A program made the translations under genes and the position numbers. Below are positions 1-64,000 of a stretch of 64,000 bases of DNA, in pieces. How positions within the stretch are numbered: position 1 is the stretch's first letter; the number at the start of each line of letters is the position of its first letter. The notes beneath the pieces were generated by a model. The model made no database searches, was not told the origin of the DNA, and saw only the letters and a list, made by a program, of their open reading frames with translations. The DNA is from an uncultured Trueperaceae bacterium. Lineage in GTDB: Bacteria; Deinococcota; Deinococci; Deinococcales; Trueperaceae. The stretch is taken from the NCBI GenBank assembly GCA_937907415.1, contig CALCHY010000161.1:12248-76247 (forward strand), given 5' to 3'.

Positions 1-59
1 GCCGTACCGCCCCCGAGGGCGACGGCTACGCGCATGCCCGCTGTCTCGAGCCGTTGCAT
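1..59 (-). CDS. 5' end of a divergent gene, possibly patatin-like
   Basis: Only the first 19 codons lie in the window; the gene runs off the left edge. From ATG at 59 the peptide reads MQRLETAGMRVAVALGGGT. A second in-frame ATG is at 35. The beta strand followed by GGGT resembles the start of patatin-like phospholipases (LGGGAARG) and also some nucleotide-binding enzymes, so the family is a guess. The upstream start is preferred because a TAACAT box lies 6 nt before it, the same geometry seen at many genes here. It is divergent from dnaX. Confidence 0.45.
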   Translation of the reverse strand, partial: MQRLETAGMRVAVALGGGT

Positions 60-65
60 GGGTCG

Positions 66-71
66 ATGTTA
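66..71 (-). promoter_or_regulatory. Leaderless -10 box for the gene starting at 59
   Basis: TAACAT on the minus strand, 6 nt upstream of the ATG at 59. It fits TANNNT, and the spacing implies transcription starting at or next to the start codon. No clear -35 element is visible. Confidence 0.45.
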
Positions 72-120
72 CAACCGGCTACCGGCCTGGCGGCGGACGG
101 GGGCGGAGCGAGCCCGATGG

Positions 121-126
121 TAGACT
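121..126 (+). promoter_or_regulatory. Leaderless -10 box for dnaX
   Basis: TAGACT, 9 nt upstream of the dnaX ATG at 136. There is no Shine-Dalgarno sequence in the gap, so the mRNA probably starts at or very near the start codon. Confidence 0.5.
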
Positions 127-135
127 CCCCGCGAG

Positions 136-1647
136 ATGTCGGCTCTTTACCAACGGGCACGGCCGGTCACGTTCGACGAGGTCGTGGGGCAGGACCACGT
201 CAAGGACGTCCTGACTTCCGCCATCAGGCGCGGGCGAGTCGGGCACGCTTACCTATTCTCTGGGCCGCGCGGGGTTGGTAAGACGACCAGCGCGAGACTC
301 CTCGCCATGGCCGTCAACTGTGAGGCCCCCGCCGAGCAACGCCCGTGCGGTGTCTGCGAGTCGTGCCGCCTCGTCCAGGCCGGTTCGCACCCGGACGTCA
401 TCGAGCTTGACGCGGCTTCCAACAACTCCGTCGAGGACGTGCGCGACTTGCGCGAACACGCCATGCTCGCGAGCATGCGCGGCGGCACGCGCGTCTGGAT
501 CCTCGACGAGGCGCACATGCTCAGCAAAGCCGCAGCTAACGCCCTGCTCAAGACGCTCGAGGAACCGCCGCCAGGTCTGATGTTCATCCTCGCGACGACT
601 GAACCGGAGCGCCTGCCGCCGACGGTGCTCTCGCGCTGCCAGCACTTCCGCTTCCGGCGCTTGACTGACGGCGAGATCGTCGGGAAACTGGCGCGGCTCG
701 CGGAGGGCGCTGGCGTGGCCGCAGAGGCGCCCGCCCTCGACCTAGTGGCGCGCAGTGCGGACGGCGGCATGCGCGATGCAGAGTCGCTCCTCGATCGCCT
801 CCTAGCCACCGGCGAGCCTGTGACGCTGCAACACACGGAGGACGCGCTCGGACTACCACCTCACGAGCGGCTGCTTGCCATGGCGGCAGCCTTGGCTACC
901 GGCGACCTGACTGGTCTCCTCGAGCAGGCGGGCAGCCTCTACCGGGCGGGTTTCGCGCCGCGCACCCTCGCCGAGCAGTTGGCGCGCACCTTGCGGACGG
1001 CGCTGCACGCCCAACTAGCTGGCGAGTCGCAGCTCGCGCTCACGGACACGGAACTACTGCGACTACTCCACGCGCTCGATGACGAGCAGGAGCGCTTCAT
1101 CAGGCACGACGACCTCTACTCACTCGAGGTCGCTCTCATCAAGGCGCGCAACGCGCTTAGCGGCAACGTGCCCGCCGCGTTCACAGCGCCGGCCGCCGCC
1201 ACGCATGAAGCTCAGCAGACCGCGGCACCGAAGCGTGCGGAGCCCAAGAAGGTCGAGGGCCCGAGCGCGGCGCCCCGTGACGTCGGGGAGAGGGATAAGC
1301 CAGCGGAGCCAGCCGCCGAGGCGGCGCCCGCCGTCGAGGCGCCGCCCATGGCGGGCGCCCCGGCCGGCGCCTTCTCGTGGCATGCCGTGAGGAGCCGCGC
1401 CGACGTGCGCCTCAAGGCCTTCCTCGCCCCAGCACGCGTTGAGCAAGCAGACACGGTCATCCGCGTGATCTTCCCCGCAGAGAACGAGTTCCACCACAAG
1501 CAACTGCTCCAGCGCCTTGACGAGTTCACGAAGCTAGTGGCTGAGGTGGCTGGCCCCGGGTACGAGTTGGTCATCGACGGACCCGCAGGCAACGCGCGCG
1601 CCAAAGTCACGGGCGCCACTAGCGGTGGTGGTCCAAAAAAAGCCTGA
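136..1647 (+). CDS. dnaX: DNA polymerase III clamp loader, gamma form (zero-frame product of dnaX)
   Basis: 503-aa AAA+ clamp-loader subunit that helps load the sliding clamp at the replication fork. Visible landmarks: Walker A SGPRGVGKTT near residues 42-51, four zinc-ligand cysteines (62, 71, 74, 77), Walker B ILDEAH near 122-127 and the sensor motif LSRC near 165. The C-terminal third is Ala/Pro/Glu-rich up to about 410, then the polymerase-side domain begins. The frame ends PKKA-stop immediately after a run of seven A, far shorter than a tau protein. The -1 frame stays open for another 221 codons, so this product most likely corresponds to gamma. The start is the ATG with a TAGACT box 9 nt upstream. 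Confidence 0.95.
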   Translation: MSALYQRARPVTFDEVVGQDHVKDVLTSAIRRGRVGHAYLFSGPRGVGKTTSARLLAMAVNCEAPAEQRPCGVCESCRLVQAGSHPDVIELDAASNNSVEDVRDLREHAMLASMRGGTRVWILDEAHMLSKAAANALLKTLEEPPPGLMFILATTEPERLPPTVLSRCQHFRFRRLTDGEIVGKLARLAEGAGVAAEAPALDLVARSADGGMRDAESLLDRLLATGEPVTLQHTEDALGLPPHERLLAMAAALATGDLTGLLEQAGSLYRAGFAPRTLAEQLARTLRTALHAQLAGESQLALTDTELLRLLHALDDEQERFIRHDDLYSLEVALIKARNALSGNVPAAFTAPAAATHEAQQTAAPKRAEPKKVEGPSAAPRDVGERDKPAEPAAEAAPAVEAPPMAGAPAGAFSWHAVRSRADVRLKAFLAPARVEQADTVIRVIFPAENEFHHKQLLQRLDEFTKLVAEVAGPGYELVIDGPAGNARAKVTGATSGGGPKKA

Positions 1648-1670
1648 CGGGGCGGGCAGTTCCCGCTCCG
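1635..1670 (+). other. dnaX: Probable programmed -1 frameshift site in dnaX
   Basis: Seven consecutive A (1635-1641) sit exactly in the phase A AAA AAA of a bacterial slippery heptamer, followed by GCC TGA. Six nucleotides later a 9-bp stem (1648-1656 paired with 1662-1670, one G-U, loop CAGTT) begins, which is standard spacing for a stimulatory stem-loop. Slipping back one base leads into a frame open to 2306. Transcriptional slippage on the A run could give the same result. I see no strong upstream Shine-Dalgarno stimulator such as E. coli dnaX has. Confidence 0.8.
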
Positions 1671-2306
1671 CAAGCGAGCAAACCGGAAGGGCGAACCAGC
1701 GAGGCGGCCGCGTTCGACCCTGCGCCTCGCCGGCCGCGGCCAACCCCCGCCCCGGTAGCCCAAGCTCCGCAGCCTGCGCCGGCCACGCCCCCGCCAGCTG
1801 CGCGCCCAAGCAACGCTCCGGCCGAGGTCACGGACTTCATTCCGGAGGACGTCGACTCGTCATTCGGTGGCGCCACTGGGGACCTGTGGGCGGACGACGG
1901 GAGCGATGAACTCCCCGCGGTGGGTGGCGGAGCGCCGGTCGACGATGAGTCACCCGAGCTGGCGACGCCGAGCCAGTCAAGCACTCAGGTCCGCTCGAGC
2001 AGCCGCACAGCGCCTGCCGCGCGACCAGCGCCGAGCAGAGCCGGCGAGCGCCCACCGCGCGGCGGGAGCAAGCCACCCGCTATTCAGCCTGCGTTCGAGC
2101 CTAAGACCGTCAGTTCTGACACGCCGCAGGGCAAGGCGTTCGCGGAGTTGGTCGCGCTCTTCCCCGGCAAAGTCATCGAGGTCGTTCCGCTGCGCCAAGC
2201 TGCTGACACCGGGGACGAGAGCGACGCACAGAGCGCAACAGAAGCGGCCTTCGCTGACGGGTACGATGACCCAACCGGCGCCGAGTTGGACAACGACGAC
2301 GCCTGA
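1641..2306 (+). CDS. dnaX: Tau-specific C-terminal extension of dnaX, reached by -1 frameshift
   Basis: Translated from AGC at 1641, this frame is open for 221 codons to the TGA at 2304-2306. Joined to the first 502 codons it gives a tau of about 723 aa. The extension starts Pro/Ala-rich and continues into an acidic segment (AEVTDFIPEDVDSSFGG) and a small folded-looking end (GKAFAELVALFPGKVIEVV), as expected for a linker and a polymerase- or helicase-binding domain. The stretch from GTG 1920 could be called as a separate 128-aa gene, but no Shine-Dalgarno or TANNNT box supports an independent start. The proposed product is therefore the fused tau. Confidence 0.75.
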   Translation, partial: SLTGRAVPAPQASKPEGRTSEAAAFDPAPRRPRPTPAPVAQAPQPAPATPPPAARPSNAPAEVTDFIPEDVDSSFGGATGDLWADDGSDELPAVGGGAPVDDESPELATPSQSSTQVRSSSRTAPAARPAPSRAGERPPRGGSKPPAIQPAFEPKTVSSDTPQGKAFAELVALFPGKVIEVVPLRQAADTGDESDAQSATEAAFADGYDDPTGAELDNDDA

Positions 2307-2357
2307 GAACCCAAGCCACTTGACTTATGCGCAGCACCTGACCACAGAGGAGCGAAC

Positions 2358-2669
2358 GTGAACATCCAGAAGCTGATGAAAGAAGCCCAACGCGCCCAGC
2401 AGAAAGTGAACGAGGCGCAAGAGCGCCTGGCAAGCATGACCGTCGAGGGCTCGGCGGGCGCCGGCTTGGTGCGTGCAGAGGCAACGGGCGACGGCACCGT
2501 CACCAAGGTGCGCATCGATGCCAAGGTCGTCGACGCGTCAGACGTCGAGATGCTCGAAGACCTCGTCACGGCCGCCGTAAGCGACGCTCAGCGCAAGGCC
2601 AAGGAACTGCAGGAGAAGGAGATGGGCGCTGCCATGGGCGGCATGGGCGGCCTCGGGGGCATGCTCTGA
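2358..2669 (+). CDS. YbaB/EbfC family nucleoid-associated protein
   Basis: 103 aa, the usual length for YbaB/EbfC proteins, which bind DNA as dimers. It starts MNIQKLMKEAQRAQQKVNEA, a long amphipathic helix, followed by the conserved central strands (GLVRAEATGDGTVTKVRID) and a second helix, and ends with a Gly/Met-rich tail (MGGMGGLGGML). The GTG start has GAGGAG 5 nt upstream. Placement between dnaX and recR is the classical bacterial arrangement. The gap after the tau stop codon is 51 nt, so co-transcription with dnaX is likely. Confidence 0.93.
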   Translation: MNIQKLMKEAQRAQQKVNEAQERLASMTVEGSAGAGLVRAEATGDGTVTKVRIDAKVVDASDVEMLEDLVTAAVSDAQRKAKELQEKEMGAAMGGMGGLGGML

Positions 2670-2718
2670 GCCAGCAGAACACGCGGCGCCGGCGTAGTCA
2701 CCTAAGCGCGGTAGTTGC

Positions 2719-3321
2719 ATGAGCGTGCGCTTCCCAACGGCGCTCCTTACGCTCATCCGCGAGCTGGGGCGCCTGCCTGGCATCGGGCCGAAGAGCGCTC
2801 AGCGCCTGGCGTTCTACCTCTTCAACCGCCCTGAAGAGGAAGTGAGGGCGCTTGCCGCCGCCCTCGTAGAGGCTAAGACGGGCCTCGAGCGTTGCCCGCT
2901 CTGCTTCAACGTCATGAGCAGCGGGTCTGACTGCTGCGCCGTGTGCGCAGACACGCGCCGCGACCGCGCCCTCTTGTGCGTTGTCGAACAACCAGCTGAC
3001 TTGCTTGCCATCGAGCGCTCAGGCGAGTACCAGGGCCTGTATCACGTGCTGCACGGCTCCCTCAGCCCCATGAACGGCATCGGACCTGAGCAACTGACCA
3101 TCGCCGCCCTTCAACAGCGCCTAGCTGGCGTGCGCGAGGTCGTCCTCGCCACCTCGACCACCGTGGAAGGCGAGGCAACGGCGCACTACTTGGCGCGCCA
3201 ACTCGGGTCCTCAGGCGTTGCGGTCAGCCGTATCGCGTACGGTCTTCCCGTAGGCGGGGACCTAGAGTACGCAGACGAGGTTACGCTAGGCCGCGCCATC
3301 AGTAACCGGCGCCCAGTCTGA
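2719..3321 (+). CDS. recR: Recombination protein RecR
   Basis: 200 aa, normal for RecR. It forms a ring-shaped clamp that works with RecO (and RecF) to load RecA on gapped DNA. The N-terminal helix-hairpin-helix LGRLPGIGPKSAQRLAFYL is clear, followed by a C4 zinc finger (CPLC then CAVC near residues 56-74) and a Toprim domain with CVVEQPADLLAIE and the GSLSPMNGIGPE segment. No Shine-Dalgarno is visible before ATG 2719, and the gap after ybaB is 49 nt. The recO gene lies 3 kb downstream, which is uncommon co-localisation. Confidence 0.96.
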   Translation: MSVRFPTALLTLIRELGRLPGIGPKSAQRLAFYLFNRPEEEVRALAAALVEAKTGLERCPLCFNVMSSGSDCCAVCADTRRDRALLCVVEQPADLLAIERSGEYQGLYHVLHGSLSPMNGIGPEQLTIAALQQRLAGVREVVLATSTTVEGEATAHYLARQLGSSGVAVSRIAYGLPVGGDLEYADEVTLGRAISNRRPV

Positions 3322-3329
3322 CCACGCCC

Positions 3330-3357
3330 TTGACCTCACGAGGAGCGTGCGTATAAT
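3330..3357 (+). promoter_or_regulatory. Sigma-70-type promoter of topA
   Basis: TTGACC (3330-3335), a 16-nt spacer and a perfect TATAAT (3352-3357). The start point should lie near 3364, giving a leader of about 28 nt that contains AGGGG 9 nt before the TTG start of topA. Confidence 0.8.
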
Positions 3358-3391
3358 GTGCCCGCTTCACGAAGGATAGGGGTTAGTAATC

Positions 3392-6337
3392 TTGTCGTCA
3401 TCACCTGCCATGAAGCGACTCGTGATCGTCGAGTCGCCAACCAAGGCGCGCACAATCAAGCGCTTCCTGCCAGCCGACTACCAAGTAGAGGCCAGCATGG
3501 GCCACGTCAGGGACTTGCCGTCCAACGCGGCCGAGATTCCGGACAGCTACAAGGGCAACGAGTGGGCGCGACTTGGCGTCAACGTGGACGCTGGTTTCGA
3601 GCCCCTCTACGTCGTGTCTCCCAAGAAGAAGGCTGTGGTGAAGACGCTGCAGGCCGCCTTGAAGAGCGCAGACGAGGTCTACATCGCGACTGACGAGGAT
3701 CGCGAGGGCGAGTCGATCGGCTGGCACCTGATCGAGTTGCTGCAGCCGAAGGTTCCAGTCAAGCGCATGGTCTTCCACGAGATCACTGAGCGCGCCATCC
3801 TAGACGCGCTCGAGAACACTCGCGAGATCGATTCGAACTTGGTCGAGGCGCAGGAGACGCGGCGGGTACTAGACCGTCTCGTCGGTTACGCCATCAGCCC
3901 GCTCCTGTGGCGCAAGATCGCGCCTAAGCTCAGCGCTGGGCGGGTGCAGAGCGTAGCCGTGCGGCTCCTCGTGATGCGTGAACGCGAGCGCATGGTGTTC
4001 GTGCCTGCCAGCTACTGGGACCTCAGCGCCAAGGTGGCCAAAGGCGGCGCCGGCTTCGAGGCGACACTGACGCACGTAGCCGGCGTGCGCGTGGCAAGCG
4101 GCCGCGATTACGACGCGGAGAGCGGCAAGCTGAAAGCGGAACTAAAACGCGGCACCGACGTCATCGAGTTGTCGGAGGTCGAGGCGCGGGGCCTCGCCGA
4201 CGCGGCGCCGCGTGGCGCCTGGGGTGTAACCGGGCTCGAGGAGCGCGAGCAGAACCGCAGCCCGGCCGCGCCGTTCACCACCTCTACGCTGCAGCAGGAA
4301 GCGAGCCGCAAGCTCGGCTTGGCGGCCCGCGACACCATGCGCGTCGCGCAGAGCCTGTACGAGAACGGCTACATAACCTATATGCGTACCGACTCGACTA
4401 ACCTCTCGCAAGAAGCGCTCGTCGCGACGCGCGAGGCCATCGAGCGGCGCTACGGAGAGTCGTTCCTCAGCCAGGGCACGAGGAAGCACAAGGGCCCTGC
4501 CCGCAACGCGCAGGAAGCTCACGAGGCCATCCGCCCGGCAGGCACCGAGATGCGCACCGCCGATGAGCACGGCCTCAAGGGCCTCGAGGCGTCGGTTTAC
4601 GACCTGGTGTGGAAGCGCACTGTCGCCTCGCAGATGGCGGACGCGCGCATCAAGTTCGTGACGGCGCGCATCATGGTCACGCAAGCAGATCAACCTGAGC
4701 TGGCGTTCAGGGCGAGCGGCCGCACGGTCCTCTTCCCCGGCTTCTTCCGCGCCTACGTGGAGGGCAGCGACGACCCAGATGCCGCCCTCGACGACCGCGA
4801 TCAGCCGCTACCCACCCTCGCGAGCGGCGATGAACTCAGCTGCTCGAGCGTCACGGCGGAAGGTCACGAGACCAAGCCTCCTTCGCGCTACACGGACGCG
4901 TCGCTCGTCAAGCTGCTCGAGGCGGAGGGCATCGGGCGGCCGAGCACTTACGCGAGCATCATCGACACCATCCAGGCTCGAGGGTACGCGCGGAAGCAAG
5001 GTCAGCAGCTCGTCCCTACCTTCACGGCGTTCGCCACTAACAACTTGCTCGAGAAGCAGTTCAGGCAGCTCGTCGACACGGAGTTCACGGCGCAGATGGA
5101 GCGCGTGCTAGACGACATCGCTTCTGGCGCGCGCGCTTCCGGCACCTACTTGCGCGACTTCTACCTCGGCGACCACGGCATCTTGCGCCTCGTGGACGAC
5201 GCGCTCGAGGTCATCGATGCACGGCAGATCTCCACCGTCGAGAACGAGGCGTGGGCGCCTTACATCGTTCGTGTCGGGCGTTATGGCCCGTACGTCGAGG
5301 GTCCGCTCGACGGTGAGGTCAAGACGACTTCGCTGCCGCGGGACGTCGCGCCTGGCGACCTGACGAAGGCGGAGCTCGAGCAGTACCTCGTCGAGGGCAA
5401 CATGGGCGACGTCGTCGTCGCGACCGAACCTATAAGCGACGAGCCCATCTACCTGAAGCGCGGGCCGTTCGGTCCGTACCTGCAGTTGGGCGAGGCGGGC
5501 GAGGCTGGAGCCAAGCCGAAGCGCGTCTCGTTGCCGCCAGGCGTAGCCCCGCACGACGTGAACGCCGAGTTGGCGCTCAAGCTCATCGAGCTCCCGATGA
5601 AGCTGGGCGAGCACCCTGACGACACGAAGCCGGTCGAGGTCGGCATCGGACGCTACGGCCCGTACGTGAAGCACGGCAGCGTCTACGCCTCGATCCCTAA
5701 GGCCGAGTTCCTGCTCGACGTCGGGCTCGAGCGCGCCCTCGAGCTCCTCTCTCAGAAGAAGCGCCGTGGCACGGCGCCCATCAAGGAGCTGGGCGCCGAC
5801 CCGCGCACGGGCGACCCGATCGAACTGTACGAGGGGCGCTTCGGACCGTACGTCAAACGCGGCAGCGTGAACGCCTCCCTGCCACGCGACCTGAGCGTCG
5901 ACGACCTCTCGCTCGAACAAGCTAGCGACCTCCTTGACGCGCGTGAGGCAGCAGGCGGCGGCACGCGGGGCGGCCGCGGCGCCAAGGCGGCGAGCACCAA
6001 GGCGAAGGCTGGCACCAAAGCCAAAGCAGGCGCCAAGGCCAAAGCACCCACCAAGGCCAAGAAGGCCACGAAGGCCAAGGCCCGCACCAAACCAGCGAGG
6101 CCGACCGGCCCGAAGGCAACGAACGAGCAACTAGCTGCGCACCTGGGCGAACTCGAGCCGGACGACGCGGCCGTCGTGCGCCTCACGCTCGGCGCGGGCG
6201 CCCCTGCCATCAGCGTCGAAGCAGCCGCTGCGCAACTCGGGATCGACGCGGCCGACGCCGCCGCGCGCAACAAGCGCGGGCTCTTCAAACTGCGCATGAG
6301 TTACGGCAGGCAACGCAAGCAGGCTGGAGAGGGTTGA
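3392..6337 (+). CDS. topA: DNA topoisomerase I
   Basis: 981-aa type IA topoisomerase that relaxes negative supercoils. The Toprim domain opens with VIVESPTKARTIKRFLP and carries DEDREGESIGWHL near residues 105-117. The catalytic tyrosine is in YITYMRTDS. The C-terminus has at least four non-zinc topoisomerase repeats (GRYGPYVEG, GPFGPYLQLGE, GRYGPYVKHGS, GRFGPYVKRGS), then a Lys/Ala/Thr-rich tail of about 45 residues and a final helical domain of about 75 residues. I see no cysteine zinc-ribbon fingers. TTG 3392 is chosen because AGGGG lies 9 nt upstream; ATG 3410 is the alternative. Confidence 0.96.
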   Translation: MSSSPAMKRLVIVESPTKARTIKRFLPADYQVEASMGHVRDLPSNAAEIPDSYKGNEWARLGVNVDAGFEPLYVVSPKKKAVVKTLQAALKSADEVYIATDEDREGESIGWHLIELLQPKVPVKRMVFHEITERAILDALENTREIDSNLVEAQETRRVLDRLVGYAISPLLWRKIAPKLSAGRVQSVAVRLLVMRERERMVFVPASYWDLSAKVAKGGAGFEATLTHVAGVRVASGRDYDAESGKLKAELKRGTDVIELSEVEARGLADAAPRGAWGVTGLEEREQNRSPAAPFTTSTLQQEASRKLGLAARDTMRVAQSLYENGYITYMRTDSTNLSQEALVATREAIERRYGESFLSQGTRKHKGPARNAQEAHEAIRPAGTEMRTADEHGLKGLEASVYDLVWKRTVASQMADARIKFVTARIMVTQADQPELAFRASGRTVLFPGFFRAYVEGSDDPDAALDDRDQPLPTLASGDELSCSSVTAEGHETKPPSRYTDASLVKLLEAEGIGRPSTYASIIDTIQARGYARKQGQQLVPTFTAFATNNLLEKQFRQLVDTEFTAQMERVLDDIASGARASGTYLRDFYLGDHGILRLVDDALEVIDARQISTVENEAWAPYIVRVGRYGPYVEGPLDGEVKTTSLPRDVAPGDLTKAELEQYLVEGNMGDVVVATEPISDEPIYLKRGPFGPYLQLGEAGEAGAKPKRVSLPPGVAPHDVNAELALKLIELPMKLGEHPDDTKPVEVGIGRYGPYVKHGSVYASIPKAEFLLDVGLERALELLSQKKRRGTAPIKELGADPRTGDPIELYEGRFGPYVKRGSVNASLPRDLSVDDLSLEQASDLLDAREAAGGGTRGGRGAKAASTKAKAGTKAKAGAKAKAPTKAKKATKAKARTKPARPTGPKATNEQLAAHLGELEPDDAAVVRLTLGAGAPAISVEAAAAQLGIDAADAAARNKRGLFKLRMSYGRQRKQAGEG

Positions 6338-6636
6338 GCAAAGCCGCCCCAGGCAGGGCGCTCAACCTACCTGCTCTTGCCAGTTCGGCTGCAGGTGCGG
6401 CCATCGCCGTGCCTGGCGGGCCGTTCGCGGTGCAACGGCTGCTCGCGCCTCACGAGCTAGACGGCAGCGAGGAGCGTTGGGTGCTCGTGCTGAGCGGCGA
6501 GGTCATCGTCGACCTCGCCCTTGGAGCGTTCCGCGTGCTACGCCACGGTGACGCGCTCGCGTTCCCCGTCGGGGTGACGGCCACCCTGCGGAGCGTGTCA
6601 GCCCCGGCAGTCGTGGTGTGGCACCAAGGGCGCTAG
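6334..6636 (+). CDS. Small cupin-fold protein
   Basis: 100 aa with a single cupin-like beta barrel: ERWVLVLSGEVIVDLALG followed by VLRHGDALAFPVGVTATL matches the two cupin motifs in spacing and hydrophobic pattern. Metal ligands are incomplete, so it is more likely a binding or sensing domain than an enzyme. Its TTG start overlaps the topA stop codon by 4 nt (TTGA), so it is translationally coupled to topA, with GGAG a few bases upstream. Its function is unknown. Confidence 0.7.
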   Translation: MSKAAPGRALNLPALASSAAGAAIAVPGGPFAVQRLLAPHELDGSEERWVLVLSGEVIVDLALGAFRVLRHGDALAFPVGVTATLRSVSAPAVVVWHQGR

Positions 6637-6639
6637 ACT
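6634..6639 (+). promoter_or_regulatory. Leaderless -10 box for recO
   Basis: TAGACT, which includes the stop codon of the upstream cupin gene, ends 6 nt before the recO GTG at 6646. The intervening GAGGA abuts the start and is too close to act as a Shine-Dalgarno. Confidence 0.5.
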
Positions 6640-6645
6640 TGAGGA

Positions 6646-7380
6646 GTGAAACGCTACACCGTTAGCGACGGGCTAGTCATCAAGCGGCAGGCGCTGCCGT
6701 CTGGAGACATCGTCGTGACGCTCCTCGGTCGGCAGGGCAAGTGGCGCGCCGTTGCGCGCAAGGGCACCCTGCCGGGCGGCAACCTTGGCAGGCTCTCGCT
6801 CTTCCACGACGTCACCGTCCAGTACTACCGGCGCCAGGAGGAGGACCTAGCGCTCCTCACACAAGTCCAGCTGAACGGGGCGCTCGCTGGCCTCAGTATG
6901 ACGACCGTCTACCCTTACGCGCACCTCCTGTCTGAACTAGCTGACGCGCTAACCGTCGACCTGCACCTCGAAGCGAGGGTTTACGACTACTTGACCTCCG
7001 CCCTGCGGGGGTTAGCGCGGCACGACGATCCAGACCTCGTTGCCCTCCTCTACGCCTGGCGGCTCCTTGACGTTGCGGGACTGGCGCCGCGCGTGCAGGC
7101 GTGTGTTTCCTGCGGTGCGCCGGAGCCGTTCGTCGCCTTCGACCTCCAGGCAGGCGGCCTCACGTGCGACGCCTGCCGCAGTGGCCACGCGCTGGCCCCG
7201 CAGGCCGTTACGGAGTTGCGGCTCTTGGTGGCGGGCAGCATGTCGGCGGCGTTGGCGAACGCTTACCACCACCGCGAGCAGCTTTGGCGCATGCTGGAAG
7301 CGTACGTGGCTTACCACGTGCGTGACCTACGCAGCTTCGCAGCGGCGCGTGAGCAACTGGCCGCATCGCATGCTGGTTGA
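6646..7380 (+). CDS. recO: DNA repair protein RecO
   Basis: 244 aa, typical of RecO, the SSB-interacting annealing and RecA-loading mediator. The N-terminal OB fold is visible as GLVIKRQALPSGDIVVTLLG, and the C-terminal half has a four-cysteine zinc site (CVSC and CDAC near residues 152-178). It acts with RecR, encoded upstream in this window. The GTG start has a TAGACT box 6 nt upstream, so it may have its own leaderless transcript as well as read-through from topA. It overlaps plsY by 11 nt. Confidence 0.92.
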   Translation: MKRYTVSDGLVIKRQALPSGDIVVTLLGRQGKWRAVARKGTLPGGNLGRLSLFHDVTVQYYRRQEEDLALLTQVQLNGALAGLSMTTVYPYAHLLSELADALTVDLHLEARVYDYLTSALRGLARHDDPDLVALLYAWRLLDVAGLAPRVQACVSCGAPEPFVAFDLQAGGLTCDACRSGHALAPQAVTELRLLVAGSMSAALANAYHHREQLWRMLEAYVAYHVRDLRSFAAAREQLAASHAG

Positions 7381-8038
7381 GCTCCTGGCCGCACTCGCGG
7401 TTGGCTACCTGGTCGGTTCGGTGCCGACCGCCGCCTGGATCGCACGGGCGCGGGGCAAGGACGTGTTCAGCTTGGGGTCAGGCAACATGGGCGCCATGAA
7501 CACCGCGCGCAACCTGACGCTCGGCTTGGGCGTACTGGTGCTCGCACTTGACGTCGCCAAGGGTGCACTCGCCACCTACCTCGGACTCTTCATAGCGGCG
7601 GCCTCCGCACCCGGCGTCGAAGCGCCCGCGCTTGCAGCGCCGTTGGTGGCAGGCTTCGGCGCCGTCCTGGGGCACGCCTTCTCGATGTTCGTCGGCTTCA
7701 GGGGCGGCAAGGCGCTAGCCACCACGCTAGGCGTGTCGTTGCCGCTCTACCCGCAGGTCGGGCTGGCCGCGCTCATCCTGATCGTGGCGCTCTACCTCAT
7801 CGTGAGGCGCGCGGGCCTCGCCGCGATCATCACCATGCTGGCGTACCCGTTCCTCGCCCTGCTGACGCTCGACCGCAGCGGTTGGCCGCGCGAGGATAGC
7901 TTCGCCGTGGTGACCGGGGTGCTGCCTATCGTGGCCATCGTGCTCCTGAAGCACTTGTTGGCCTGGCGCAACGCGCCCAAGGCCAAGGCTAGTGATGTCA
8001 CTGCCAGTGAAGCCGGTTCTCCACAGCGCCGCCAGTGA
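7370..8038 (+). CDS. plsY: Glycerol-3-phosphate acyltransferase PlsY
   Basis: 222-aa multispanning inner-membrane enzyme that transfers an acyl group from acyl-phosphate to glycerol-3-phosphate, the first step of phospholipid synthesis. The signature GSGNMGAMNTAR (family GSGNxGATNxxR) follows the first membrane segment, and HAFSMFVGFRGGKALATTLG matches the second conserved block. The start is ATG 7370, inside the end of recO; a longer reading frame upstream lies wholly within recO. The 3' end overlaps the convergent folC gene by 41 bp. Confidence 0.92.
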   Translation: MLVELLAALAVGYLVGSVPTAAWIARARGKDVFSLGSGNMGAMNTARNLTLGLGVLVLALDVAKGALATYLGLFIAAASAPGVEAPALAAPLVAGFGAVLGHAFSMFVGFRGGKALATTLGVSLPLYPQVGLAALILIVALYLIVRRAGLAAIITMLAYPFLALLTLDRSGWPREDSFAVVTGVLPIVAIVLLKHLLAWRNAPKAKASDVTASEAGSPQRRQ

Positions 8039-9296
8039 GCAAGTCGCGCATCTCACCCACCAAGAAGAGGCTGCCCGCCACCACGATGGTGTCGCCAGGC
8101 TGAGTGAGTTCTCGTGCGGCCCGCAGCGCGCTGGCCGGATCGGAGCTTACCGAGGCGCCAGGTACCAACGCGGCAAGCGCGCTTGGCTCCATCGCGCGTG
8201 GGCTGCGCGCCGCACGCGTGACGACCACGCGTTCTGCTAGGGGGGCGAGCAGGTGGGTGACGCCAGCCACGTCCTTGTCTGCCGACGCGCCGAAGACGAG
8301 CAGCGCCACGCCACCGGTCAGCTCACCGATGGCGGCGGCAAGCGCGGTGGCGGCGGCGGGGTTATGCGCGCCGTCCAGGACGACCCTGCGGTCGTTCCAC
8401 GAGAACGACTCGAGCCGCCCGGGCCAACTCGCAGCCGCCACTCCTGCCAAGGCCGCCTGCAGCGGCACTCCAAGGGCGGTCGCCGCCTCCAACGCCAAGG
8501 CAAGGTTCGCTACTTGGTGACGGCCGACGAGCGGCGAGGAGACTCTAACGCCGTCGCATTCGGCCCCTGGGTGGCGCCAGGTGAACGAGGTCCCTTCCCA
8601 TGCGACGTCGACCTCCGAGCCCCAGAAATCACCGCCGTACTGGCTGAGGGGCGCTCCGAGCTCGGCCGCCTGCCGCGCGATCACCGCGGCGGGCCCGGCC
8701 TCGCAGACGCCGGATAGCACGGGCACGAGTGGGCGCATGATGCCGGCTTTCTCTAGGGCGATCAGCTCCAAGGTATGGCCGAGGACGGCCGTGTGATCGA
8801 GCGCCACCGACGTGATCACGCTCAGGGCGGGCTCGACCGCGTTCGTGGCGTCCAGGCGCCCCCCGAGTCCAACCTCGAGCACGGCAGTGCTCACCCCAGC
8901 TTCGGCGAAGCGCAGCAGGGCGACAGCGGTGATGACCTCGAAGAAGGTGTTCCCGTTACGCTCCGCAGCCGGCCGCGCCCGCCCGACGAGTTCGTCCAGC
9001 GCGGCGTCTGGCGTCGCCACGCCCGCGACTCGCACGCGCTCGCCGACGTGCTGCAAGTGAGGGCTCGTGTACAGGCCCGCTACCTCGCCGCCCTCCGCCA
9101 GGCAGGCGGCAAGCGCGCGCGCAGCGCTCCCCTTACCGTTAGTTCCTGCCACCAGCACGTTGCGCACGCCCACCTGCGGTGAACCTAGGTCCGCGAGGAG
9201 TGCCTTCATTGACCCCAAGCCCGGCTTGATCCCGAAGCGTTGCAGGGCGAAGAGCCAGTCGAGGTGCGGAGTGGCCTCGACTTCAGGTGCGCTCAT
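7998..9296 (-). CDS. folC: Folylpolyglutamate synthase / dihydrofolate synthase
   Basis: 432 aa Mur-ligase-like enzyme that adds glutamate to folates (and often makes dihydrofolate). The P-loop VLVAGTNGKGSAARAL lies near residues 47-62, with SPHLQHVGERV, LEVGLGGRLDATN and the ALDHTAVLGHTLELIALEKAGI block following in order. The C-terminal domain carries VVLDGAHNPAA. The ATG has CAGGAG upstream. Its start overlaps the end of the HD-domain gene by 14 nt, so the two are co-transcribed. Confidence 0.93.
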   Translation of the reverse strand: MSAPEVEATPHLDWLFALQRFGIKPGLGSMKALLADLGSPQVGVRNVLVAGTNGKGSAARALAACLAEGGEVAGLYTSPHLQHVGERVRVAGVATPDAALDELVGRARPAAERNGNTFFEVITAVALLRFAEAGVSTAVLEVGLGGRLDATNAVEPALSVITSVALDHTAVLGHTLELIALEKAGIMRPLVPVLSGVCEAGPAAVIARQAAELGAPLSQYGGDFWGSEVDVAWEGTSFTWRHPGAECDGVRVSSPLVGRHQVANLALALEAATALGVPLQAALAGVAAASWPGRLESFSWNDRRVVLDGAHNPAAATALAAAIGELTGGVALLVFGASADKDVAGVTHLLAPLAERVVVTRAARSPRAMEPSALAALVPGASVSSDPASALRAARELTQPGDTIVVAGSLFLVGEMRDLLTGGAVENRLHWQ

Positions 9297-9789
9297 CGCA
9301 CTCCTGCAACAGCCTGAGGTCTGGGTCGCCGGCGGCTGAGTGGTGACCCTCCACGAGGGCGACGACGCGCGCAGACGACCCCGCGTCTCTCAACAGTTCG
9401 GCGCCGTACGTCGCGTGGTGCGCGCGCGCCTGGCGCGCACCGGCCAGGCCACGCAGCCGCGGCGCACTACGCGCGGCACCCGCGTGCGGCAAGAGGTGGG
9501 TGAGGACGCGCCACAACGCGCCCTGCGGGGTCCCAAGCTTGCCCACGTCGTGAAGCAAGGCCGCGGCGATCAGCTCGGAGGTAGCCCGCGGCCTGCGCCG
9601 CAGCAGGCGCCGTGCCACCTCGACACCGTGAGCCCGCTCCTGTGCAGGCAGGCTCACGAACAGCGCGAACTCTCGGCTAGTAAGGTAAGCGCTCGCCCAA
9701 GCGTCATCCGGCCGCGCCAACGCAGGCACCGCCGCCAGCAAGGTGCGGTGTGCGGCGTTCAAGTACCAGACGGTGGGCTTGAGGCGCAT
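9283..9789 (-). CDS. HD-domain phosphohydrolase-like protein
   Basis: 168 aa. The segment ELIAAALLHDVGKLGT is a classic HD motif, preceded by EVARRLL and followed by HHATYGAELLRDAG and VEGHH, giving a plausible set of metal-binding His/Asp residues. Proteins of this kind hydrolyse phosphoesters of nucleotides or second messengers; the substrate cannot be told from sequence. It is first in a two-gene unit with folC and divergent from the membrane protein at 9869. Confidence 0.75.
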   Translation of the reverse strand: MRLKPTVWYLNAAHRTLLAAVPALARPDDAWASAYLTSREFALFVSLPAQERAHGVEVARRLLRRRPRATSELIAAALLHDVGKLGTPQGALWRVLTHLLPHAGAARSAPRLRGLAGARQARAHHATYGAELLRDAGSSARVVALVEGHHSAAGDPDLRLLQECDERT

Positions 9790-9798
9790 ACTCGGGCA

Positions 9799-9804
9799 AG
9801 TCTA
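9799..9804 (-). promoter_or_regulatory. Leaderless -10 box for the HD-domain gene
   Basis: TAGACT on the minus strand, 9 nt upstream of the ATG at 9789, with no Shine-Dalgarno between. Confidence 0.45.
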
Positions 9805-9868
9805 CGACTCCCGTCTTGGCCAAGGCGGTATGCTGGCGCCGTTCCCGCCACGGCGGCCACAGGAGTGA

Positions 9869-11056
9869 ATGGTGCAATCCCGTCCCGCCCGCAACCCACG
9901 TCAGATCGTCAACTTACTCTTGCTGCTGGCGCTACTAACTGGGTTCGCGTTCGCCCAAGAACCCGCCGACGTCGCGACACCGAACGAAACTCCAGGCGCC
10001 ACCGCGCAAGGGTCTCCAACACCGATGACTTCCGCGGACGCCGTGCCAGCAGAGGCGGACGCCGCCGTCAAGGCGTGGCTCGCGCGACCTGCCGCCTCCC
10101 TTGATTACCTGATCGGCCTCGACCCTGCGCAACTATGTCGGGAACTACCCGCGATAGTCGTCAACCCCGGACCCGTGCCAGGCACGGAAGTGCGCGTCGA
10201 GGACCGCATCGAGCATCCAAGCGCCGACCCCGACGTTAGGCGCTTCACGTACGCAGCCGTCAGGCCAGGGAACCAGCTCGACGTCGTAGAAGTCGTCATG
10301 CAGCGGAGCGGCGGCACGTGGACGCCCTCGTACGTCGGCTTCCTCAACCAGAACCAACCGACTGGTGTGCGCGCGTGGCTGCAGACGCCAGCGGCTGGCT
10401 GGGTGTTCGTCGCCTTCTCGCTACTCGTGCTGCTCGCGCTCCTCCGCCCCGGTTCACCTATTCGCCGCTGGTTGGTAGCGGGTATGGCCGCCATCAAGGA
10501 GCACCGGCGCCTGGTCGCCGTCACGCTGATCGGCCTCTACGCCCTCTTCGCGTTGGGCGCCTACGTCGGAACGACCCTGCCTGCGGAATGCGAGCAGGCG
10601 GTGCTAGACGTCATCAACGCCGCCATCGGCAGCGTCGGGGCAACGCAGGCGTACGGCAGCGGTAACGTCGTGCGCGCCGCGGCCACCACCTACTTCCAGA
10701 ACTTCGGGGTGGTAACCACTTCCGTTACCTTCCCGCTTGCCGCCCTCTTCGGCGTGCCAGCCTACTTGTTCGCGGCGGCGTCCTTCTTCACGCAGGGCGT
10801 GCCGTTCGGCCTGCTCGCTTCTGGCGGGCCGTTCTACATCCTCTTGCTGCTCATCCTCTTGGTGCTCGAACTGACGTCCTACTTCCTGGTCGTGGCTGGC
10901 GGCGGCATGCTGCTCGCCACCGTCGTCAGGCGCGGAGCGCCAGGTAAGTTCGTGCGCGGCTTCCGCAAGTTACTGCTCATGCTGCCCATCGCAGGCGTCT
11001 TGCTGCTCGTTGGCGCTTGGTACGAGGCGCTGATAATCATCCTCGGCCTGGCTTAG
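9869..11056 (+). CDS. Exported multi-pass membrane protein of unknown function
   Basis: 395 aa. Residues 1-30 form a signal peptide ending in FAFAQ. A Thr/Pro/Ala-rich linker and an extracytoplasmic domain of about 100 residues follow, then around six hydrophobic segments from about residue 168 to the end. The membrane half (FGVPAYLFAAASFF, GPFYILLLLILLVLELTSY) weakly recalls SpoIIM/DUF95-type proteins, but I cannot assign it. AGGAG lies 4 nt upstream of the ATG, and TATGCT at 9829-9834 is a likely -10. Its stop overlaps the convergent phosphatase gene by 4 bp. Confidence 0.6.
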   Translation: MVQSRPARNPRQIVNLLLLLALLTGFAFAQEPADVATPNETPGATAQGSPTPMTSADAVPAEADAAVKAWLARPAASLDYLIGLDPAQLCRELPAIVVNPGPVPGTEVRVEDRIEHPSADPDVRRFTYAAVRPGNQLDVVEVVMQRSGGTWTPSYVGFLNQNQPTGVRAWLQTPAAGWVFVAFSLLVLLALLRPGSPIRRWLVAGMAAIKEHRRLVAVTLIGLYALFALGAYVGTTLPAECEQAVLDVINAAIGSVGATQAYGSGNVVRAAATTYFQNFGVVTTSVTFPLAALFGVPAYLFAAASFFTQGVPFGLLASGGPFYILLLLILLVLELTSYFLVVAGGGMLLATVVRRGAPGKFVRGFRKLLLMLPIAGVLLLVGAWYEALIIILGLA

Positions 11057-11961
11057 GCGTCCTCAGCCTGCTCCCACACGCGCCGGATGGCTGGCGCGAC
11101 GTCAAGGAGCGACTTGGCAGCGACGAAGGCCGCTGCGCCGCGTCCACTGACCAGCAGCGGCACCTTGTTGAGGGTGTGTTGGCCAGACGAGACGTCCTCG
11201 AGGTTGCCGTGGTCGGAAGTGACCACCACCGTCACGTCGGCGCCGAAGATGCGGCTGAGGAGCCCGTCGACTAGACCGAGGAGTTTGACGGCCCCCTCGA
11301 AATCCCTAGCGTGTCCGAGGGCATCGGTTGGCCATACGTCGAAGAACACGAACGACGCGGAGTGCGCTAGCCGCATCAGCGCGGCGGCGGTTCCGGCCAC
11401 GCCTTGCGGAGGCAGGTCTGGACTGAGGCGCACGAGCCGCGCACCGTCGATGTCCGGACCGACGGCGAGGCCGGCGCGGTACGCGTCGAGGTCGCGAAGT
11501 TCAGTGCCGGCAGCCGTGGCAGCCACGACCGGTGCGTTAGGCCGGTAGCGCCTGCCGCCCATGGCAGCGAAGTACTGGGGCGGGTAGGCGTTCGCCAGCA
11601 CCGCGCCATGCAGCTCCTTGGCGCGGTCGAAGAGCGTACCTTGCGCGATGACGGCCTTGAGGGTCGGGCCGGGCCACGGTCCGTAGTGACGACCCATCGC
11701 CGCCGCCCCGTTGACGCCTGTGAGGAGCGTCGTCTGCCCGGTCGCCGACTGCGGCAGGCCGTCCACTCCAAGGGTGGCGTCGAGTTGGCGGAACACGAGG
11801 TCGGGTTTCGTGACGTCTGGGAGCTCACGTGTTAGGCGCCCACCCAGAAGCTCCGTGAGGTACGGCATCGTTGCGCTGGCGAGCGGGTTGGTCACTGGGT
11901 CGTTAGCGCCTAGGCCAACGCCGTCAAGGAACACGAAGATCACGCTGGCGCTCGCCTTCAT
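11053..11961 (-). CDS. Alkaline phosphatase superfamily metalloenzyme
   Basis: 302 aa. The fold family (alkaline phosphatase / phosphoglycerate mutase / phosphopentomutase) is shown by IFVFLDGVGLG at the N-terminus (first metal Asp), SATGQTTLLTG around residue 77 (nucleophile region), FDVWPTDALGH, and VVVTSDHGNLEDVSSGQHT with a final metal His. It is shorter than true phosphopentomutase or iPGM, so the substrate is unknown. There is no lipoprotein or signal sequence, so it is cytoplasmic. It lies 40 nt downstream of trpS and probably shares its transcript. Confidence 0.8.
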   Translation of the reverse strand: MKASASVIFVFLDGVGLGANDPVTNPLASATMPYLTELLGGRLTRELPDVTKPDLVFRQLDATLGVDGLPQSATGQTTLLTGVNGAAAMGRHYGPWPGPTLKAVIAQGTLFDRAKELHGAVLANAYPPQYFAAMGGRRYRPNAPVVAATAAGTELRDLDAYRAGLAVGPDIDGARLVRLSPDLPPQGVAGTAAALMRLAHSASFVFFDVWPTDALGHARDFEGAVKLLGLVDGLLSRIFGADVTVVVTSDHGNLEDVSSGQHTLNKVPLLVSGRGAAAFVAAKSLLDVAPAIRRVWEQAEDA

Positions 11962-12001
11962 GCGCCAGCACCACCCTCTGGCACGGGGCGCGCGCTGAGC
12001 G

Positions 12002-13015
12002 TTAGCTCACCCCCATGGCGTCCCGCACGCGCCGCATGGTGCCGTCAGCGATCGCGCGCGCCTTCTCGGCACCACCGGTTAGCAGCGCTTCTAGCTGCGC
12101 GCGGTCGTTCATGTACTCGTGGTAGCGCGCCTGGATGGGCTCGAGGGTAGAGACGATCACCTCCACCACGGCCTTCTTGAGGTGCCCATAGCCTGCGCCG
12201 TCGAACTCGGCTTCGATGTCCTCAGCCGACTTCTTGGTTAGCACCTGGTAGATGGCGAGGAGGTTGCGCACGCCGGGCGAGGCGTGCTCGAAGCGCAGTT
12301 CGCGCCCAGAGTCTGTGACAGCGCTCATCACGGCCTTCTTGACCGTCGCGGGGTCGTCCAGGAGGTTGATGGCGTGGCCGGGCCTGTGAACGGCGAGGCT
12401 CTTCGACATCTTTACGGTCGGCTCGTCGAGGCCCATCACGCGCGCGCCAACGGTGGGGATCTGCGCTTTCGGCACGACGAAGACGTCGCCGAAGAGGTTG
12501 TTGAAGCGCTGCGCGACGTCGCGAGTCAGTTCGATGTGCTGAACCTGGTCCTCGCCGACGGGCACCGTCACGGTGTCGTACAGGAGGATATCGGCCGCCA
12601 TCAGCACTGGGTAGTCGAGTAGGCCCGTCCCGACGCTCTCGCGCCCCTCCGACTTCGACTTGAACTGCGTCATGCGGTAGAGCCAACCGAGCGGCGTTAC
12701 GCAGTTGAGGAGCCACGTCAGCTCGCTGTGTTCGCGCACGGCGGACTGCACGAAGACCACGTTGCTCTCCGGCTCGATCCCGACCGCGAAGTAGATGGCG
12801 GCGGCGCTGCGCACCTGTTCGCGCAGGCGTGCCGGCTCGACCTCCTCCGGGACGGTGAGGGCGTGCAGGTCGACGACGCAGAAGATGCTGTCGCGTTCGT
12901 GCTGCTGCGCCACCCACTGCTGCAGCGCTCCCACGTAGTTGCCTAGGTGAAGGGAGCCGGTGGGTTGCACGCCTGAGAAGACGCGCGGCTTGGCAGCGGG
13001 GGGAGTTTTGCTCAT
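12002..13015 (-). CDS. trpS: Tryptophanyl-tRNA synthetase
   Basis: 337 aa, the normal length of bacterial TrpRS, a class I synthetase charging tRNA-Trp. It starts MSKTPPAAKPRVFSGVQPTG; the ATP-binding HLGN appears as SLHLGNYVGAL and the second signature as VKMSKSL. The open frame extends 59 codons upstream, but ATG 13015 is preferred: it gives the family length and has TATACT 8 nt upstream, making a leaderless message. The following gene in the same direction is the phosphatase-family enzyme. Confidence 0.95.
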   Translation of the reverse strand: MSKTPPAAKPRVFSGVQPTGSLHLGNYVGALQQWVAQQHERDSIFCVVDLHALTVPEEVEPARLREQVRSAAAIYFAVGIEPESNVVFVQSAVREHSELTWLLNCVTPLGWLYRMTQFKSKSEGRESVGTGLLDYPVLMAADILLYDTVTVPVGEDQVQHIELTRDVAQRFNNLFGDVFVVPKAQIPTVGARVMGLDEPTVKMSKSLAVHRPGHAINLLDDPATVKKAVMSAVTDSGRELRFEHASPGVRNLLAIYQVLTKKSAEDIEAEFDGAGYGHLKKAVVEVIVSTLEPIQARYHEYMNDRAQLEALLTGGAEKARAIADGTMRRVRDAMGVS

Positions 13016-13023
13016 AAGGGCCA

Positions 13024-13029
13024 AGTATA
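13024..13029 (-). promoter_or_regulatory. Leaderless -10 box for trpS
   Basis: TATACT on the minus strand with 8 nt to the trpS ATG at 13015. It is one of the closest matches here to the -10 consensus. Confidence 0.55.
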
Positions 13030-13091
13030 CGGGGCCGCCCGGCGGCGGGGGCAGCGGCGCTGGCCAGGGCCGACGGCCAGCGTGCGCGCCG

Positions 13092-14690
13092 TCACCGGAC
13101 GCGGAGCACGTAGAGGGCAAGGCCTGGAAGCTGCACGCCTCCAGCCGCATCGGTTGGAACGGCCTCACCGCCGACGAGGTCGACCGCGTCAACCTCGGGT
13201 AGTTCCCCTTGCGCGAAGGTAACGGCGCGGGTGCCTAGGTTAGCCATGACGATCAAGCGCTCCCCGCCTGCCGCCAGGCGCTCGACGGCGAGCACGGCGC
13301 GCGAAGGGGTCTGCAGTACGCGCCACTCGCTCGAGCGCAGCGCCGGGCTGGCGTTGCGCAGCGCCAGCAGCCGGCGGTAGTGATTGAGGAGCGACCCTGG
13401 GTCTGCCGCCTGCTCCGCCACGCTGACGCCGGTCAGGGCGGCGCCTGGGTCGGTCCACGGCTGGGCCGCGCTGAAGCCGAAGGTACCGTCCGCGGCCTCC
13501 GCCTCCCAGCGCATCGGGGTGCGCTTCTCGACGTCGAACGCTCCGGGACCGTCAGGCATACCGATCTCCTCACCGTAGTAGAGGAACGGCGTCCCCGGCA
13601 GGGTGAGGAGGAGGCCAGCCGCTAGTTTCAGGCGCGCCTCGTCTCGCCGTGGTAGCGACAGCCTGGTGGCGTGCCGCGTCTGATCGTGGTTGGAGAGGAA
13701 GGTCCCGCGCACTGCGCCAGCCGGGTAGAGCGCCTGCTCCTGCTCCAGCGTGAACGACAGGTCGGCCGCGCTGCGGGACTGCAGGGCGGCGAGCACGACC
13801 TTCCAGAGCGGGTAGTCGAACGACATGTCGAGGCCTGACTCCTCGTGGTAGCGCACGATGGCCGGCATCTCCGTCCACGTCTCCCCGACCAGGAAGGCGT
13901 GTGGCGCAACCTCGTGAAGGAAGGCCTCGAACTCGCCCACCCAGGCGTAGGTTGCCGGCGTGTTCGAGATCTGCCCGTCCGCGCCCTCGATGAGGTGCTG
14001 GATGGCGTCGACGCGGAACCCGTCGACCCCAAGCTCGAGCCAGAAGTACGCCGCGCGCTGCAACTCTTCGGTGACGGCGGAGTAGGCCAGGTTCAGGTCC
14101 GGCATGCGCTCCGAGAAGAGCCCGAGGTAACTCGTGCCCGCACCCGTTGCGTGCCAGGCGCTCCCGCCACGCGTCCCGCGGATGGGCGCCGGATCGGCCT
14201 CGAAACGGTAGTAGTCGCGGTAGGCCGGGTCGCCAGCGGCGGCGGCGATGAACCATGGGTGTTGTGACGAGCTGTGGTTCGGGACGAAGTCGAGGATCAC
14301 CCGGATGCCGAGGGCGTGTGCCTCCCCGATCAAAGTGCGTAGGTCCTCCGCCGTGCCGTAGTCCGGGTTTACGGCGAGGTAATCGGTGACGTCGTAGCCG
14401 TGGTAGCTCGGGCTTGGGTACGTCGGCATCAGCCACAGTCCGCCTACTCCGAGGTCGGCCAGGTATGGCAGGCGCTGGGTAACACCGCGAAGATCACCAA
14501 CCCCGTCGGCGTCTGAGTCCTGGAACGAGCGCACGAACACCTCGTACCAGACGACTTCGTTCCACGGCAGCGTGCCGGCTGGCATGGCAGGTGCCTGGAG
14601 GGGCACGCCCGCTATGGCCTGACCGATCAGCGTGCCAGTAAGGGCTAGGCCCAAGGCCAACCCGCGACCTCGGCGCTGCGCCCGGTTCAC
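13092..14690 (-). CDS. Secreted alpha-amylase family (GH13) glycosidase
   Basis: 532 aa. A signal peptide (LALGLALTGTLIGQAIAG) is followed by the GH13 barrel: WYEVFVRSFQDSDADGVGD, DFVPNHSSSQHPWF, GVDGFRVDAIQH with the nucleophile Asp, FLVGETW with the acid Glu, and LSNHDQTR with the third acid. A beta-sandwich domain ends the protein. It should act on alpha-glucans outside the cytoplasm. GTG 14690 is the preferred start: it overlaps the stop of the M23 gene by 4 nt (GTGA) and leads directly into the signal peptide. Confidence 0.9.
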   Translation of the reverse strand: MNRAQRRGRGLALGLALTGTLIGQAIAGVPLQAPAMPAGTLPWNEVVWYEVFVRSFQDSDADGVGDLRGVTQRLPYLADLGVGGLWLMPTYPSPSYHGYDVTDYLAVNPDYGTAEDLRTLIGEAHALGIRVILDFVPNHSSSQHPWFIAAAAGDPAYRDYYRFEADPAPIRGTRGGSAWHATGAGTSYLGLFSERMPDLNLAYSAVTEELQRAAYFWLELGVDGFRVDAIQHLIEGADGQISNTPATYAWVGEFEAFLHEVAPHAFLVGETWTEMPAIVRYHEESGLDMSFDYPLWKVVLAALQSRSAADLSFTLEQEQALYPAGAVRGTFLSNHDQTRHATRLSLPRRDEARLKLAAGLLLTLPGTPFLYYGEEIGMPDGPGAFDVEKRTPMRWEAEAADGTFGFSAAQPWTDPGAALTGVSVAEQAADPGSLLNHYRRLLALRNASPALRSSEWRVLQTPSRAVLAVERLAAGGERLIVMANLGTRAVTFAQGELPEVDAVDLVGGEAVPTDAAGGVQLPGLALYVLRVR

Positions 14691-15850
14691 GGGTAGGTCT
14701 TGCCTACCCAGGCGAAGGGGTTGCTCGCCTCGCCCCGCACGCGCATCTCCCAATGGAGGTGCGGGCCAGTCGAGAGCCCGGTAGTTCCGACGAAGCCGAT
14801 GACGTCGCCGCGGTGCACTTGCTGGCCAACAACGGCGTCGACTTGCCACATGTGAAAGTAGTGGCTGATGAGGCCGTCACCGTGGTCGATCGCCACCCAC
14901 CCGCCCTTGATGGGGTACGCGCCAGCCACCACTACGACGCCGTCGTTGGTCGCGTGGATGGGCGTGCCTTGCGGAGCGGCGAGGTCGAGGCCGTAGTGGA
15001 AGGAGGCGGGACCGCCCTGTTCGTAGCGTCTGGCGTCCCCAAAGCCACTGGTAGACACGCCCTCGATCGGCATGATGAACGGTGCGGTCCATAGCGGGTC
15101 CGGGTTGGCGCCAGCCAGGATGCGCGCGCTGGTCTCGGCCTCTAGCTTACGGCCCTCTGGGGTGATCACCGAGAGTGTGGCCGCCGACAACCTGAGTTGC
15201 TCAACCGCGACGGGTAGCGGCTCGAGCACTATCGGCGTGGTCACGTCGTAACGCCTAGCGAACTCGTCTACCACCGTGAGGTGCGCTTCGATGGTGCTGT
15301 CGTCGACCGTCATCGGGCTGGCGAGCATGCCGCGGTAGGCCGTGCCTTCCTGACGTAGCGGGATGGCGGCACCGTTCACTTGCAGGCTGATGTCCGTCAC
15401 CTTGGCGTTGGTGACGGGGTCGGCGTCTGCCGCAGGCAGCGCTAGGACGTGCAGGCCGATCGGGTCTCCCGAAGTGACGACCTCGGCGACTTGCAGCACG
15501 GGTTCGAGAGTGGGCACCCCTACGATCAGAGACTCGTGCAGCGTCTCGTTGCCAGCGCCGTCGACTGCGCTCAGGCTCGCGAGCTGGGCGCCAGCTAGCG
15601 CTGGCACCGTGAAGGTGGCGTCTTGCTCTATGAGTTCGTGGCGCTCGCCGCCGTACTCGAGGGTGTAGGTTACCGGCTCGTCGGCGCTAACGAACAAGCC
15701 GAGGGGCGCCCCGACCGCCAAGCGGGCTGGCGCCTCGACGTAAAGCTGCGGAGGCGTGCTGTCGCGCAGCGCGGCCGAGACCGTGAGAGTGACGAGAGCA
15801 GCGGTGAGAACGAGTAGCGCAACGATGGCGTAACGACGTGGTCTGCGCAT
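14687..15850 (-). CDS. M23 family (LytM) metallopeptidase
   Basis: 387 aa. An N-terminal membrane anchor or signal (YAIVALLVLTAALVTLTVSA) is followed by about 230 residues of beta-rich domains and a C-terminal M23 domain: FHYGLDLAAPQGTPIHA supplies the first zinc His and Asp, and GPHLHWEMR the final HxH. Such enzymes cut peptidoglycan cross-links or act as structural activators in the envelope. ATG 15850 overlaps the hpt stop by 1 nt; a TTG one codon upstream would overlap it by 4 nt. It is translationally coupled both to hpt and to the amylase. Confidence 0.92.
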   Translation of the reverse strand: MRRPRRYAIVALLVLTAALVTLTVSAALRDSTPPQLYVEAPARLAVGAPLGLFVSADEPVTYTLEYGGERHELIEQDATFTVPALAGAQLASLSAVDGAGNETLHESLIVGVPTLEPVLQVAEVVTSGDPIGLHVLALPAADADPVTNAKVTDISLQVNGAAIPLRQEGTAYRGMLASPMTVDDSTIEAHLTVVDEFARRYDVTTPIVLEPLPVAVEQLRLSAATLSVITPEGRKLEAETSARILAGANPDPLWTAPFIMPIEGVSTSGFGDARRYEQGGPASFHYGLDLAAPQGTPIHATNDGVVVVAGAYPIKGGWVAIDHGDGLISHYFHMWQVDAVVGQQVHRGDVIGFVGTTGLSTGPHLHWEMRVRGEASNPFAWVGKTYP

Positions 15851-16431
15851 CAAGTCGCTTGGCTAGTGACGAACGGAAGGTTCCTGAGCCGGTGGTTGAC
15901 GTCTAGGCCGAAGCCGTACACGAAGGCGTCCTCGATGACGAAGCCAACGTAGTCGATGGGCACTTCGACCTTGCGCCGCGACGGTTTGCTGAGCAGCGTG
16001 GCGACCTTCACCGAGGCCGGGCTCCTCCCCCTCAAGTACGACAACAGGTACTGCATGGTGAGGCCCGTATCCACGATGTCTTCCACGAGCACGACGTGAC
16101 GGCCCTTGAGGCTCTGCTCGAGGTCCTTGACGAGGCGCACCTCGCCGCTAGATTCGGTCCTCGAGCCGTACGAAGACACGGACAGGAAATCGAGCGTGAG
16201 GGGCCTGTCGATGGCGCGCACGAGGTCGGCCATGAAGATGAAAGCGCCGTTCAGGACGCAGATCAGGTGTAGGTCGCCGTCGGGGTAGTCGGCGGTGATC
16301 TGCTTGCCAAGCTCGGCGACGCGCGCGGCGATGGTGGCCTGGTCGATATGAACGGTGCCACTGCCTTCACGGAAGATGCTTTCAGCTACTTGGGTGTTCG
16401 GATCAGGCGGTTGCACGCTCGGGTACTCCAT
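15850..16431 (-). CDS. hpt: Hypoxanthine phosphoribosyltransferase
   Basis: 193 aa purine-salvage enzyme converting hypoxanthine or guanine plus PRPP to IMP or GMP. The PRPP-binding loop VVLVEDIVDTGLTMQYLL is exact for the family, ICVLNGAFIFMADLVR and SVSSYGSRTES are the other conserved blocks, and VYGFGLDVNHRLRNLP closes it. The frame can begin at GTG 16488, but ATG 16431 gives the family length; neither has a strong ribosome binding site. It lies between the pseudouridine synthase and the M23 peptidase on one strand, a likely operon. Confidence 0.93.
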   Translation of the reverse strand: MEYPSVQPPDPNTQVAESIFREGSGTVHIDQATIAARVAELGKQITADYPDGDLHLICVLNGAFIFMADLVRAIDRPLTLDFLSVSSYGSRTESSGEVRLVKDLEQSLKGRHVVLVEDIVDTGLTMQYLLSYLRGRSPASVKVATLLSKPSRRKVEVPIDYVGFVIEDAFVYGFGLDVNHRLRNLPFVTSQAT

Positions 16432-16499
16432 CGGCGCCGACCTTGCGGGCGCACGCCCTGAATGTTTTGGCCCAGTGGGCCGCGGCACGGTCGCTGACG

Positions 16500-17492
16500 C
16501 TACTCGCGCCGCTCGTCGTGATTATACCCAAGGGCGTTGAGTTCCTTCGCCGACAGCTCGCGGAACCCGCCGCTGGCGAGGTCGCCAAGTTTGAGGCTGC
16601 CAACGCGAATTCGCACCAGGCGCTCCACTGTATAGCCGACGGCCTTGAAGAGCCGCCTTACCTCACGTTTGCGCCCCTCCGTTAGGACGACCACGGCGCC
16701 GCCCGGCGTTGGCCGCGCACTGCGTACGGCGGCGGGCCCGTCTTCGAGGTCGACGCCTGCTAGGAGGCGCTTAAGGGTCGGGCCGTCGACGCGGCCCTGC
16801 TTCGTCCAGACGCGGTACTCCTTCTCGAGCTCGAAGCGCGGGTGAGTGAGCTTGAGGGTGAGGTCACCGTCGGTAGTCAGGAGCAGGAGGCCCTCCGAGC
16901 CGCGGTCGAGGCGTCCGACGGAGTGCAGGCCAGGTGTCGGCGGCAGCAACTCGAAGACGGTGGATCTGCCGCGTTCGTCATGCGCGGTGGTCACGTAACC
17001 GATCGGCTTGTTGAGCACGTAGGTCACGTGCTCCTCGCTGACGTGGACTTGCTTGCCGTCGACGCGCACGTCGTCGCCTGGCATGGCGCGGTCGCCGAGT
17101 TGCGCCAACTTGCCGTTGATCTTGACGCGCCGCGCCGTGATCAGTTCCTCAGCCGCACGGCGGCTAGCGATGCCTGCGCGTGCGATGAGGCGCTGCACGC
17201 GCTCACCAGGTAGGTTGCTCTCCGCCTGCGGTTTTGGCGCCGACGGTTTACGCGCCCTCGCTGGCATGCCGCCGCGCAGTTGCCCGCCCTTGGTTGGTGG
17301 AGCGCTCGCCCGCTTGCCAGCCGCTGACTTGGCATCTGCTGGTCGGCCCGTGGCCGGTCGGCCCTTGGCAGGCTTGCCGCGGGAGGGTTTACCACCCGCT
17401 GGCTTGGACGCAGTCGGTTTGGGCGAGGAAGGCCTTGAAGCGGCTGGCCTGCGTGGTGCTGGCTTACGTTTAGGGGGGCGGTCGGCGCTCAT
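16500..17492 (-). CDS. RsuA/RluB-family pseudouridine synthase with a basic N-terminal tail
   Basis: 330 aa. Residues 1-85 are a low-complexity Lys/Pro/Ala/Gly tail with repeated KP and GRPA units. Then come an S4 RNA-binding domain (VQRLIARAGIASRRAAEELI) and the catalytic domain with VGRLDRGSEGLLLLTTDG carrying the catalytic Asp, and VLTEGRKREVRRLFKAVG. It should modify large- or small-subunit rRNA; the position cannot be told. ATG 17492 is chosen because a TATCAT box lies 8 nt upstream. A longer frame exists but overlaps the divergent thioesterase promoter. Confidence 0.9.
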   Translation of the reverse strand: MSADRPPKRKPAPRRPAASRPSSPKPTASKPAGGKPSRGKPAKGRPATGRPADAKSAAGKRASAPPTKGGQLRGGMPARARKPSAPKPQAESNLPGERVQRLIARAGIASRRAAEELITARRVKINGKLAQLGDRAMPGDDVRVDGKQVHVSEEHVTYVLNKPIGYVTTAHDERGRSTVFELLPPTPGLHSVGRLDRGSEGLLLLTTDGDLTLKLTHPRFELEKEYRVWTKQGRVDGPTLKRLLAGVDLEDGPAAVRSARPTPGGAVVVLTEGRKREVRRLFKAVGYTVERLVRIRVGSLKLGDLASGGFRELSAKELNALGYNHDERRE

Positions 17493-17500
17493 CTGCACCC

Positions 17501-17506
17501 ATGATA
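17501..17506 (-). promoter_or_regulatory. Leaderless -10 box for the pseudouridine synthase gene
   Basis: TATCAT on the minus strand, 8 nt from the ATG at 17492. It lies back to back with the thioesterase promoter 60 bp away. Confidence 0.5.
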
Positions 17507-17560
17507 GGAGATGGCGCCGCGAGCGCGCGTGTTGGCCGTTCACGGGCGCCGCAACGTGGG

Positions 17561-17566
17561 TAGCAT
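17561..17566 (+). promoter_or_regulatory. Leaderless -10 box for the thioesterase gene
   Basis: TAGCAT with only 5 nt to the ATG at 17572; no room for a Shine-Dalgarno. Confidence 0.5.
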
Positions 17567-17571
17567 GCGGC

Positions 17572-18030
17572 ATGACTGGTAGCCGAACGAACGCCCTCGA
17601 CAACACCATCAAGACCCTGATCGAGGACGTCATCCCTTTCAACCATCACCTTGGGCTCAAGGTCGCGAACATCGACCGCGCCGCTGGCAGCGTCACGCTC
17701 ACCCTTGCGGTCCGCGACGAGCACATCGGCAACGTCGTGCGGCGCATGCCACATGGGGGGCTCATCGCCGCCCTGGTAGACGGCGCTTCCGGAGCGGCGG
17801 CCGCCCTCACGCTCGACGACTTGAGTCACGCCCCGACCGTGGCGACCATCGACATGCGCGTCGACTTCCTTAGACCCGGTCGCGGCGCCGAGTTGAAGGC
17901 CGTGGCGACGGTCATGCGCAGTGGCCGCAGCGTCATCGTCGTGCGCGCAGAGGTCTTCGACGCCGACGGCTCCCTCGTGGCGATCGGGTCGAGCGCGTTC
18001 ACCGTAGAACGCGGCCCGCGCGACGAGTGA
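17572..18030 (+). CDS. PaaI-type hotdog-fold thioesterase
   Basis: 152 aa with the PaaI/YdiI thioesterase layout: an N-terminal helix, FNHHLGLKV, then MPHGGLIAALVDGASGAAA, in which HGG starts the long central hotdog helix, and TIDMRVDFLRPGRG. It hydrolyses an acyl-CoA or aryl-CoA ester; the substrate is unknown. ATG 17572 is set by the TAGCAT box 5 nt upstream. The next gene, an M29 aminopeptidase, starts 13 nt downstream but has its own TANNNT box. Confidence 0.87.
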   Translation: MTGSRTNALDNTIKTLIEDVIPFNHHLGLKVANIDRAAGSVTLTLAVRDEHIGNVVRRMPHGGLIAALVDGASGAAAALTLDDLSHAPTVATIDMRVDFLRPGRGAELKAVATVMRSGRSVIVVRAEVFDADGSLVAIGSSAFTVERGPRDE

Positions 18031-18036
18031 TACCGT
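18031..18036 (+). promoter_or_regulatory. Leaderless -10 box for the M29 aminopeptidase gene
   Basis: TACCGT with 7 nt to the ATG at 18044, immediately after the thioesterase stop codon. It is a weaker -10 match than the others. Confidence 0.4.
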
Positions 18037-18043
18037 CGTCAGC

Positions 18044-19132
18044 ATGATTCACCCCATTCTCGATCGCTACGCGAAACTGCTCGTGGAGTACTGCCTAGAC
18101 CTCAGGCCGAAGGACAACGTCCTGCTGCAGGTCGAGGTGGGTGCGTTACCTATGGCGCGTGCGCTCACGCGTCAAGCGCTCGCCGCTGGCGCTGAACCGC
18201 ACTTGAGGTTGAGTTACCCGGAGCAGACCGCCGACTTGCTCGAACTCGCGTCTGACGACCTGCTCGCGTCACAGCCACTGGTTCAACTCGACGAGATCAA
18301 GCGGATGGACGCCTACGCCCGCATCTCCGCCCCGACGAACTCACACCATCTGCAGGACGCAGCGCCCGAGCGGCTGGCAGCGCTCGGGAAGCGCCTGAAG
18401 GAGGTCACGCGCCACCGCGTCACGCGCACGCGCTGGGTCGGCACGCTCTACCCCACCCCGGCCGCCGCTCAGGCGGCAGGCATGAGCACGGACGACTACG
18501 AGCGGTTCGTGTACGGCGCCATGTTCCTCCACGATCCCGAGCCGGCCGCGCGCTGGCGCGAACTCGGCCAGGCGCAGCAAGGCTGGGCCGATCGCCTCGC
18601 TCAAGCAGACGAGGTGAGGATCCAAGGTCCAGGCACTGACCTGCGCTTGAGGGTCAAGGGGCGCACGTGGACGAACTCCGACGGTAAGCGCAACATGCCG
18701 TCAGGCGAAGTGTTCACGGGCCCGCTCGAGGACTCGGCTGAGGGGGTCATCCACTTCGCCATCCCGTCCAGCGTGGCAGGCACGGTGGTAGAGGGCGTTA
18801 CGTTGCGCTTCGAGGCAGGCAAGGTCGTCGAGGCGACGGCAAGGCAAGGCCAGAAGGTGCTCGACCAGCAACTGAACACGGACGGCGGCTCGCGCTTCCT
18901 TGGGGAGCTCGGCATCGGCACTAACCCACACATCACGGTGCCGACCATGCAGACGTTGTTCGACGAGAAGATCCTGGGCACCATCCACCTCGCGCTCGGT
19001 TCCTCGTACCCCGAGACGGGCGGGCGCAACGAGAGCAGCATTCACTGGGACCTGGTCTGCGACTTGCGCGAGGAAGGCACCGTCACCCTCGACGGCGAGC
19101 CGTTCCTAGTTGGCGGCAAGCTCCTGACCTGA
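18044..19132 (+). CDS. M29-family (thermophilic) aminopeptidase
   Basis: 362 aa, slightly shorter than aminopeptidase T/AmpS (about 400). It starts MIHPILDRYAKLLVEYCLDL and carries the M29 blocks NMPSGEVFTGPLEDSAEG (metal-binding Glu), ELGIGTNPHIT, and SSIHWDLVCDLR with the late His and Asp ligands. It releases N-terminal residues from peptides in the cytoplasm using a two-metal centre. The gene follows the thioesterase closely and is followed by the tRNA-Leu gene. Confidence 0.93.
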   Translation: MIHPILDRYAKLLVEYCLDLRPKDNVLLQVEVGALPMARALTRQALAAGAEPHLRLSYPEQTADLLELASDDLLASQPLVQLDEIKRMDAYARISAPTNSHHLQDAAPERLAALGKRLKEVTRHRVTRTRWVGTLYPTPAAAQAAGMSTDDYERFVYGAMFLHDPEPAARWRELGQAQQGWADRLAQADEVRIQGPGTDLRLRVKGRTWTNSDGKRNMPSGEVFTGPLEDSAEGVIHFAIPSSVAGTVVEGVTLRFEAGKVVEATARQGQKVLDQQLNTDGGSRFLGELGIGTNPHITVPTMQTLFDEKILGTIHLALGSSYPETGGRNESSIHWDLVCDLREEGTVTLDGEPFLVGGKLLT

Positions 19133-19171
19133 GCCCAACACGCGCGGAGCGGCGTCCTCGCGCGCCGGCAC

Positions 19172-19200
19172 TTGCGCGGGACGGCGGCGCTAGGTATTCT
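19172..19200 (+). promoter_or_regulatory. Promoter of the tRNA-Leu gene
   Basis: TTGCGC (19172-19177), 17-nt spacer, TATTCT (19195-19200). The tRNA starts 20 nt downstream, the distance expected for a short 5' leader removed by RNase P. Confidence 0.55.
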
Positions 19201-19219
19201 TCTAACCCGTTGAGCGCGT

Positions 19220-19306
19220 GCCGAAGTGGCGGAATCGGTAGACGCGTACGATTCAGGGTCGTATGTCCGAGAGGATGTGTGGGTTCAAGTCCCACCTTCG
19301 GCACCA
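19220..19306 (+). tRNA. tRNA-Leu(CAG)
   Basis: Class II tRNA with acceptor stem GCCGAAG paired to CTTCGGC, a D arm containing GGCGGAATCGGTAGACGC, anticodon stem TACGA/TCGTA with loop TTCAGGG (anticodon CAG), a long variable arm (TGTCCGAGAGGATG) and T loop GGTTCAAGTCC. CCA is encoded at 19304-19306. It reads CUG, which is probably common in this high-GC genome. Confidence 0.96.
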
Positions 19307-19337
19307 GATGGAACGGCTCAGCGGCAACAAGGCAACG

Positions 19338-19372
19338 AAGCGAGCCCCGGGAGTCAGTCTCGGGGCTCGCTT
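19338..19372 (+). terminator. Strong hairpin after tRNA-Leu
   Basis: A 15-bp stem (19338-19352 with 19358-19372, one G-U pair) and a 5-nt loop. It is followed by CTGCT rather than a clean U run. It lies between tRNA-Leu and the convergent glyS gene and could serve both directions. Confidence 0.75.
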
Positions 19373-19412
19373 CTGCTATGGCGATACGTGTGGTGGGCGC
19401 GAGGCGCTCCGC

Positions 19413-21581
19413 CTAGCCGCCCGCCAACTGCTCGAGGCTGCCGAGTTGGCGCAGCACGCGCACGACCTCGGATAGAAGCGCCAGGCGGTTGCGCCGCACG
19501 TCGGCGTCGTCCGCCAGCACGAGTACGCCGTCTAGGAAGGCGTCAAGCGGCGCCTTGATGCTGACGACCTCGGCAACGTGCGGCTCGAGGCCCGTAAGGC
19601 TGCGCGGGGCCGGGTCGCGTAGGTCCCACCCAGGGAGTTGTTGCTTGGTGAGGGCCAACAACTCGTGAACGCCGCGTTGGGCGGCAGGCAACGCGTCGAG
19701 GAGCGGTTGCTCGACCGCTTCGCTGAAGAGCGCGGGCCTGACGTCCGCGCCTAGCGCGCGGGTTGGGCGGTCGAAAGCGTGACCGTCGATGGGTTGGCCG
19801 CTGCTCTTGGAGAGGTTCGCGGCCCGCTTGTAGAGGGCCATCAGGTCCGTCATCTCGGGCAGGGCAAGCAGGGCAGTGAGCAGTTCCACGCGGCGGGCTG
19901 CCCCGACCACCGTCACTGAACCAAGGATGGCCGCGCGCACCGCGTTGACGGGGGCTCCGTTCTCGACGAGTAGCGAGGCGACGCGGTCCCAGATGAACTC
20001 GACGACCGCCTCTTGCGTGTCGGTGGTAACAGTCACGAGGCCGTTGGCGTACGCCGCGGCCCCCGCCTCGACGAGGGTAGTGACGGGCAGCATCCAGCCG
20101 CTAGCCGCCAGTACCCGCGCCACGGCAAGGCCGTCGCGGCGCAACGCGAAGGGGTCGGCCGACCCGGATGGACGCTTGCCTAGCGCGAAGAAGCCAACCA
20201 ACTTGTCGACGCGATCGGCTAGCGCCAGCACGGCGCCAGCCGCGGTGGCAGGCACGGCGTCTTCATGCGTTTTGGGGCTGACGCCGCCAAGCAGGGCATC
20301 TGCCGTGGCCTGAGGCAATCCCTCCGCCAGCGCGTAAGCGCGGGCCATCACGCCCTCTAGTTCCGGAAACTCGAAGATCATCTCGGTGGCAAGGTCGGCG
20401 CGGAAGATCGGCAGCGCCTGCTTGGCCGCGTCCGCTTCGCTCTGCGGCAAGGCAAGGGCGTCAAGGAGGAGCCCGACCGTCTCACCTACGCGGGCGGTCT
20501 TGTCTGCCATGCTCCCGAGTTCCTTCTGGAACGCGATGCCGCTGAGACCCCACGCGTGCTGCGAGAGGCTCTTGCGCAAGTCAGAGCGCCAGAAGAAGCG
20601 CGCGTCGTATAGCCGGCCGGCGAGGACTTGCTCGTAGCCCTTGCGCACTACTTGTTCGTCAGCCACCTTGTTGTTGGACACGCCAACGAAGGCGGAGGCC
20701 AAGCGGCCGCCCGGCGCCCGCGTCGGGAAGAAGCGTTGGTGCTTGACCATCACGGTCGCAAGCACTTCCTCCGGCAACTCCAGGTAGCCCGAGGCGAACT
20801 CCCCTAGGATCCCGAACGGGCTCTCGACCAGATCGGTGACCTCGTCAAGGAGGGCGCTGTCGTGCTCCGCCACGAGCCCGTTGGCGGCGGCGGCCGCCTC
20901 CACGGCGCGCCAGGTGGCTGAGCGCCGCTCCGCGCGGTCGACGAGCACGTAGCGGTCGCGTAACGCCTCCGCGTACTCGGCCGCGCTGGTGATCTGGAAC
21001 TCGCCAGGCAGCAGGAAACGGTGGCCGCGCGTCACGGTGCCCGACTTAACGCCTGCGACCTCGACCGTCAACGGCTTGTCGCCTAGCAGCGCGAGGAGCC
21101 ACGCGATCGGCCTGATGAACGGCGTCGGCTCGTCCCCCCAACGCATCTTGCGCGGTGCAGGGAGGTCGCGTACGACGCTTGCCAATAACTCGGGCAGGAC
21201 TGCCGTTGCCGCCTCGCCACCGACTTCGACGGTGGCGTAGAGGTAACTGCCCTTGTCGTCGTCGCGGCGCTTGAGCGCGGCGTCGCCAACACCGTTCTTG
21301 GCCGCGAACGCTAGCGCCGCCTTGGTCAACGCGCCGTCAGCGCCGAAGGCAACGTTGGCGGGCGGCCCGCGGCGCTCTTCCGCGCGGCGCGGCGTTGCTG
21401 CTGGGAGGCCCTTCGCCCACACCGCTAGTCTCCGCGGCGTCGCATAACCGATGACCTCACTCGGAACGAGCTCCGCGGCCGTCAGCCGCTCCGTGATCAG
21501 CGCCACGAGCGCATCTCCCCCGGAGCTGACGTACCAGCTTGGCAGCTCTTCCGTGCCCACCTCGAACAAGAGGTCAGCCAT
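19413..21581 (-). CDS. glyS: Glycyl-tRNA synthetase beta subunit
   Basis: 722 aa, typical of the beta chain of the tetrameric (alpha2beta2) bacterial GlyRS. It opens with [20 protein letters not shown], the family start, and contains [23 protein letters not shown] and [20 protein letters not shown] (the HD-related part), with an anticodon-binding C-terminus. The start overlaps the end of glyQ by 8 nt. It makes Gly-tRNA together with GlyQ. Confidence 0.97.
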
Positions 21582-22446
21582 GGCTCTCTCCCCCAGCCGC
21601 TTTGGCGGCCTCGTACTCCAAGTACGCCTTGGCCGTCGCCTCTGCCATGCGCCTCACGCGCTGAACGTACCCCTGGCGCTCGGTCTGCGAGAGCACGCCG
21701 CGGGCGTCGAGAAGGTTGAAGGCGTGCGAGCAGCGCAGAACGAACTCGTAGCCTGGGTAGACGAGGCGCTTGCCGAGCAGGCGGTACGCTTCGTGCTCGA
21801 ACTTGTCGAACAGCAGGCGCTGCAGGTCGGGGTCCGACTCCTCGAAGTTGTAGCGCGAGTGCTGGATTTCTAGGTCACGACGCAAGTCGCCGAGCGTTAC
21901 GCCGGGTGCGAACTCAACGTCGAAGGCGTGTGCCTTGCCCTGGAGGTACATGGCGAGCCGCTCGAGGCCGTAAGTGAGCTCGACCGACACGGGCTTGCAG
22001 TCGGTCCCTGCGACCTGTTGGAAGTAGGTGAACTGCGTGATCTCCATGCCGTCCATCCACACTTCCCAACCGAGGCCCCACGCACCCAACGTGGGCGATT
22101 CCCAGTTGTCCTCTACGAAGCGGATGTCATGCGCCTTGGGGTCGATCCCGAGCGCGTAAAGCGAGTCGAGGTAGAGGCCCTGCACGTCAGCGGGCGACGG
22201 CTTGAGGATGACCTGGTACTGGTAGAAGTACTGGAAGCGGTAAGGGTTGTCGCCGTAGCGCCCATCCGCCGGCCTGCGGCTCGGGGCTATGCCAGCGACG
22301 CGCCACGGTTCAGGACCGAGCGCGCGCAGGAACGTGGTCGGGTAGAACGTGCCCGCCCCCACCTCCGTGTCCTGCGGCGGGGCGATGACGCAACCGCGCT
22401 CAGCCCAATAGCGGTCGAGGCGCGCAAGGATCTCTTGGAACAGCAT
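21574..22446 (-). CDS. glyQ: Glycyl-tRNA synthetase alpha subunit
   Basis: 290 aa, the usual alpha-chain length. Conserved features: [19 protein letters not shown] at the start, [40 protein letters not shown] and the class II catalytic segment [13 protein letters not shown]. It forms the aminoacylation active site of GlyRS. Its ATG has AGGAG 4 nt upstream. The split alpha/beta form differs from the single-chain GlyRS of Thermus and Deinococcus, so it is informative for placement. Confidence 0.97.
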
Positions 22447-22667
22447 GCTTCTCCTAGTGCGGCCGCGGGTTACTCGTTGGCCGGAACTCTCGCCGCCGCA
22501 CCGCGTAGCCAGGTTAGCGCAGGCGGGTGCGGACGCCGTAACCCGACGATTGTAAGCGTTAGCGCAGTTGCGGCCCGCGCCGACGTCGGCGGCGTGGCGC
22601 CCCGCGGATGAAGGAAATGGTAACGAAGTCGCAGCTTGAGCTAAGCCCCGACGGGTACTATGTGGCT
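22447..22667. other. Divergent control region between glyQ and the Clp ATPase leader
   Basis: No protein gene is evident in this stretch. On the minus strand TACAAT (22549-22554) is a plausible -10 for glyQ, giving a leader of roughly 95 nt; no good -35 is seen. On the plus strand TTGAGC at 22636-22641 precedes the TACTAT box of the clp leader by 14 nt (or TATGTG by 17). I looked for a T-box element upstream of glyQ and saw none. Confidence 0.35.
22656..22661 (+). promoter_or_regulatory. Leaderless -10 box for the clp leader ORF
   Basis: TACTAT with 6 nt to the ATG at 22668. The box fits the short ORF, not the clp gene, whose own GTG has neither a TANNNT box nor a Shine-Dalgarno. Confidence 0.45.
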
Positions 22668-22742
22668 ATGTTCATGCGGCAACGTCCGCTCTTAGTCACC
22701 TTCTCACGCGCTGGCCGGCGGTACCGGCTCGGACTTCCGTGA
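22668..22742 (+). CDS. 24-residue leader ORF overlapping the Clp ATPase start
   Basis: ATG 22668 opens a basic 24-residue peptide (starts MFMRQRPLLVTF) that ends at TGA 22740-22742. The stop overlaps the clp GTG start by 4 nt (GTGA). TACTAT lies 6 nt upstream, so the mRNA would begin at this ORF. Coupled termination and restart would explain how the clp gene is translated without its own ribosome binding site. The peptide sequence may be unimportant. It could be chance, since stop codons are rare in this GC-rich DNA. Confidence 0.4.
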   Translation: MFMRQRPLLVTFSRAGRRYRLGLP

Positions 22743-24952
22743 ATAGATACGACGACAGGGCCCGGCTAGTCTTCCATTACGCACGTGAGGAAGGCGCCAA
22801 GCTGGGCCACACCATGATCGGCCCTGAGCACCTGCTCCTAGGCCTGCTTCGGGAGAGCGGCACGGCGAGCAAGGTCTTGGAGGAGTTCGGGGCGTCGTTG
22901 GATGACTTCAGGTTGCAGGTCGAGGAGATGGTCGGTCGTGGGGACGGCCTCCCCAAGAACGAAGCAGCGGCCATCACGCCTCGCGCTAGGCGCGTGATGG
23001 AGTTGGCTGGTTCCGAGGCGCGGAGCCTCGGGTCGAGCATCATCGCGACCGAGCACATCCTCCTCGGCATCATCCGCGAGGGCGACGGCGTCGCCTACCG
23101 CATCCTGCAGAACCTGACGCGCGATGTCGACTCCGTGCGTTGGCGCATCCTGGCGGCCGCCGACCCGAAGGGGCAGGCGGAGGCGGTCAACACGCCGTTC
23201 CTCGACGAGTACGCCCGCGACCTCACGCGTGAAGCCAGCGACGGCAAGCTCGACCCGGTCATCGGGCGCACCGAAGAGATCAGGCGCGTCATCCAGATCC
23301 TGTCGCGCCGCACCAAGAACAACCCCGTCCTCATCGGCGAACCCGGCGTCGGCAAGACGGCCATCGTCGAGGGCCTCGCACAGGCCATCGTCGAGGGCCG
23401 CGTGCCGCCCAACCTCCTCAACCTGCGGGTGTTGTCCATCGAACTAAGCAACGTCGTCGCTGGCACCAAGTACCGCGGCGAGTTCGAGGAGCGCTTGCGC
23501 CAGATCATCGAGGAGCTGCGCAGGGCTCGAGTGGTCGCCTTCATCGACGAGCTGCATACCCTGGTGGGCGCCGGCGGCGCGGAGGGCACGCTCGACGCGG
23601 CCAACATCCTCAAGCCGCCGCTATCGCGCGGCGAGGTGCAGGTCATCGGCGCGACCACGACAGGTGAGTACCACCGCTACATCGAGAAGGACGCCGCCCT
23701 CGAGCGGCGCTTCCAGCCCGTCATCGTCCTCGAGCCCTCGCCAGCCGAGTCGCTCGAGATCCTCGTTGGCCTGCGCGACAAGTACGAGGCGCACCATGGC
23801 GTCGTCATCCCCCGCGAGATGCTCGAGTTGGCCGTCCGTTTCGGCGAGCGGAGCCTGCCTGGCAGGAACTTCCCAGACAAGGCCATCGACCTGATCGACG
23901 AGGCGGCGTCGCGCACCCGCCTCAACAAATCGCTCGGCTTCCCCGTGCTCGAGGAGCCGGACGGCACGCCGATCGTCAGTCGCGAGGACCTCGAGGCCGT
24001 CGTGAACTCGTGGGGCGGCATCTACATCGACGACCGTGACGACGAGAAGGTCGCCCACATCGAGGAGCACCTCAGTCGCAAGGTCGTTGGGCAGACGAAA
24101 GCCATCCGCGCCCTCGGCGCCGCACTTAGGCGCTCGCGCGTTGGCCTTGGCGGCCGCACGCGCGTGGCTGCCTCCTTCCTCTTCGTCGGCCCTTCCGGCG
24201 TCGGCAAGACTTTCCTCGCTAAAGAGCTGGCGGTGTTCCTCTTCGGCAGCGAACGGTCGCTCGTGCGCCTCGACATGAGTGAGTTCCAGGAGCCGCACTC
24301 GATCAGCAAGCTCATCGGCGCCCCTCCCGGTTACGTCGGGCACGAGCAGGGCGGGCGCTTGACGGAGTCCGTCAGGCGGCAGCCGTTCAGCGTCGTGCTC
24401 CTCGACGAGATCGAGAAGGCGCACCCCGACATCTACAACACCTTCCTGCAAGTGCTCGACGACGGTCGACTGACCGACGGCCTCGGCCGCACCGTCGACT
24501 TCAGGCGCGTGATCCTCATCATGACGAGCAACACGGGCTTCAACCGCTCCGGCAGCAGCATCGGCTTCCAGGACGCCAGCGCCCAGCAGGATCCGGAACA
24601 GCCCCTGAAGGGCATCTTCTCGCCGGAGTTCCTCGACCGCCTCGATGAGGTCATCGCCTTCGAGACGTTCGACAAGGAGCAGGTCGTCATCATCACCAAC
24701 CAGATGCTCGACGACATCCGCCGCGAGTTGCAGGCGCGAGACATTCAAGTGACCTTCGGCGCGGAAGTAGCTGCGTTCCTCGTGGACCGCCTACCGCGCG
24801 GCGACAGCGTCAGGCCGCTGCGCGGCGTCATCCGCGACTACATCGAGGACCCTCTCTCCTTCGAACTCCTCGAGCACGGCAACTCCGAGCCGCTGCTCGT
24901 GACCATCGAGAACGACAAGGCCGTCTTCGCGCGGCCGGTGCCGCTGGTTTGA
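22739..24952 (+). CDS. clpC: Clp protease ATPase subunit (ClpC/ClpA type)
   Basis: 737-aa AAA+ unfoldase. Two Clp-N repeats occupy residues 1-145 ([31 protein letters not shown]). The first ATPase domain has [15 protein letters not shown] and [16 protein letters not shown]; the second has [15 protein letters not shown] and [16 protein letters not shown]. The linker between them is very short, so the coiled-coil UVR middle domain of Firmicute ClpC is absent. SSIGFQD, after MTSNTGF, is in the place of the ClpP-docking IGF loop, so it should work with ClpP. The GTG start overlaps a short leader ORF. Length and layout also fit ClpA. Confidence 0.9.
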
Positions 24953-24966
24953 CGCGCCGGTCGACC

Positions 24967-25017
24967 ATGCTAGGGGCACTGACTGGCGGCGCGCACCTGG
25001 CGCAGCAGAGTCACTGA
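24967..25017 (+). CDS. Possible 16-residue ORF coupled to radA
   Basis: In the 64-nt gap between the clp gene and radA, ATG 24967 opens 16 codons ending in TGA 25015-25017, which overlaps the radA ATG by one base (TGATG). No promoter box or Shine-Dalgarno precedes it. The radA start also lacks both, so re-initiation from this ORF is conceivable, but chance is a good explanation. Confidence 0.2.
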   Translation: MLGALTGGAHLAQQSH

Positions 25018-26351
25018 TGGCGCGTTCACCCGGCTACGTTTGTCGCGAGTGTGGCGCCAAGAGTCCGCTGCAGACGGGGCGCTGCACCATCTGCGGCACC
25101 TGGGGCAGCATGGTGGCCGAGGAGGCGCCGCAAGCGGCGCCACGAGCGGCTGGTCGAGCGCGCGGCCAAGCGCGGCGCCTCGAGGCCGTCCGCCTCGACG
25201 AAGTATCTGACGCCAGCTTGGTGCGCTACTCGAGTGGTGACGCCGAAGTCGACCGCGTCTTGGGTGGCGGTTGGGTGGTCGGTTCGGCCGCACTACTCGC
25301 TGGCGAACCAGGGATAGGCAAGTCGACGCTGCTGCTGCAACTCGCTCAACACGCCGTTGCCGCCGGCCGCAGGGTGCTCTACGTGGCTGGCGAGGAGTCG
25401 CCGGCGCAAGTGCGCCTGCGCGCCGACCGCTTGGGCCTCGGCGCTGGCCTCGAGCTCACGCGCGAGAACGACGCCCACGTCATAGCCGACCACTTGCGCG
25501 CCGCCGCGCCAGACCTGGTCATCGTCGACTCCATCCAGACCTTGGTAGTCGAGGCTGGCGGGGTGCCTGGCACGCTTACGAGCTTGCGAGACTCGACCGC
25601 CATCCTCGTCGACGCTGCCAAGGCGGCAGGCACGACGTTAGTGCTCATCGGTCACGTCACCAAACAGGGCTCGATCGCAGGTCCTAAAGTCATCGAGCAC
25701 GTGGTAGACGCCACCTTCGCCCTCGAGTCCGCCGCTGGCCTGCGCGTGGTGCGCGCCATGAAGAACCGCTTCGGTCCGGCCGGTGAGGTCGGGGTGTTCG
25801 AGATGACGGGCAGCGGCATGCGCGCCGTTGCCAACCCGAGCGAAGCGTTCCTCGCCGAGCGACCCATCGGCGCGCCAGGGTCGGTCGTCGTGGCCGCGCT
25901 GGAAGGCCAACGGCCCCTCCTCCTCGAAGTTCAGGCCTTGGCATCGAAGAGTCCGTACTCCGCCCCGCGCCGCGTCGTTCAAGGGTTGGACGCCCGCCGC
26001 GTTGACGTCGTGCTGGCGGTCCTCGAGCGCCGCCTGGACCTGCCGCTCGAAGCGCTTGACGTGTTCGTCAACGTGGCTGGCGGACTGCGCGTCACCGACC
26101 CTGGCGCCGACCTCGCGGTCGCGATGGCCGTCTACTCGGCGGTTACCAACAGACCTGCACCTGATCGCACGGCGTTCGTCGGCGAGGTGGGGTTGGCTGG
26201 CGAGTTGCGCTCAGTCAGCCAGTTAGGCAGGCGCCTCGACGAGGCCAAGCGCGCTGGTCACCCGCGGCTCGTCGGACCGCGCTCGCGGGAGCTGCCGGAT
26301 GGAGTCGGAACCTTACGCGACGCCCTGTTGTTACTCTGGGGCTCGCCATGA
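25017..26351 (+). CDS. radA: DNA repair protein RadA
   Basis: 444 aa. A C4 zinc finger (CRECGAKS, then CTICGTWG) is followed by the RecA-like core with Walker A GEPGIGKST near residues 99-107, LVIVDSIQTL as Walker B, the diagnostic KNRFG in VRAMKNRFGPAGEVGVFEM, and a C-terminal Lon-like domain (NVAGGLRVTDPGADLAVAM). RadA acts in processing recombination intermediates and branch migration. ATG 25017 lacks an obvious ribosome binding site. It overlaps the PIN-TRAM gene by 4 nt. Confidence 0.95.
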   Translation: MARSPGYVCRECGAKSPLQTGRCTICGTWGSMVAEEAPQAAPRAAGRARGQARRLEAVRLDEVSDASLVRYSSGDAEVDRVLGGGWVVGSAALLAGEPGIGKSTLLLQLAQHAVAAGRRVLYVAGEESPAQVRLRADRLGLGAGLELTRENDAHVIADHLRAAAPDLVIVDSIQTLVVEAGGVPGTLTSLRDSTAILVDAAKAAGTTLVLIGHVTKQGSIAGPKVIEHVVDATFALESAAGLRVVRAMKNRFGPAGEVGVFEMTGSGMRAVANPSEAFLAERPIGAPGSVVVAALEGQRPLLLEVQALASKSPYSAPRRVVQGLDARRVDVVLAVLERRLDLPLEALDVFVNVAGGLRVTDPGADLAVAMAVYSAVTNRPAPDRTAFVGEVGLAGELRSVSQLGRRLDEAKRAGHPRLVGPRSRELPDGVGTLRDALLLLWGSP

Positions 26352-27499
26352 GCGCACTCGAACGTGACGACCGCGGCCCGGCGAGCGAAAGCGGGCCACA
26401 TAAGCACGCCGCGCCGACTGGCGCCTCGAGCGTCGACGTCGGGGCCTCGTTGGCTCGGGGAGTCTTGACCATCTTCGGCGGGCTCGTCGGCTACCTCGTC
26501 GGCTCGCTCCTCGTGGGCCGCGGAGCGCTGTCCGGCCCGAACAACTTGCTGTTCATCACCATCGTCGGACTGCTTACCGCTTACCTCTTCAGCGGGCAGC
26601 TCGCCCAGCGCTTCGGTCACGTCTGGGAGAAACTAGTGGCGCGCGTGGCCGGCGTACGACCCGACACCGTGCTAGCTGCGTTCGCCGGCGCCACCCTCGG
26701 GTTGCTCGTCACCGTGCTCATAAACAACATCCTGGCCAGTGTGCCCGGGTTCACCTGGTACTGGTCGCTATTGGTCGCGGTCATCCTCGCCGTAGGGCTA
26801 GGTGGCTTCTTCGTCGCCAACCGCAGGCTCCTACCGTTGCCCTCGGCCGAGGGCCGCCGCGCCGTTGGGAACCCCAAGGACACGCACGACAAGGTCGTCG
26901 ACAGCTCCGCCATCATCGACGGGCGACTACTATCGGTCATCGACGCCAACTTCCTCGAAGGCAAGCTCGTGCTGCCGCACTTCGTGCTGACCGAGCTGCA
27001 GCGCATCGCGGACTCTGACGACCAGCTCAAGCGCCAGCGCGGACGCCGCGGCCTCGAGACCCTCGACCTGTTGGCCACCACCGCTGACTTGGTTACCGAG
27101 GTGGCGCACGACGACGTCGGCAAGGGGCCGGTTGACGACAAGCTCGTGCGCCTGTGCCTGCAGCGCGGCGCCGACCTCATAACGACCGACTACAACCTCA
27201 GCCGCGTGGCGGCGCTGCAGGGCGTGCGCGTCCTCAACCTCCACCAGTTGGCGAGCGCCGTGCGCGTCGCCTTCCTGCCTGGCGAGCGACTCGCACTGAG
27301 CATAGTGCGTCAGGGCCGCGAATCTGGCCAGGGCCTCGCCTACCTCGAAGACGGCACGATGGTAGTCGTCGAGGAGGCTGGGGAGCTAGTCGGCAACACC
27401 ATAGACGTCATCGTCACTTCGAGCCTGCAGACGAACATGGGCCGGATGCTCTTCGCTAAACCCGCTGACGCGGAGTCACGCCTTGACACGGCACCCTAA
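26348..27499 (+). CDS. Membrane protein with PIN and TRAM domains
   Basis: 383 aa. About four membrane segments (residues 30-155) precede a PIN nuclease-like domain beginning VVDSSAIIDGRLLSVI, with acidic residues at D, E (FVLTELQRIAD) and D (ITTDYNL) in the expected order, and a C-terminal TRAM RNA-binding domain (QGRESGQGLAYLEDGTMVVV). The layout matches YacL-type proteins. The function is unproven; an RNase role is inferred from the PIN residues. The ATG overlaps the radA stop (ATGA), as in many bacteria where yacL-like genes follow radA. Confidence 0.9.
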   Translation: MSALERDDRGPASESGPHKHAAPTGASSVDVGASLARGVLTIFGGLVGYLVGSLLVGRGALSGPNNLLFITIVGLLTAYLFSGQLAQRFGHVWEKLVARVAGVRPDTVLAAFAGATLGLLVTVLINNILASVPGFTWYWSLLVAVILAVGLGGFFVANRRLLPLPSAEGRRAVGNPKDTHDKVVDSSAIIDGRLLSVIDANFLEGKLVLPHFVLTELQRIADSDDQLKRQRGRRGLETLDLLATTADLVTEVAHDDVGKGPVDDKLVRLCLQRGADLITTDYNLSRVAALQGVRVLNLHQLASAVRVAFLPGERLALSIVRQGRESGQGLAYLEDGTMVVVEEAGELVGNTIDVIVTSSLQTNMGRMLFAKPADAESRLDTAP

Positions 27500-27511
27500 C
27501 CTCGACATACT
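27483..27511 (+). promoter_or_regulatory. Promoter of the tRNA-Ala gene
   Basis: A perfect TTGACA (27483-27488), 17-nt spacer and CATACT (27506-27511). The -35 lies inside the last codons of the PIN-TRAM gene. Expected start near 27518, about 20 nt before the tRNA. Confidence 0.75.
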
Positions 27512-27538
27512 CTCTAAGCGCCCAGCGGCGCGTACCGA

Positions 27539-27614
27539 GGGGCCTTAGCTCAGCTGGGAGAGCGTTCGCTTTGCAAGCGAGATGTCGCCGGTTCGAGTCC
27601 GGCAGGCTCCACCA
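27539..27614 (+). tRNA. tRNA-Ala(TGC)
   Basis: Cloverleaf with acceptor GGGGCCT paired to AGGCTCC, including the G3-U70 pair that identifies alanine tRNA. D arm AGCTCAGCTGGGAGAGC, anticodon loop TTTGCAA (anticodon TGC), T arm GCCGGTTCGAGTCCGGC, and encoded CCA at 27612-27614. Confidence 0.97.
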
Positions 27615-27635
27615 AAATAGCGCAAGCGCCGCACC

Positions 27636-27664
27636 GAACTCCCACCCTTCGCAGGTGGGAGTTC
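27636..27664 (+). terminator. Hairpin downstream of tRNA-Ala
   Basis: An 11-bp perfect stem (27636-27646 with 27654-27664) and a 7-nt loop, not followed by a U run. It probably protects or shapes the 3' end, with the true terminator just downstream. Confidence 0.55.
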
Positions 27665-27681
27665 GCATACACCACCTGATC

Positions 27682-27701
27682 GACCACCGCCGTGGTCTTT
27701 T
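27682..27701 (+). terminator. Intrinsic terminator after tRNA-Ala
   Basis: Stem GACCAC (27682-27687) with GTGGTC (27692-27697), loop CGCC, followed directly by TTTT. Confidence 0.65.
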
Positions 27702-28038
27702 ACCCTGAAGCAGCATGTCCGAGGTCATAGCATCGGGCGATCGCCGCAGCGCTTGACGCCAACCGCGTGAGGGGCGCGTTTTCGCGCTGGCGCAGCGGGA
27801 CGAAAGTCCCGAAAGGGGCCGAAAGTAGTTTGTGCTAGATTGTCCCAAGTTCTAATGCGGCGCATAGCCGCGCCGAATGTGTCTGCGCGGGCCTGAACGG
27901 CCCCGCTCTATGTGAGGAGGTCGATCCGAGCATCATGAGCTTCGAATCTAGTCGGCCAACGCCGAACCGTGTGGCGTTGCCATCCCCCGTATTTTCTTCC
28001 TTGCACCGCTTAGGGGAGAGCCTAGAGGTGTCTGACTG
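27702..28038 (+). promoter_or_regulatory. Structured leader and promoter region of the ACIII operon
   Basis: This stretch holds no large gene. A TAGATT box (27836-27841) is a candidate -10. Four small hairpins lie in line: 27774-27787 (loop TTTT), 27796-27811 (6 bp with a GAAA tetraloop), 27857-27871, and 27887-27906 (one bulge). The last two would be inside the mRNA leader. AGGAGG occurs at 27915-27920, and a 34-codon ORF follows. I do not recognise a known riboswitch. Confidence 0.4.
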
Positions 28039-28039
28039 A
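27935..28039 (+). CDS. 34-residue ORF coupled to actA
   Basis: ATG 27935 opens a 34-residue peptide (starts MSFESSRPTPNRV) ending at TGA 28037-28039, which overlaps the actA ATG by one base (TGATG). AGGAGG lies 14 nt upstream, longer than optimal spacing. The peptide has no recognisable domain. It might be a leader peptide ahead of the respiratory operon or a chance frame; actA has its own GAGGTG site 8 nt upstream. Confidence 0.3.
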   Translation: MSFESSRPTPNRVALPSPVFSSLHRLGESLEVSD

Positions 28040-28701
28040 TGCCGCAGTACTTCCCTCCGAACTCGAACGCGTTCGTTACGTGGGCCGTGTGGGGCGGGGG
28101 CGTTTTCGCCGTGCTCATGATGATCGCATTGCCCTTCTACGCGCGCACTACTAACAACAACGTCGGCGTCCCCGTAGCGCAACCGATCGACTATCCGCAT
28201 AACTTACACGTAGTGCAGGTCGGTCTAGATTGCCGCTACTGCCACACGACGGTAGAGACCTCGTCGACGGCGTCGGTGCCGCCAACTGAAACGTGCATGG
28301 GCTGCCACTCGCAGTTGCGCGTAGGCACGCCGCAGACGCAGGCGGTCGTCGACTCTTGGAACAACGGAACGCCGATCAGCTGGAACCGCGTTCACGAACT
28401 CCCTGATTTCGTGTACTTCAACCATAGTGTCCACGTGAACAACGGCGTGGGCTGCAGCAGTTGTCACGGGCGCGTCGACGAGATGGCCCAGATCTGGAAG
28501 AACGAGCCCATGACCATGGGGTGGTGCCTCGAGTGCCACCGCAACCCCGAAACGGCACTGCGGCCCGTAAGTGAGGTCTTCAACATGGACTACCAGCCGT
28601 TGGCCGAACCGAAAGCGCAACTTGCCTTGGGTGCCACCCTCGTGGAGACGTACCACATCGACACCGACAAACTCATTCAATGCTCGACCTGCCACCGATG
28701 A
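28039..28701 (+). CDS. actA: Alternative complex III subunit ActA, pentaheme cytochrome c
   Basis: 220 aa. One N-terminal membrane anchor (WGGGVFAVLMMIALPFY) is followed by a periplasmic domain with five CxxCH heme sites: CRYCH, CMGCH, CSSCH, CLECH and CSTCH. This matches the multiheme ActA subunit of the quinol:electron acceptor oxidoreductase ACIII, which replaces the bc1 complex. GAGGTG lies 8 nt upstream of the ATG. It is first of six act genes and overlaps actB by 4 nt. Confidence 0.93.
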   Translation: MPQYFPPNSNAFVTWAVWGGGVFAVLMMIALPFYARTTNNNVGVPVAQPIDYPHNLHVVQVGLDCRYCHTTVETSSTASVPPTETCMGCHSQLRVGTPQTQAVVDSWNNGTPISWNRVHELPDFVYFNHSVHVNNGVGCSSCHGRVDEMAQIWKNEPMTMGWCLECHRNPETALRPVSEVFNMDYQPLAEPKAQLALGATLVETYHIDTDKLIQCSTCHR

Positions 28702-31682
28702 GTGACTCCCAGCTAGACCTCACCCAGATCCGCGCGCGCCTAGCTAACCAGGAAGGCCCGGACTACTGGCGCAGCCTCGATCAGCTCGCCGACACCGAGG
28801 AGTTCCAGGTCTTCTTGCAGCGAGAGTTCCCCCGCCAGGCCGCCCCGATGGAGGCCGGCCTCGAGCGGCGTGACTTCCTCAAGCTGCTCGGCGCCAGCAT
28901 GGCGCTCGCCGGTCTTAGCGCCTGCGCCCGCCCGCCGCTAGCGCACGAGAAGATCGTCCCGTACGTCAAGCAACCTGACCAGATCACGCCAGGCAAGCCT
29001 CTCTTCTTCGCAACGGCCGTCACTTACGGCGGTTATGCGGAGGGCGTGCTCGCTGAGAGCCACCAGGGCCGCCCGACCAAGCTGGAGGGCAACCCCGACC
29101 ACCCTGCCAGCCTAGGCGCCACCGCCGCGGTCACGCAGGCGCAGGTCCTCTCCCTCTACGACCCGGACCGCTCGCAGGCATACGCCAACGGCGGCACGGC
29201 CAGCACCTGGGAAGACGCGTCAGCCGCCCTGGCGGGCGCATTGGCCGCCCTGCCCAACGGCGAGGGCTTCGCGCTCCTCACGGAGAACGTCACGTCGCCA
29301 ACGCTCGCCTCTCAGATCGAGGAGTTCCTCGGCAAGTACCCGGCCGCGCGCTGGTACCAGTACGACCCGCTCCACCCAGACAACGCGGTGGCGGGCGCCC
29401 GTCTCGCCTTCGGGACCGACGCGACCGCAGTGCATGACCTGAGCAAGGCCGCCGTAGTGGTCGCTCTAGATGCCGACTTCATGAACTCCGGTCCGGCCAG
29501 GTTGGCCGACGCACGCGCGTTCGCAGACGCCAGGCGCATCCGCCGCTCGACGGACACCATGAACCGCCTCTACCAGTTCGAGACGAGTCCGTCCAACTCG
29601 GCTTCGCTAGCTGACCACCGCGTCGCTCTCAAGCCGAGCGACGTGGCCGCGCTGGCGGCGGCGTTGGCTGCCGCCCTTGGGGTACAGGCGCCGAACGCCA
29701 CCCGCCCGGCGGCTGTAAGCAATGAGCTCTTCGACGCCTTGGTAGCAGACCTGAAGGCCAACCAGGGCACGAGCGTCGTGATCGCTGGCGAAGACCAGCC
29801 GCCAGTCGTTCACGCGCTGGCGCACGCCATGAACCAGGCGCTAGGCAACGTAGGCAAGACGGTCAACTACCTCCAGCCTGCCGCCGCTCGCCCCGCCGTG
29901 CACCGCGACGAGCTCACCGCGCTAGTTGCAGGCATGAACGACGGCACGGTCAAGGCGCTCGTCGTGTTCGACGCCAACCCCGTCTACACGGCGCCAGCCA
30001 GCCTCGACTTCGCCTCCGCCCTCGCGAAGGTTCCGTTCACGGCGCGCCTCGGCCTCTACCCTGACGAGACGGCCGCCGCAGTCGACTGGACCATCCCTCA
30101 AGCTCACTTCCTGGAAACGTGGAGCGATGCCAGGGCGTTCGACGGTACCGTCACCATTCAGCAGCCGCTGATCCTCCCCTTCTACAACGGTAAGAGCGCG
30201 CACGAGGTCATGGCCGCCCTGAACGGCAACGCTACGGCCGCGGGTTACGACATCGTGCGCAACTACTGGAAGGCCAACGTCACTGGCTCGTTCGACGACT
30301 TCTGGCGCGAAAGCGTTTACCGCGGCACGGTCGCAGGTAGTCGCGCGGCCGCAGCCAACGTAACGGCGGGCGCTGTAACGGCCGCCCTCCCGACCGCCGC
30401 GCCCATCGAGCTGAAGCTCGTGCTAGACGCTTCGCTGCTCGACGGCCGCTTCGCGAACAACGGCTGGCTGCAGGAACTGCCGAAGGCCTTCTCGAACCTG
30501 ACGTGGGACAACGCCGCGTTGGTCGGGCCAGCCACCGCAGAGGAGTTGAAGCTCAAGACTGGCGATATGGTCAAGCTCTCGAGCAACGGCCGCGACCTCG
30601 AGGCGCCCGTCTGGGTACAGCCTGGTCACGCCCCGGGCGCTGTCACCTTGGCGCTCGGTTACGGCCGCACGCACGCGGGTAAGGTCGGTTCGGGCGTAGG
30701 TGTCAACGGCTACCTCCTCCTCGACCACACGGTCAGCGGAGCCGCCGCCGCGACGGTCACCAAGACGGGCGCCCAGTACGAACTCGCGAGCACCCAGATG
30801 CACCACAGCCTGGAAGGCACGGGCGAGCGCCGTTACATCGTGCGCTCCGGCACGCTCGCCGAGTTCAAGGAAGCGCCAGAGCACCCGCACTTCGTTCACC
30901 CAGTCGCGCACCACGAGGCGGACCTCTACCCGAACTACGAGTACAAGGGCTACAAGTGGGGGATGGTCATCGACCAGACCGTCTGCACGGGCTGCAACGC
31001 CTGCGTTGTCGCCTGCCAGTCGGAGAACAACATCCCCATCGTCGGCAAGGCGCAGGTCTCCAAGGGCCGCGAGATGCACTGGATCCGCGTGGACAACTAC
31101 TACTCAGGAAGCATCGACGCTCCCGAGTTCTTCCACCAGCCAATGCCGTGCCAGCAGTGCGAGAAGGCGCCGTGCGAGCCCGTCTGCCCGGTAGGCGCGA
31201 CGGTGCACGACTCCGAGGGCCTCAACGTCATGGTCTACAACCGTTGCGTAGGCACGCGCTACTGCTCGAACAACTGCCCTTACAAGGTGCGGCGCTTCAA
31301 CTGGCTGCAGTACGCGGAGTTGGCAACCGACGCCACCGAGATGTCGCTCGCCAACAACCCGGACGTCAGCGTTCGCTCGCGCGGCGTGATGGAGAAGTGC
31401 ACGTACTGCACCCAGCGCATCGCGACCGCCCGCATCGACGCCTCCAACGAGGACCGCAAGATCCGCGACGGCGAGGTCGTCACGGCTTGCCAGGCCGCCT
31501 GCCCGACCCAAGCCATCGTCTTCGGTGACCTCAACGACACCGGTTCGCGCGTCGCGGGCGTCAAGGCCTCGCCGCTCAACTACTGGATGCTAGAAGAGCT
31601 GCAGACCTTCCCGCGCACCACCTACCTCGCCAAGGTCAAGAACCCCAACCCGGCGTTGCTCAACTCCGAAGGGAGAGGTTGA
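28698..31682 (+). CDS. actB: Alternative complex III subunit ActB (MopB-like plus iron-sulfur domain)
   Basis: 994 aa. A twin-arginine signal (ERRDFLKLLGASMALAG, near residues 55-71) is followed by a large molybdopterin-oxidoreductase-like domain and a C-terminal ferredoxin domain with four cysteine clusters: CTGCNACVVAC, CQQCEKAPCEPVCP, CVGTRYCSNNCP and CTYCTQRI with a late CQAACP. In ActB proteins the first domain has no molybdenum cofactor, and the second holds three 4Fe-4S and one 3Fe-4S cluster; that is family knowledge. ATG 28698 overlaps the actA stop (ATGA). Confidence 0.95.
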   Translation: MSDSQLDLTQIRARLANQEGPDYWRSLDQLADTEEFQVFLQREFPRQAAPMEAGLERRDFLKLLGASMALAGLSACARPPLAHEKIVPYVKQPDQITPGKPLFFATAVTYGGYAEGVLAESHQGRPTKLEGNPDHPASLGATAAVTQAQVLSLYDPDRSQAYANGGTASTWEDASAALAGALAALPNGEGFALLTENVTSPTLASQIEEFLGKYPAARWYQYDPLHPDNAVAGARLAFGTDATAVHDLSKAAVVVALDADFMNSGPARLADARAFADARRIRRSTDTMNRLYQFETSPSNSASLADHRVALKPSDVAALAAALAAALGVQAPNATRPAAVSNELFDALVADLKANQGTSVVIAGEDQPPVVHALAHAMNQALGNVGKTVNYLQPAAARPAVHRDELTALVAGMNDGTVKALVVFDANPVYTAPASLDFASALAKVPFTARLGLYPDETAAAVDWTIPQAHFLETWSDARAFDGTVTIQQPLILPFYNGKSAHEVMAALNGNATAAGYDIVRNYWKANVTGSFDDFWRESVYRGTVAGSRAAAANVTAGAVTAALPTAAPIELKLVLDASLLDGRFANNGWLQELPKAFSNLTWDNAALVGPATAEELKLKTGDMVKLSSNGRDLEAPVWVQPGHAPGAVTLALGYGRTHAGKVGSGVGVNGYLLLDHTVSGAAAATVTKTGAQYELASTQMHHSLEGTGERRYIVRSGTLAEFKEAPEHPHFVHPVAHHEADLYPNYEYKGYKWGMVIDQTVCTGCNACVVACQSENNIPIVGKAQVSKGREMHWIRVDNYYSGSIDAPEFFHQPMPCQQCEKAPCEPVCPVGATVHDSEGLNVMVYNRCVGTRYCSNNCPYKVRRFNWLQYAELATDATEMSLANNPDVSVRSRGVMEKCTYCTQRIATARIDASNEDRKIRDGEVVTACQAACPTQAIVFGDLNDTGSRVAGVKASPLNYWMLEELQTFPRTTYLAKVKNPNPALLNSEGRG

Positions 31683-33121
31683 TGGCAGTAACGGCCCGCA
31701 AACCTAAGGCGCCGTTCCGCGAGACGAACCGCGTCATCAGGCCGGGAGAGACGTACGGTGGCATCGACGACGCCATCCTGACGCCCGTCCTAGCGAACGT
31801 CGACAAGACTCCCGCCTGGTGGTGGATAGGCTTCACCATCTCGGCGGCGGTCCTGGTCGTCTACCTCGTGTCTGTCGTCAAGCTGATCACCACTGGCATC
31901 GGCATCTTCGGCAACAACATCCCGGTCGCATGGGGCATGCCGATCATCAACTTCGTGTGGTGGATCGGCATCGGTCACGCAGGAACCCTCATCTCGGCCG
32001 CGCTGCTCCTCTTCAGGCAGCCGTGGCGCACGACGGTCAACCGCTTCGCTGAGGCGATGACCATCTTCGCGGTCGTTTGCGCGGGCCTCTACCCCATCCT
32101 TCACCTAGGCCGCCCATGGGTCTTCTACTGGCTCGTGCCTTACCCCAACACCATGGGCCTGTGGCCGCAGTTCCGCAGCCCGCTCGACTGGGACCTCTTC
32201 GCCATCGGCACGTACTTCACGATCTCGGTGGTCTTCTGGTTCATCGGCCTCATCCCGGACCTCGCGACGCTCCGCGACCGCTCCAAGACTAAGTTCCAGC
32301 AGTTCACGTACGGCATCCTCAGCCTCGGGTGGAACGGCTCGACCAAGGCGTGGCAGCGCTACCAGCGCGCTTACCTGCTCCTCGCCGCGCTTAGCTTCCC
32401 GCTCGTGCTCAGCGTGCACAGCACGATCGCCATGGACTTCGCCGTCGCACAACTCCCCGGCTGGAACAACACCATCATGCCGCCGTACTTCGTGGCTGGC
32501 GCCGTCTTCGCAGGCTTCGCCATGGTGCTCATCTTGGCCGTTCCCTTGCGCAAGGCGCTCAAGTTCGAGCATCTCATCACGCTGCGGCACCTCGACAACG
32601 CCGCCAAGCTCATGCTCGCTACGGGCATGATCGTCGTATACGGCTACTTCATCGAGATCTTCACGGCCTGGTACTCGGGCGTGGAGTTCGAGCGCTACAT
32701 GATCTGGAACCGCATGTTCGGGGACCACGCCATCTTCTTCTGGGCGTTGATCTTCTGTAACTTCGTGGCCATCCAGCCGCTGTGGTTCAGGCAGATCAGG
32801 CAGAGCCCATGGGCGCTCTTCATCATCGCCATCATCGTCTCCATCGGCATGTGGCTCGAGCGCTTCGTGATCTTCGTCGTGTCGCTCACGAAGGACTTCC
32901 TGCCGTCCTCCTGGGCGGATTACGTCTCCACCGTGTGGGACTGGTCGCTGTTCATCGGCAGCCTTGGCCTCTTCTCCACGCTGTTCTTCCTCTTCATCCG
33001 CCTGCTGCCGTCGATCGCTACGGCCGAAACGAAGGAGACCGCCTTCCACGACCAACACCATGGCAGCGACGCGTTCGAGCGCGCGCGCATGGAGTACTTC
33101 AACGCTGAGGAGCCGGCATGA
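31682..33121 (+). CDS. actC: Alternative complex III subunit ActC (NrfD-like)
   Basis: 479-aa polytopic membrane protein with about ten hydrophobic segments, of the NrfD/PsrC family that carries the quinol site. Landmarks include [38 protein letters not shown] and the conserved [20 protein letters not shown] 31682 overlaps the actB stop by one base, with GGGAGAGG upstream; a TTG one codon earlier is possible. It has the characteristic HAGTLISA motif of ActC proteins. Confidence 0.94.
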
Positions 33122-33681
33122 GCAGCGTCACACTCGGCCGCAACGCCGCAGCGCCAAGCCTTTACGGCTTGGTAGCGCAGTTCGACACCGTCGAGGACAT
33201 CAAGTCAGCAGCGGAGCGCGTGCGTAACGCCGGCTATACCCGGATCGACGCGTACACGCCCTTCCCCGTCGACGGCCTCGACCTCGACCTCGGGATGAAG
33301 CCAACGCGCCTCGGCTGGGCGGTGCTCGCGATGGGGATCTTCGGCGGGCTCTTCGGCTTCTTCATGCAGTGGTGGGCGAACACGTCGTACTACGCCCTCA
33401 ACATCGGCGGCAAGCCGCTCAACAGCTGGCCGAACTGGATCGTCATCATGTACGAGTGCACCATCCTCTTCGCGGGCCTCACCGCTGGCATCTTCATGAT
33501 CGTGCGCAACGGGATGCCGCGGCCATACCACTCCATCTTCAACACGCCGGGCTTCGAGAACGCCATGCGCGACCGTTTCTTCCTCTGCATAGAAGCGCGC
33601 GACCCGAAGTTCGAGCTTGGCGCCACCCGCGCCTTCCTCGAGGGCCTCGCGCCGCTCGTCATCTCAGAGGTGGAGAAGTGA
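33118..33681 (+). CDS. actD: Alternative complex III subunit ActD (DUF3341)
   Basis: 187 aa, the standard DUF3341/ActD size. An N-terminal soluble part (LVAQFDTVEDIKSAAERV, GYTRIDAYTPFPVDGLD) is followed by two membrane segments (LGWAVLAMGIFGGLFGFFMQ and ECTILFAGLTAGIFMIV). Start and stop overlap the neighbours by 4 nt each. It is a structural membrane subunit without cofactors. Confidence 0.93.
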   Translation: MSSVTLGRNAAAPSLYGLVAQFDTVEDIKSAAERVRNAGYTRIDAYTPFPVDGLDLDLGMKPTRLGWAVLAMGIFGGLFGFFMQWWANTSYYALNIGGKPLNSWPNWIVIMYECTILFAGLTAGIFMIVRNGMPRPYHSIFNTPGFENAMRDRFFLCIEARDPKFELGATRAFLEGLAPLVISEVEK

Positions 33682-34277
33682 CCCGCCGAGTTCGCACCCG
33701 CGTCCTCCTCGTCGTCGCCGTCTTGAGCTCGCTGCTACTTAGCGCCTGCGGACGCAACATGTACGACCAGCCGAAAGCCAAGGCGTTCCAGGGCTCGCAG
33801 TTCTTCGCGGACGGTTCCGCCATGCGACCGCTGCCTACCGGCACGGTCTCTAGGGAGTTCGGCGCACTCGAACCCGCCTACTTGACTGGCCTCGGGCCGA
33901 ACGGCTTCCTCGCCGACCTCCCCCTCGAGCTCACCTCCGACCTGCTGCAGCGCGGACAAGAGCGCTTCGACATCTTCTGCTCGCCGTGCCACAACTACAA
34001 CGCTGACGGCATGGGTGCCGCCGTCCTCAAGGGCTTCCCACAGCCAGCTGACTTCACGACCACGCAGCGCCTACTCGACTCGCCTGTCGGCTACTTCTTC
34101 AACGCCGCAACGAACGGCTTCGGCCGCATGTACAGCTACGCTTCGCGCGTGCCCGTCGAGGACCGCTGGGCCATAGCGGCGTACATCAAGGCCCTCCAAC
34201 TCAGCCAGAACGCCGCCATCAGCGACGTACCCGCTGGCGCAGAACTGAGCCAAGCCCCAACGGAGGCCAACCGATGA
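33678..34277 (+). CDS. actE: Alternative complex III subunit ActE, monoheme cytochrome c lipoprotein
   Basis: 199 aa. A lipoprotein signal ends in SLLLSAC, so the protein is anchored to the membrane by its N-terminal Cys. One heme site CSPCH occurs near residue 100, with methionines downstream as possible axial ligands. It is the likely electron exit from the complex. The GTG start overlaps the actD stop by 4 nt (GTGA); longer frames upstream lie inside actD. Confidence 0.93.
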   Translation: MTRRVRTRVLLVVAVLSSLLLSACGRNMYDQPKAKAFQGSQFFADGSAMRPLPTGTVSREFGALEPAYLTGLGPNGFLADLPLELTSDLLQRGQERFDIFCSPCHNYNADGMGAAVLKGFPQPADFTTTQRLLDSPVGYFFNAATNGFGRMYSYASRVPVEDRWAIAAYIKALQLSQNAAISDVPAGAELSQAPTEANR

Positions 34278-35464
34278 CCTCGCTCAAGCTGCCGCCCATC
34301 GACACGGCCAAGGTGCAACTCGCTGGCCTCGTCATCGGCGCCGCCGCGCTAATCGCGGCCGTCATCCTAGGCTTCACAGGCCGCGCTGACGGCTTCTTCC
34401 AGTCGTACCTAGTCAGTTACCTCTTCTGGATCGGCCTCTCGCTCGGTTCGCTCATGCTCCTGTTCATAGTGCACCTGGCGGGCGGTTCGTGGGGCGCGCT
34501 GATCATCCGACCGCTCGAGGCGGCAGCCAGCATCGTGCCGCTCTTCGCGCTGCTGTTCGTGCCGGTCATACTCGGCATGGGCGACCTCTACCCGTGGACG
34601 GACGCCGCGTACGTCGCCGCCGAACCAACGGTGGCGGCGAAGTCGCAGTACTTGAACGTGTGGTTCTTCATCGTCAGGGCCGTTGTCATCTTCGGCGTCT
34701 TCACGCTCGGGTCCATGCTCTACCGCAACTTGAGCAAGCGACAAGACGAGCAGGCAGGCAATGCGGGCCGCACCGGATACCGCATGAAGAACCTGGGCGG
34801 CCTCTGGGTCGTCATCTACATCCTCACGATGACGTTCGCCTCGTTCGACTGGGCAATGTCGCTAACGCCGACGTGGTTCTCCGGCATCTACCCAGGCATC
34901 ATCATGTCTGGGCAAGTGATCACGGGCCTCGCGCTCGTCATCCTGGTGATGGTGAACCTGGCCGCCAAGAACCCGACGGTCGATAAGCTCCTCACCCCGA
35001 AGCGCCTCCAGGACCTCGGCAACATGCTCATGGCCGTGACCATGTTCTGGGCTTACACGCAGATCTCGCAGCTGATCATCCAGTGGTCGAACAACGTCGT
35101 CGAGACGGCCAGCTGGTACGTCATCCGCTTCGACCCCACTTGGATCGGCTTGAGCGCCTTCATCCTGTTCTTCGGCTTCTTCGCGCCGTTCATGATCCTC
35201 TTCTCGCGCTGGGTGAAACGCACGCGCCGTGCCCTGGCGGCCGTGGCCGTGTGGGCGCTCGTCGTGCAGTTCCTCAACTACTTCTGGTTCGTGGTGCCCG
35301 CCTTCTCGCGCCAGGGATTCCAGTTCACGCTCCTAGACTTCCTAGCGCTCATAGGCCTCGGCGGCATCTGGGTAGCCGCGTACGCTCGCGCGCTCACCAC
35401 CCGCAACGTGCTGCCTGCGAACGACCCACGTCTCGTGAAGGTGGTGGCTGATCACCATGCCTGA
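34274..35464 (+). CDS. actF: Alternative complex III subunit ActF
   Basis: 396-aa membrane protein with about ten segments, the NrfD-related partner of ActC. Recognisable blocks: LFWIGLSLGSLMLLFIVHLA, MTFASFDWAMSLTPTWFSG and WAYTQISQLIIQWSNN. Its ATG overlaps actE by 4 nt, and its end overlaps the next cytochrome gene by 8 nt. Confidence 0.93.
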   Translation: MTSLKLPPIDTAKVQLAGLVIGAAALIAAVILGFTGRADGFFQSYLVSYLFWIGLSLGSLMLLFIVHLAGGSWGALIIRPLEAAASIVPLFALLFVPVILGMGDLYPWTDAAYVAAEPTVAAKSQYLNVWFFIVRAVVIFGVFTLGSMLYRNLSKRQDEQAGNAGRTGYRMKNLGGLWVVIYILTMTFASFDWAMSLTPTWFSGIYPGIIMSGQVITGLALVILVMVNLAAKNPTVDKLLTPKRLQDLGNMLMAVTMFWAYTQISQLIIQWSNNVVETASWYVIRFDPTWIGLSAFILFFGFFAPFMILFSRWVKRTRRALAAVAVWALVVQFLNYFWFVVPAFSRQGFQFTLLDFLALIGLGGIWVAAYARALTTRNVLPANDPRLVKVVADHHA

Positions 35465-36269
35465 CCAGAACCGTAGGTACTTGATCAGCGAGAAGCAAGT
35501 GCGCGCGGCCGTGTTGCTCGGCACCGTCGGCATGGCAGCGCTTGTCGCTCTGATCTTCTTCCTCGCCACCTCGAAGCCGAAGGGCACTTTCCAGGTGCTC
35601 GACGGCTCGGTGTTCCAAAACCAGCTGAACTCGGCGGTGGCCAGCATCACCGGCTACGAGGACTTGGGTGGCGGCAAGGCGCGCATCGACATCAACCAGG
35701 CCATGGCGCTCGTGGCGCAGCGCGGCGTCGTGCAGCCCGGCTTCTTCGACGCCACGGCGGCGGCCGCCGCTCCTGCAGCCGCTGCTGGCGCGCCTACCGC
35801 AGCAGGTGCGCCAGCGGTTGGTGCGCCAGCTACAGCCGCGCCAGCCGCCGGCGCTGCCACGCAGACCGCAGCGACGCTAGACGGCGAAGCGCTGTTCGTC
35901 AGCACCTGCTCTGCCTGTCACCAGGCGACTGGGCAGGGCATCCCCATGGCGTTCCCGCCCCTCGCCGGGCATGCGCCTGACCTCTACAAGGCCGACCGTG
36001 ATTTCCCTCTCGACGCGGTCGTATTCGGCATGCAAGGCAGCATCAGCGTCGCGAACATGACCTACAACGGCGTCATGCCGTCACACTTGCAGTTGCAGGA
36101 CGCCGAGATCGCGGCCATCCTCGACTACGTCATGAAGGCGTGGGGCAACGAAGCCAACTTGCCTGCCGACTACTCGCCGTACACGGCTGACGACGTCGCG
36201 GCAACGCGGGCCAAGATGTTGACGATGTCGGAAGTCCACGACGCGCGCGCGGCGGCCGGGCTGCAGTAG
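35457..36269 (+). CDS. Membrane-anchored class I cytochrome c
   Basis: 270 aa. One N-terminal membrane helix (residues about 18-40), a small periplasmic segment, an Ala/Pro linker of about 40 residues and a C-terminal cytochrome c domain with CSACH and a late Met (VMPSHLQ region). It overlaps actF by 8 nt, so it is part of the operon and probably carries electrons from ACIII to a terminal oxidase encoded elsewhere. Confidence 0.9.
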   Translation: MPDQNRRYLISEKQVRAAVLLGTVGMAALVALIFFLATSKPKGTFQVLDGSVFQNQLNSAVASITGYEDLGGGKARIDINQAMALVAQRGVVQPGFFDATAAAAAPAAAAGAPTAAGAPAVGAPATAAPAAGAATQTAATLDGEALFVSTCSACHQATGQGIPMAFPPLAGHAPDLYKADRDFPLDAVVFGMQGSISVANMTYNGVMPSHLQLQDAEIAAILDYVMKAWGNEANLPADYSPYTADDVAATRAKMLTMSEVHDARAAAGLQ

Positions 36270-36288
36270 CCGCACCTCGTAGCTAGTT

Positions 36289-36319
36289 TTAGGGCCCGCG
36301 CAGTTCGCCTGCGCGGGCC
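36289..36319 (+). terminator. Terminator at the end of the ACIII operon
   Basis: A 13-bp perfect stem (36289-36301 with 36307-36319), loop TTCGC, followed by GACCTTTGTC. It lies between the convergent cytochrome and gyrB genes and may act on both strands. Confidence 0.75.
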
Positions 36320-36341
36320 CTGACCTTTGTCGCCTTGGTGG

Positions 36342-38414
<2,073 letters not shown>

Positions 38415-38420
38415 CTAGTC

Positions 38421-38450
38421 ATTCTACCCCGTTCTGGTGCTCCCGGTCAA
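38421..38450 (-). promoter_or_regulatory. Promoter of gyrB
   Basis: Minus strand TTGACC (38450-38445), 18-nt spacer, TAGAAT (38426-38421). It predicts a leader of about 95 nt before the TTG start, longer than at most genes here, which leaves room for supercoiling-dependent control. Confidence 0.65.
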
Positions 38451-38517
38451 ACGGTTCTTACCGTGCTGGACGGAGTTTTCTCGCTGTTCAACTAGGCGTT
38501 CGTCCAAGAGATTTGGG

Positions 38518-38538
38518 CGCGCGCGTCTCACGCGCGCG
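38518..38538 (-). terminator. GC-rich hairpin at the proA stop codon
   Basis: Self-complementary CGCGCGCG arms (38518-38525 and 38531-38538) around a 5-nt loop that contains the proA stop. No U run follows, so its role as a terminator is uncertain. Confidence 0.35.
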
Positions 38539-39826
38539 TCTGGCCGTCGCCGTCCACCAAGTACTTGTAGGTCACGAGCTGCTCGAGCCCAAGGGGGCCG
38601 CGCGCATGCAGCTTCTGGGTGCTGATGCCGATCTCGGCGCCGAAGCCGAACTCGAACCCATCAGTGAAGCGCGAGGAGGCGTTGACGACGACGACGGCGG
38701 CGTCGACCTCGCGGCGGAAGCGCTCGGCCCTCGCTAGGTCGCGGGTGAGGATGACTTCGGTGTGCTGCGTGCCGTAGCGCGCGATGTGCGCGAGCGCGTC
38801 GCCGAGGTCGTCTACCACCCGCAACGCGAGTGTGAGGTCGAGGAACTCCTCGGCGTACTCGGCGGGCGTGGCTGGCTCGATGCCTGGAACCAGGCCCCTA
38901 GTTACCTCGCAGCCGTAGAGCGTCACTTTAGCGGCGCGCAAGGCCTCAGCCAGGCGCGGCAGGAAAGCGGCGGCGACCGACTGATGCACGAGGACCGTCT
39001 CGACCGCGTTGCACACGCCTGGCCGCTGCACCTTGGCGTTCATGACGATGGCGAGGGCGGCCTCGAGGTCGGCGCCGTCGTCGACGTAGATGTGACAGTT
39101 GCCGACGCCGGTCTCGATGACGGGCACGCGCGCGGTATCGACGACGTGGCGGATGAGCCCAGCCCCACCGCGCGGGATGACGAGGTCGACGTACCCACGC
39201 GCCCGGAGGAGCGCGGTTACGAGCGCGCGGTCCTTCGAGTCGATGAGCTGCACGGCGGCGGCTGGTGCGCCCGCGGCGGCAAGAGCAGAGCGCATGCTGG
39301 TCGCCAACGCGCGGTTGCTCGCCAACGCGTTCGACGAGCCGCGCAGCACGGCGGCGCTACCAGCCTTGATGGCGAGCACGGCGGCGTCTACCGTCACGTT
39401 GGGCCGCGATTCGTAAACCATGCCGATCACGCCGAACGGCACGCTGATGCGGCGCATGCGCAGTCCTGAGGCCGTCTCCCAACCCGCGAGCACTCGGCCG
39501 AGGGGGTCAGGTAGTTCTGCGATCTGAACGACGGCTCTCGCCATGCCCTCGATGCGCTCCGTGGTGAGGGTGAGGCGGTCGACGAGCGCGGCGCTCGTGC
39601 CTTTGGCGCGCTCGGCCTCGACGTCGAGAGCGTTGGCGGCGAGTACCGCGGCGGCGTCCGCGCGGAGCCCGGCAGCTATCGCTAGGAGCAGGGCGTGGCG
39701 GTCGCTGCCCGCCAACGCCCGCGCGGCGCTGCGCGCGGCCACGAGCAGTGGCAGCAGTGTGGCGTCAGCTGCAGTGGTCGCGGCTAGCGTGGTGGGTGCG
39801 GCAGTGTCTGTGGTGCGCGCGGGCAT
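38528..39826 (-). CDS. proA: Gamma-glutamyl phosphate reductase
   Basis: 432 aa, an aldehyde-dehydrogenase-fold enzyme for the second step of proline synthesis (glutamyl phosphate to glutamate semialdehyde). Landmarks: PFGVIGMVYESRPNVTVDA, LRGSSNALASNRAL, VETGVGNCHIYVDDGADL, the catalytic Cys region VQRPGVCNAVETVL, and the C-terminal SRFTDGFEFGFGAEIGIST. An Ala/Thr-rich N-terminal tail of about 25 residues precedes the fold. The start is fixed by TATACT 5 nt upstream. No proB lies next to it. Confidence 0.95.
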   Translation of the reverse strand: MPARTTDTAAPTTLAATTAADATLLPLLVAARSAARALAGSDRHALLLAIAAGLRADAAAVLAANALDVEAERAKGTSAALVDRLTLTTERIEGMARAVVQIAELPDPLGRVLAGWETASGLRMRRISVPFGVIGMVYESRPNVTVDAAVLAIKAGSAAVLRGSSNALASNRALATSMRSALAAAGAPAAAVQLIDSKDRALVTALLRARGYVDLVIPRGGAGLIRHVVDTARVPVIETGVGNCHIYVDDGADLEAALAIVMNAKVQRPGVCNAVETVLVHQSVAAAFLPRLAEALRAAKVTLYGCEVTRGLVPGIEPATPAEYAEEFLDLTLALRVVDDLGDALAHIARYGTQHTEVILTRDLARAERFRREVDAAVVVVNASSRFTDGFEFGFGAEIGISTQKLHARGPLGLEQLVTYKYLVDGDGQTRA

Positions 39827-39831
39827 GCGCG

Positions 39832-39837
39832 AGTATA
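39832..39837 (-). promoter_or_regulatory. Leaderless -10 box for proA
   Basis: TATACT on the minus strand, 5 nt from the ATG at 39826; paired back to back with the SDR promoter. Confidence 0.55.
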
Positions 39838-39867
39838 GCTAACCACCACGCGCGGCTAGGTCGGGCG

Positions 39868-39873
39868 TATGGT
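39868..39873 (+). promoter_or_regulatory. Leaderless -10 box for the SDR gene
   Basis: TATGGT with 5 nt to the ATG at 39879. Confidence 0.5.
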
Positions 39874-39878
39874 TACGC

Positions 39879-40619
39879 ATGAGCACTCCAGATGAGTCGT
39901 TGGCGCCAGGCCTAGTCGTAGTTACCGGGGCGGGGGGTGACCTAGCTGGGACCGTCGTGCCGTACTTGGCGCAGCGCGGCTGGCGCGTCGCCCTAACGGC
40001 CCGCCCTGGCAACGAGGGACCTACTGCGGCGCGTTTCGCCGCGCTGCAGGCCTCTGGCGCTGACGTGCGCACCTTCCCTGTCGACTTGGCGTCGCCAGCG
40101 GCCGTCGAGGCCGCCTTCGCGAAGGTGCGCGCCGAGCTGGGTAAGGCTACGGCGCTCGTGCACCTAGCCGGCCGCTTCGAAGGGGGGCCGGCCGCGAACG
40201 CTGGCCCAAGCGCCACTGCGGCCGCGCTCGAGCGCACGCTGGACGGCAACCTGCGCAGCGCGGTGAACGCCATCTCTGCAGTGCTCCCAGACATGCTGGC
40301 CGCGCGTTCAGGAGCCATAGTTGCCGTTGGGGCAGCGGCCGCCATCTCCCCCGCCCCCGGCTCCGTTGCCTACGCCGCGGCCAAAGGCGCATTGGTTGCG
40401 TACCTGCGCTCCCTAGCCGCGCAGGTCGGCAAGGAGGGCGTGAGCGTCGGCTGCATCATGCCGGCGGGAGCGTTCGACACCCCAGGCAACCACGCCGCCA
40501 TGCCGAACGGCGACGCTAGCGGCTGGATCGCGGCCAGCGCCTTCGCCGAGGCCGTCGCGTTCATCCTTAGTCGCCGCCCGCGCGGCTTCGTGCATGAACT
40601 ACCGCTCAGCGCGCGCTAA
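39879..40619 (+). CDS. Short-chain dehydrogenase/reductase family protein
   Basis: 246 aa Rossmann-fold protein. The nucleotide-binding turn is VVTGAGGDLAGTVVPYLAQR, and the YxxxK pair is in SVAYAAAKGALVAYL. The residue 13 before the Tyr, where SDR enzymes have the catalytic Ser, is Ala (VGAAAAISPAPG), so activity may be altered or lost. The substrate is unknown. It is monocistronic and convergent with the amidohydrolase gene. Confidence 0.85.
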   Translation: MSTPDESLAPGLVVVTGAGGDLAGTVVPYLAQRGWRVALTARPGNEGPTAARFAALQASGADVRTFPVDLASPAAVEAAFAKVRAELGKATALVHLAGRFEGGPAANAGPSATAAALERTLDGNLRSAVNAISAVLPDMLAARSGAIVAVGAAAAISPAPGSVAYAAAKGALVAYLRSLAAQVGKEGVSVGCIMPAGAFDTPGNHAAMPNGDASGWIAASAFAEAVAFILSRRPRGFVHELPLSAR

Positions 40620-40625
40620 CGCCGG

Positions 40626-42206
40626 TCAGGTCGGGTTGCCGTACGTGAACTCGCCGCCCTTGATGGTCGCCACCACCGACAGAGCATCGAGCGAAACGAG
40701 CGGGTCGTGGTCGAGAACCACGATGTCCGCGTCGTAACCGGGTTTCAGTGCGCCAGAACGTCCCTCCGCCTGGATGGCGTAGGCGGCGCCCGTCGTGTAG
40801 GCGGCTAGGGCCGCATCCGGCGACAGCGCTTCGGCGGCTGCGAGCCTGCGCCCCGCCTTGTCGGCTCGACGGCAGGCGGCCCGTAGGCCCTCGAACACGT
40901 CAGGTGGTGCGACCGGCGTGTCGGAGCCGAACGCGAGCACGGCACCCGCGCGGGCCAAGGAGCGCATGGCGTAAGCGCGGTCCAGCCTGTCACCGAGCAG
41001 CGCCTCGATCGAGACGATGTCGAACGTGAGGTGGATGGGCTGCATGGACGCCACGATCCCGAGTCGCCCCGCGCGCGTCACGTCCGTGGGATGAAGGTGC
41101 TGGGCGTGCTCGAGCCGCGGCCGCAGACCCAAGGCGCGCCACTGCTCCTGCGTTGCCTCGAACACGTCGAGTGCGGCGCGGGTCGCCGCGTCGCCGATGG
41201 CGTGGATGACGGGCGTGAGGCCAGCGGCCAGCGCGAGGGGCACGCGCGCGTTCAGGACGTCTGGCCCGTCCATCGCCATGCCGACGTTAGAGGTGCCTGA
41301 GTACGGCTCGAGCATCCACGCCGTCCGACTACCCAACGCGCCGTCAGCGAAGAACTTGGCGCCGCCGACCCTGAAGTTGCTTCCACCCTGGTTGGTGGCC
41401 ATGCCGATGGCCGCGGCCGCCTCGATGTCAGCGTGTGGGATGCACGCCCATACGCGCAGAGCGTAAGCGTCGTCGCTCGCCTCGAGCGCCAGCTCGCGCC
41501 ACAAGGCCGCGCCCTCGGCCGCCATGTGGTGAACGGTAGTGACTCCCAGCGAGGATAGGTGCTCAGCCGCCCTGCGCAGAGCCGCGCGGAGTTGGTCACG
41601 CGTGAGGGCGGGAACGGCGCCTGACACGAGGTCAACGGCGTCCTCCAGCAGTAAGCCGCTTGGTCCACCGTCATCAGCCAACACGATGACGGCGCCCTGA
41701 CCCGTCTGGGTAGCCGCGCTCACGCCTGCCGCGGCAAGAGCAGCGCTGCTCGCCCAGGCCGAGTGGTGGTCCTGGCTGTGCATGAGGACCTTGCGGCCGA
41801 GGGTTGCTCCCTCCAGCACGTCTCGCTCGTCGCCTCCGATGGTAGCGAGGCCCCACCGTTGCAATCCGAAGCCCGTAGCGATGACCCAGTCGTCATGTGG
41901 CGTGGCCGCCGCGCGCTCGCGCAGGAGCTGGGAGGCCGCCTGCAAGCTCGCAACCGTGCTGAGGTCGAGGTAGTCGAGCTCGATGCCGTGGCGCGTCAGG
42001 TGCACGTGCGCGTCGTGAAACCCCGGCATGAGGCAGGCTGAGCCGAAGTCGATGATCCGCGTCCCTGGTCCCGCGACCTCGTGCAGCTCGCTTGCCTCGC
42101 CGATGGCGACGATGCGACCACCAGCCAACGCCACGCCGGAGGCGCGGGGCCGCGCCGGGTCCATGGTTAGCACTGAGCCGTAAAGGATGGTGTCGGCCGT
42201 CGGCAT
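40626..42206 (-). CDS. YtcJ-like amidohydrolase
   Basis: 526 aa of the Amidohydrolase_3 group. Landmarks: ACLMPGFHDAHVHLTRHG with the metal HxH, DDHSAWASSAAL region, AKFFADGALGSR, VIHAIGDAATRAAL, and LAFGSDTPVAPPDVFEGL with a late metal Asp. It should hydrolyse a C-N bond in an unknown metabolite. ATG 42206 abuts the stop of the enoyl-CoA hydratase gene upstream, so the two are co-transcribed. Confidence 0.9.
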   Translation of the reverse strand: MPTADTILYGSVLTMDPARPRASGVALAGGRIVAIGEASELHEVAGPGTRIIDFGSACLMPGFHDAHVHLTRHGIELDYLDLSTVASLQAASQLLRERAAATPHDDWVIATGFGLQRWGLATIGGDERDVLEGATLGRKVLMHSQDHHSAWASSAALAAAGVSAATQTGQGAVIVLADDGGPSGLLLEDAVDLVSGAVPALTRDQLRAALRRAAEHLSSLGVTTVHHMAAEGAALWRELALEASDDAYALRVWACIPHADIEAAAAIGMATNQGGSNFRVGGAKFFADGALGSRTAWMLEPYSGTSNVGMAMDGPDVLNARVPLALAAGLTPVIHAIGDAATRAALDVFEATQEQWRALGLRPRLEHAQHLHPTDVTRAGRLGIVASMQPIHLTFDIVSIEALLGDRLDRAYAMRSLARAGAVLAFGSDTPVAPPDVFEGLRAACRRADKAGRRLAAAEALSPDAALAAYTTGAAYAIQAEGRSGALKPGYDADIVVLDHDPLVSLDALSVVATIKGGEFTYGNPT

Positions 42207-42983
42207 TCACTGCCCCCTGTAGCGCGGTGCGCGCTTCTCTTTGAAGGCGGTAACGCCTTCACGCGCGTCTTCGGAAGTGGCCGCCGCCGTTTGGGCTCGC
42301 GCCTCGACCTCGAGTTGCGCCTCGAGGCCGTTGTCGAGCGCGGCCCTGAGCTCCTCTTTCACGAGCGCGAAGGCGCGCGTTGGCCCCTGCGCGATGGTGA
42401 CGACCTCGGCCATCACCTCCAAGTCGTAGCTCTCGTGGGAGATCACCCTCTCGGCGAGGCCCATGGCGAGAGCCTCGCTCGCGTCGACCCTCCGATTGGT
42501 CAAGGCCAACTCGTACGTCCTACCGGGCCCGATGAGGCGGCTGAGGTAGTAGCTGCTGCCAGCGTCGAGGGCCAAGCCTATGCCCGTGAACCCGAGCGTG
42601 AAGGTAGCGGTGGCCGACGCGATGCGCATGTCGCAAGCTGCCGCGAGGCTGAGGCCCGCGCCAGCGGCGACACCGTTCACGCCGGCGATCACCGGTTTGC
42701 GCAGCGCGGCGATCCCGCGCACGACCGGGTGGTAGTGCGCCTCGAGCATGCGGCCGATGTCACCGTCTACTGGCGTGGCGGCCAAGTCCGCGCCCGCGCA
42801 GAAGCCGCGGCCGTTGCCAGTAATCAACACGGCGCGCACGTGATCCTCCGCGGCAGGGCCGGTGAGGACCTGCGCTAGTTCGGTAAGCAGCTCGAGGCTG
42901 AGGGCGTTGAGTACCTCGGGTCGGTTCAGGCCGACGCGCAACGCGCCACCCTGCTCTTCCAGCGTCACGTAGTTGTAGCTCAT
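42207..42983 (-). CDS. Enoyl-CoA hydratase/isomerase family protein
   Basis: 258 aa crotonase-fold enzyme. Oxyanion-hole segments are GFCAGADLAATPVD and VNGVAAGAGLSLAAACDM; ASATATFTLGFTGIGLALDAG follows. The region where hydratases have a catalytic Glu reads TGIGLALDAGSS, with Asp as in PaaG-type isomerases, so an isomerase of phenylacetate degradation or a related beta-oxidation enzyme is possible. ATG 42983 has AAGGAG 6 nt upstream, and a TACGCT box further up. Confidence 0.88.
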   Translation of the reverse strand: MSYNYVTLEEQGGALRVGLNRPEVLNALSLELLTELAQVLTGPAAEDHVRAVLITGNGRGFCAGADLAATPVDGDIGRMLEAHYHPVVRGIAALRKPVIAGVNGVAAGAGLSLAAACDMRIASATATFTLGFTGIGLALDAGSSYYLSRLIGPGRTYELALTNRRVDASEALAMGLAERVISHESYDLEVMAEVVTIAQGPTRAFALVKEELRAALDNGLEAQLEVEARAQTAAATSEDAREGVTAFKEKRAPRYRGQ

Positions 42984-43029
42984 GATCGGCTCCTTGGTGC
43001 TGCCCAGCGTACCAGTCGGCCGGGTGCGC

Positions 43030-43368
43030 TCAGGGTGCCAGCCCGCCACTCGCTAGCGTCACGATGACGTCGAAGTCGTCTGGGTGCTCTTGGTCCTCGA
43101 GGGCCGCGCGGTTGCGGCTGAGTTCGCCGCAGGTCCTGCAACGGTGCACGATGACCCAGCCCTTCTTGGCGCTGTGCTCCACCGCTACCGGCTCGAGCAC
43201 GCCACGGCAAGGGTTGGCGCGGTCTCCCGGGTTCACGTCGACGTGCAGCGAGTGGAGGCAGAGGGGGCAGTGATTGCGGTACCCGCCGCCGGCCAGAGGC
43301 GGTACGGCCGCACCGCACTCGGCGCAAGTGAACGGTTGGTTGGCGCCGCGGCCCGTGAAGCGTTTCAC
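43030..43368 (-). CDS. RNHCP domain zinc-ribbon protein
   Basis: 112 aa. The domain is recognised by its namesake motif in GGGYRNHCPLCLHSLHVD, preceded by CAECG and followed by HRCRTCGELSRNR, giving a likely zinc site with four or more Cys. The function of the family is unknown. GTG 43368 has TATGCT 6 nt upstream and no Shine-Dalgarno. Confidence 0.85.
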   Translation of the reverse strand: MKRFTGRGANQPFTCAECGAAVPPLAGGGYRNHCPLCLHSLHVDVNPGDRANPCRGVLEPVAVEHSAKKGWVIVHRCRTCGELSRNRAALEDQEHPDDFDVIVTLASGGLAP

Positions 43369-43374
43369 GCCCCG

Positions 43375-43380
43375 AGCATA
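43375..43380 (-). promoter_or_regulatory. Leaderless -10 box for the RNHCP gene
   Basis: TATGCT on the minus strand, 6 nt from the GTG at 43368. Confidence 0.5.
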
Positions 43381-43425
43381 GCTTCAGCGGCGTCGCCACC
43401 TCAGGCTGGCGGCTACCCGCGCGGC

Positions 43426-43431
43426 TAAGAT
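43426..43431 (+). promoter_or_regulatory. Leaderless -10 box for the ABC-F leader ORF
   Basis: TAAGAT with 6 nt to GTG 43438, the first codon of a short ORF rather than of the ABC-F gene. Confidence 0.45.
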
Positions 43432-43437
43432 GAGGCA

Positions 43438-43485
43438 GTGATCTCCTTGCACATGGCTGCACGGTCGGGTCCGTGGAGCTGCTGA
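43438..43485 (+). CDS. 15-residue leader ORF overlapping the ABC-F start
   Basis: GTG 43438 opens MISLHMAARSGPWSC and stops at TGA 43483-43485, overlapping the first 13 nt of the ABC-F gene in another frame. TAAGAT sits 6 nt upstream, so the mRNA would begin here. The ABC-F GTG itself has neither a Shine-Dalgarno nor a TANNNT box. Leader peptides that sense stalled ribosomes control several antibiotic-resistance ABC-F genes elsewhere; a link here is inference. Confidence 0.4.
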   Translation: MISLHMAARSGPWSC

Positions 43486-45740
43486 GCGCCGCCAACGTCG
43501 CGTTCGACGTGGCGGGGGCGGAACTGTTCGCTGGCGTCGACCTCCGCCTCGCGACTGGCGACCGCGTTGGGTTGGTCGGGGCCAACGGTAGTGGCAAGAG
43601 CACGCTGCTTCGCTTGCTGGCCGCCGAAGTGGCGCCGAGCAGCGGCAGCGTGCGCCGCGCGCCTGGCGTGAGCATCGGGCTTCTCGCTCAGAGCGACGCC
43701 CTACTACCCGGGCCGACCGTGGCCGACGCGGTGCGCACCGCTACGCAGCGAGCGCACGAGCTAGAAGCTGAGTTGCGGCTCCTTGAACGGCGCATGGCGG
43801 CTGGGGAAGCGGACGGCGCCCAGTACGACGCCGTCCTGCACGAGTTCGAGCGCATCGGCGGCTACGCCGCGGAGGCGCGGGCGCGCGAGATAGTGGCGTC
43901 ACTTGGCCTAGGCGGCGAACTAGAGCATGAGGTGAGGCACCTCTCTGCTGGCCAGCGCAGGCGCCTGGCCCTAGCGCTCACCCTCGTGCGCGCGGCCGAC
44001 GTGCTGCTCCTCGACGAACCAACGAACCATCTCGACCTCGCCGCGCGCGAGTGGCTGGCGCGGCGCTTGAGCGCGCACGATGGCGCGGTCGTCGTCATCA
44101 GCCACGACCGCGCGCTACTCGACGCGGCCACGAACCGCAGCGCGTTCCTGGCAGGAGGGCGTCTGTGGCCAGAGCGTGGGGCGTACAGCGTGGCGCGGCG
44201 CAGGCGCGAAGCGCTCAAGCGAAGTGGCTTGAAGCGCGCCCGCGAGCAAGGGCGCGAGGCCGACCGTCTTGAGCGCATGGCCGCCGAGCTGGCGACGTTC
44301 GGGCGCAAAGCCGCGGCGAGGAAGCGGCGCGCCGAAAGGCAGAGCGTGGCGCTCCGCGCGCTCGCGGCAACGGGCGAGCAGCACACGCGCACCCCCTCTA
44401 CCGTGCTCGTGCGCGACCAGGCAAGCCGCACCGGCGGGCGAGTTGACACCCTCGTCAGCGTGGGGCACGCGACCATGCCAGGCGTCCTCGACGACGTGAC
44501 GTTCAGCGTCCGCCGCGGCGAGCGCATCGTGCTGCTCGGGCCTAACGGCAGCGGCAAGAGCAGCGTCGTGCGGTTGCTCGCTGGCGACCTCAGCTCGGTG
44601 GGGCCTCTGACGGAAGTCAGCTACCTGCCTGGCCTGAAACTGCGGCTCGTCGATCAGGTCGAGAGAGGGTTGGAGCCTGACGTTTCGCTCCTCGCCCAAG
44701 TGGCCGCCGCGGTAGGGGGCGGCAAGGCAGCGCAGCTGTTGGCGGAGGCGGGAGTGCCACCACGCGCATGGGACCTGCTCCCCGCACAGGGCTCTGGCGG
44801 GGAGCGAGCGCGAGCGGGCCTGGCGCTCGCCTTCGCTCACCGCAGCGACTTGTGGCTTTTGGACGAGCCGACTAACGACCTCGACCTCGAAGCCGTCGAA
44901 GCGTTCGAGGCGCAGCTGACGGAGGCGTTGGACGCGAGTGGCGCCGCTGTGCTGCTCGCCACTCACGACCGGCGCCTGGCCGAGAAGGTCGGTGAGGTCG
45001 TTTGGTCCGTACAGGATGGGCAGCTCGTTCGTTACCGCGACGTGGCGGCATACCTCCGCAGCGATCCCCTCGCTGCCGCGACGGCGCTGCCGGTCGAGGG
45101 CGAGGCCGTTGCCTCCCCAGAACCGCAGCCGGCCGATGACGAGCTCGTAGCCAGCCTGGAGGACGAGCGCGTTGCCCTGCTCAGGTCGCTGGCAGACCCG
45201 CTGCTGTTGTCCGAGCGCGACTCCGTTCGCCTCCGCCGCCGCATCGAGGTCATCGAGGACGAGCTCATGGAACATTACGCCGCTCGGTTGCCAGAGGCGC
45301 TGCCGCGTTACCGCGTGGTCGAGCACGGCCTCGCGGTCGTAGGTGACCTAGTTGGAGGACGCCTCGAGCTCCACTTACGCGGCTACGCACCTGACGACGA
45401 GAGCGTAGCTAGTGCGGCGGCCGCGGGCGTCGAGGCGGCGCTCAACGGCACCGTCGCGCACCTGCGCCTGCGCGAGCCCGCCGCTGCCTGCCTCCTCGAG
45501 CGCTCACGCAGCGCCCTCGTAGACGCGGCGGTGCGCCTGGCCTTCACGGTCCTCGGCGCCAGCGCCGTGCAGTTCCAGAGTGTCGAGCCGTTCAGTTCGC
45601 GGTGGTTGAAGGCTGCGGGCGACGACTGGCACACCGCGGACCTGGGCCACTTCCTGCGCGCAGAAGGCTGGGGCGTGGCGCGCGAGAGGCCAGCTCAGAC
45701 CGGCAGAAGGGCGCGGAGGCGAGGCCGTGGTCGACGGTAG
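43473..45740 (+). CDS. ABC-F family ATPase with an unusual C-terminal domain
   Basis: 755 aa, longer than most ABC-F proteins (about 530-650). Two ABC domains: VGANGSGKSTLL, LSAGQRRRLALAL and VLLLDEPTNHLDL in the first; LGPNGSGKSSVV, SGGERARAGLAL and LWLLDEPTNDLDL in the second, joined by a basic linker helix of about 80 residues. After about residue 545 comes an additional segment of about 200 residues, partly coiled coil, ending in a basic tail ([12 protein letters not shown]). ABC-F proteins act on the ribosome E site. GTG 43473 is the only usable start in frame. Confidence 0.87.
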   Translation: MELLSAANVAFDVAGAELFAGVDLRLATGDRVGLVGANGSGKSTLLRLLAAEVAPSSGSVRRAPGVSIGLLAQSDALLPGPTVADAVRTATQRAHELEAELRLLERRMAAGEADGAQYDAVLHEFERIGGYAAEARAREIVASLGLGGELEHEVRHLSAGQRRRLALALTLVRAADVLLLDEPTNHLDLAAREWLARRLSAHDGAVVVISHDRALLDAATNRSAFLAGGRLWPERGAYSVARRRREALKRSGLKRAREQGREADRLERMAAELATFGRKAAARKRRAERQSVALRALAATGEQHTRTPSTVLVRDQASRTGGRVDTLVSVGHATMPGVLDDVTFSVRRGERIVLLGPNGSGKSSVVRLLAGDLSSVGPLTEVSYLPGLKLRLVDQVERGLEPDVSLLAQVAAAVGGGKAAQLLAEAGVPPRAWDLLPAQGSGGERARAGLALAFAHRSDLWLLDEPTNDLDLEAVEAFEAQLTEALDASGAAVLLATHDRRLAEKVGEVVWSVQDGQLVRYRDVAAYLRSDPLAAATALPVEGEAVASPEPQPADDELVASLEDERVALLRSLADPLLLSERDSVRLRRRIEVIEDELMEHYAARLPEALPRYRVVEHGLAVVGDLVGGRLELHLRGYAPDDESVASAAAAGVEAALNGTVAHLRLREPAAACLLERSRSALVDAAVRLAFTVLGASAVQFQSVEPFSSRWLKAAGDDWHTADLGHFLRAEGWGVARERPAQTGRRARRRGRGRR

Positions 45741-46923
45741 ACGCTCGGGCCTCAGGCGAACGCCCGGCCTGTCCTACTGGCTGGCCGCAGCGGTAGCGCT
45801 CGTTGGCATAGCCGTGCAGTTCATCCCGTGGCCAGCGGCCTGGATCGACCGCGTCTACGTCGCGCGGTGGTTGCCGCTATGGCAGCGCGCGGCCGCGGCC
45901 TTGAGCGGCGACCTGACGTTCAGCTTGAGCTACGTTCTCGTCGGCCTCTCACTTAGCGTGCTGGCCGCCGGCGCCGTTACGGCACTGTTGGCGCCGCGGC
46001 GTGCCGCCAAGGGATCGAGCAGCCCGTGGCGGCCGCTCCTCGCGCCAGCGGCCTGGATCGTCGCCGTGCTCGGCGGCTGGTTCCCGTTCGGGTTCGGTCT
46101 GGCGTATCACGCCTCGAGCTTGAGCGCGGCCGTCGGCGCAATCTCGCCGTCCGACTTGGACCGCGCCGTAGCGTGGTCCCTCGGCGAGCTGAACGCGGCT
46201 GCCGCGCTGACCAGCACCACCACCGCTGGCGCTGACGGCGCGCAAGCGGGACTGCCGCCGCACGAGGCTCAGGCCGCGGCCAGCCGCTGCGTCGCGACCG
46301 CTGCCTTGAGCGTGCGCGAGGCGTTCTTGCCAGCCACCGTCTTAGCCCAAGGGGCGCCCCCGACCCTGCCTACTCGCGTCAAGCCGCTGCCGCCCGGCAC
46401 GTTGCTGCGCTTCGGTTACGCGGGCATCGTCAGTCCGTGGTTGCTCGAGCCGCACGTCGACGCTGGCCTGCCGCCGACGTCAGGCTTGGCAGTGGCGCTG
46501 CATGAGCTCGCCCACGTCGCAGGTTTCGCTCAGGAAGCAGAGGCAGAGGCCATCGGGCTCCTAGCCGGCCTCACGTGCGATGCCTCGGTAGTGCGTTACG
46601 CCGCCGCCTTCCACCTGGCAAGCAGCGTGGCGGCGGGCATGAGCCAGGCAGAGCGCGCCACTTACGTCGGAGCGTGGCCCGAACGGGCGGTGGCGGAAGC
46701 GCGCGCGGCTGCCGCCGCCAGCGCGCGGTACGAGATCAAGGCCCTGCGCAGCAGCGCCAACGTCGTCTATGACGCTTACTTGCGCGCCCAGGGTGGAGCA
46801 GATGGCCTACGCGAGTACGACCGCGGCACGCTCCTCGGGCTCGCACTGCTGCTGAAGCTAGGCGTCGTCTCCGGCGCTGGCAGCGACGTCGGCGAGGCCG
46901 ACCTCCACAGCGGTCTCCCCTAG
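45727..46923 (+). CDS. DUF3810 family membrane protein with HExxH motif
   Basis: 398 aa. Two or three N-terminal membrane segments (WLAAAVALVGIAVQFIPW, LSYVLVGLSLSVLAAGAV, WIVAVLGGWFPFGF) precede a soluble domain with VALHELAHVAGFAQEAEAEAIG, a zinc-peptidase-like HExxH followed by an EAEAE helix, as in DUF3810. It could be a membrane-linked metallopeptidase, but activity is unproven. The GTG start overlaps ABC-F by 14 nt; the 3' end overlaps the convergent M3 peptidase gene by 66 bp. Confidence 0.78.
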   Translation: MVDGRRSGLRRTPGLSYWLAAAVALVGIAVQFIPWPAAWIDRVYVARWLPLWQRAAAALSGDLTFSLSYVLVGLSLSVLAAGAVTALLAPRRAAKGSSSPWRPLLAPAAWIVAVLGGWFPFGFGLAYHASSLSAAVGAISPSDLDRAVAWSLGELNAAAALTSTTTAGADGAQAGLPPHEAQAAASRCVATAALSVREAFLPATVLAQGAPPTLPTRVKPLPPGTLLRFGYAGIVSPWLLEPHVDAGLPPTSGLAVALHELAHVAGFAQEAEAEAIGLLAGLTCDASVVRYAAAFHLASSVAAGMSQAERATYVGAWPERAVAEARAAAAASARYEIKALRSSANVVYDAYLRAQGGADGLREYDRGTLLGLALLLKLGVVSGAGSDVGEADLHSGLP

Positions 46924-48933
46924 ACTGCGGCGGATGAGGGCGTCCATCTCCGGGTCGCGGCCCATGAAGTCGCGGAACAGTTGCTCGGCGTCCTCGGCGT
47001 CACCGCGGGCGAGCACGGTCTCGGCGAACGCGCGGCCGGTCTCGGGGTTGAAGATGCCCTCCCTTACGAAGCGGCTGAAGGCGTCCGCGTCGAGGACCTC
47101 ACTCCACTTGTAGGAGTAGTAACCCGCCGCGTAGCCGCCGGAGAAGACGTGCGTGAAGCGCGCCAAGCGTTCGCCGTGAGCGAAGTCTGGCCGCAGCTCC
47201 ATCGGCGCCATGACCTCGCCCCCGAACTCGATCGGGTCGACTGCGCCGGCGGGATCGAACTCGCGGTGCAGTGCCAGGTCGACGGTGCCGAGCATGAGTT
47301 GGCGCATCTGCGCGGAGGCGGCCATGAAGTTGCGGCTCCTGGCGAGGCGCTCGAAGAGCTCGGTTGGCAGGGCCTCGCCCGTCTCGTGGTGGCGGGCGAA
47401 CAGGTCGAGAGCTTCCTGCTCCCACGTCCAGTTCTCCATGATCTGGCTAGGGAGCTCGACGAAGTCCCATGACACGTTCATGCTCGAGCGCGCCCGTACC
47501 TCGACCCTGCTCAGCAGGTGGTGCAGTAGGTGCCCGAACTCGTGGAACACAGTCTCGACCTCGGCGTGCGTCAACAGCGCGGGGTGGCCGTCTTCAGGCG
47601 GCGTGAAGTTGCACGCGATGATGCCGACGTGCGGCGCGAACCCGTCGGAGGTCGGCCCGCCGGTCAGGAGGCCGTTCATCCAGGCGCCGTTGCGCTTCGA
47701 TTCGCGCGGGAACCAGTCGGCGTAGAGGGAGCCGAGGAACGTGCCGTCCTCATGCTCGAGGTGGTAGACGGCGACCTCCGGGTGCCAGGTCGGCACGCCC
47801 GTCACGGGCGTCACCTTGGCGCCGAAGAGCTTCTGCGTGAGGTCGAAGAGGCCGTCGAGTACTTGCGGCAGCGGGAAGTACGGCCGTAGCGCCTCCTCGT
47901 CGACGTCGAAGCGCGCCATGCGCAGCTTCTCCGCCGCGAACGTGACGTCCCACGGCTCGAGGCGGACTATGCCGAGCTCCGTCGCCGCGAACCGCTGCAG
48001 CTCAGCCGATTCGGCCTCGAAGTACGGGCGCGTCCTGGTGACGAGGTCGGACTCGAAACGCGCGGCTCGCGCGCCTGACTTGATCATCCGGTCCTCGGTC
48101 TGCAGGTCCGCGAAGTCGGCGTAGCCGAGGAGTTCGGCGAGTTCGCGACGAAGCGCGAGGATGTCGCGCATGATGCCGCGGTTGTCATGTGGCTGGACGG
48201 TGCCGACCGCGAGGAAAGCCTGGAACAGCTCGCGCCGCAGTTCGCGGTCCTCGGCGTACTTGATGAACGTCAAGTAGGACGGCGCCTGCAGCGTGAAGCG
48301 GTAACCGGCGACGCCGCGTGAGGCGGCAGAAGCGCGGGCGCGGCGCACGGCGCCTTCTGGCAACCCGGCGAGGCGCCCCTCGTCCTCGATCAGCAGCTCG
48401 TACGCGTTGGTGGCGTCGAGGACGTTCTCAGCGAACTTAGTCGTGAGGCGCGCGAGTTCGACCTTGAGCTCCTCGACGCGACGGCGCGCCGCGGCGGGGA
48501 GGTTAGCGCCCGCGCGCCTGAACTCGTCGAGGGTCTTGCTGACGTGACGTGCCCGCACGCCCTCGAGCGCCGCGCCCTCCTCAGTGGCTGAGTAGGCGGC
48601 AAGCGACTTCCACAACTCATGGTTCGTGCTGAGCCTGGCGAGGAAGGCGGTCACCTCAGGCAGCACCTCGTTGACGGCCGCGCGCAGTTCCGGGCCGTCC
48701 AGCACCCCGATGAGGTGACGAGCCAAGCGGTACGGGTGCACGACGTCCTCTACCAAGTCGTCGAGCGCCTGCACGGTGTTGTCGTAGCTCGGCTCCGCTT
48801 CGCCGGCTTCCAGCGCGGCAAGGCGCGTCTCGGCCTCCGCAAGCGCTTCGCGCATGGCGGGCACGACGTGCTCAGGCTTGATCTTGTCGAAGGGGATCTC
48901 GAACTCAGTCGAGCGCAATGGGTTGTCGGACAT
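46858..48933 (-). CDS. M3-family oligopeptidase (oligopeptidase A-like)
   Basis: 691 aa, the usual size of oligopeptidase A/PrlC-type enzymes that finish off short peptides in the cytoplasm. The zinc site is ETVFHEFGHLLHHLLSRV near residues 466-483, with a Glu ligand about 25 residues on. Other family blocks are YADWFPRESKRNGAWMNG and FSGGYAAGYYSYKWSEVLDA. ATG 48933 has GAGGAG 5 nt upstream. Its last 22 codons are antisense to the DUF3810 gene. Confidence 0.95.
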   Translation of the reverse strand: MSDNPLRSTEFEIPFDKIKPEHVVPAMREALAEAETRLAALEAGEAEPSYDNTVQALDDLVEDVVHPYRLARHLIGVLDGPELRAAVNEVLPEVTAFLARLSTNHELWKSLAAYSATEEGAALEGVRARHVSKTLDEFRRAGANLPAAARRRVEELKVELARLTTKFAENVLDATNAYELLIEDEGRLAGLPEGAVRRARASAASRGVAGYRFTLQAPSYLTFIKYAEDRELRRELFQAFLAVGTVQPHDNRGIMRDILALRRELAELLGYADFADLQTEDRMIKSGARAARFESDLVTRTRPYFEAESAELQRFAATELGIVRLEPWDVTFAAEKLRMARFDVDEEALRPYFPLPQVLDGLFDLTQKLFGAKVTPVTGVPTWHPEVAVYHLEHEDGTFLGSLYADWFPRESKRNGAWMNGLLTGGPTSDGFAPHVGIIACNFTPPEDGHPALLTHAEVETVFHEFGHLLHHLLSRVEVRARSSMNVSWDFVELPSQIMENWTWEQEALDLFARHHETGEALPTELFERLARSRNFMAASAQMRQLMLGTVDLALHREFDPAGAVDPIEFGGEVMAPMELRPDFAHGERLARFTHVFSGGYAAGYYSYKWSEVLDADAFSRFVREGIFNPETGRAFAETVLARGDAEDAEQLFRDFMGRDPEMDALIRRSLGETAVEVGLADVAASAGDDA

Positions 48934-49026
48934 GCGGGCTCCTCACGCGGCAGCTAGGCGCCTGCGGGCCCCGTTGCCAGCGTCAATGACTAGTCATCCT
49001 ATAGGCCGCACCGCTAGGCGACCAAG

Positions 49027-49049
49027 CGCTCGCACGACAAGGGCGAGCG
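49027..49049 (-). terminator. Hairpin just after the GGDEF-EAL gene
   Basis: CGCTCGC (49027-49033) pairs with GCGAGCG (49043-49049), loop 9 nt, immediately after the minus-strand stop codon. No U run follows. Confidence 0.45.
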
Positions 49050-51179
49050 TCAGGCTGACGCCATCACGTACTCGGCTGGAACGGGCTGACTGAAGAGGAA
49101 GCCTTGACCCTCATCGCATTGCAGGGAGCGGAGGATGTTGTTCTGTTCCTTCGTCTCGATGCCTTCAGCCGTCACGCGCAGCCTCAAGCTCTTGCCTAGC
49201 GCGATGATGGCGCGCAGCAGGTCTACGTCGAGGCTAGGGGTGCGCGCGTCCAACTTGGAGACGAACGACCGGTCGATCTTCAGGCCATCGAGCGGCAGCG
49301 CCCGCAGTTGGGTGAGGGACGAGTGCGCGACCCCGAAATCGTCAAGGGCGACGTGCACGCCCATCGCGCGGACCTCTTCGAGCTTCTCGGAGCCCATCGC
49401 GAGCGTCTCGTGGCCAGTGCGTTCGCTGATCTCCAGCTCTAGCAGCCCGGGGTGGAGGTCGTAACGCGAGAGTACGGACTGGACGATGTGCCCGAGGTCG
49501 GCGTGGGCGAGGGCGGACGGGCTCACGTTGACCGCCACGCGCCGTGGCGTGCGTTGGCGTTGCCAGCGCTTAGCTTGTCTGCACGCGCGTTCCACCACCC
49601 ACTCGAAGAGCTGCGGCCCGAGCTGCGACTCCTCCACGAGCGGCACGAAATCGGCGGGCTTGAGCAGGCCGCGCACGGGGTGCAGCCAACGCACGAGCGC
49701 CTCGACGGAGTTGACGGCGCCATTGTCTAGTTGCACGCGCGGTTGATAGTGCAGGAGTAGTTGGTCCTCTGAGATGGCGCGCTTCAGTTCGCCTTCGACG
49801 GCTAGCCGTGAGCGCATGGCCACGTCGATCTCGTCCTCGTAGAAGCGGAACGCGCCGCGGTGAGTTTCCTTGGCGCGCACGAGGGCCGCGGTGGCGCGCT
49901 CGAGCATCTGGCTGGCGGCGCGCACGCCGCTGCGCTGCATGTCTACCCCGATGCTTGCGGAGAGGTTCAGCGTCAAGCTGCCGTCCGAGTACGGCTCGCG
50001 GATGGAGGCGAGAACCTTCTCCAACGCGGGTAGGACCGCTCGCGGCGTCGGGAGGTCTGCTAGGAGGAGCGCGAAGGCGTCGCCTTCCAGGCGGGCGAGG
50101 GTGTCCGTGCGGCGCAGGGTGCGCCGTAGCCGCCTGCTTACCTCGGCGATGAGCTTGTCGCCGTGGCGTTGGCTGAAGGTCTGGTTGACGAACCTGAAGT
50201 GATCGAGGTCGAGGATGGCTAGCGCAACGCTCGTGCCGTTGCGGCGCGCCTGCAGTTGCGCCTGCTGGACGCGGTCCTCGAGGAGGTGAGCGTTCGGCAG
50301 ACCGGTAAGGGGGTCGACGTGAGCGAGGCGCCACAGGTTGGCGGTGTCGCGGCGGGCGTTGCTGACGTCCTTCATCATGCCGTACACGGCGGTGATGCCC
50401 GCCTCGTCGCTGCGCCAACTGCGGGACGCGAAGTCCTCGACCCACATGACCTTGCCCCCCACGGTGATGAGGCGGAACTGGTCAGAGCGCCTCTCCTGCT
50501 CGCGGAGGCCTTGGAAGCGCTCGGCTAGTTGGGCGCGGTCATCAGGGTGCACGAAGCGCGTTAGTCCCTGCGTTGCTAGGTCGTCGAGGCTGTAACCCGT
50601 CAGTTGCTGCCACGCGTCCGACACCCAGGCGACCTCGTTGCGGCCGTCGTCGTGGAGTAGGAGCGCGTAGCTGAAGAAGCGCCCGTCGCCCTCGAGCGAG
50701 CCGGAGAGCTCGAGCTGCATGGCCTGCGCGCCGTTGGCGTGTACCTCGGCCGTCACGTCGCGGAAGAGGGTGAGAAGGTGCCGCGCCGCGCCCGAGCCAG
50801 CGTGGATGGGGTAGTGGCGTTGCTCCATCCATAACAGCGAGCCGTCGGCACGGTAGGTGCGCACGACGGTGGTCACGTGGCGTTGGGCGGCCATGGCCTT
50901 GCGCAGGAGGCGTTCGCCTTCCTGATCGGTGTCGTTGCGGAGGAGGAAGCCTAGGTTGCGGCCAACCACCTCTTCCACCGGAAAGCCCGTTAGCTCGGCG
51001 AGCTTGGTGGACGCGTACACGACGGGGTGACCGACACTACCTAAGTCCGAGATGCTGAACGGTTCGTCACCGAACAAGCGGGTCACCGCGTCAACGACGG
51101 TTGCCGTATCCGTGGCCTTCTGTCCGGCTGGCAACTCGCCGTCAATTGCGGTGGCTTGCAGTTCGTCCGGCGTTAGCAT
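49050..51179 (-). CDS. PAS-PAS-GGDEF-EAL signalling protein
   Basis: 709 aa. Two PAS domains (about residues 40-155 and 165-280) are followed by a GGDEF-like domain (about 290-450) and an EAL domain (about 455-705). The diguanylate cyclase signature is degenerate: RLEGDAFALLLAD replaces RxGGDEF, so synthesis of c-di-GMP is unlikely. The EAL part keeps SVEALVRWLHP, NVSPSALAH, LEISERTG and ALDDFGVAHSSLTQL, so phosphodiesterase activity is plausible. There is no membrane segment, so PAS sensing is likely cytoplasmic. ATG 51179 has GAGGGAGG about 12 nt upstream. Confidence 0.9.
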   Translation of the reverse strand: MLTPDELQATAIDGELPAGQKATDTATVVDAVTRLFGDEPFSISDLGSVGHPVVYASTKLAELTGFPVEEVVGRNLGFLLRNDTDQEGERLLRKAMAAQRHVTTVVRTYRADGSLLWMEQRHYPIHAGSGAARHLLTLFRDVTAEVHANGAQAMQLELSGSLEGDGRFFSYALLLHDDGRNEVAWVSDAWQQLTGYSLDDLATQGLTRFVHPDDRAQLAERFQGLREQERRSDQFRLITVGGKVMWVEDFASRSWRSDEAGITAVYGMMKDVSNARRDTANLWRLAHVDPLTGLPNAHLLEDRVQQAQLQARRNGTSVALAILDLDHFRFVNQTFSQRHGDKLIAEVSRRLRRTLRRTDTLARLEGDAFALLLADLPTPRAVLPALEKVLASIREPYSDGSLTLNLSASIGVDMQRSGVRAASQMLERATAALVRAKETHRGAFRFYEDEIDVAMRSRLAVEGELKRAISEDQLLLHYQPRVQLDNGAVNSVEALVRWLHPVRGLLKPADFVPLVEESQLGPQLFEWVVERACRQAKRWQRQRTPRRVAVNVSPSALAHADLGHIVQSVLSRYDLHPGLLELEISERTGHETLAMGSEKLEEVRAMGVHVALDDFGVAHSSLTQLRALPLDGLKIDRSFVSKLDARTPSLDVDLLRAIIALGKSLRLRVTAEGIETKEQNNILRSLQCDEGQGFLFSQPVPAEYVMASA

Positions 51180-51392
51180 CGTTGTGACGCGCCTCCCTCG
51201 ACTTGAAGGAGCGGCCATAAGGAGTAGCGATTCTCGCTCGCCCGAAGCGGGTTCCCTACCCGCCGCGCTGCGCTCCTTGGGCTCCCTCCAGCTCTTCCGC
51301 CACAGAACCTAGCACCGGTTCGGGCCCGCCTGTATGACATATTCACCTATCCGAGCGCACGAACGCCGCATGTGACACTCCTCACTAGGGTA

Positions 51393-52247
51393 TCACTCGC
51401 CGCGCAACCGCCGGGCACGCACGCTCCTGAGCAGCAGCGCAACAGCCAGCGGAACCGCGGTGCACATGGCCATGCTGCCCCCGATCGAAGCGTCGAGTCT
51501 CACGGCGAGCGGGTAGCCAAGCGCAGCGGCCGCGACGGCCGCTGCTAGAGCAACGCCGATGACCGCAGACAGTCTCGTTGCCACGAGTAGTCCCGTTACC
51601 GCGGGCACGATGGCGAAGGCAACGTAAAGGACGACGCCGACGGCGTCGAAGGCTGCCACGGCCGTGACCGCGGTCAACACGAGCCAGAGTTGCGCCACGA
51701 GACGGGGCCTCTGCCTTTGCATGTGCGCCTGCTCGGGATCGAAGGCCGCCAACGCGAGCCGGCGGCGCGCCACCACGTAGAACGCCACGTCGCAAGCGAA
51801 CACTAGCGCCAACAGGAGCGCTGCGCGCGGCACGCTGGCACCGAACACGCTTACGCTATCGAGCCACACGAACCCGATCTCGCCAAGCAGAACGGCGTGC
51901 GCGTCCACGTGCGCGTCGCGCGCGAAGAGCCCGAGTAGAAGCACGCCAGCAGCGAACATGGCTGGAAAGACGAGCGCGACGGCGGCGTCGGCGCGCACGC
52001 GCTTCGAGGCGCTAAGGGCCTCGCTCGCGGCGACGGTGACGAGGGCGGCTACCGCTGCGCTCACGAGGCGCCATGGGCCGGGGAGGCCGCCCAAGGCTAG
52101 GTAGAAGACCGCGATGCCCAAGACCACGCCGTGGCTGATGGCGTCGTTGAGCATCGCCTGGCCGCGTACGGCGAGGATGGCGCCGGTAAGTGAGGCGGCC
52201 GCGGCGGCAAGTACGCCCGTGACGACGATGGCGACGGTTATCGTCAC
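51393..52247 (-). CDS. Metal ABC transporter permease (second of two)
   Basis: 284-aa ABC-3 family permease with about eight membrane segments, beginning ITVAIVVTGVLAAAAASLTGA and carrying the conserved MLNDAISHGVVLGIAV loop that contacts the ATPase. It is paralogous to the permease encoded 7 nt upstream, and the two presumably form a heterodimer, as in TroCD-type importers. It is last in the metal operon. Confidence 0.92.
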   Translation of the reverse strand: MTITVAIVVTGVLAAAAASLTGAILAVRGQAMLNDAISHGVVLGIAVFYLALGGLPGPWRLVSAAVAALVTVAASEALSASKRVRADAAVALVFPAMFAAGVLLLGLFARDAHVDAHAVLLGEIGFVWLDSVSVFGASVPRAALLLALVFACDVAFYVVARRRLALAAFDPEQAHMQRQRPRLVAQLWLVLTAVTAVAAFDAVGVVLYVAFAIVPAVTGLLVATRLSAVIGVALAAAVAAAALGYPLAVRLDASIGGSMAMCTAVPLAVALLLRSVRARRLRGE

Positions 52248-52254
52248 GTGTTCC

Positions 52255-53106
52255 TCACGCGCGCTGGGACTCGCGTCGGCTGGTAAGCAGCGCGACCCCC
52301 GCCACTGCGCTCGCCACTACGACGATCAGCGGACCGGTGGCGAGCCCGGGAGCACTAGCGCTGATCAACGCCCCGCTTAGAGCGCTGCCTGCCCCTATCG
52401 CGGCCCCACCCAGAACCATGCCGAGCAGGCTGCTGCTCCACTGTCTCGCGGCCACGGCGGGCGCCACGACGAGGGCCGCCATGAGGACGACGCCAACCAT
52501 CCGCAAGCCGAGCACGATGGTGAGCGCCAAAACGCCCGTGAGGAGCGCATCTACGAGGCGAACACGCACTTGGGACGCGGCAGCGTACTCGCGGTCGAAG
52601 GTCGTCAACTTGGCAGGACGCCACGCGACCACCATCGTCGCGGTGCAGAGCACGACTGCCCCGGCAAGCCACAGTAAGTCACCACGCAGCGTGGCGGCGG
52701 CCTGGCCGAACAAGTAGGCCTCGAGCCCCGCCTGGTGCCCACCGGCCGAACCTTGCACCCGCGTCAGGAGCACCACACCGAGCGCGAACCCGAGGCTGAG
52801 GCTCACTCCGAGGGCGGCGTCCGACTTGATGCGCGGGAGGCGCGAGAGGTGGAGCGCGGCGAGCCCAGCCGCTAGCCCACTGACGAGCGCGCCAGCCAGG
52901 ATGGGGCCGGCACTGCGTTCGCCGCTTACCAAGTAACCCACCACCACCCCGGGTAGCGCTGCATGCGCCATGGCGTCACCCAGCAGGCTCTGGCGCCGCA
53001 GCACGGCGAAAGCGCCAAGGCCGCCAGCAACGCCGCCGAGGAGCACCGCGCCGGCACCAACGATGAGCACGGTCGGGTCACCTAGGAAGGCAAGTAGGTC
53101 AGGCAT
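52255..53106 (-). CDS. Metal ABC transporter permease (first of two)
   Basis: 283-aa ABC-3 family permease with about eight or nine membrane segments. The N-terminal RRQSLLGDAMAHAALPGVVV is the typical family loop. It overlaps the ATPase gene by 8 nt and is separated from the second permease by 7 nt, so the operon is tightly coupled. Confidence 0.92.
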   Translation of the reverse strand: MPDLLAFLGDPTVLIVGAGAVLLGGVAGGLGAFAVLRRQSLLGDAMAHAALPGVVVGYLVSGERSAGPILAGALVSGLAAGLAALHLSRLPRIKSDAALGVSLSLGFALGVVLLTRVQGSAGGHQAGLEAYLFGQAAATLRGDLLWLAGAVVLCTATMVVAWRPAKLTTFDREYAAASQVRVRLVDALLTGVLALTIVLGLRMVGVVLMAALVVAPAVAARQWSSSLLGMVLGGAAIGAGSALSGALISASAPGLATGPLIVVVASAVAGVALLTSRRESQRA

Positions 53107-53860
53107 GCGTCGCCTCCCATACCGCGGGCACCGCCAGCAGCTGTGTGCCGTAAGTGGAACGCAGGTTCTCCAGCGTGAGACACTCCGTGAGCGGCCCCGC
53201 TGCGATCACCTTGCGATGTATGAAAGCCAGCCAGTCGAAGTGCGCCTGCAGCGTCGACAGGTCGTGGTGGACGGCGACGACGGTGCGCCCACTCGCCACC
53301 AGGTTGCGTAGCGTCGCCATCAGGGCCGCCTCCGACGGCGCGTCGACACCCGCCAGCGGCTCGTCGAGGAGGTAGAGGTCGGCGTCTTGCACGAGGGCGC
53401 GGGCGAGGAACACCCGCTGCTGCTGGCCACCAGATAGCTTCGTGATCTGCCGCCTGGCGAGGTCCGCCATGCCGACTTCCGCTAGCGCCTGCATCGCCCG
53501 GTCCCGCTCGCCCCTGCCGATGCGGCGCCACCACCGCAACTCGCGATAAAGGCCCATGAGCACGACGTCGAGGACAGTCGCTGGGAAGTCCCAGTCGACG
53601 CTCCTTCGTTGCGGAACGTACGCCACTAGGTGGCGGCCAGCTGCGGCTCGCTTCCCTAGCACCTTCACGTCGCCCGTTGCGCTTGTCAAGCCGAGCACGG
53701 CTTTCATGAGGCTGCTCTTACCTGCCCCGTTGGGGCCGACGATGGCCGCCAGAGTGCCTTGAGGGATGCTGAGGTCGACGTCGGTAATGGCGTGCGTCTG
53801 CCCGTAGCTGACGCTCACGCCGCTCAACTCCAGGGCGGGAACTGCGGCGTGAGCGCTCAC
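53099..53860 (-). CDS. Metal ABC transporter ATPase
   Basis: 253 aa. Walker A VGPNGAGKSSLMKAVLG, signature LSGGQQQRVFLARAL and Walker B YLLDEPLAGVD are in order, with the H-loop VAVHHDLS. It belongs to the Mn/Zn/Fe ABC group (MntB/ZnuC-like). It overlaps the binding-protein gene by 4 nt upstream and the permease gene by 8 nt downstream. Confidence 0.93.
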   Translation of the reverse strand: MSAHAAVPALELSGVSVSYGQTHAITDVDLSIPQGTLAAIVGPNGAGKSSLMKAVLGLTSATGDVKVLGKRAAAGRHLVAYVPQRRSVDWDFPATVLDVVLMGLYRELRWWRRIGRGERDRAMQALAEVGMADLARRQITKLSGGQQQRVFLARALVQDADLYLLDEPLAGVDAPSEAALMATLRNLVASGRTVVAVHHDLSTLQAHFDWLAFIHRKVIAAGPLTECLTLENLRSTYGTQLLAVPAVWEATHA

Positions 53861-54897
53861 TTCGCGCCCTCACCCGACGAAGCGGCTGGCAAGATGGTGA
53901 CCCACTCGGCCACCGAAGTATGTAGAGGCAAGACTTCTCCGCCTAACGCGCGGGTGATGACGGTGACGTTACTGACGAGCATGCCAAGGTAAGTGCCTGC
54001 GCTCGAGCCCTCAACCCCCATGGCGTCGCCGTAGAGTTCAGGACCGAGCACTGCCGTCCCGCCGCGGCTGGCGACGGCGTCTAGCACGGCTAGCACGGTG
54101 CGCGGGTCGATGGTGCTCTCGACGAACAACGCACCCACCCCTCGCGTGACGACCAGGTCAGCTACGCGGCGAACGTCCGCCACGGCTGCCTCGGAGTCCG
54201 TGCTCAGGCCCTGGATGCCGACGACCTCGACGTCGTACGCCCGTCCGAAGTAGTGGAACGCGTCGTGTGCGGTGACCAGCACGCGTCGTTCTCTTGGCAC
54301 GCTCGCCAGGGTCGCCTTCGCCCAGTCGTGAAGCGCCAAGACACGTTGCTCGTATGCGGCCGCGCGTTCGGCCAACCCCTCCACGCAGTCGCTGGCTCCG
54401 TCGGGCGCTCGAGCAGTGAGCTCGGCGGCCAACAGTTCGGCGATCACCCGCGCGGTGCCTGCCCACGCTGCTGCACTGAGCCAGGCGTGCGGATCTGCTA
54501 CGCCGCTAGGGTGAACCAGGCGTTCGCCTTTGGGCACGGCGAGTTCCGCCACGGCGGCCGTCGTGACGCGCTTCCCGAGTTCGGTTAGCGCGGTTGCCAG
54601 CCGCCCCTCGAGACCTAGCCCTGAGTAGAGGATCACGTCGGCGGCGGCTAGCGCAGCCACGTCGGAGGCGCTGGCGCGGTAGAGGTGCGGGTCCGTGCCT
54701 GGGCCCATCAGGGTGACGACGACGGCGCACTCCCCCGCTACGGCCTTCGCCACGTCCCCGACCATGGCGGTCGTGGCGACGACCTGGAGGGGCGGCTGCG
54801 CGAAGCCGGCGCCGCTCAAGACTAACGCTAGCCACAGTAGGCGCCATGCACGCCCTGCGCTCGGGGGAATCGTCGCGCGGCTATCTTTATTAGGCAT
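53857..54897 (-). CDS. Metal ABC transporter substrate-binding protein
   Basis: 346-aa cluster A-I binding protein. The four expected metal ligands are visible: His in GTDPHLYRASA, His in DPHAWLSAAAW, Glu in ALFVESTIDP and Asp in ELYGDAMG. There is no His-rich loop, which favours Mn or Fe over Zn. The signal peptide ends in SGAGFAQ with no lipobox Cys, so the protein would be soluble in a periplasm. ATG 54897 is chosen because GAGGAG stands 5 nt upstream; GTG 54903 would overlap that site. It is first gene of the operon, directly below an operator. Confidence 0.92.
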   Translation of the reverse strand: MPNKDSRATIPPSAGRAWRLLWLALVLSGAGFAQPPLQVVATTAMVGDVAKAVAGECAVVVTLMGPGTDPHLYRASASDVAALAAADVILYSGLGLEGRLATALTELGKRVTTAAVAELAVPKGERLVHPSGVADPHAWLSAAAWAGTARVIAELLAAELTARAPDGASDCVEGLAERAAAYEQRVLALHDWAKATLASVPRERRVLVTAHDAFHYFGRAYDVEVVGIQGLSTDSEAAVADVRRVADLVVTRGVGALFVESTIDPRTVLAVLDAVASRGGTAVLGPELYGDAMGVEGSSAGTYLGMLVSNVTVITRALGGEVLPLHTSVAEWVTILPAASSGEGAK

Positions 54898-54912
54898 GTC
54901 CACTCCTCGTAT

Positions 54913-54926
54913 TTAGACACGTCTAA
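54913..54926 (-). promoter_or_regulatory. DtxR/MntR-type operator at the metal operon promoter
   Basis: A perfect inverted repeat TTAGAC-AC-GTCTAA. It overlaps the -10 box (54925-54930) and covers the predicted start point near 54918, so a bound metal-loaded repressor would block the promoter. A DtxR-family regulator is encoded just upstream (54980-55696). Confidence 0.8.
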
Positions 54927-54954
54927 TCTAGGTGCTGCCGCGAGCCCCCGTCAA
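54925..54954 (-). promoter_or_regulatory. Promoter of the metal uptake operon
   Basis: Minus strand TTGACG (54954-54949), 18-nt spacer, TAGATT (54930-54925). The leader is about 20 nt and contains GAGGAG (54908-54903). Confidence 0.7.
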
Positions 54955-54979
54955 GCGCTCGAGCTGAGCGCGAGCTGTT

Positions 54980-55696
54980 TCAGCCCAAGTTGGAACCGAG
55001 GAGGAGCCCAGCCAACTCTCGCGAGATGACGATCTCGTCAACGGCAGCTACCGCTCGGCCTCTCCTGCCGCCTTCCACCTGCAGGCGCAAGAGATGGCCG
55101 AGCGCGTCGCGGCCGATGACCTTCACGCGTGCGCCCGGTATCAGCCGCAACTCCGTTAGGTGCCCGAGCGTCTCTGGCTCCTGGCTCCTGACCCTATGGA
55201 TCTCGAAACGCGCGCCCGCCTCGACAGCCGCCAGCACGTCGCTTGGCGCTTGCGGCAGGCTGCCGTCAGGCCGTGGGATCGGGTCGCCGTGGGGATCGAA
55301 CGCCGGCTGGCCTAAAAGCTGCGCGAGCCGCTCGGTGAAGCGCTCCGACATGACGTGCTCCATGCGCTCGGCCTCTTCGTGGACTTCCTCCCAGCCGTAG
55401 CCAAGTTCGCGGATGAGGAAGGTCTCCAGCAGCCTGTGGCGGCGCACTAGCCGCAGCGTTTCGCTCAGGCCTGCGGGCGTGAGGGTCGCGCCCCTGTACG
55501 GCTCGTAGAGGATCATGGCGTCACGCGCGAGCTTCGTCAGCATGGAAGTAACGGACGGCGCCGTTACCCCAAGCTCGCGGGCGATGTCGCCGGTGGTAGC
55601 GGGGCCAGAGCCACTTAGCAGCAAGATGGCCTTGAGGTAATCGCCGACAGATGTCGATAGGCGCCCTGTAGCTAGCGCATCATTGGCTTCCGGCAT
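54980..55696 (-). CDS. DtxR/MntR-family metal-dependent repressor
   Basis: 238 aa. An N-terminal winged helix-turn-helix ([32 protein letters not shown]) is followed by a dimerisation and metal domain ([33 protein letters not shown], with typical Glu and His ligands) and an SH3-like/FeoA domain at the C-terminus. Its position next to the transporter and the inverted repeat supports manganese (or iron) control. ATG 55696 is preferred over an upstream start because TAGCAT lies 5 nt before it. Confidence 0.92.
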
Positions 55697-55701
55697 ACCG
55701 G

Positions 55702-55707
55702 ATGCTA
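55702..55707 (-). promoter_or_regulatory. Leaderless -10 box for the metal regulator gene
   Basis: TAGCAT on the minus strand, 5 nt from the ATG at 55696. No inverted repeat like the operator is seen here, so autoregulation is not evident. Confidence 0.5.
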
Positions 55708-55799
55708 CCCCCACTCGCGCCACCTGTCAGCGCTCCGCGACCCTCGCTTGATACCCCTACCGGGTATCTTGGCCGACTCTCTTGGCTGCCGCACGATGC

Positions 55800-55805
55800 T
55801 AGATT
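55800..55805 (+). promoter_or_regulatory. Leaderless -10 box for trxB
   Basis: TAGATT with 8 nt to the ATG at 55814. Confidence 0.5.
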
Positions 55806-55813
55806 CCTTGGAG

Positions 55814-56821
55814 ATGGAGGCGCTGATGCCCAAGCAGGTTCACAGGCAAGACGTGGTCATTATCGGAGGAGGGCCCGCTGGCCTAACGGCTGGGGTTTAC
55901 ACCGGCCGCGCCCAGCTCTCGACGGTCATCCTCGAGAAGGGCCTACCCGGTGGGCAGATCGCTCAAACGGACGAGGTCGAGAACTACCCCGGCTTCCCAG
56001 ACGGCATCAGCGGTCCCGAACTATCGCAGCGCATGGTCGCGCAGGCCGAGAAGTTCGGTGCGCGCATCCTCATGGAAGAGGTCACCGGGCTAGCGCCGCA
56101 CCCTCACGGCGGCTTCCTCGTAAGCGGTTTTGAGGCCGACTACCACGCTAACGCCGTGATCATCGCAACCGGAGCCAACCCGCGCCGCCTAGGCGTGCCA
56201 GGTGAGGACGAACTCTACGGTCGCGGCGTGTCGACGTGCGCGACTTGTGACGGCTTCTTCTACCGCGGCAAGGAAGTCGTGGTCGTAGGTGGCGGTGACG
56301 CGGCCGTCGAGGAAGGCTACTTCCTCACTAAGTTCGCTTCCAAGGTGACGATCGTCCACCGCCGCGACGAACTCCGCGCCAACAAGGCGGCTCAAGAGCG
56401 CGCCTTCGCCAACCCCAAGATGGTGTTCAAGTGGAACACCGTAGTCACGGAAGTGCTCGGCGCAGACGGGCAAGTCGCTGGCGTAAGCACGCTGGATACG
56501 GTCACGGGGGCTACTGGCACGCTTCCCGCAGACGGGGTCTTCATCTACGTCGGCCACGAGCCGAACACCGGCTACTTGGCCGGGGTGGTCGGGCTGCGGC
56601 CAAGCGGCTACGTCGACGTGCACGACGAGGTGTACACGAGCGTACCCGGGATCTTCGCGGCTGGCGACGTGTCAGACGAGATCTACAGGCAACTCGGCAC
56701 GTCGGTGGGCGCTGGCACGCGCGCCGCGATGGCCGTCGAGAAGTGGCTAGTCGAGCACGATGTCGAGTCCGTTACGCAGGCGGCGCCAGCGCCAGGCCAG
56801 GCGGCGCAGGCCCCGGCCTGA
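55814..56821 (+). CDS. trxB: Thioredoxin reductase
   Basis: 335 aa, normal for bacterial TrxR, which reduces thioredoxin using NADPH and FAD. FAD site [20 protein letters not shown], redox-active [10 protein letters not shown] (CxxC) near residue 150, NADPH site [19 protein letters not shown] and the C-terminal [20 protein letters not shown] are all present. An Ala/Pro/Gln tail of about 15 residues ends it. ATG 55814 follows the TAGATT box; ATG 55826 with GGAGG upstream is the alternative. Confidence 0.96.
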
Positions 56822-56833
56822 CCGAGCGGCCGC

Positions 56834-58072
56834 CTACTGGCGCAGCAAGAAGTCGTAGACCAACAACACGCCGTTGTGGAGGGCAAGCAAGTGATGGCCG
56901 TCGCTCCACAACGGCGTTCCTACGCAGGCACGCCAGCTAGAGACGGGCCCGCCGTCCTCCGCCAGCACCGTCAGCCGCACGAACTTGCCGTCGGGCACGG
57001 CCGACCAGCCGGAACCGAGCACCTCGCCAGCTACTTGCGTCGGCGCCGCCTGCGCCGCGTTTACGGGCGACTCGGGGACGGGTTCAGGTGCCGTCTCCTC
57101 CGCCACCTCGGCGCTACTGGCAGCGCCGCCCGTTAAGTCGCCAGGCCAAGTGGCCTCCGCCAGCGCGCCGGTAACGCTGCGGCTAGCTAAGTCGAGGCGC
57201 GCGCTCTCGGGAACAGCGGGCAGCAGACCGGGGTCTATGCCCAAGTAGGCGATGGGCCCAGACGGCGTCATGCCGCTTGCCGGCAGCCCAACACCCAGCA
57301 GTTCGGGGCCGTCGGCGGCTCCAGGCACGACCCTCTCGACCACGATGAGGCGCGGCACCTCGTCGCCTGGCGGCACGTACTTGCCCGCCATGACTTCTGC
57401 CACGCCAACGCCAAGGCGATCCGCGATCAGCGCCACGAGGTTGTTGAGGTAACCCTGGCGCACGTCGGAGCTCTCTTGCTGCCAGGCGTCCGGCCAGAGC
57501 TGCAGGTCGCGCACGCGCAGGCGCACGCCGTCCTCGCTCTCGACGAGTTGCCAGGCGTTGAAGCGCTCGACTGCGCCCGCGCGGAAGATCACGTACTCGG
57601 CCTGCCCGAGCGGCACGCGCCATTGCAGCCTTAGCGCCAGCCCGCCCCGTGGCAGAGCGAGGAGGCGCGCTTCCCTGCCGCTAACGTCCTCCTGCAGCAG
57701 CAACCTTGGTGCAAGCGGCGTGATGCCTTGTGGGATGGCCTCGGCTAGCGCGGGCACGGGCCTGCCGCCGCCAACGTCCGGCATGGCTTCGGCGTAGTGC
57801 AGCGCCGCCTGACGGTTCGCGAACGCGCCGACCCGCACCCTGAAGACGGCGCCCTGCGTCGAAGTCGACCGCACGGCGTACGCCGGGTACCCCTCTCGGA
57901 GGAGGTCGTTGACGATCACTAGGGCGGCGTCGCTGTCGGAAAGCGCGACGACCTGCACCGTGTAGTTGATGGGCTGCGCCGAGGCGAGCTGGGCGCCGCA
58001 GACCACGACCATGACCAGGGCGAGCAGCGCATGACCACCGCGCCGCCCGCCCCAAGGTCGGCGCCAAGGCAC
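56834..58072 (-). CDS. Secreted SPOR-domain protein
   Basis: 412 aa. A signal peptide (HALLALVMVVVCGAQLASAQ) is followed by a SPOR peptidoglycan-binding domain (YTVQVVALSDSDAALVIV, RVRVGAFANRQAALHYAEAM, about residues 37-110) and about 300 residues with no family I recognise, including a Pro/Glu/Ala linker near 330-350. It probably sits in the envelope on cell-wall glycan. GTG 58072 overlaps the stop of the ABC-2 permease by one base (TAGTG), so it is coupled to the exporter genes. Confidence 0.78.
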   Translation of the reverse strand: MPWRRPWGGRRGGHALLALVMVVVCGAQLASAQPINYTVQVVALSDSDAALVIVNDLLREGYPAYAVRSTSTQGAVFRVRVGAFANRQAALHYAEAMPDVGGGRPVPALAEAIPQGITPLAPRLLLQEDVSGREARLLALPRGGLALRLQWRVPLGQAEYVIFRAGAVERFNAWQLVESEDGVRLRVRDLQLWPDAWQQESSDVRQGYLNNLVALIADRLGVGVAEVMAGKYVPPGDEVPRLIVVERVVPGAADGPELLGVGLPASGMTPSGPIAYLGIDPGLLPAVPESARLDLASRSVTGALAEATWPGDLTGGAASSAEVAEETAPEPVPESPVNAAQAAPTQVAGEVLGSGWSAVPDGKFVRLTVLAEDGGPVSSWRACVGTPLWSDGHHLLALHNGVLLVYDFLLRQ

Positions 58073-58845
58073 TAGAAGTCCTTCCGCTCGAACAGCACTA
58101 CGGCGATGGCGGCGAAGAGCGCGCCATACAGGGCGATGAGCGCGATCACCCACGAGAGGTCGGAGGTGGGCGCAGCGTAAGCGTTCAACTGCGTGGTGAG
58201 CAGGAACGGCTCGAGCCGCGGGAACACGATGAGGAGCTGCATGAGGATGAGGGTCGCCATGGTGGCCAGCGCGCCGCCAGCGGCGTTCATGAACACTACG
58301 GTGAACATGACGGCGAGCATGGCGATCGGCACGAGCGCGACCGCGGCCAGCAAGTAGCCGCGACCGAGCTCGGCCATGGCAGCCCCAGCGCTCATCGAGC
58401 CGGAGCCGAGGAGACCGGCCTCGCCGAGGCCCGTGCCGCCGATGAAGCTCCCGAAACCGAACTGCGCCCCTGCCACCAGGGCCGCGAGCAGGAACACCGC
58501 TAGCAGGACGAACGGGTAGAGCGTAGCGGCCACGAGTTTCGCGGCCAACCAGTTAGGACGCGTCACTGGCCTGAGCAAGATCGTCGGCAGGGTGCCGTTG
58601 GCGATCTCGACGCCGAGCAGTTCAGCTGCCGTGATGGCCGTCAGTAGCGGGAGCAGGAACTGCATCGACGAGAGCAGCCCAAGCGCCGGCACCTGGTAGG
58701 CGGAGACCAGGAAGAAGCCGTAAACGTCGAAGATGCCAGGCGCGTACGCCCACAGCAGCGGGAAGACGATCACTAGCAGCAGGCCAACACGTACGCTCGT
58801 GAGGCGCCACAGTTTCGCCAGCTCCATGCGCAGCAGTACGCTCAT
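58072..58845 (-). CDS. ABC-2 type transporter permease
   Basis: 257 aa with six predicted membrane segments, starting with the cytoplasmic MELAKLWRLTSVRVGLLLVI typical of ABC-2 permeases. The segment AAELLGVEIANGTLPTILLRPVTR is the conserved coupling region. It pairs with the ATPase gene, whose end overlaps it by 4 nt. The substrate is unknown. Confidence 0.88.
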   Translation of the reverse strand: MSVLLRMELAKLWRLTSVRVGLLLVIVFPLLWAYAPGIFDVYGFFLVSAYQVPALGLLSSMQFLLPLLTAITAAELLGVEIANGTLPTILLRPVTRPNWLAAKLVAATLYPFVLLAVFLLAALVAGAQFGFGSFIGGTGLGEAGLLGSGSMSAGAAMAELGRGYLLAAVALVPIAMLAVMFTVVFMNAAGGALATMATLILMQLLIVFPRLEPFLLTTQLNAYAAPTSDLSWVIALIALYGALFAAIAVVLFERKDF

Positions 58846-59795
58846 GACGCTTCTCCCGGGTAAGCGACTGGCTCGATGACGCCCGTGCGCCGCGCGCGTT
58901 CTGCGCTGACGCGCTCGCGGTAGTAGGCGCGCAAGTCGAACACGTCGCGGTTCATCTCAAGCACCCCGACACCGCCCTGCGCGAGAACGCCGGTGACGGC
59001 AGCGAGGTCCTTGGCGCTGGCAGGGATGAAGACGACCTCCGTGCCGCGCACGCTCGCGTGCTTGACGTGCGGCGAAGCGCTAAGCAGGCGCACGGCCTCA
59101 TCGATGTTCGTCGGCCGCAAGCGGTAACGCTCGCGCCGGTCGAAGAGGTTGACCTCGTCGATCAGCACGCCCTCTTCCAGGATGGCAACGCGCGTGCAGT
59201 AAGCCACCACCTCGTCGAGGTGGTGGGTGGAGAGGAGCACGGCGGTGCCCTCCTCCGCCGCCTTGCGCAGCACGGAGTGCACGAGGTGCAGGCTAAGGGG
59301 GTCCATGCCGCTTGCGGGCTCATCGAGTATGAGAACCCGCGGGCGCGTGAGGATGGCGGCCGCCACCCCGAGACGTTGACGCATGCCGAGGCTATAGACG
59401 CCGACCTTACGCTCGCTCGCGTCCGACAGCTCCATGAGGTTGAGGACCTCCGCTATGCGGCCCGGCTCGACGCCGCCAGCGAGCGAAGCGTGCAACTGCA
59501 GGTTCGCGCGGCCAGTGAGGTACGGGTAGAAGGCGGCGGGGGCCTCTACGACTGCGCCCAGCTCGCGGCGCACCTCTGGCCGCAAGTGAGGGTCCTTACC
59601 CATGATGCTTACGGTGCCTGAAGTCGGGAAGGCGAGGCCTGAGACCAGGCGGATCACGGTCGTCTTGCCGGCGCCGTTCGGGCCGACCAACGCGTACACC
59701 TCGCCAGGGTTGACGCGGAAGGTGAAGTCCTTGACCACCTGCCGTTTCCCATAGACCTTGGTGAGGCGCTCGCTAGCGATGGCAGGTGTCGACAT
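58842..59795 (-). CDS. ABC transporter ATPase
   Basis: 317 aa. Walker A VGPNGAGKTTVIRLVSG, signature YSLGMRQRLGVAAAI, Walker B VLILDEPASGMDPLS and H-loop LSTHHLD; a C-terminal extension of about 90 residues follows, as in exporters of the CcmA/NatA group. With the ABC-2 permease it forms an efflux or repair exporter of unknown substrate. ATG 59795 has AGGAGG 3 nt upstream, and TAGACT further up is a likely -10. Confidence 0.92.
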   Translation of the reverse strand: MSTPAIASERLTKVYGKRQVVKDFTFRVNPGEVYALVGPNGAGKTTVIRLVSGLAFPTSGTVSIMGKDPHLRPEVRRELGAVVEAPAAFYPYLTGRANLQLHASLAGGVEPGRIAEVLNLMELSDASERKVGVYSLGMRQRLGVAAAILTRPRVLILDEPASGMDPLSLHLVHSVLRKAAEEGTAVLLSTHHLDEVVAYCTRVAILEEGVLIDEVNLFDRRERYRLRPTNIDEAVRLLSASPHVKHASVRGTEVVFIPASAKDLAAVTGVLAQGGVGVLEMNRDVFDLRAYYRERVSAERARRTGVIEPVAYPGEAS

Positions 59796-59849
59796 GGTCC
59801 TCCTGGCGGCAGTCTAGGGGTAACTCCCCGGTACCAGCGATAACATTCT

Positions 59850-61367
59850 TCATGCAGAAGTTGATGAACCGTCGCTGTCGGACGCGTGGTCGTCTCGACC
59901 ATCGCCTCCGCGCACCTGCTCCATGAGCATCACGTCGAGGACGTGGTCGACGCAGCGTTCGACGGCACGATCGAAGTCGGCCGCCTCGACGACCGGAACG
60001 CCCCGCAGTTGCGCCTGTTGCGTGACGTACTCCTGGATCACGCGGATCTCGACGAAGTGTTCGATGTACGGCTGCTGCGCTCGCTTCAGGCGCGTTTGGC
60101 CCTCGCGCGCAGCGAAGTGCTTGAGGTGATCCTCCTCGTCCGTCACCGAGAGGACGATGTTGATGACGGTGGCGTCGCGGAACTCCCGCGCAGGCGCGAT
60201 GCCTGGCACGAGTTGAACGCCTTCCATGACGATAGAGGTCGCCTCGTAGATGTTGCGCTCGACGATGGCCGTAAGCGCCGGGTTGAGCTGGTGCACTTGC
60301 GCCAAGAAACCGCGCAGCACGCGCAGGCGCTCCGGCCGCGCAGTCTCGCGCTCGCCAGGGAGCAGCTCTGCCCGCCACGCCTCGTAAGTGCTGGCGTGCA
60401 AGATCGGACTGAGCTCCGGACCGATGAGCGACCGCAGCGCTTGCCGCGCCGAGTCGGTCGACACGATGCGCGGGATGCCGAGCCGGTACCCGACCTCGGA
60501 GGCGATGGCCGACTTGCCGACCCCTGGAGCGCCGCCGAACAGCACGACGATCGGGCGCTCCCGGTTGCGGGCCTCGCGCATCATGGCGTAGCGCTGCGCG
60601 AACTCCTCGCCAGCCTCCAAGCGCAGTAGGCGCACGACTTGACCGCGCACCTGCTCGCGCTTCACGACCGGCACGTGCAGTGCGTACAGGGCTTCCTCCA
60701 CGCGCTTGGCCAAGTTGTGCGACATGTCCGGACTGAGGCCAACGGCCGTTAGCGACTGCGCCAAGATGCCGCGCGAGAACGGCAGCGCCAGGCCGCCAGG
60801 CTCCTGAACGCGCACTTCGAAGCTGCTCGAGGTGATGGCCTCGTAACGCAGGCGCAAGTCGCGCCCGAAGCGGCCCTCGAGCACGAGCGCTACCCGCCGC
60901 GTAAGGTCGGCCCGCTCGAGATGCTCGAGCCCCTCGCTCCGGATCCCCTGCTCGACCTGGAAGGCAACGACGTTGGCCTCCTTGAAGCCGAGCCCCACTT
61001 TCTCCAACGCCGAGGTCAGGCGGCGGCGCGAGAAGCGCTCCCCTGGCGGCGCGACGCCTTCACCAGTCGCGCTTACGGGCCGCGGTTGCAACACGATGAT
61101 GGGCACGAACGGGGGCGTCTGCCGCAAGAAGCGCGTCGCAGCGGCGCCGGAGACGCGCCGCCTCACGCCCTCCGCTAGGAGGCGCATCAGGTGGTTGAGT
61201 TCGACGCGGCGCGAGGCGCTCTCGCGCAGCTGCGCCTCGAGGTCCTGCGCGAGGTCCATGGCCTCCTCGGTCGGCACGCCCGCGCTCTGCAGCGCCTCGA
61301 CCAGCACCCCTGCCGAGAACGAGTAGCGCTCGTCACCGCGCACTACGCGCAAGTCGCGGGACTTCAT
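59850..61367 (-). CDS. 2-phosphoglycerate kinase-like P-loop protein with three ATP-cone-like modules
   Basis: 505 aa. Three ATP-cone-like repeats stand in tandem: about residues 8-80 (YSFSAGVLVEALQSAGVP), 110-180 (RFSRRRLTSALEKVGLGF) and 195-265 (LPFSRGILAQSLTAVGLSP). A P-loop kinase domain follows: VLFGGAPGVGKSAIASEVG, RIVSTDSARQALRS and VMEGVQLVPGIAPA, close to archaeal 2-phosphoglycerate kinases that supply 2,3-bisphosphoglycerate. The C-terminus is acidic and Ser/Asp-rich. Activity here is inferred. It overlaps the Nudix gene by 4 nt. Confidence 0.78.
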   Translation of the reverse strand: MKSRDLRVVRGDERYSFSAGVLVEALQSAGVPTEEAMDLAQDLEAQLRESASRRVELNHLMRLLAEGVRRRVSGAAATRFLRQTPPFVPIIVLQPRPVSATGEGVAPPGERFSRRRLTSALEKVGLGFKEANVVAFQVEQGIRSEGLEHLERADLTRRVALVLEGRFGRDLRLRYEAITSSSFEVRVQEPGGLALPFSRGILAQSLTAVGLSPDMSHNLAKRVEEALYALHVPVVKREQVRGQVVRLLRLEAGEEFAQRYAMMREARNRERPIVVLFGGAPGVGKSAIASEVGYRLGIPRIVSTDSARQALRSLIGPELSPILHASTYEAWRAELLPGERETARPERLRVLRGFLAQVHQLNPALTAIVERNIYEATSIVMEGVQLVPGIAPAREFRDATVINIVLSVTDEEDHLKHFAAREGQTRLKRAQQPYIEHFVEIRVIQEYVTQQAQLRGVPVVEAADFDRAVERCVDHVLDVMLMEQVRGGDGRDDHASDSDGSSTSA

Positions 61368-61969
61368 GGCGCGAACTGGTCCTCGTCCGCCGCGCCCGCC
61401 TTGCCGTACAGGGCGGTGAGCAGGTCGCGCACGACGTTACCCGTGAAGCCCCAGATGTTCCGCCCCTGCCACGGGTACGAGTAGATGCGGCGGCGGTACT
61501 TGAGCAGCTCGCCGACGCGTGAGCTGGGACTGATCGCCGCAAGGTCGGCTAGCGGAACCGTGAAGGTCTCCGCCACTTCGTTAGGGTCGGTTTCCAGCGC
61601 TTGCGGCCAGTCGAGGACGGCAACGAGCGGGGTAGCCACGTAACCTGCAGGCGACGGGTGGTCGGATAAGCGCCCGACGACGTCTTCTGGCCGCACCACC
61701 AAACCAACCTCCTCGCGCGTCTCGCGAATGGCGGCAGTCACGTCGTCCTCGCCCACCTCGAGCCTGCCGCCTGGGAAGGCGATCTGGCCAGCGTGGCTGC
61801 GCAGGTTGCTCGACCTGACGGTGAGCAGGAGTTCGGACCCCTTGGTGCCAAGCAGGATGGGCACCAGGACGGCCGCCCTGCGGAAGCCCGGGATCTCCAA
61901 GGCCTTCGGTGCGCAAGCCGCTAGCCGCGCACGTACCTCGACCGCCGAGAGTCGCTCCGGTTGGTTCAC
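61364..61969 (-). CDS. Nudix hydrolase, CoA pyrophosphatase type
   Basis: 201 aa. The Nudix box GX5EX7REUXEEXGU is exact (GRLEVGEDDVTAAI then RETREEVGL), and the preceding block LLTVRSSNLRSHAGQIAFPG matches the coenzyme A pyrophosphatase (NudL/YeaB) signature. It would cleave CoA or its derivatives to a phosphopantetheine and an ADP moiety. The start is GTG 61969 with GGAG about 8 nt upstream; there is a 36-nt gap to the YfiH gene. Confidence 0.9.
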   Translation of the reverse strand: MNQPERLSAVEVRARLAACAPKALEIPGFRRAAVLVPILLGTKGSELLLTVRSSNLRSHAGQIAFPGGRLEVGEDDVTAAIRETREEVGLVVRPEDVVGRLSDHPSPAGYVATPLVAVLDWPQALETDPNEVAETFTVPLADLAAISPSSRVGELLKYRRRIYSYPWQGRNIWGFTGNVVRDLLTALYGKAGAADEDQFAP

Positions 61970-62005
61970 CGCCCGAACTCCACCACCCGCAACATGCGCG
62001 CCATG

Positions 62006-62767
62006 CTACCCCTCGGCTCGGCGCAACGAGACGTACGCCCAGTGCCTGCCGGTAACCCCGCGGTCGCGGCGGTGGCTGTAGAACGCCTGCGCGTCGCAGT
62101 GGGTGCATAGTCCTAGGTCGCTGACGTTGGCCGGGCGTACGCCGGCGCGCTCGAGCGACCACAAGTTCGCGGCGGGCAAGTCAAGGTAGTAGCGCCCGGC
62201 AGTGACGGGGTCGGGCCGCCAGCATGCGTCTGGCACACCAGCGGCGACGAAGGCGTCGATGACTTCAGGGCCGACCTGATAACAGGAGCCCCTCATGCAT
62301 GGACCTAGCGCCACGCGAACGTCGCTCGGGCGGCTCTGGTAGCGCTCTGCCATGGCGGTCACCACTTTGCCAGCGAGTCCGGCCGCCGTCCCGCGCCAAC
62401 CGCAGTGCGCGGCTCCAACGACGCCCTTACGCGGGTCGTGAAACAGCAGCGGCACGCAGTCTGCGGTGCTGACTACCAGCAGCACGTCAGCGCGATCGGT
62501 CACCGCCGCGTCTGCCTCGTCCACGAACCAACCCGGATCGCCCGACAAGACCCGGTCGCCGTGCACTTGGTGGAAGGCGACCACTTGAGCGCGAGAGTAG
62601 CCGAGGTCGCCGAGGAGCAGGTCCCGGTTGCGTTCGACGGTCGCCCCGTCATCGCCGGAGCTCAGGCCGAGGTTGAGACCAAGGTAAGGGCCAACGCTCA
62701 CCCCGCCCGCGCGGGTAGTGAACCCGTGAGTCACGTCCCAGGCAGCTGCCCTCAGGAGACTGCTCAC
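62006..62767 (-). CDS. YfiH/laccase-domain (polyphenol oxidase family) protein
   Basis: 253 aa. Conserved metal and active residues are in VVAFHQVHGDRV, VSTADCVPLLFHDP and GVVGAAHCGWRGTAAGL, with LGPCMRGSCYQVG following. Members act as purine nucleoside phosphorylases or adenosine deaminases with a bound zinc, or as cell-wall-related proteins; the activity here is not provable. The GTG start overlaps the DUF1684 stop by 4 nt (GTGA). Confidence 0.92.
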   Translation of the reverse strand: MSSLLRAAAWDVTHGFTTRAGGVSVGPYLGLNLGLSSGDDGATVERNRDLLLGDLGYSRAQVVAFHQVHGDRVLSGDPGWFVDEADAAVTDRADVLLVVSTADCVPLLFHDPRKGVVGAAHCGWRGTAAGLAGKVVTAMAERYQSRPSDVRVALGPCMRGSCYQVGPEVIDAFVAAGVPDACWRPDPVTAGRYYLDLPAANLWSLERAGVRPANVSDLGLCTHCDAQAFYSHRRDRGVTGRHWAYVSLRRAEG

Positions 62768-63324
62768 TCGGCGTCGCTGGCCAGGTCTTGGGCTGGCAGC
62801 CTCTCCCCCGCGCGCACCGCGACCGCCAAGCGGTTGCCAGCTGGCGGGAAGGGGCAGACGTAACCCTCCGCGTATGCGCAGTACGGGTGGTAGGCGTAGT
62901 TGAAGTCCAACACGAGTTCGTCGGGCGCAGACGTGGAAAGTCGCGGGTCGAGGTAGCGTCCAGCGCCGTACGTCTCGCGCCCTGACGTGGCGTCCGCGAA
63001 CGGCAGGAAGAGCCGCGGCCCATCAGGCGCGTCAGTCGGGGCGAAGAGCGTCAACGCCGCGCTGTGACCCTCGAGCTCGAAGGTCGCCGTGCCGAACTCG
63101 ATGAACAGCCGCTCCTCGCCGCTGCTGGTAGCCAGCATGATCGGCCGCTGCTCGCTTGCCCGTGCTAGCCGCGCGACGACGCGCGCGGCCTCGTCCTCGG
63201 GGTAGTAGCTGAGGCCAACGAAAGCGGGCGCGCCGTAAAGGGGCGAGTTGCGGCTGGACGCCAAGTACTCGTCCTTCTGCTGCCGCCACTCCTCGAGGGG
63301 CGTGAGGAAGGCGAGCGGCTCCAC
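62764..63324 (-). CDS. DUF1684 family protein
   Basis: 186 aa, the normal DUF1684 size. The diagnostic C-terminal block is LVLDFNYAYHPYCAYAEGYV followed by CPFPPAGNRLAVAVRAGE. Its function is unknown. GTG 63324 begins one base after the trmB stop codon, so it is coupled to trmB and to the YfiH gene below. Confidence 0.88.
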   Translation of the reverse strand: MEPLAFLTPLEEWRQQKDEYLASSRNSPLYGAPAFVGLSYYPEDEAARVVARLARASEQRPIMLATSSGEERLFIEFGTATFELEGHSAALTLFAPTDAPDGPRLFLPFADATSGRETYGAGRYLDPRLSTSAPDELVLDFNYAYHPYCAYAEGYVCPFPPAGNRLAVAVRAGERLPAQDLASDAE

Positions 63325-63325
63325 G

Positions 63326-64000
63326 TTAGTAGTTCCTCGCCGTCACCTCGAGCGGCGAGTTGCCAACGAGCCACTCGGTGACGGCGTGCACGCAGCCGCG
63401 CGTCGCCGGGGTGATCAGCGGGTCGCCGAAGCTCTCGAGGCGCACGATGACCTCGTCGGGCCGCCGCTGCTGCGCGAGAACCAGGAGCTGCTGCACGAGG
63501 TCCGGTTCCTCGACCGTGGCGCGTACCAGCAGGCGCCCTTGACCGTCGTCACCGCCGAACGAGCGCATGGCCTCGTGCAGGATGACGTGGCCGCCCTCGT
63601 AAGGCAAGACGACTTTGGTGAAGGGGGCGTGGGGCGGCAACGTGCCGCGCAGCAGGGCGTGTGGCATTATGGCGGGCCTTTCCAACGGGGGAAGCTGTGG
63701 CGCGGTTGCGCCGTTGCGGCGGAAAACCACGTAGTAGAGGGGCTTGCCTTGCTCGCGCCACTTGAGGGCGTACTTCGTCTCGAACACGTCGGCTGGCGCG
63801 TCAGGCCGCATGGCCGTGTAGAGGCCGCTAGCGGCAGCTTCCTCCAGCGCGAACTCCAAGTAATCAGGGTGGTCGGTCGCCAAGCGCAACTCGCCGGCAT
63901 GGCGCAGGCGTGAGCCGGCCAACTCGAAGAAGTGACGACTGAGGAGGCGGTGCTTGGCGTGCCGTTCCTTCGGCCACGGGCATGGGAAGTTGACGACGAA
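63326..64000 (-). CDS. trmB: tRNA (guanine-N7)-methyltransferase, 5' end outside the window
   Basis: At least 224 C-terminal residues are present; the gene enters at the right edge with no start codon in view. The segment FVVNFPCPWPKERHAKHRLL corresponds to the TrmB signature NFPDPWPKKRHxKRR, followed by LRLATDHPDYLEFAL. The protein methylates G46 in tRNA using S-adenosylmethionine. A long C-terminal extension beyond the usual bacterial end is present (about 150 residues), as in some thermophile TrmB proteins. The Asp of the signature is replaced by Cys. Confidence 0.88.
   Translation of the reverse strand, partial: FVVNFPCPWPKERHAKHRLLSRHFFELAGSRLRHAGELRLATDHPDYLEFALEEAAASGLYTAMRPDAPADVFETKYALKWREQGKPLYYVVFRRNGATAPQLPPLERPAIMPHALLRGTLPPHAPFTKVVLPYEGGHVILHEAMRSFGGDDGQGRLLVRATVEEPDLVQQLLVLAQQRRPDEVIVRLESFGDPLITPATRGCVHAVTEWLVGNSPLEVTARNY

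Follow-up and report, generated by a model that had tools for sequence, protein, structure and literature searches.

A slippery heptamer in the dnaX genes of Trueperaceae and its candidate role in -1 ribosomal frameshifting to the tau subunit

The stretch of DNA analysed here (the window, 64,000 nucleotides from an uncultured Trueperaceae bacterium) carries on its + strand a dnaX gene, followed by ybaB/ebfC (2358..2669; TIGR00103, 83.3 bits against a cut-off of 49.45) and recR (2719..3321; TIGR00615, 235.7 bits against 162.55). The zero frame of dnaX (136..1647), as read from the open reading frames of the window, runs from ATG at 136 to TGA at 1645-1647 and encodes a protein of 503 aa with the C-terminal ending PKKA, corresponding to gamma. 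Its AAA+ ATPase N-terminus places it in the gamma/tau clamp-loader family, with NCBIfam matches above the curated cut-offs for NF011524 PRK14963 (690.6 bits vs 601) and TIGR02397 (355.5 bits vs 250).

The zero frame ends shortly after the heptamer A_AAA_AAA (1635..1641, + strand), which lies in the phase CCA AAA AAA GCC TGA and has the X_XXY_YYZ form of a -1 programmed ribosomal frameshift signal. The TGA stop (1645..1647, + strand) lies one codon past the heptamer, and its first base is the fourth beyond the A7. The -1 frame (1641..2306, + strand) stays open for 221 codons to TGA at 2304-2306 and encodes the tau-specific C-terminal residues, giving a predicted tau of 723 aa (502+221). The gene has thus the two-ORF organization of the GeneTack type, with a zero frame that ends as gamma and a -1 frame that encodes the tau C-terminus. 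A first-pass annotation had described the in-phase A7, the stop 4 nt beyond it and a 221-codon -1 frame leading to a tau of about 723 aa, and on re-reading these were exact to the base. The A7 is the sole A or T run of at least six in the 64 kb; such a run is expected 0.32 times per window and was present in 26 of 100 shuffles, so that the run alone is unremarkable and the weight rests on its conservation in relatives. The reading of the site as a terminator was rejected, as no terminator-like site was found within 1500-2400.

A hairpin is predicted 6 nt past the heptamer (1648..1670, + strand), with a stem of 9 bp including one G-U (1648-1656 / 1662-1670), a 5-nt loop (CAGTT) and a spacer at 1642-1647; the first-pass annotation had given a stem of this length at this distance. 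The predicted fold of 1642-1680 has -22.1 kcal/mol (z -2.45; 6 of 200 shuffles as good), with z values of -1.18 and 0.08 for longer stretches of 101 and 141 nt, and among 583 other 36-nt windows in the neighbourhood 20 reach a fold as good. Ahead of the slippery run, the SD-like stretch GGTGGTGG (1624..1631, + strand; anti-SD pairing -8.3 kcal/mol) is a possible stimulator, its pairing being matched by 3% of the coding windows of the gene. RF00382, which we take to be the Rfam DnaX frameshift element, was not matched in positions 1400-1900 of the window (two sub-threshold matches to other families, E up to 10) or in six relatives (seven sub-threshold matches to other families, E up to 10).

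A scan of genomes for related loci gave at least 80 loci, and the 17 closest among the matches listed were assigned to Deinococcota, Deinococci, Deinococcales, Trueperaceae or Truepera. Of 111 genomes searched across the phylum, 104 have a dnaX match and seven lack one at the cut-off; the resulting table and tree include 105 loci, the window among them. The window falls in a clade of 36 rows (support 100/99) containing all 17 of those listed loci, from which the name Trueperaceae-like clade is derived. Five of the rows (G090, G002, G015, G097 and G012) are ended by contig ends before the site, leaving 31 readable genes. Among the 69 genes outside the clade, 13 were dropped, nine being cut and four having no run of at least six in the searched stretch. 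L088, a duplicate of L003, was excluded.

Split dnaX genes were found in 29 of the 31 readable members of the clade. Their sites are A_AAA_AAA in 16 (one within an A9), A_AAA_AAG in 11 (for instance A_AAA_AAG CCC TAG followed by a hairpin in G109), G_GGA_AAA in one (G092) and a displaced A7 in one (G004). The heptamer is in phase at 28 of the 29, G_GGA_AAA counted, and exactly one codon separates heptamer and stop, also in 28. The comparison with relatives proposed in the first-pass annotation thus finds A_AAA_AAR in the same phase at 27 of 29 split sites. Its reading of a -1 shift for tau and a zero frame for gamma is supported by the phase, heptamer, stop and -1-frame protein kept in 28 relatives, one of them with a displaced run, and by the hairpin kept in most of these. 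The zero-frame stop is TGA in 20, TAG in five and TAA in four of the split genes, which indicates that the stop itself is conserved and not its letters. The first lysine codon of the site is AAA in 27 of 27 A_AAA_AAR genes, and AAA accounts for 116 of the 374 lysine codons elsewhere in the 29 split genes, six of which prefer AAA over AAG. The two exceptions to the split are G093, a single open frame with no slippery run or shift site, and G091, which has an A9 and tau in the zero frame. Relatives with one frame and no slippery run, named in the first-pass annotation as evidence against its reading, are represented in the clade by G093 alone.

Some genes of the clade depart from the common form of the site. 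G092 (L157, 1236-1281) has G_GGA_AAA in place of the A run and retains the stop and the hairpin. In G004 (L004, 6669-6683) the A7 is shifted by 2 nt (CCG AAA AAA ATA GTC TGA) without a clean heptamer, and its ATA is the sole one among 12 isoleucine codons counted. Seven of 120 database proteins end in PKKI[AV], one of them with the length and ending of G004, so this gene looks like a lineage variant. In the draft genome of G013 (L013), the 5' part of dnaX is out of frame with the remainder, probably through an assembly error.

The 36-nt stretch of the hairpin folds better than its shuffles in most split genes of the clade (mean z -2.48; below -1 in 24 of 29 and below -2 in 20 of 29), and in 21 of the 29 the site ranks in the top 5% of windows from the region of its gene, the others being L001, L005, L008, L016, L103, L131, L145 and L154. 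In the five nearest kin of the window (L145, L154, L001, L131 and L016), between 7 and 55% of the gene-region windows fold equally well; their hairpins are unexceptional for their genes, a point that weighs slightly against the frameshift reading. The expectation of the first-pass annotation that relatives would share the stem holds for most of the clade and fails in G005 (z 0.74), G008 (z -0.46) and G103 (z -0.42), where the hairpin is weak or absent. Unlike the split clade, the 57 phylum genes with A8-A10 (56 outside the clade plus G091) have no general hairpin at the same place (mean z -0.15; 11 below -1, four below -2; p 1e-9 for the comparison, kinship ignored).

Conservation of the stem was judged by an arm-swap test together with pair counts on each sequence, in place of column covariation; MAFFT left the 3' arms unaligned because the stem lengths differ. 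Own hairpin arms gave -18.7 kcal/mol vs -14.4 for exchanged arms (p 7e-6, kinship ignored), and own arms were best in 8 of 29, with p 0.03 for the inner arm alone (kinship ignored); in the window, the own arm falls behind 10 of 28 foreign arms. One position of the 5' stem has G-C, C-G, U-A and A-U pairs among the clade sequences, a count that leans towards structure because it was made on the predicted fold of each sequence. The 9 bp of the window, the swap test and the pair types are consistent with a stimulatory structure maintained by paired changes, one that is weak in the three genes named above. The SD-like stretch ranks in the top fifth in 24 of 29 split genes vs 22 of 56 controls, a moderate enrichment (p 0.0024).

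The -1 frame appears, from its pattern of substitutions, to encode a constrained protein. All 15 pairs of the six nearest genes have a dN/dS of 0.38-0.78 in this frame, values to be read with many dS above 1 and gappy alignments of proline/alanine-rich tails, and third positions vary most in every pair. Two motifs are present in the -1 frame of the window: DFIPEDVDSSFGGATGDLW (1833..1889, + strand), conserved in the alignment of the six nearest tails, and the tau C-terminal motif FAELVALFPGKVIEVVPL (2139..2192, + strand), with [LI]F[PA]G in 27 of 29 clade tails. G095 has VFPG at this place. The -1 tail of G096 (L167) lacks the LFPG-like motif seen in the other clade tails, possibly because of a second frame change or an assembly error. 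In single-ORF relatives, a similar C-terminal motif closes the zero frame.

Among the best 120 of 5029 gamma homologues in the database, 108 are of gamma length (600 aa or shorter), ending in [KRG]Kx (90), KKI[AV] (seven, like G004), PKA (seven) or otherwise (four); the tau C-terminus is therefore missed in these entries. The 12 longer forms contain the tau motif, and beyond residue 420 none of them has a KK. No in-frame A8 version was found among these 120, which speaks against a sequencing error or a drifting run length. The gamma-length relatives ending in PKA (P0019, P0024, P0026, P0031, P0033, P0043 and P0057) may, judging from these endings, possibly use a C_CCA_AAA site.

Homopolymers are generally error-prone, and an error of sequencing or assembly could have hidden a true A8 gene with one open tau frame. 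This is very unlikely, to the point of being negligible, because 29 of the 31 clade genes are split. Another 28 genomes have the split at this very place, long chromosomal contigs included (G003, 4.29 Mb; G109, 3.26 Mb), in line with the view of the first-pass annotation that stem and phase speak against an error; moreover, the stop is kept, the hairpin is kept in most, sites with A6 exist and no KK-bearing long form is present among the best 120 of 5029 proteins. The gene might otherwise be truncated, making gamma only, with the -1 frame as a relic. The predominance of gamma-length proteins among the nearest database entries (108 of the best 120 of 5029) would suit such a loss, and G093 shows that a shift site can disappear, though tau stays there in a single frame. 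Truncation is nevertheless highly doubtful. All 15 pairs compared give a dN/dS below 1 for the -1 frame, as if it were under constraint, its end has the tau motif that single-ORF relatives have in their zero frame, and decay would not keep heptamer and stop jointly.

A different source of tau would be the RNA polymerase slipping on the A run, as in the dnaX of Thermus thermophilus, with an added A allowing ordinary translation to give tau. That gene is a proven case (passages of PMC5009743 and PMC1088944), and the 56 run genes outside the clade, of the 69 considered, all have their run at the same place as A8 (8), A9 (45) or A10 (3). The zero frame of these genes continues past the run in 47, ends there in eight and halts earlier in one, a pattern consistent with transcriptional slippage of the Thermus type, under which frame drift is tolerated. 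Eight of the A9/A10 genes, Thermaceae-like by inference, have a DNA-level frame ending at gamma (L110, L125, L126, L134, L138, L144, L149 and L156). Slippage at a low rate is conceivable on an A7, and PMC1088944 leaves room for it on shorter runs in some bacteria; G005, with an A9 and no hairpin, may take this route. However, runs of only six or seven A occupy 27 of the 31 clade sites, the A7 of the window being shorter than the approximately nine A of the Thermus type, and according to PMC1088944 selection against slippage becomes visible at length nine in a large share of genomes. Also, 28 of the 29 split genes in the clade keep a single phase, unlike the long-run genes, which drift between frames (DNA-level splits in 8 of 55), and 11 clade sites consist of A6 followed by G, with GGGAAAA in G092. 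Slippage of the polymerase is thus unlikely in the window, and the ribosome is favoured because of the eleven A6 sites and the one site with no A6 run.

Here it is proposed, with a probability of roughly 0.87 and on comparative sequence evidence, that tau is made from dnaX by a programmed -1 ribosomal frameshift and that normal decoding gives gamma. The ribosome would read CCA AAA AAA in the zero frame and be stalled by the hairpin, perhaps together with the upstream SD-like stretch, while two lysyl-tRNAs occupy AAA AAA. A fraction of the ribosomes would then shift one base backwards to the overlapping AAA AAA and go on with AGC CTG, producing a tau of about 723 aa, and the remaining ribosomes would read GCC TGA and terminate to release gamma of 503 aa. 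We infer slippage in the cell, its translational nature and its rate from the sequences; the tail encoded in the -1 frame would presumably allow tau to bind its usual partners.

The A_AAA_AAG sites bear on the lysine tRNAs involved. The idea that genomes with this heptamer lack tRNA-Lys(CUU) was rejected, since an exact pattern search found this tRNA in nine of 11 of them; it was also found in 10 of the 15 A_AAA_AAA genomes searched, absence in drafts being weak evidence. ARAGORN confirmed tRNA-Lys(CUU) in six genomes checked, five of them of the A_AAA_AAG type. Parts of PMC5009743 suggest that two lysine tRNAs are maybe relevant to the use of slippage in Thermus, and describe A_AAA_AAA, in E. 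coli, as shifting far less readily than A_AAA_AAG, which is a point against the frameshift proposed for the window. The presence of A_AAA_AAG beside tRNA-Lys(CUU) counts against frameshifting, as less slippage would be expected; with nine of 11 genomes having both, either the two-tRNA rule is not general or the shift uses other features. An A_AAA_AAA heptamer can work, as a proven insertion-sequence case with a stem-loop indicates (Sharma 2014, PMC4066793, in part).

When the run type (A8+, short or none) is placed on the tree, at least four changes are needed, and the simplest history is a single gain of the short-run signal with departures in G005, G091 and G093. The split versus single frame requires ten changes. 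G005 (L005, 6438-6446) has an A9 inside the A6/A7 clade and no hairpin, and is a single suggestive case of what is perhaps a return to transcriptional slippage. For most Trueperaceae, it seems reasonably likely that tau is made solely by ribosomal frameshifting. This would have a single origin from an ancestor with an A9 and polymerase slippage, with a change of decoding machine and an exchange of roles between the two frames, both products being kept, and would work at A_AAA_AAG despite tRNA-Lys(CUU), against the two-tRNA suggestion made for Thermus. A single phylum would then contain lineages that seemingly decode this two-product gene by RNA polymerase slippage and one that seemingly relies on the ribosome slipping, the switch between them being traceable. 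The cultured type strain Truepera radiovictrix apparently bears the signal, which makes the mechanism and the tRNA question testable.

The inverted logic pointed out in the first-pass annotation, with tau as the recoded product, is real, yet has been described in other bacteria (passages of PMC3711429 and PMC5009743), and the Trueperaceae are a new lineage of it. In the text available from Antonov 2013 (PMC3711429), 17 dnaX genes in 12 genera need recoding for tau and are termed a "new gene type"; nine have A10, three have 9, 8 and 7 A's, and transcriptional slippage is suggested for the poly-A two-ORF genes. Trueperaceae are absent from the names given in these passages, though Truepera could be among the five genes of that set with no poly-A. 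Sharma 2014 (PMC4066793) also mentions, in the part available, dnaX cases with a longer product. In the open-licence literature searched, no report of dnaX frameshifting for Trueperaceae was found. Against that literature, three points are apparently new: that the signal occurs across the family, that decoding apparently switched within a single phylum, and that A_AAA_AAG is found beside a second lysine tRNA.

As in the two-ORF dnaX genes of GeneTack, as far as that set is described in the passages available, the zero frame ends in gamma just past the shift site and the rest of tau comes from another frame; unlike that set, with A10 in nine of 17, the Trueperaceae-like clade has A6/A7, mostly with a hairpin, throughout the family. 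The nearest precedent in the sources, as partly available, is the dnaX of Chlorobium phaeobacteroides with seven A's, for which Atkins 2016 (PMC5009743) mentions potential E. coli-like stimulators from unpublished work. The Escherichia coli dnaX shares with the window an A_AAA_AAG-type heptamer, a downstream hairpin and an upstream SD-like stimulator, but its zero frame gives tau and its -1 frame stops at once to give gamma, roles that are reversed in the window, where the -1 frame is the long one. The dnaX of Thermus thermophilus is alike in gene, place, phylum, poly-A run and two products, and differs in having an A9, tau in the zero frame and an RNA polymerase that slips.
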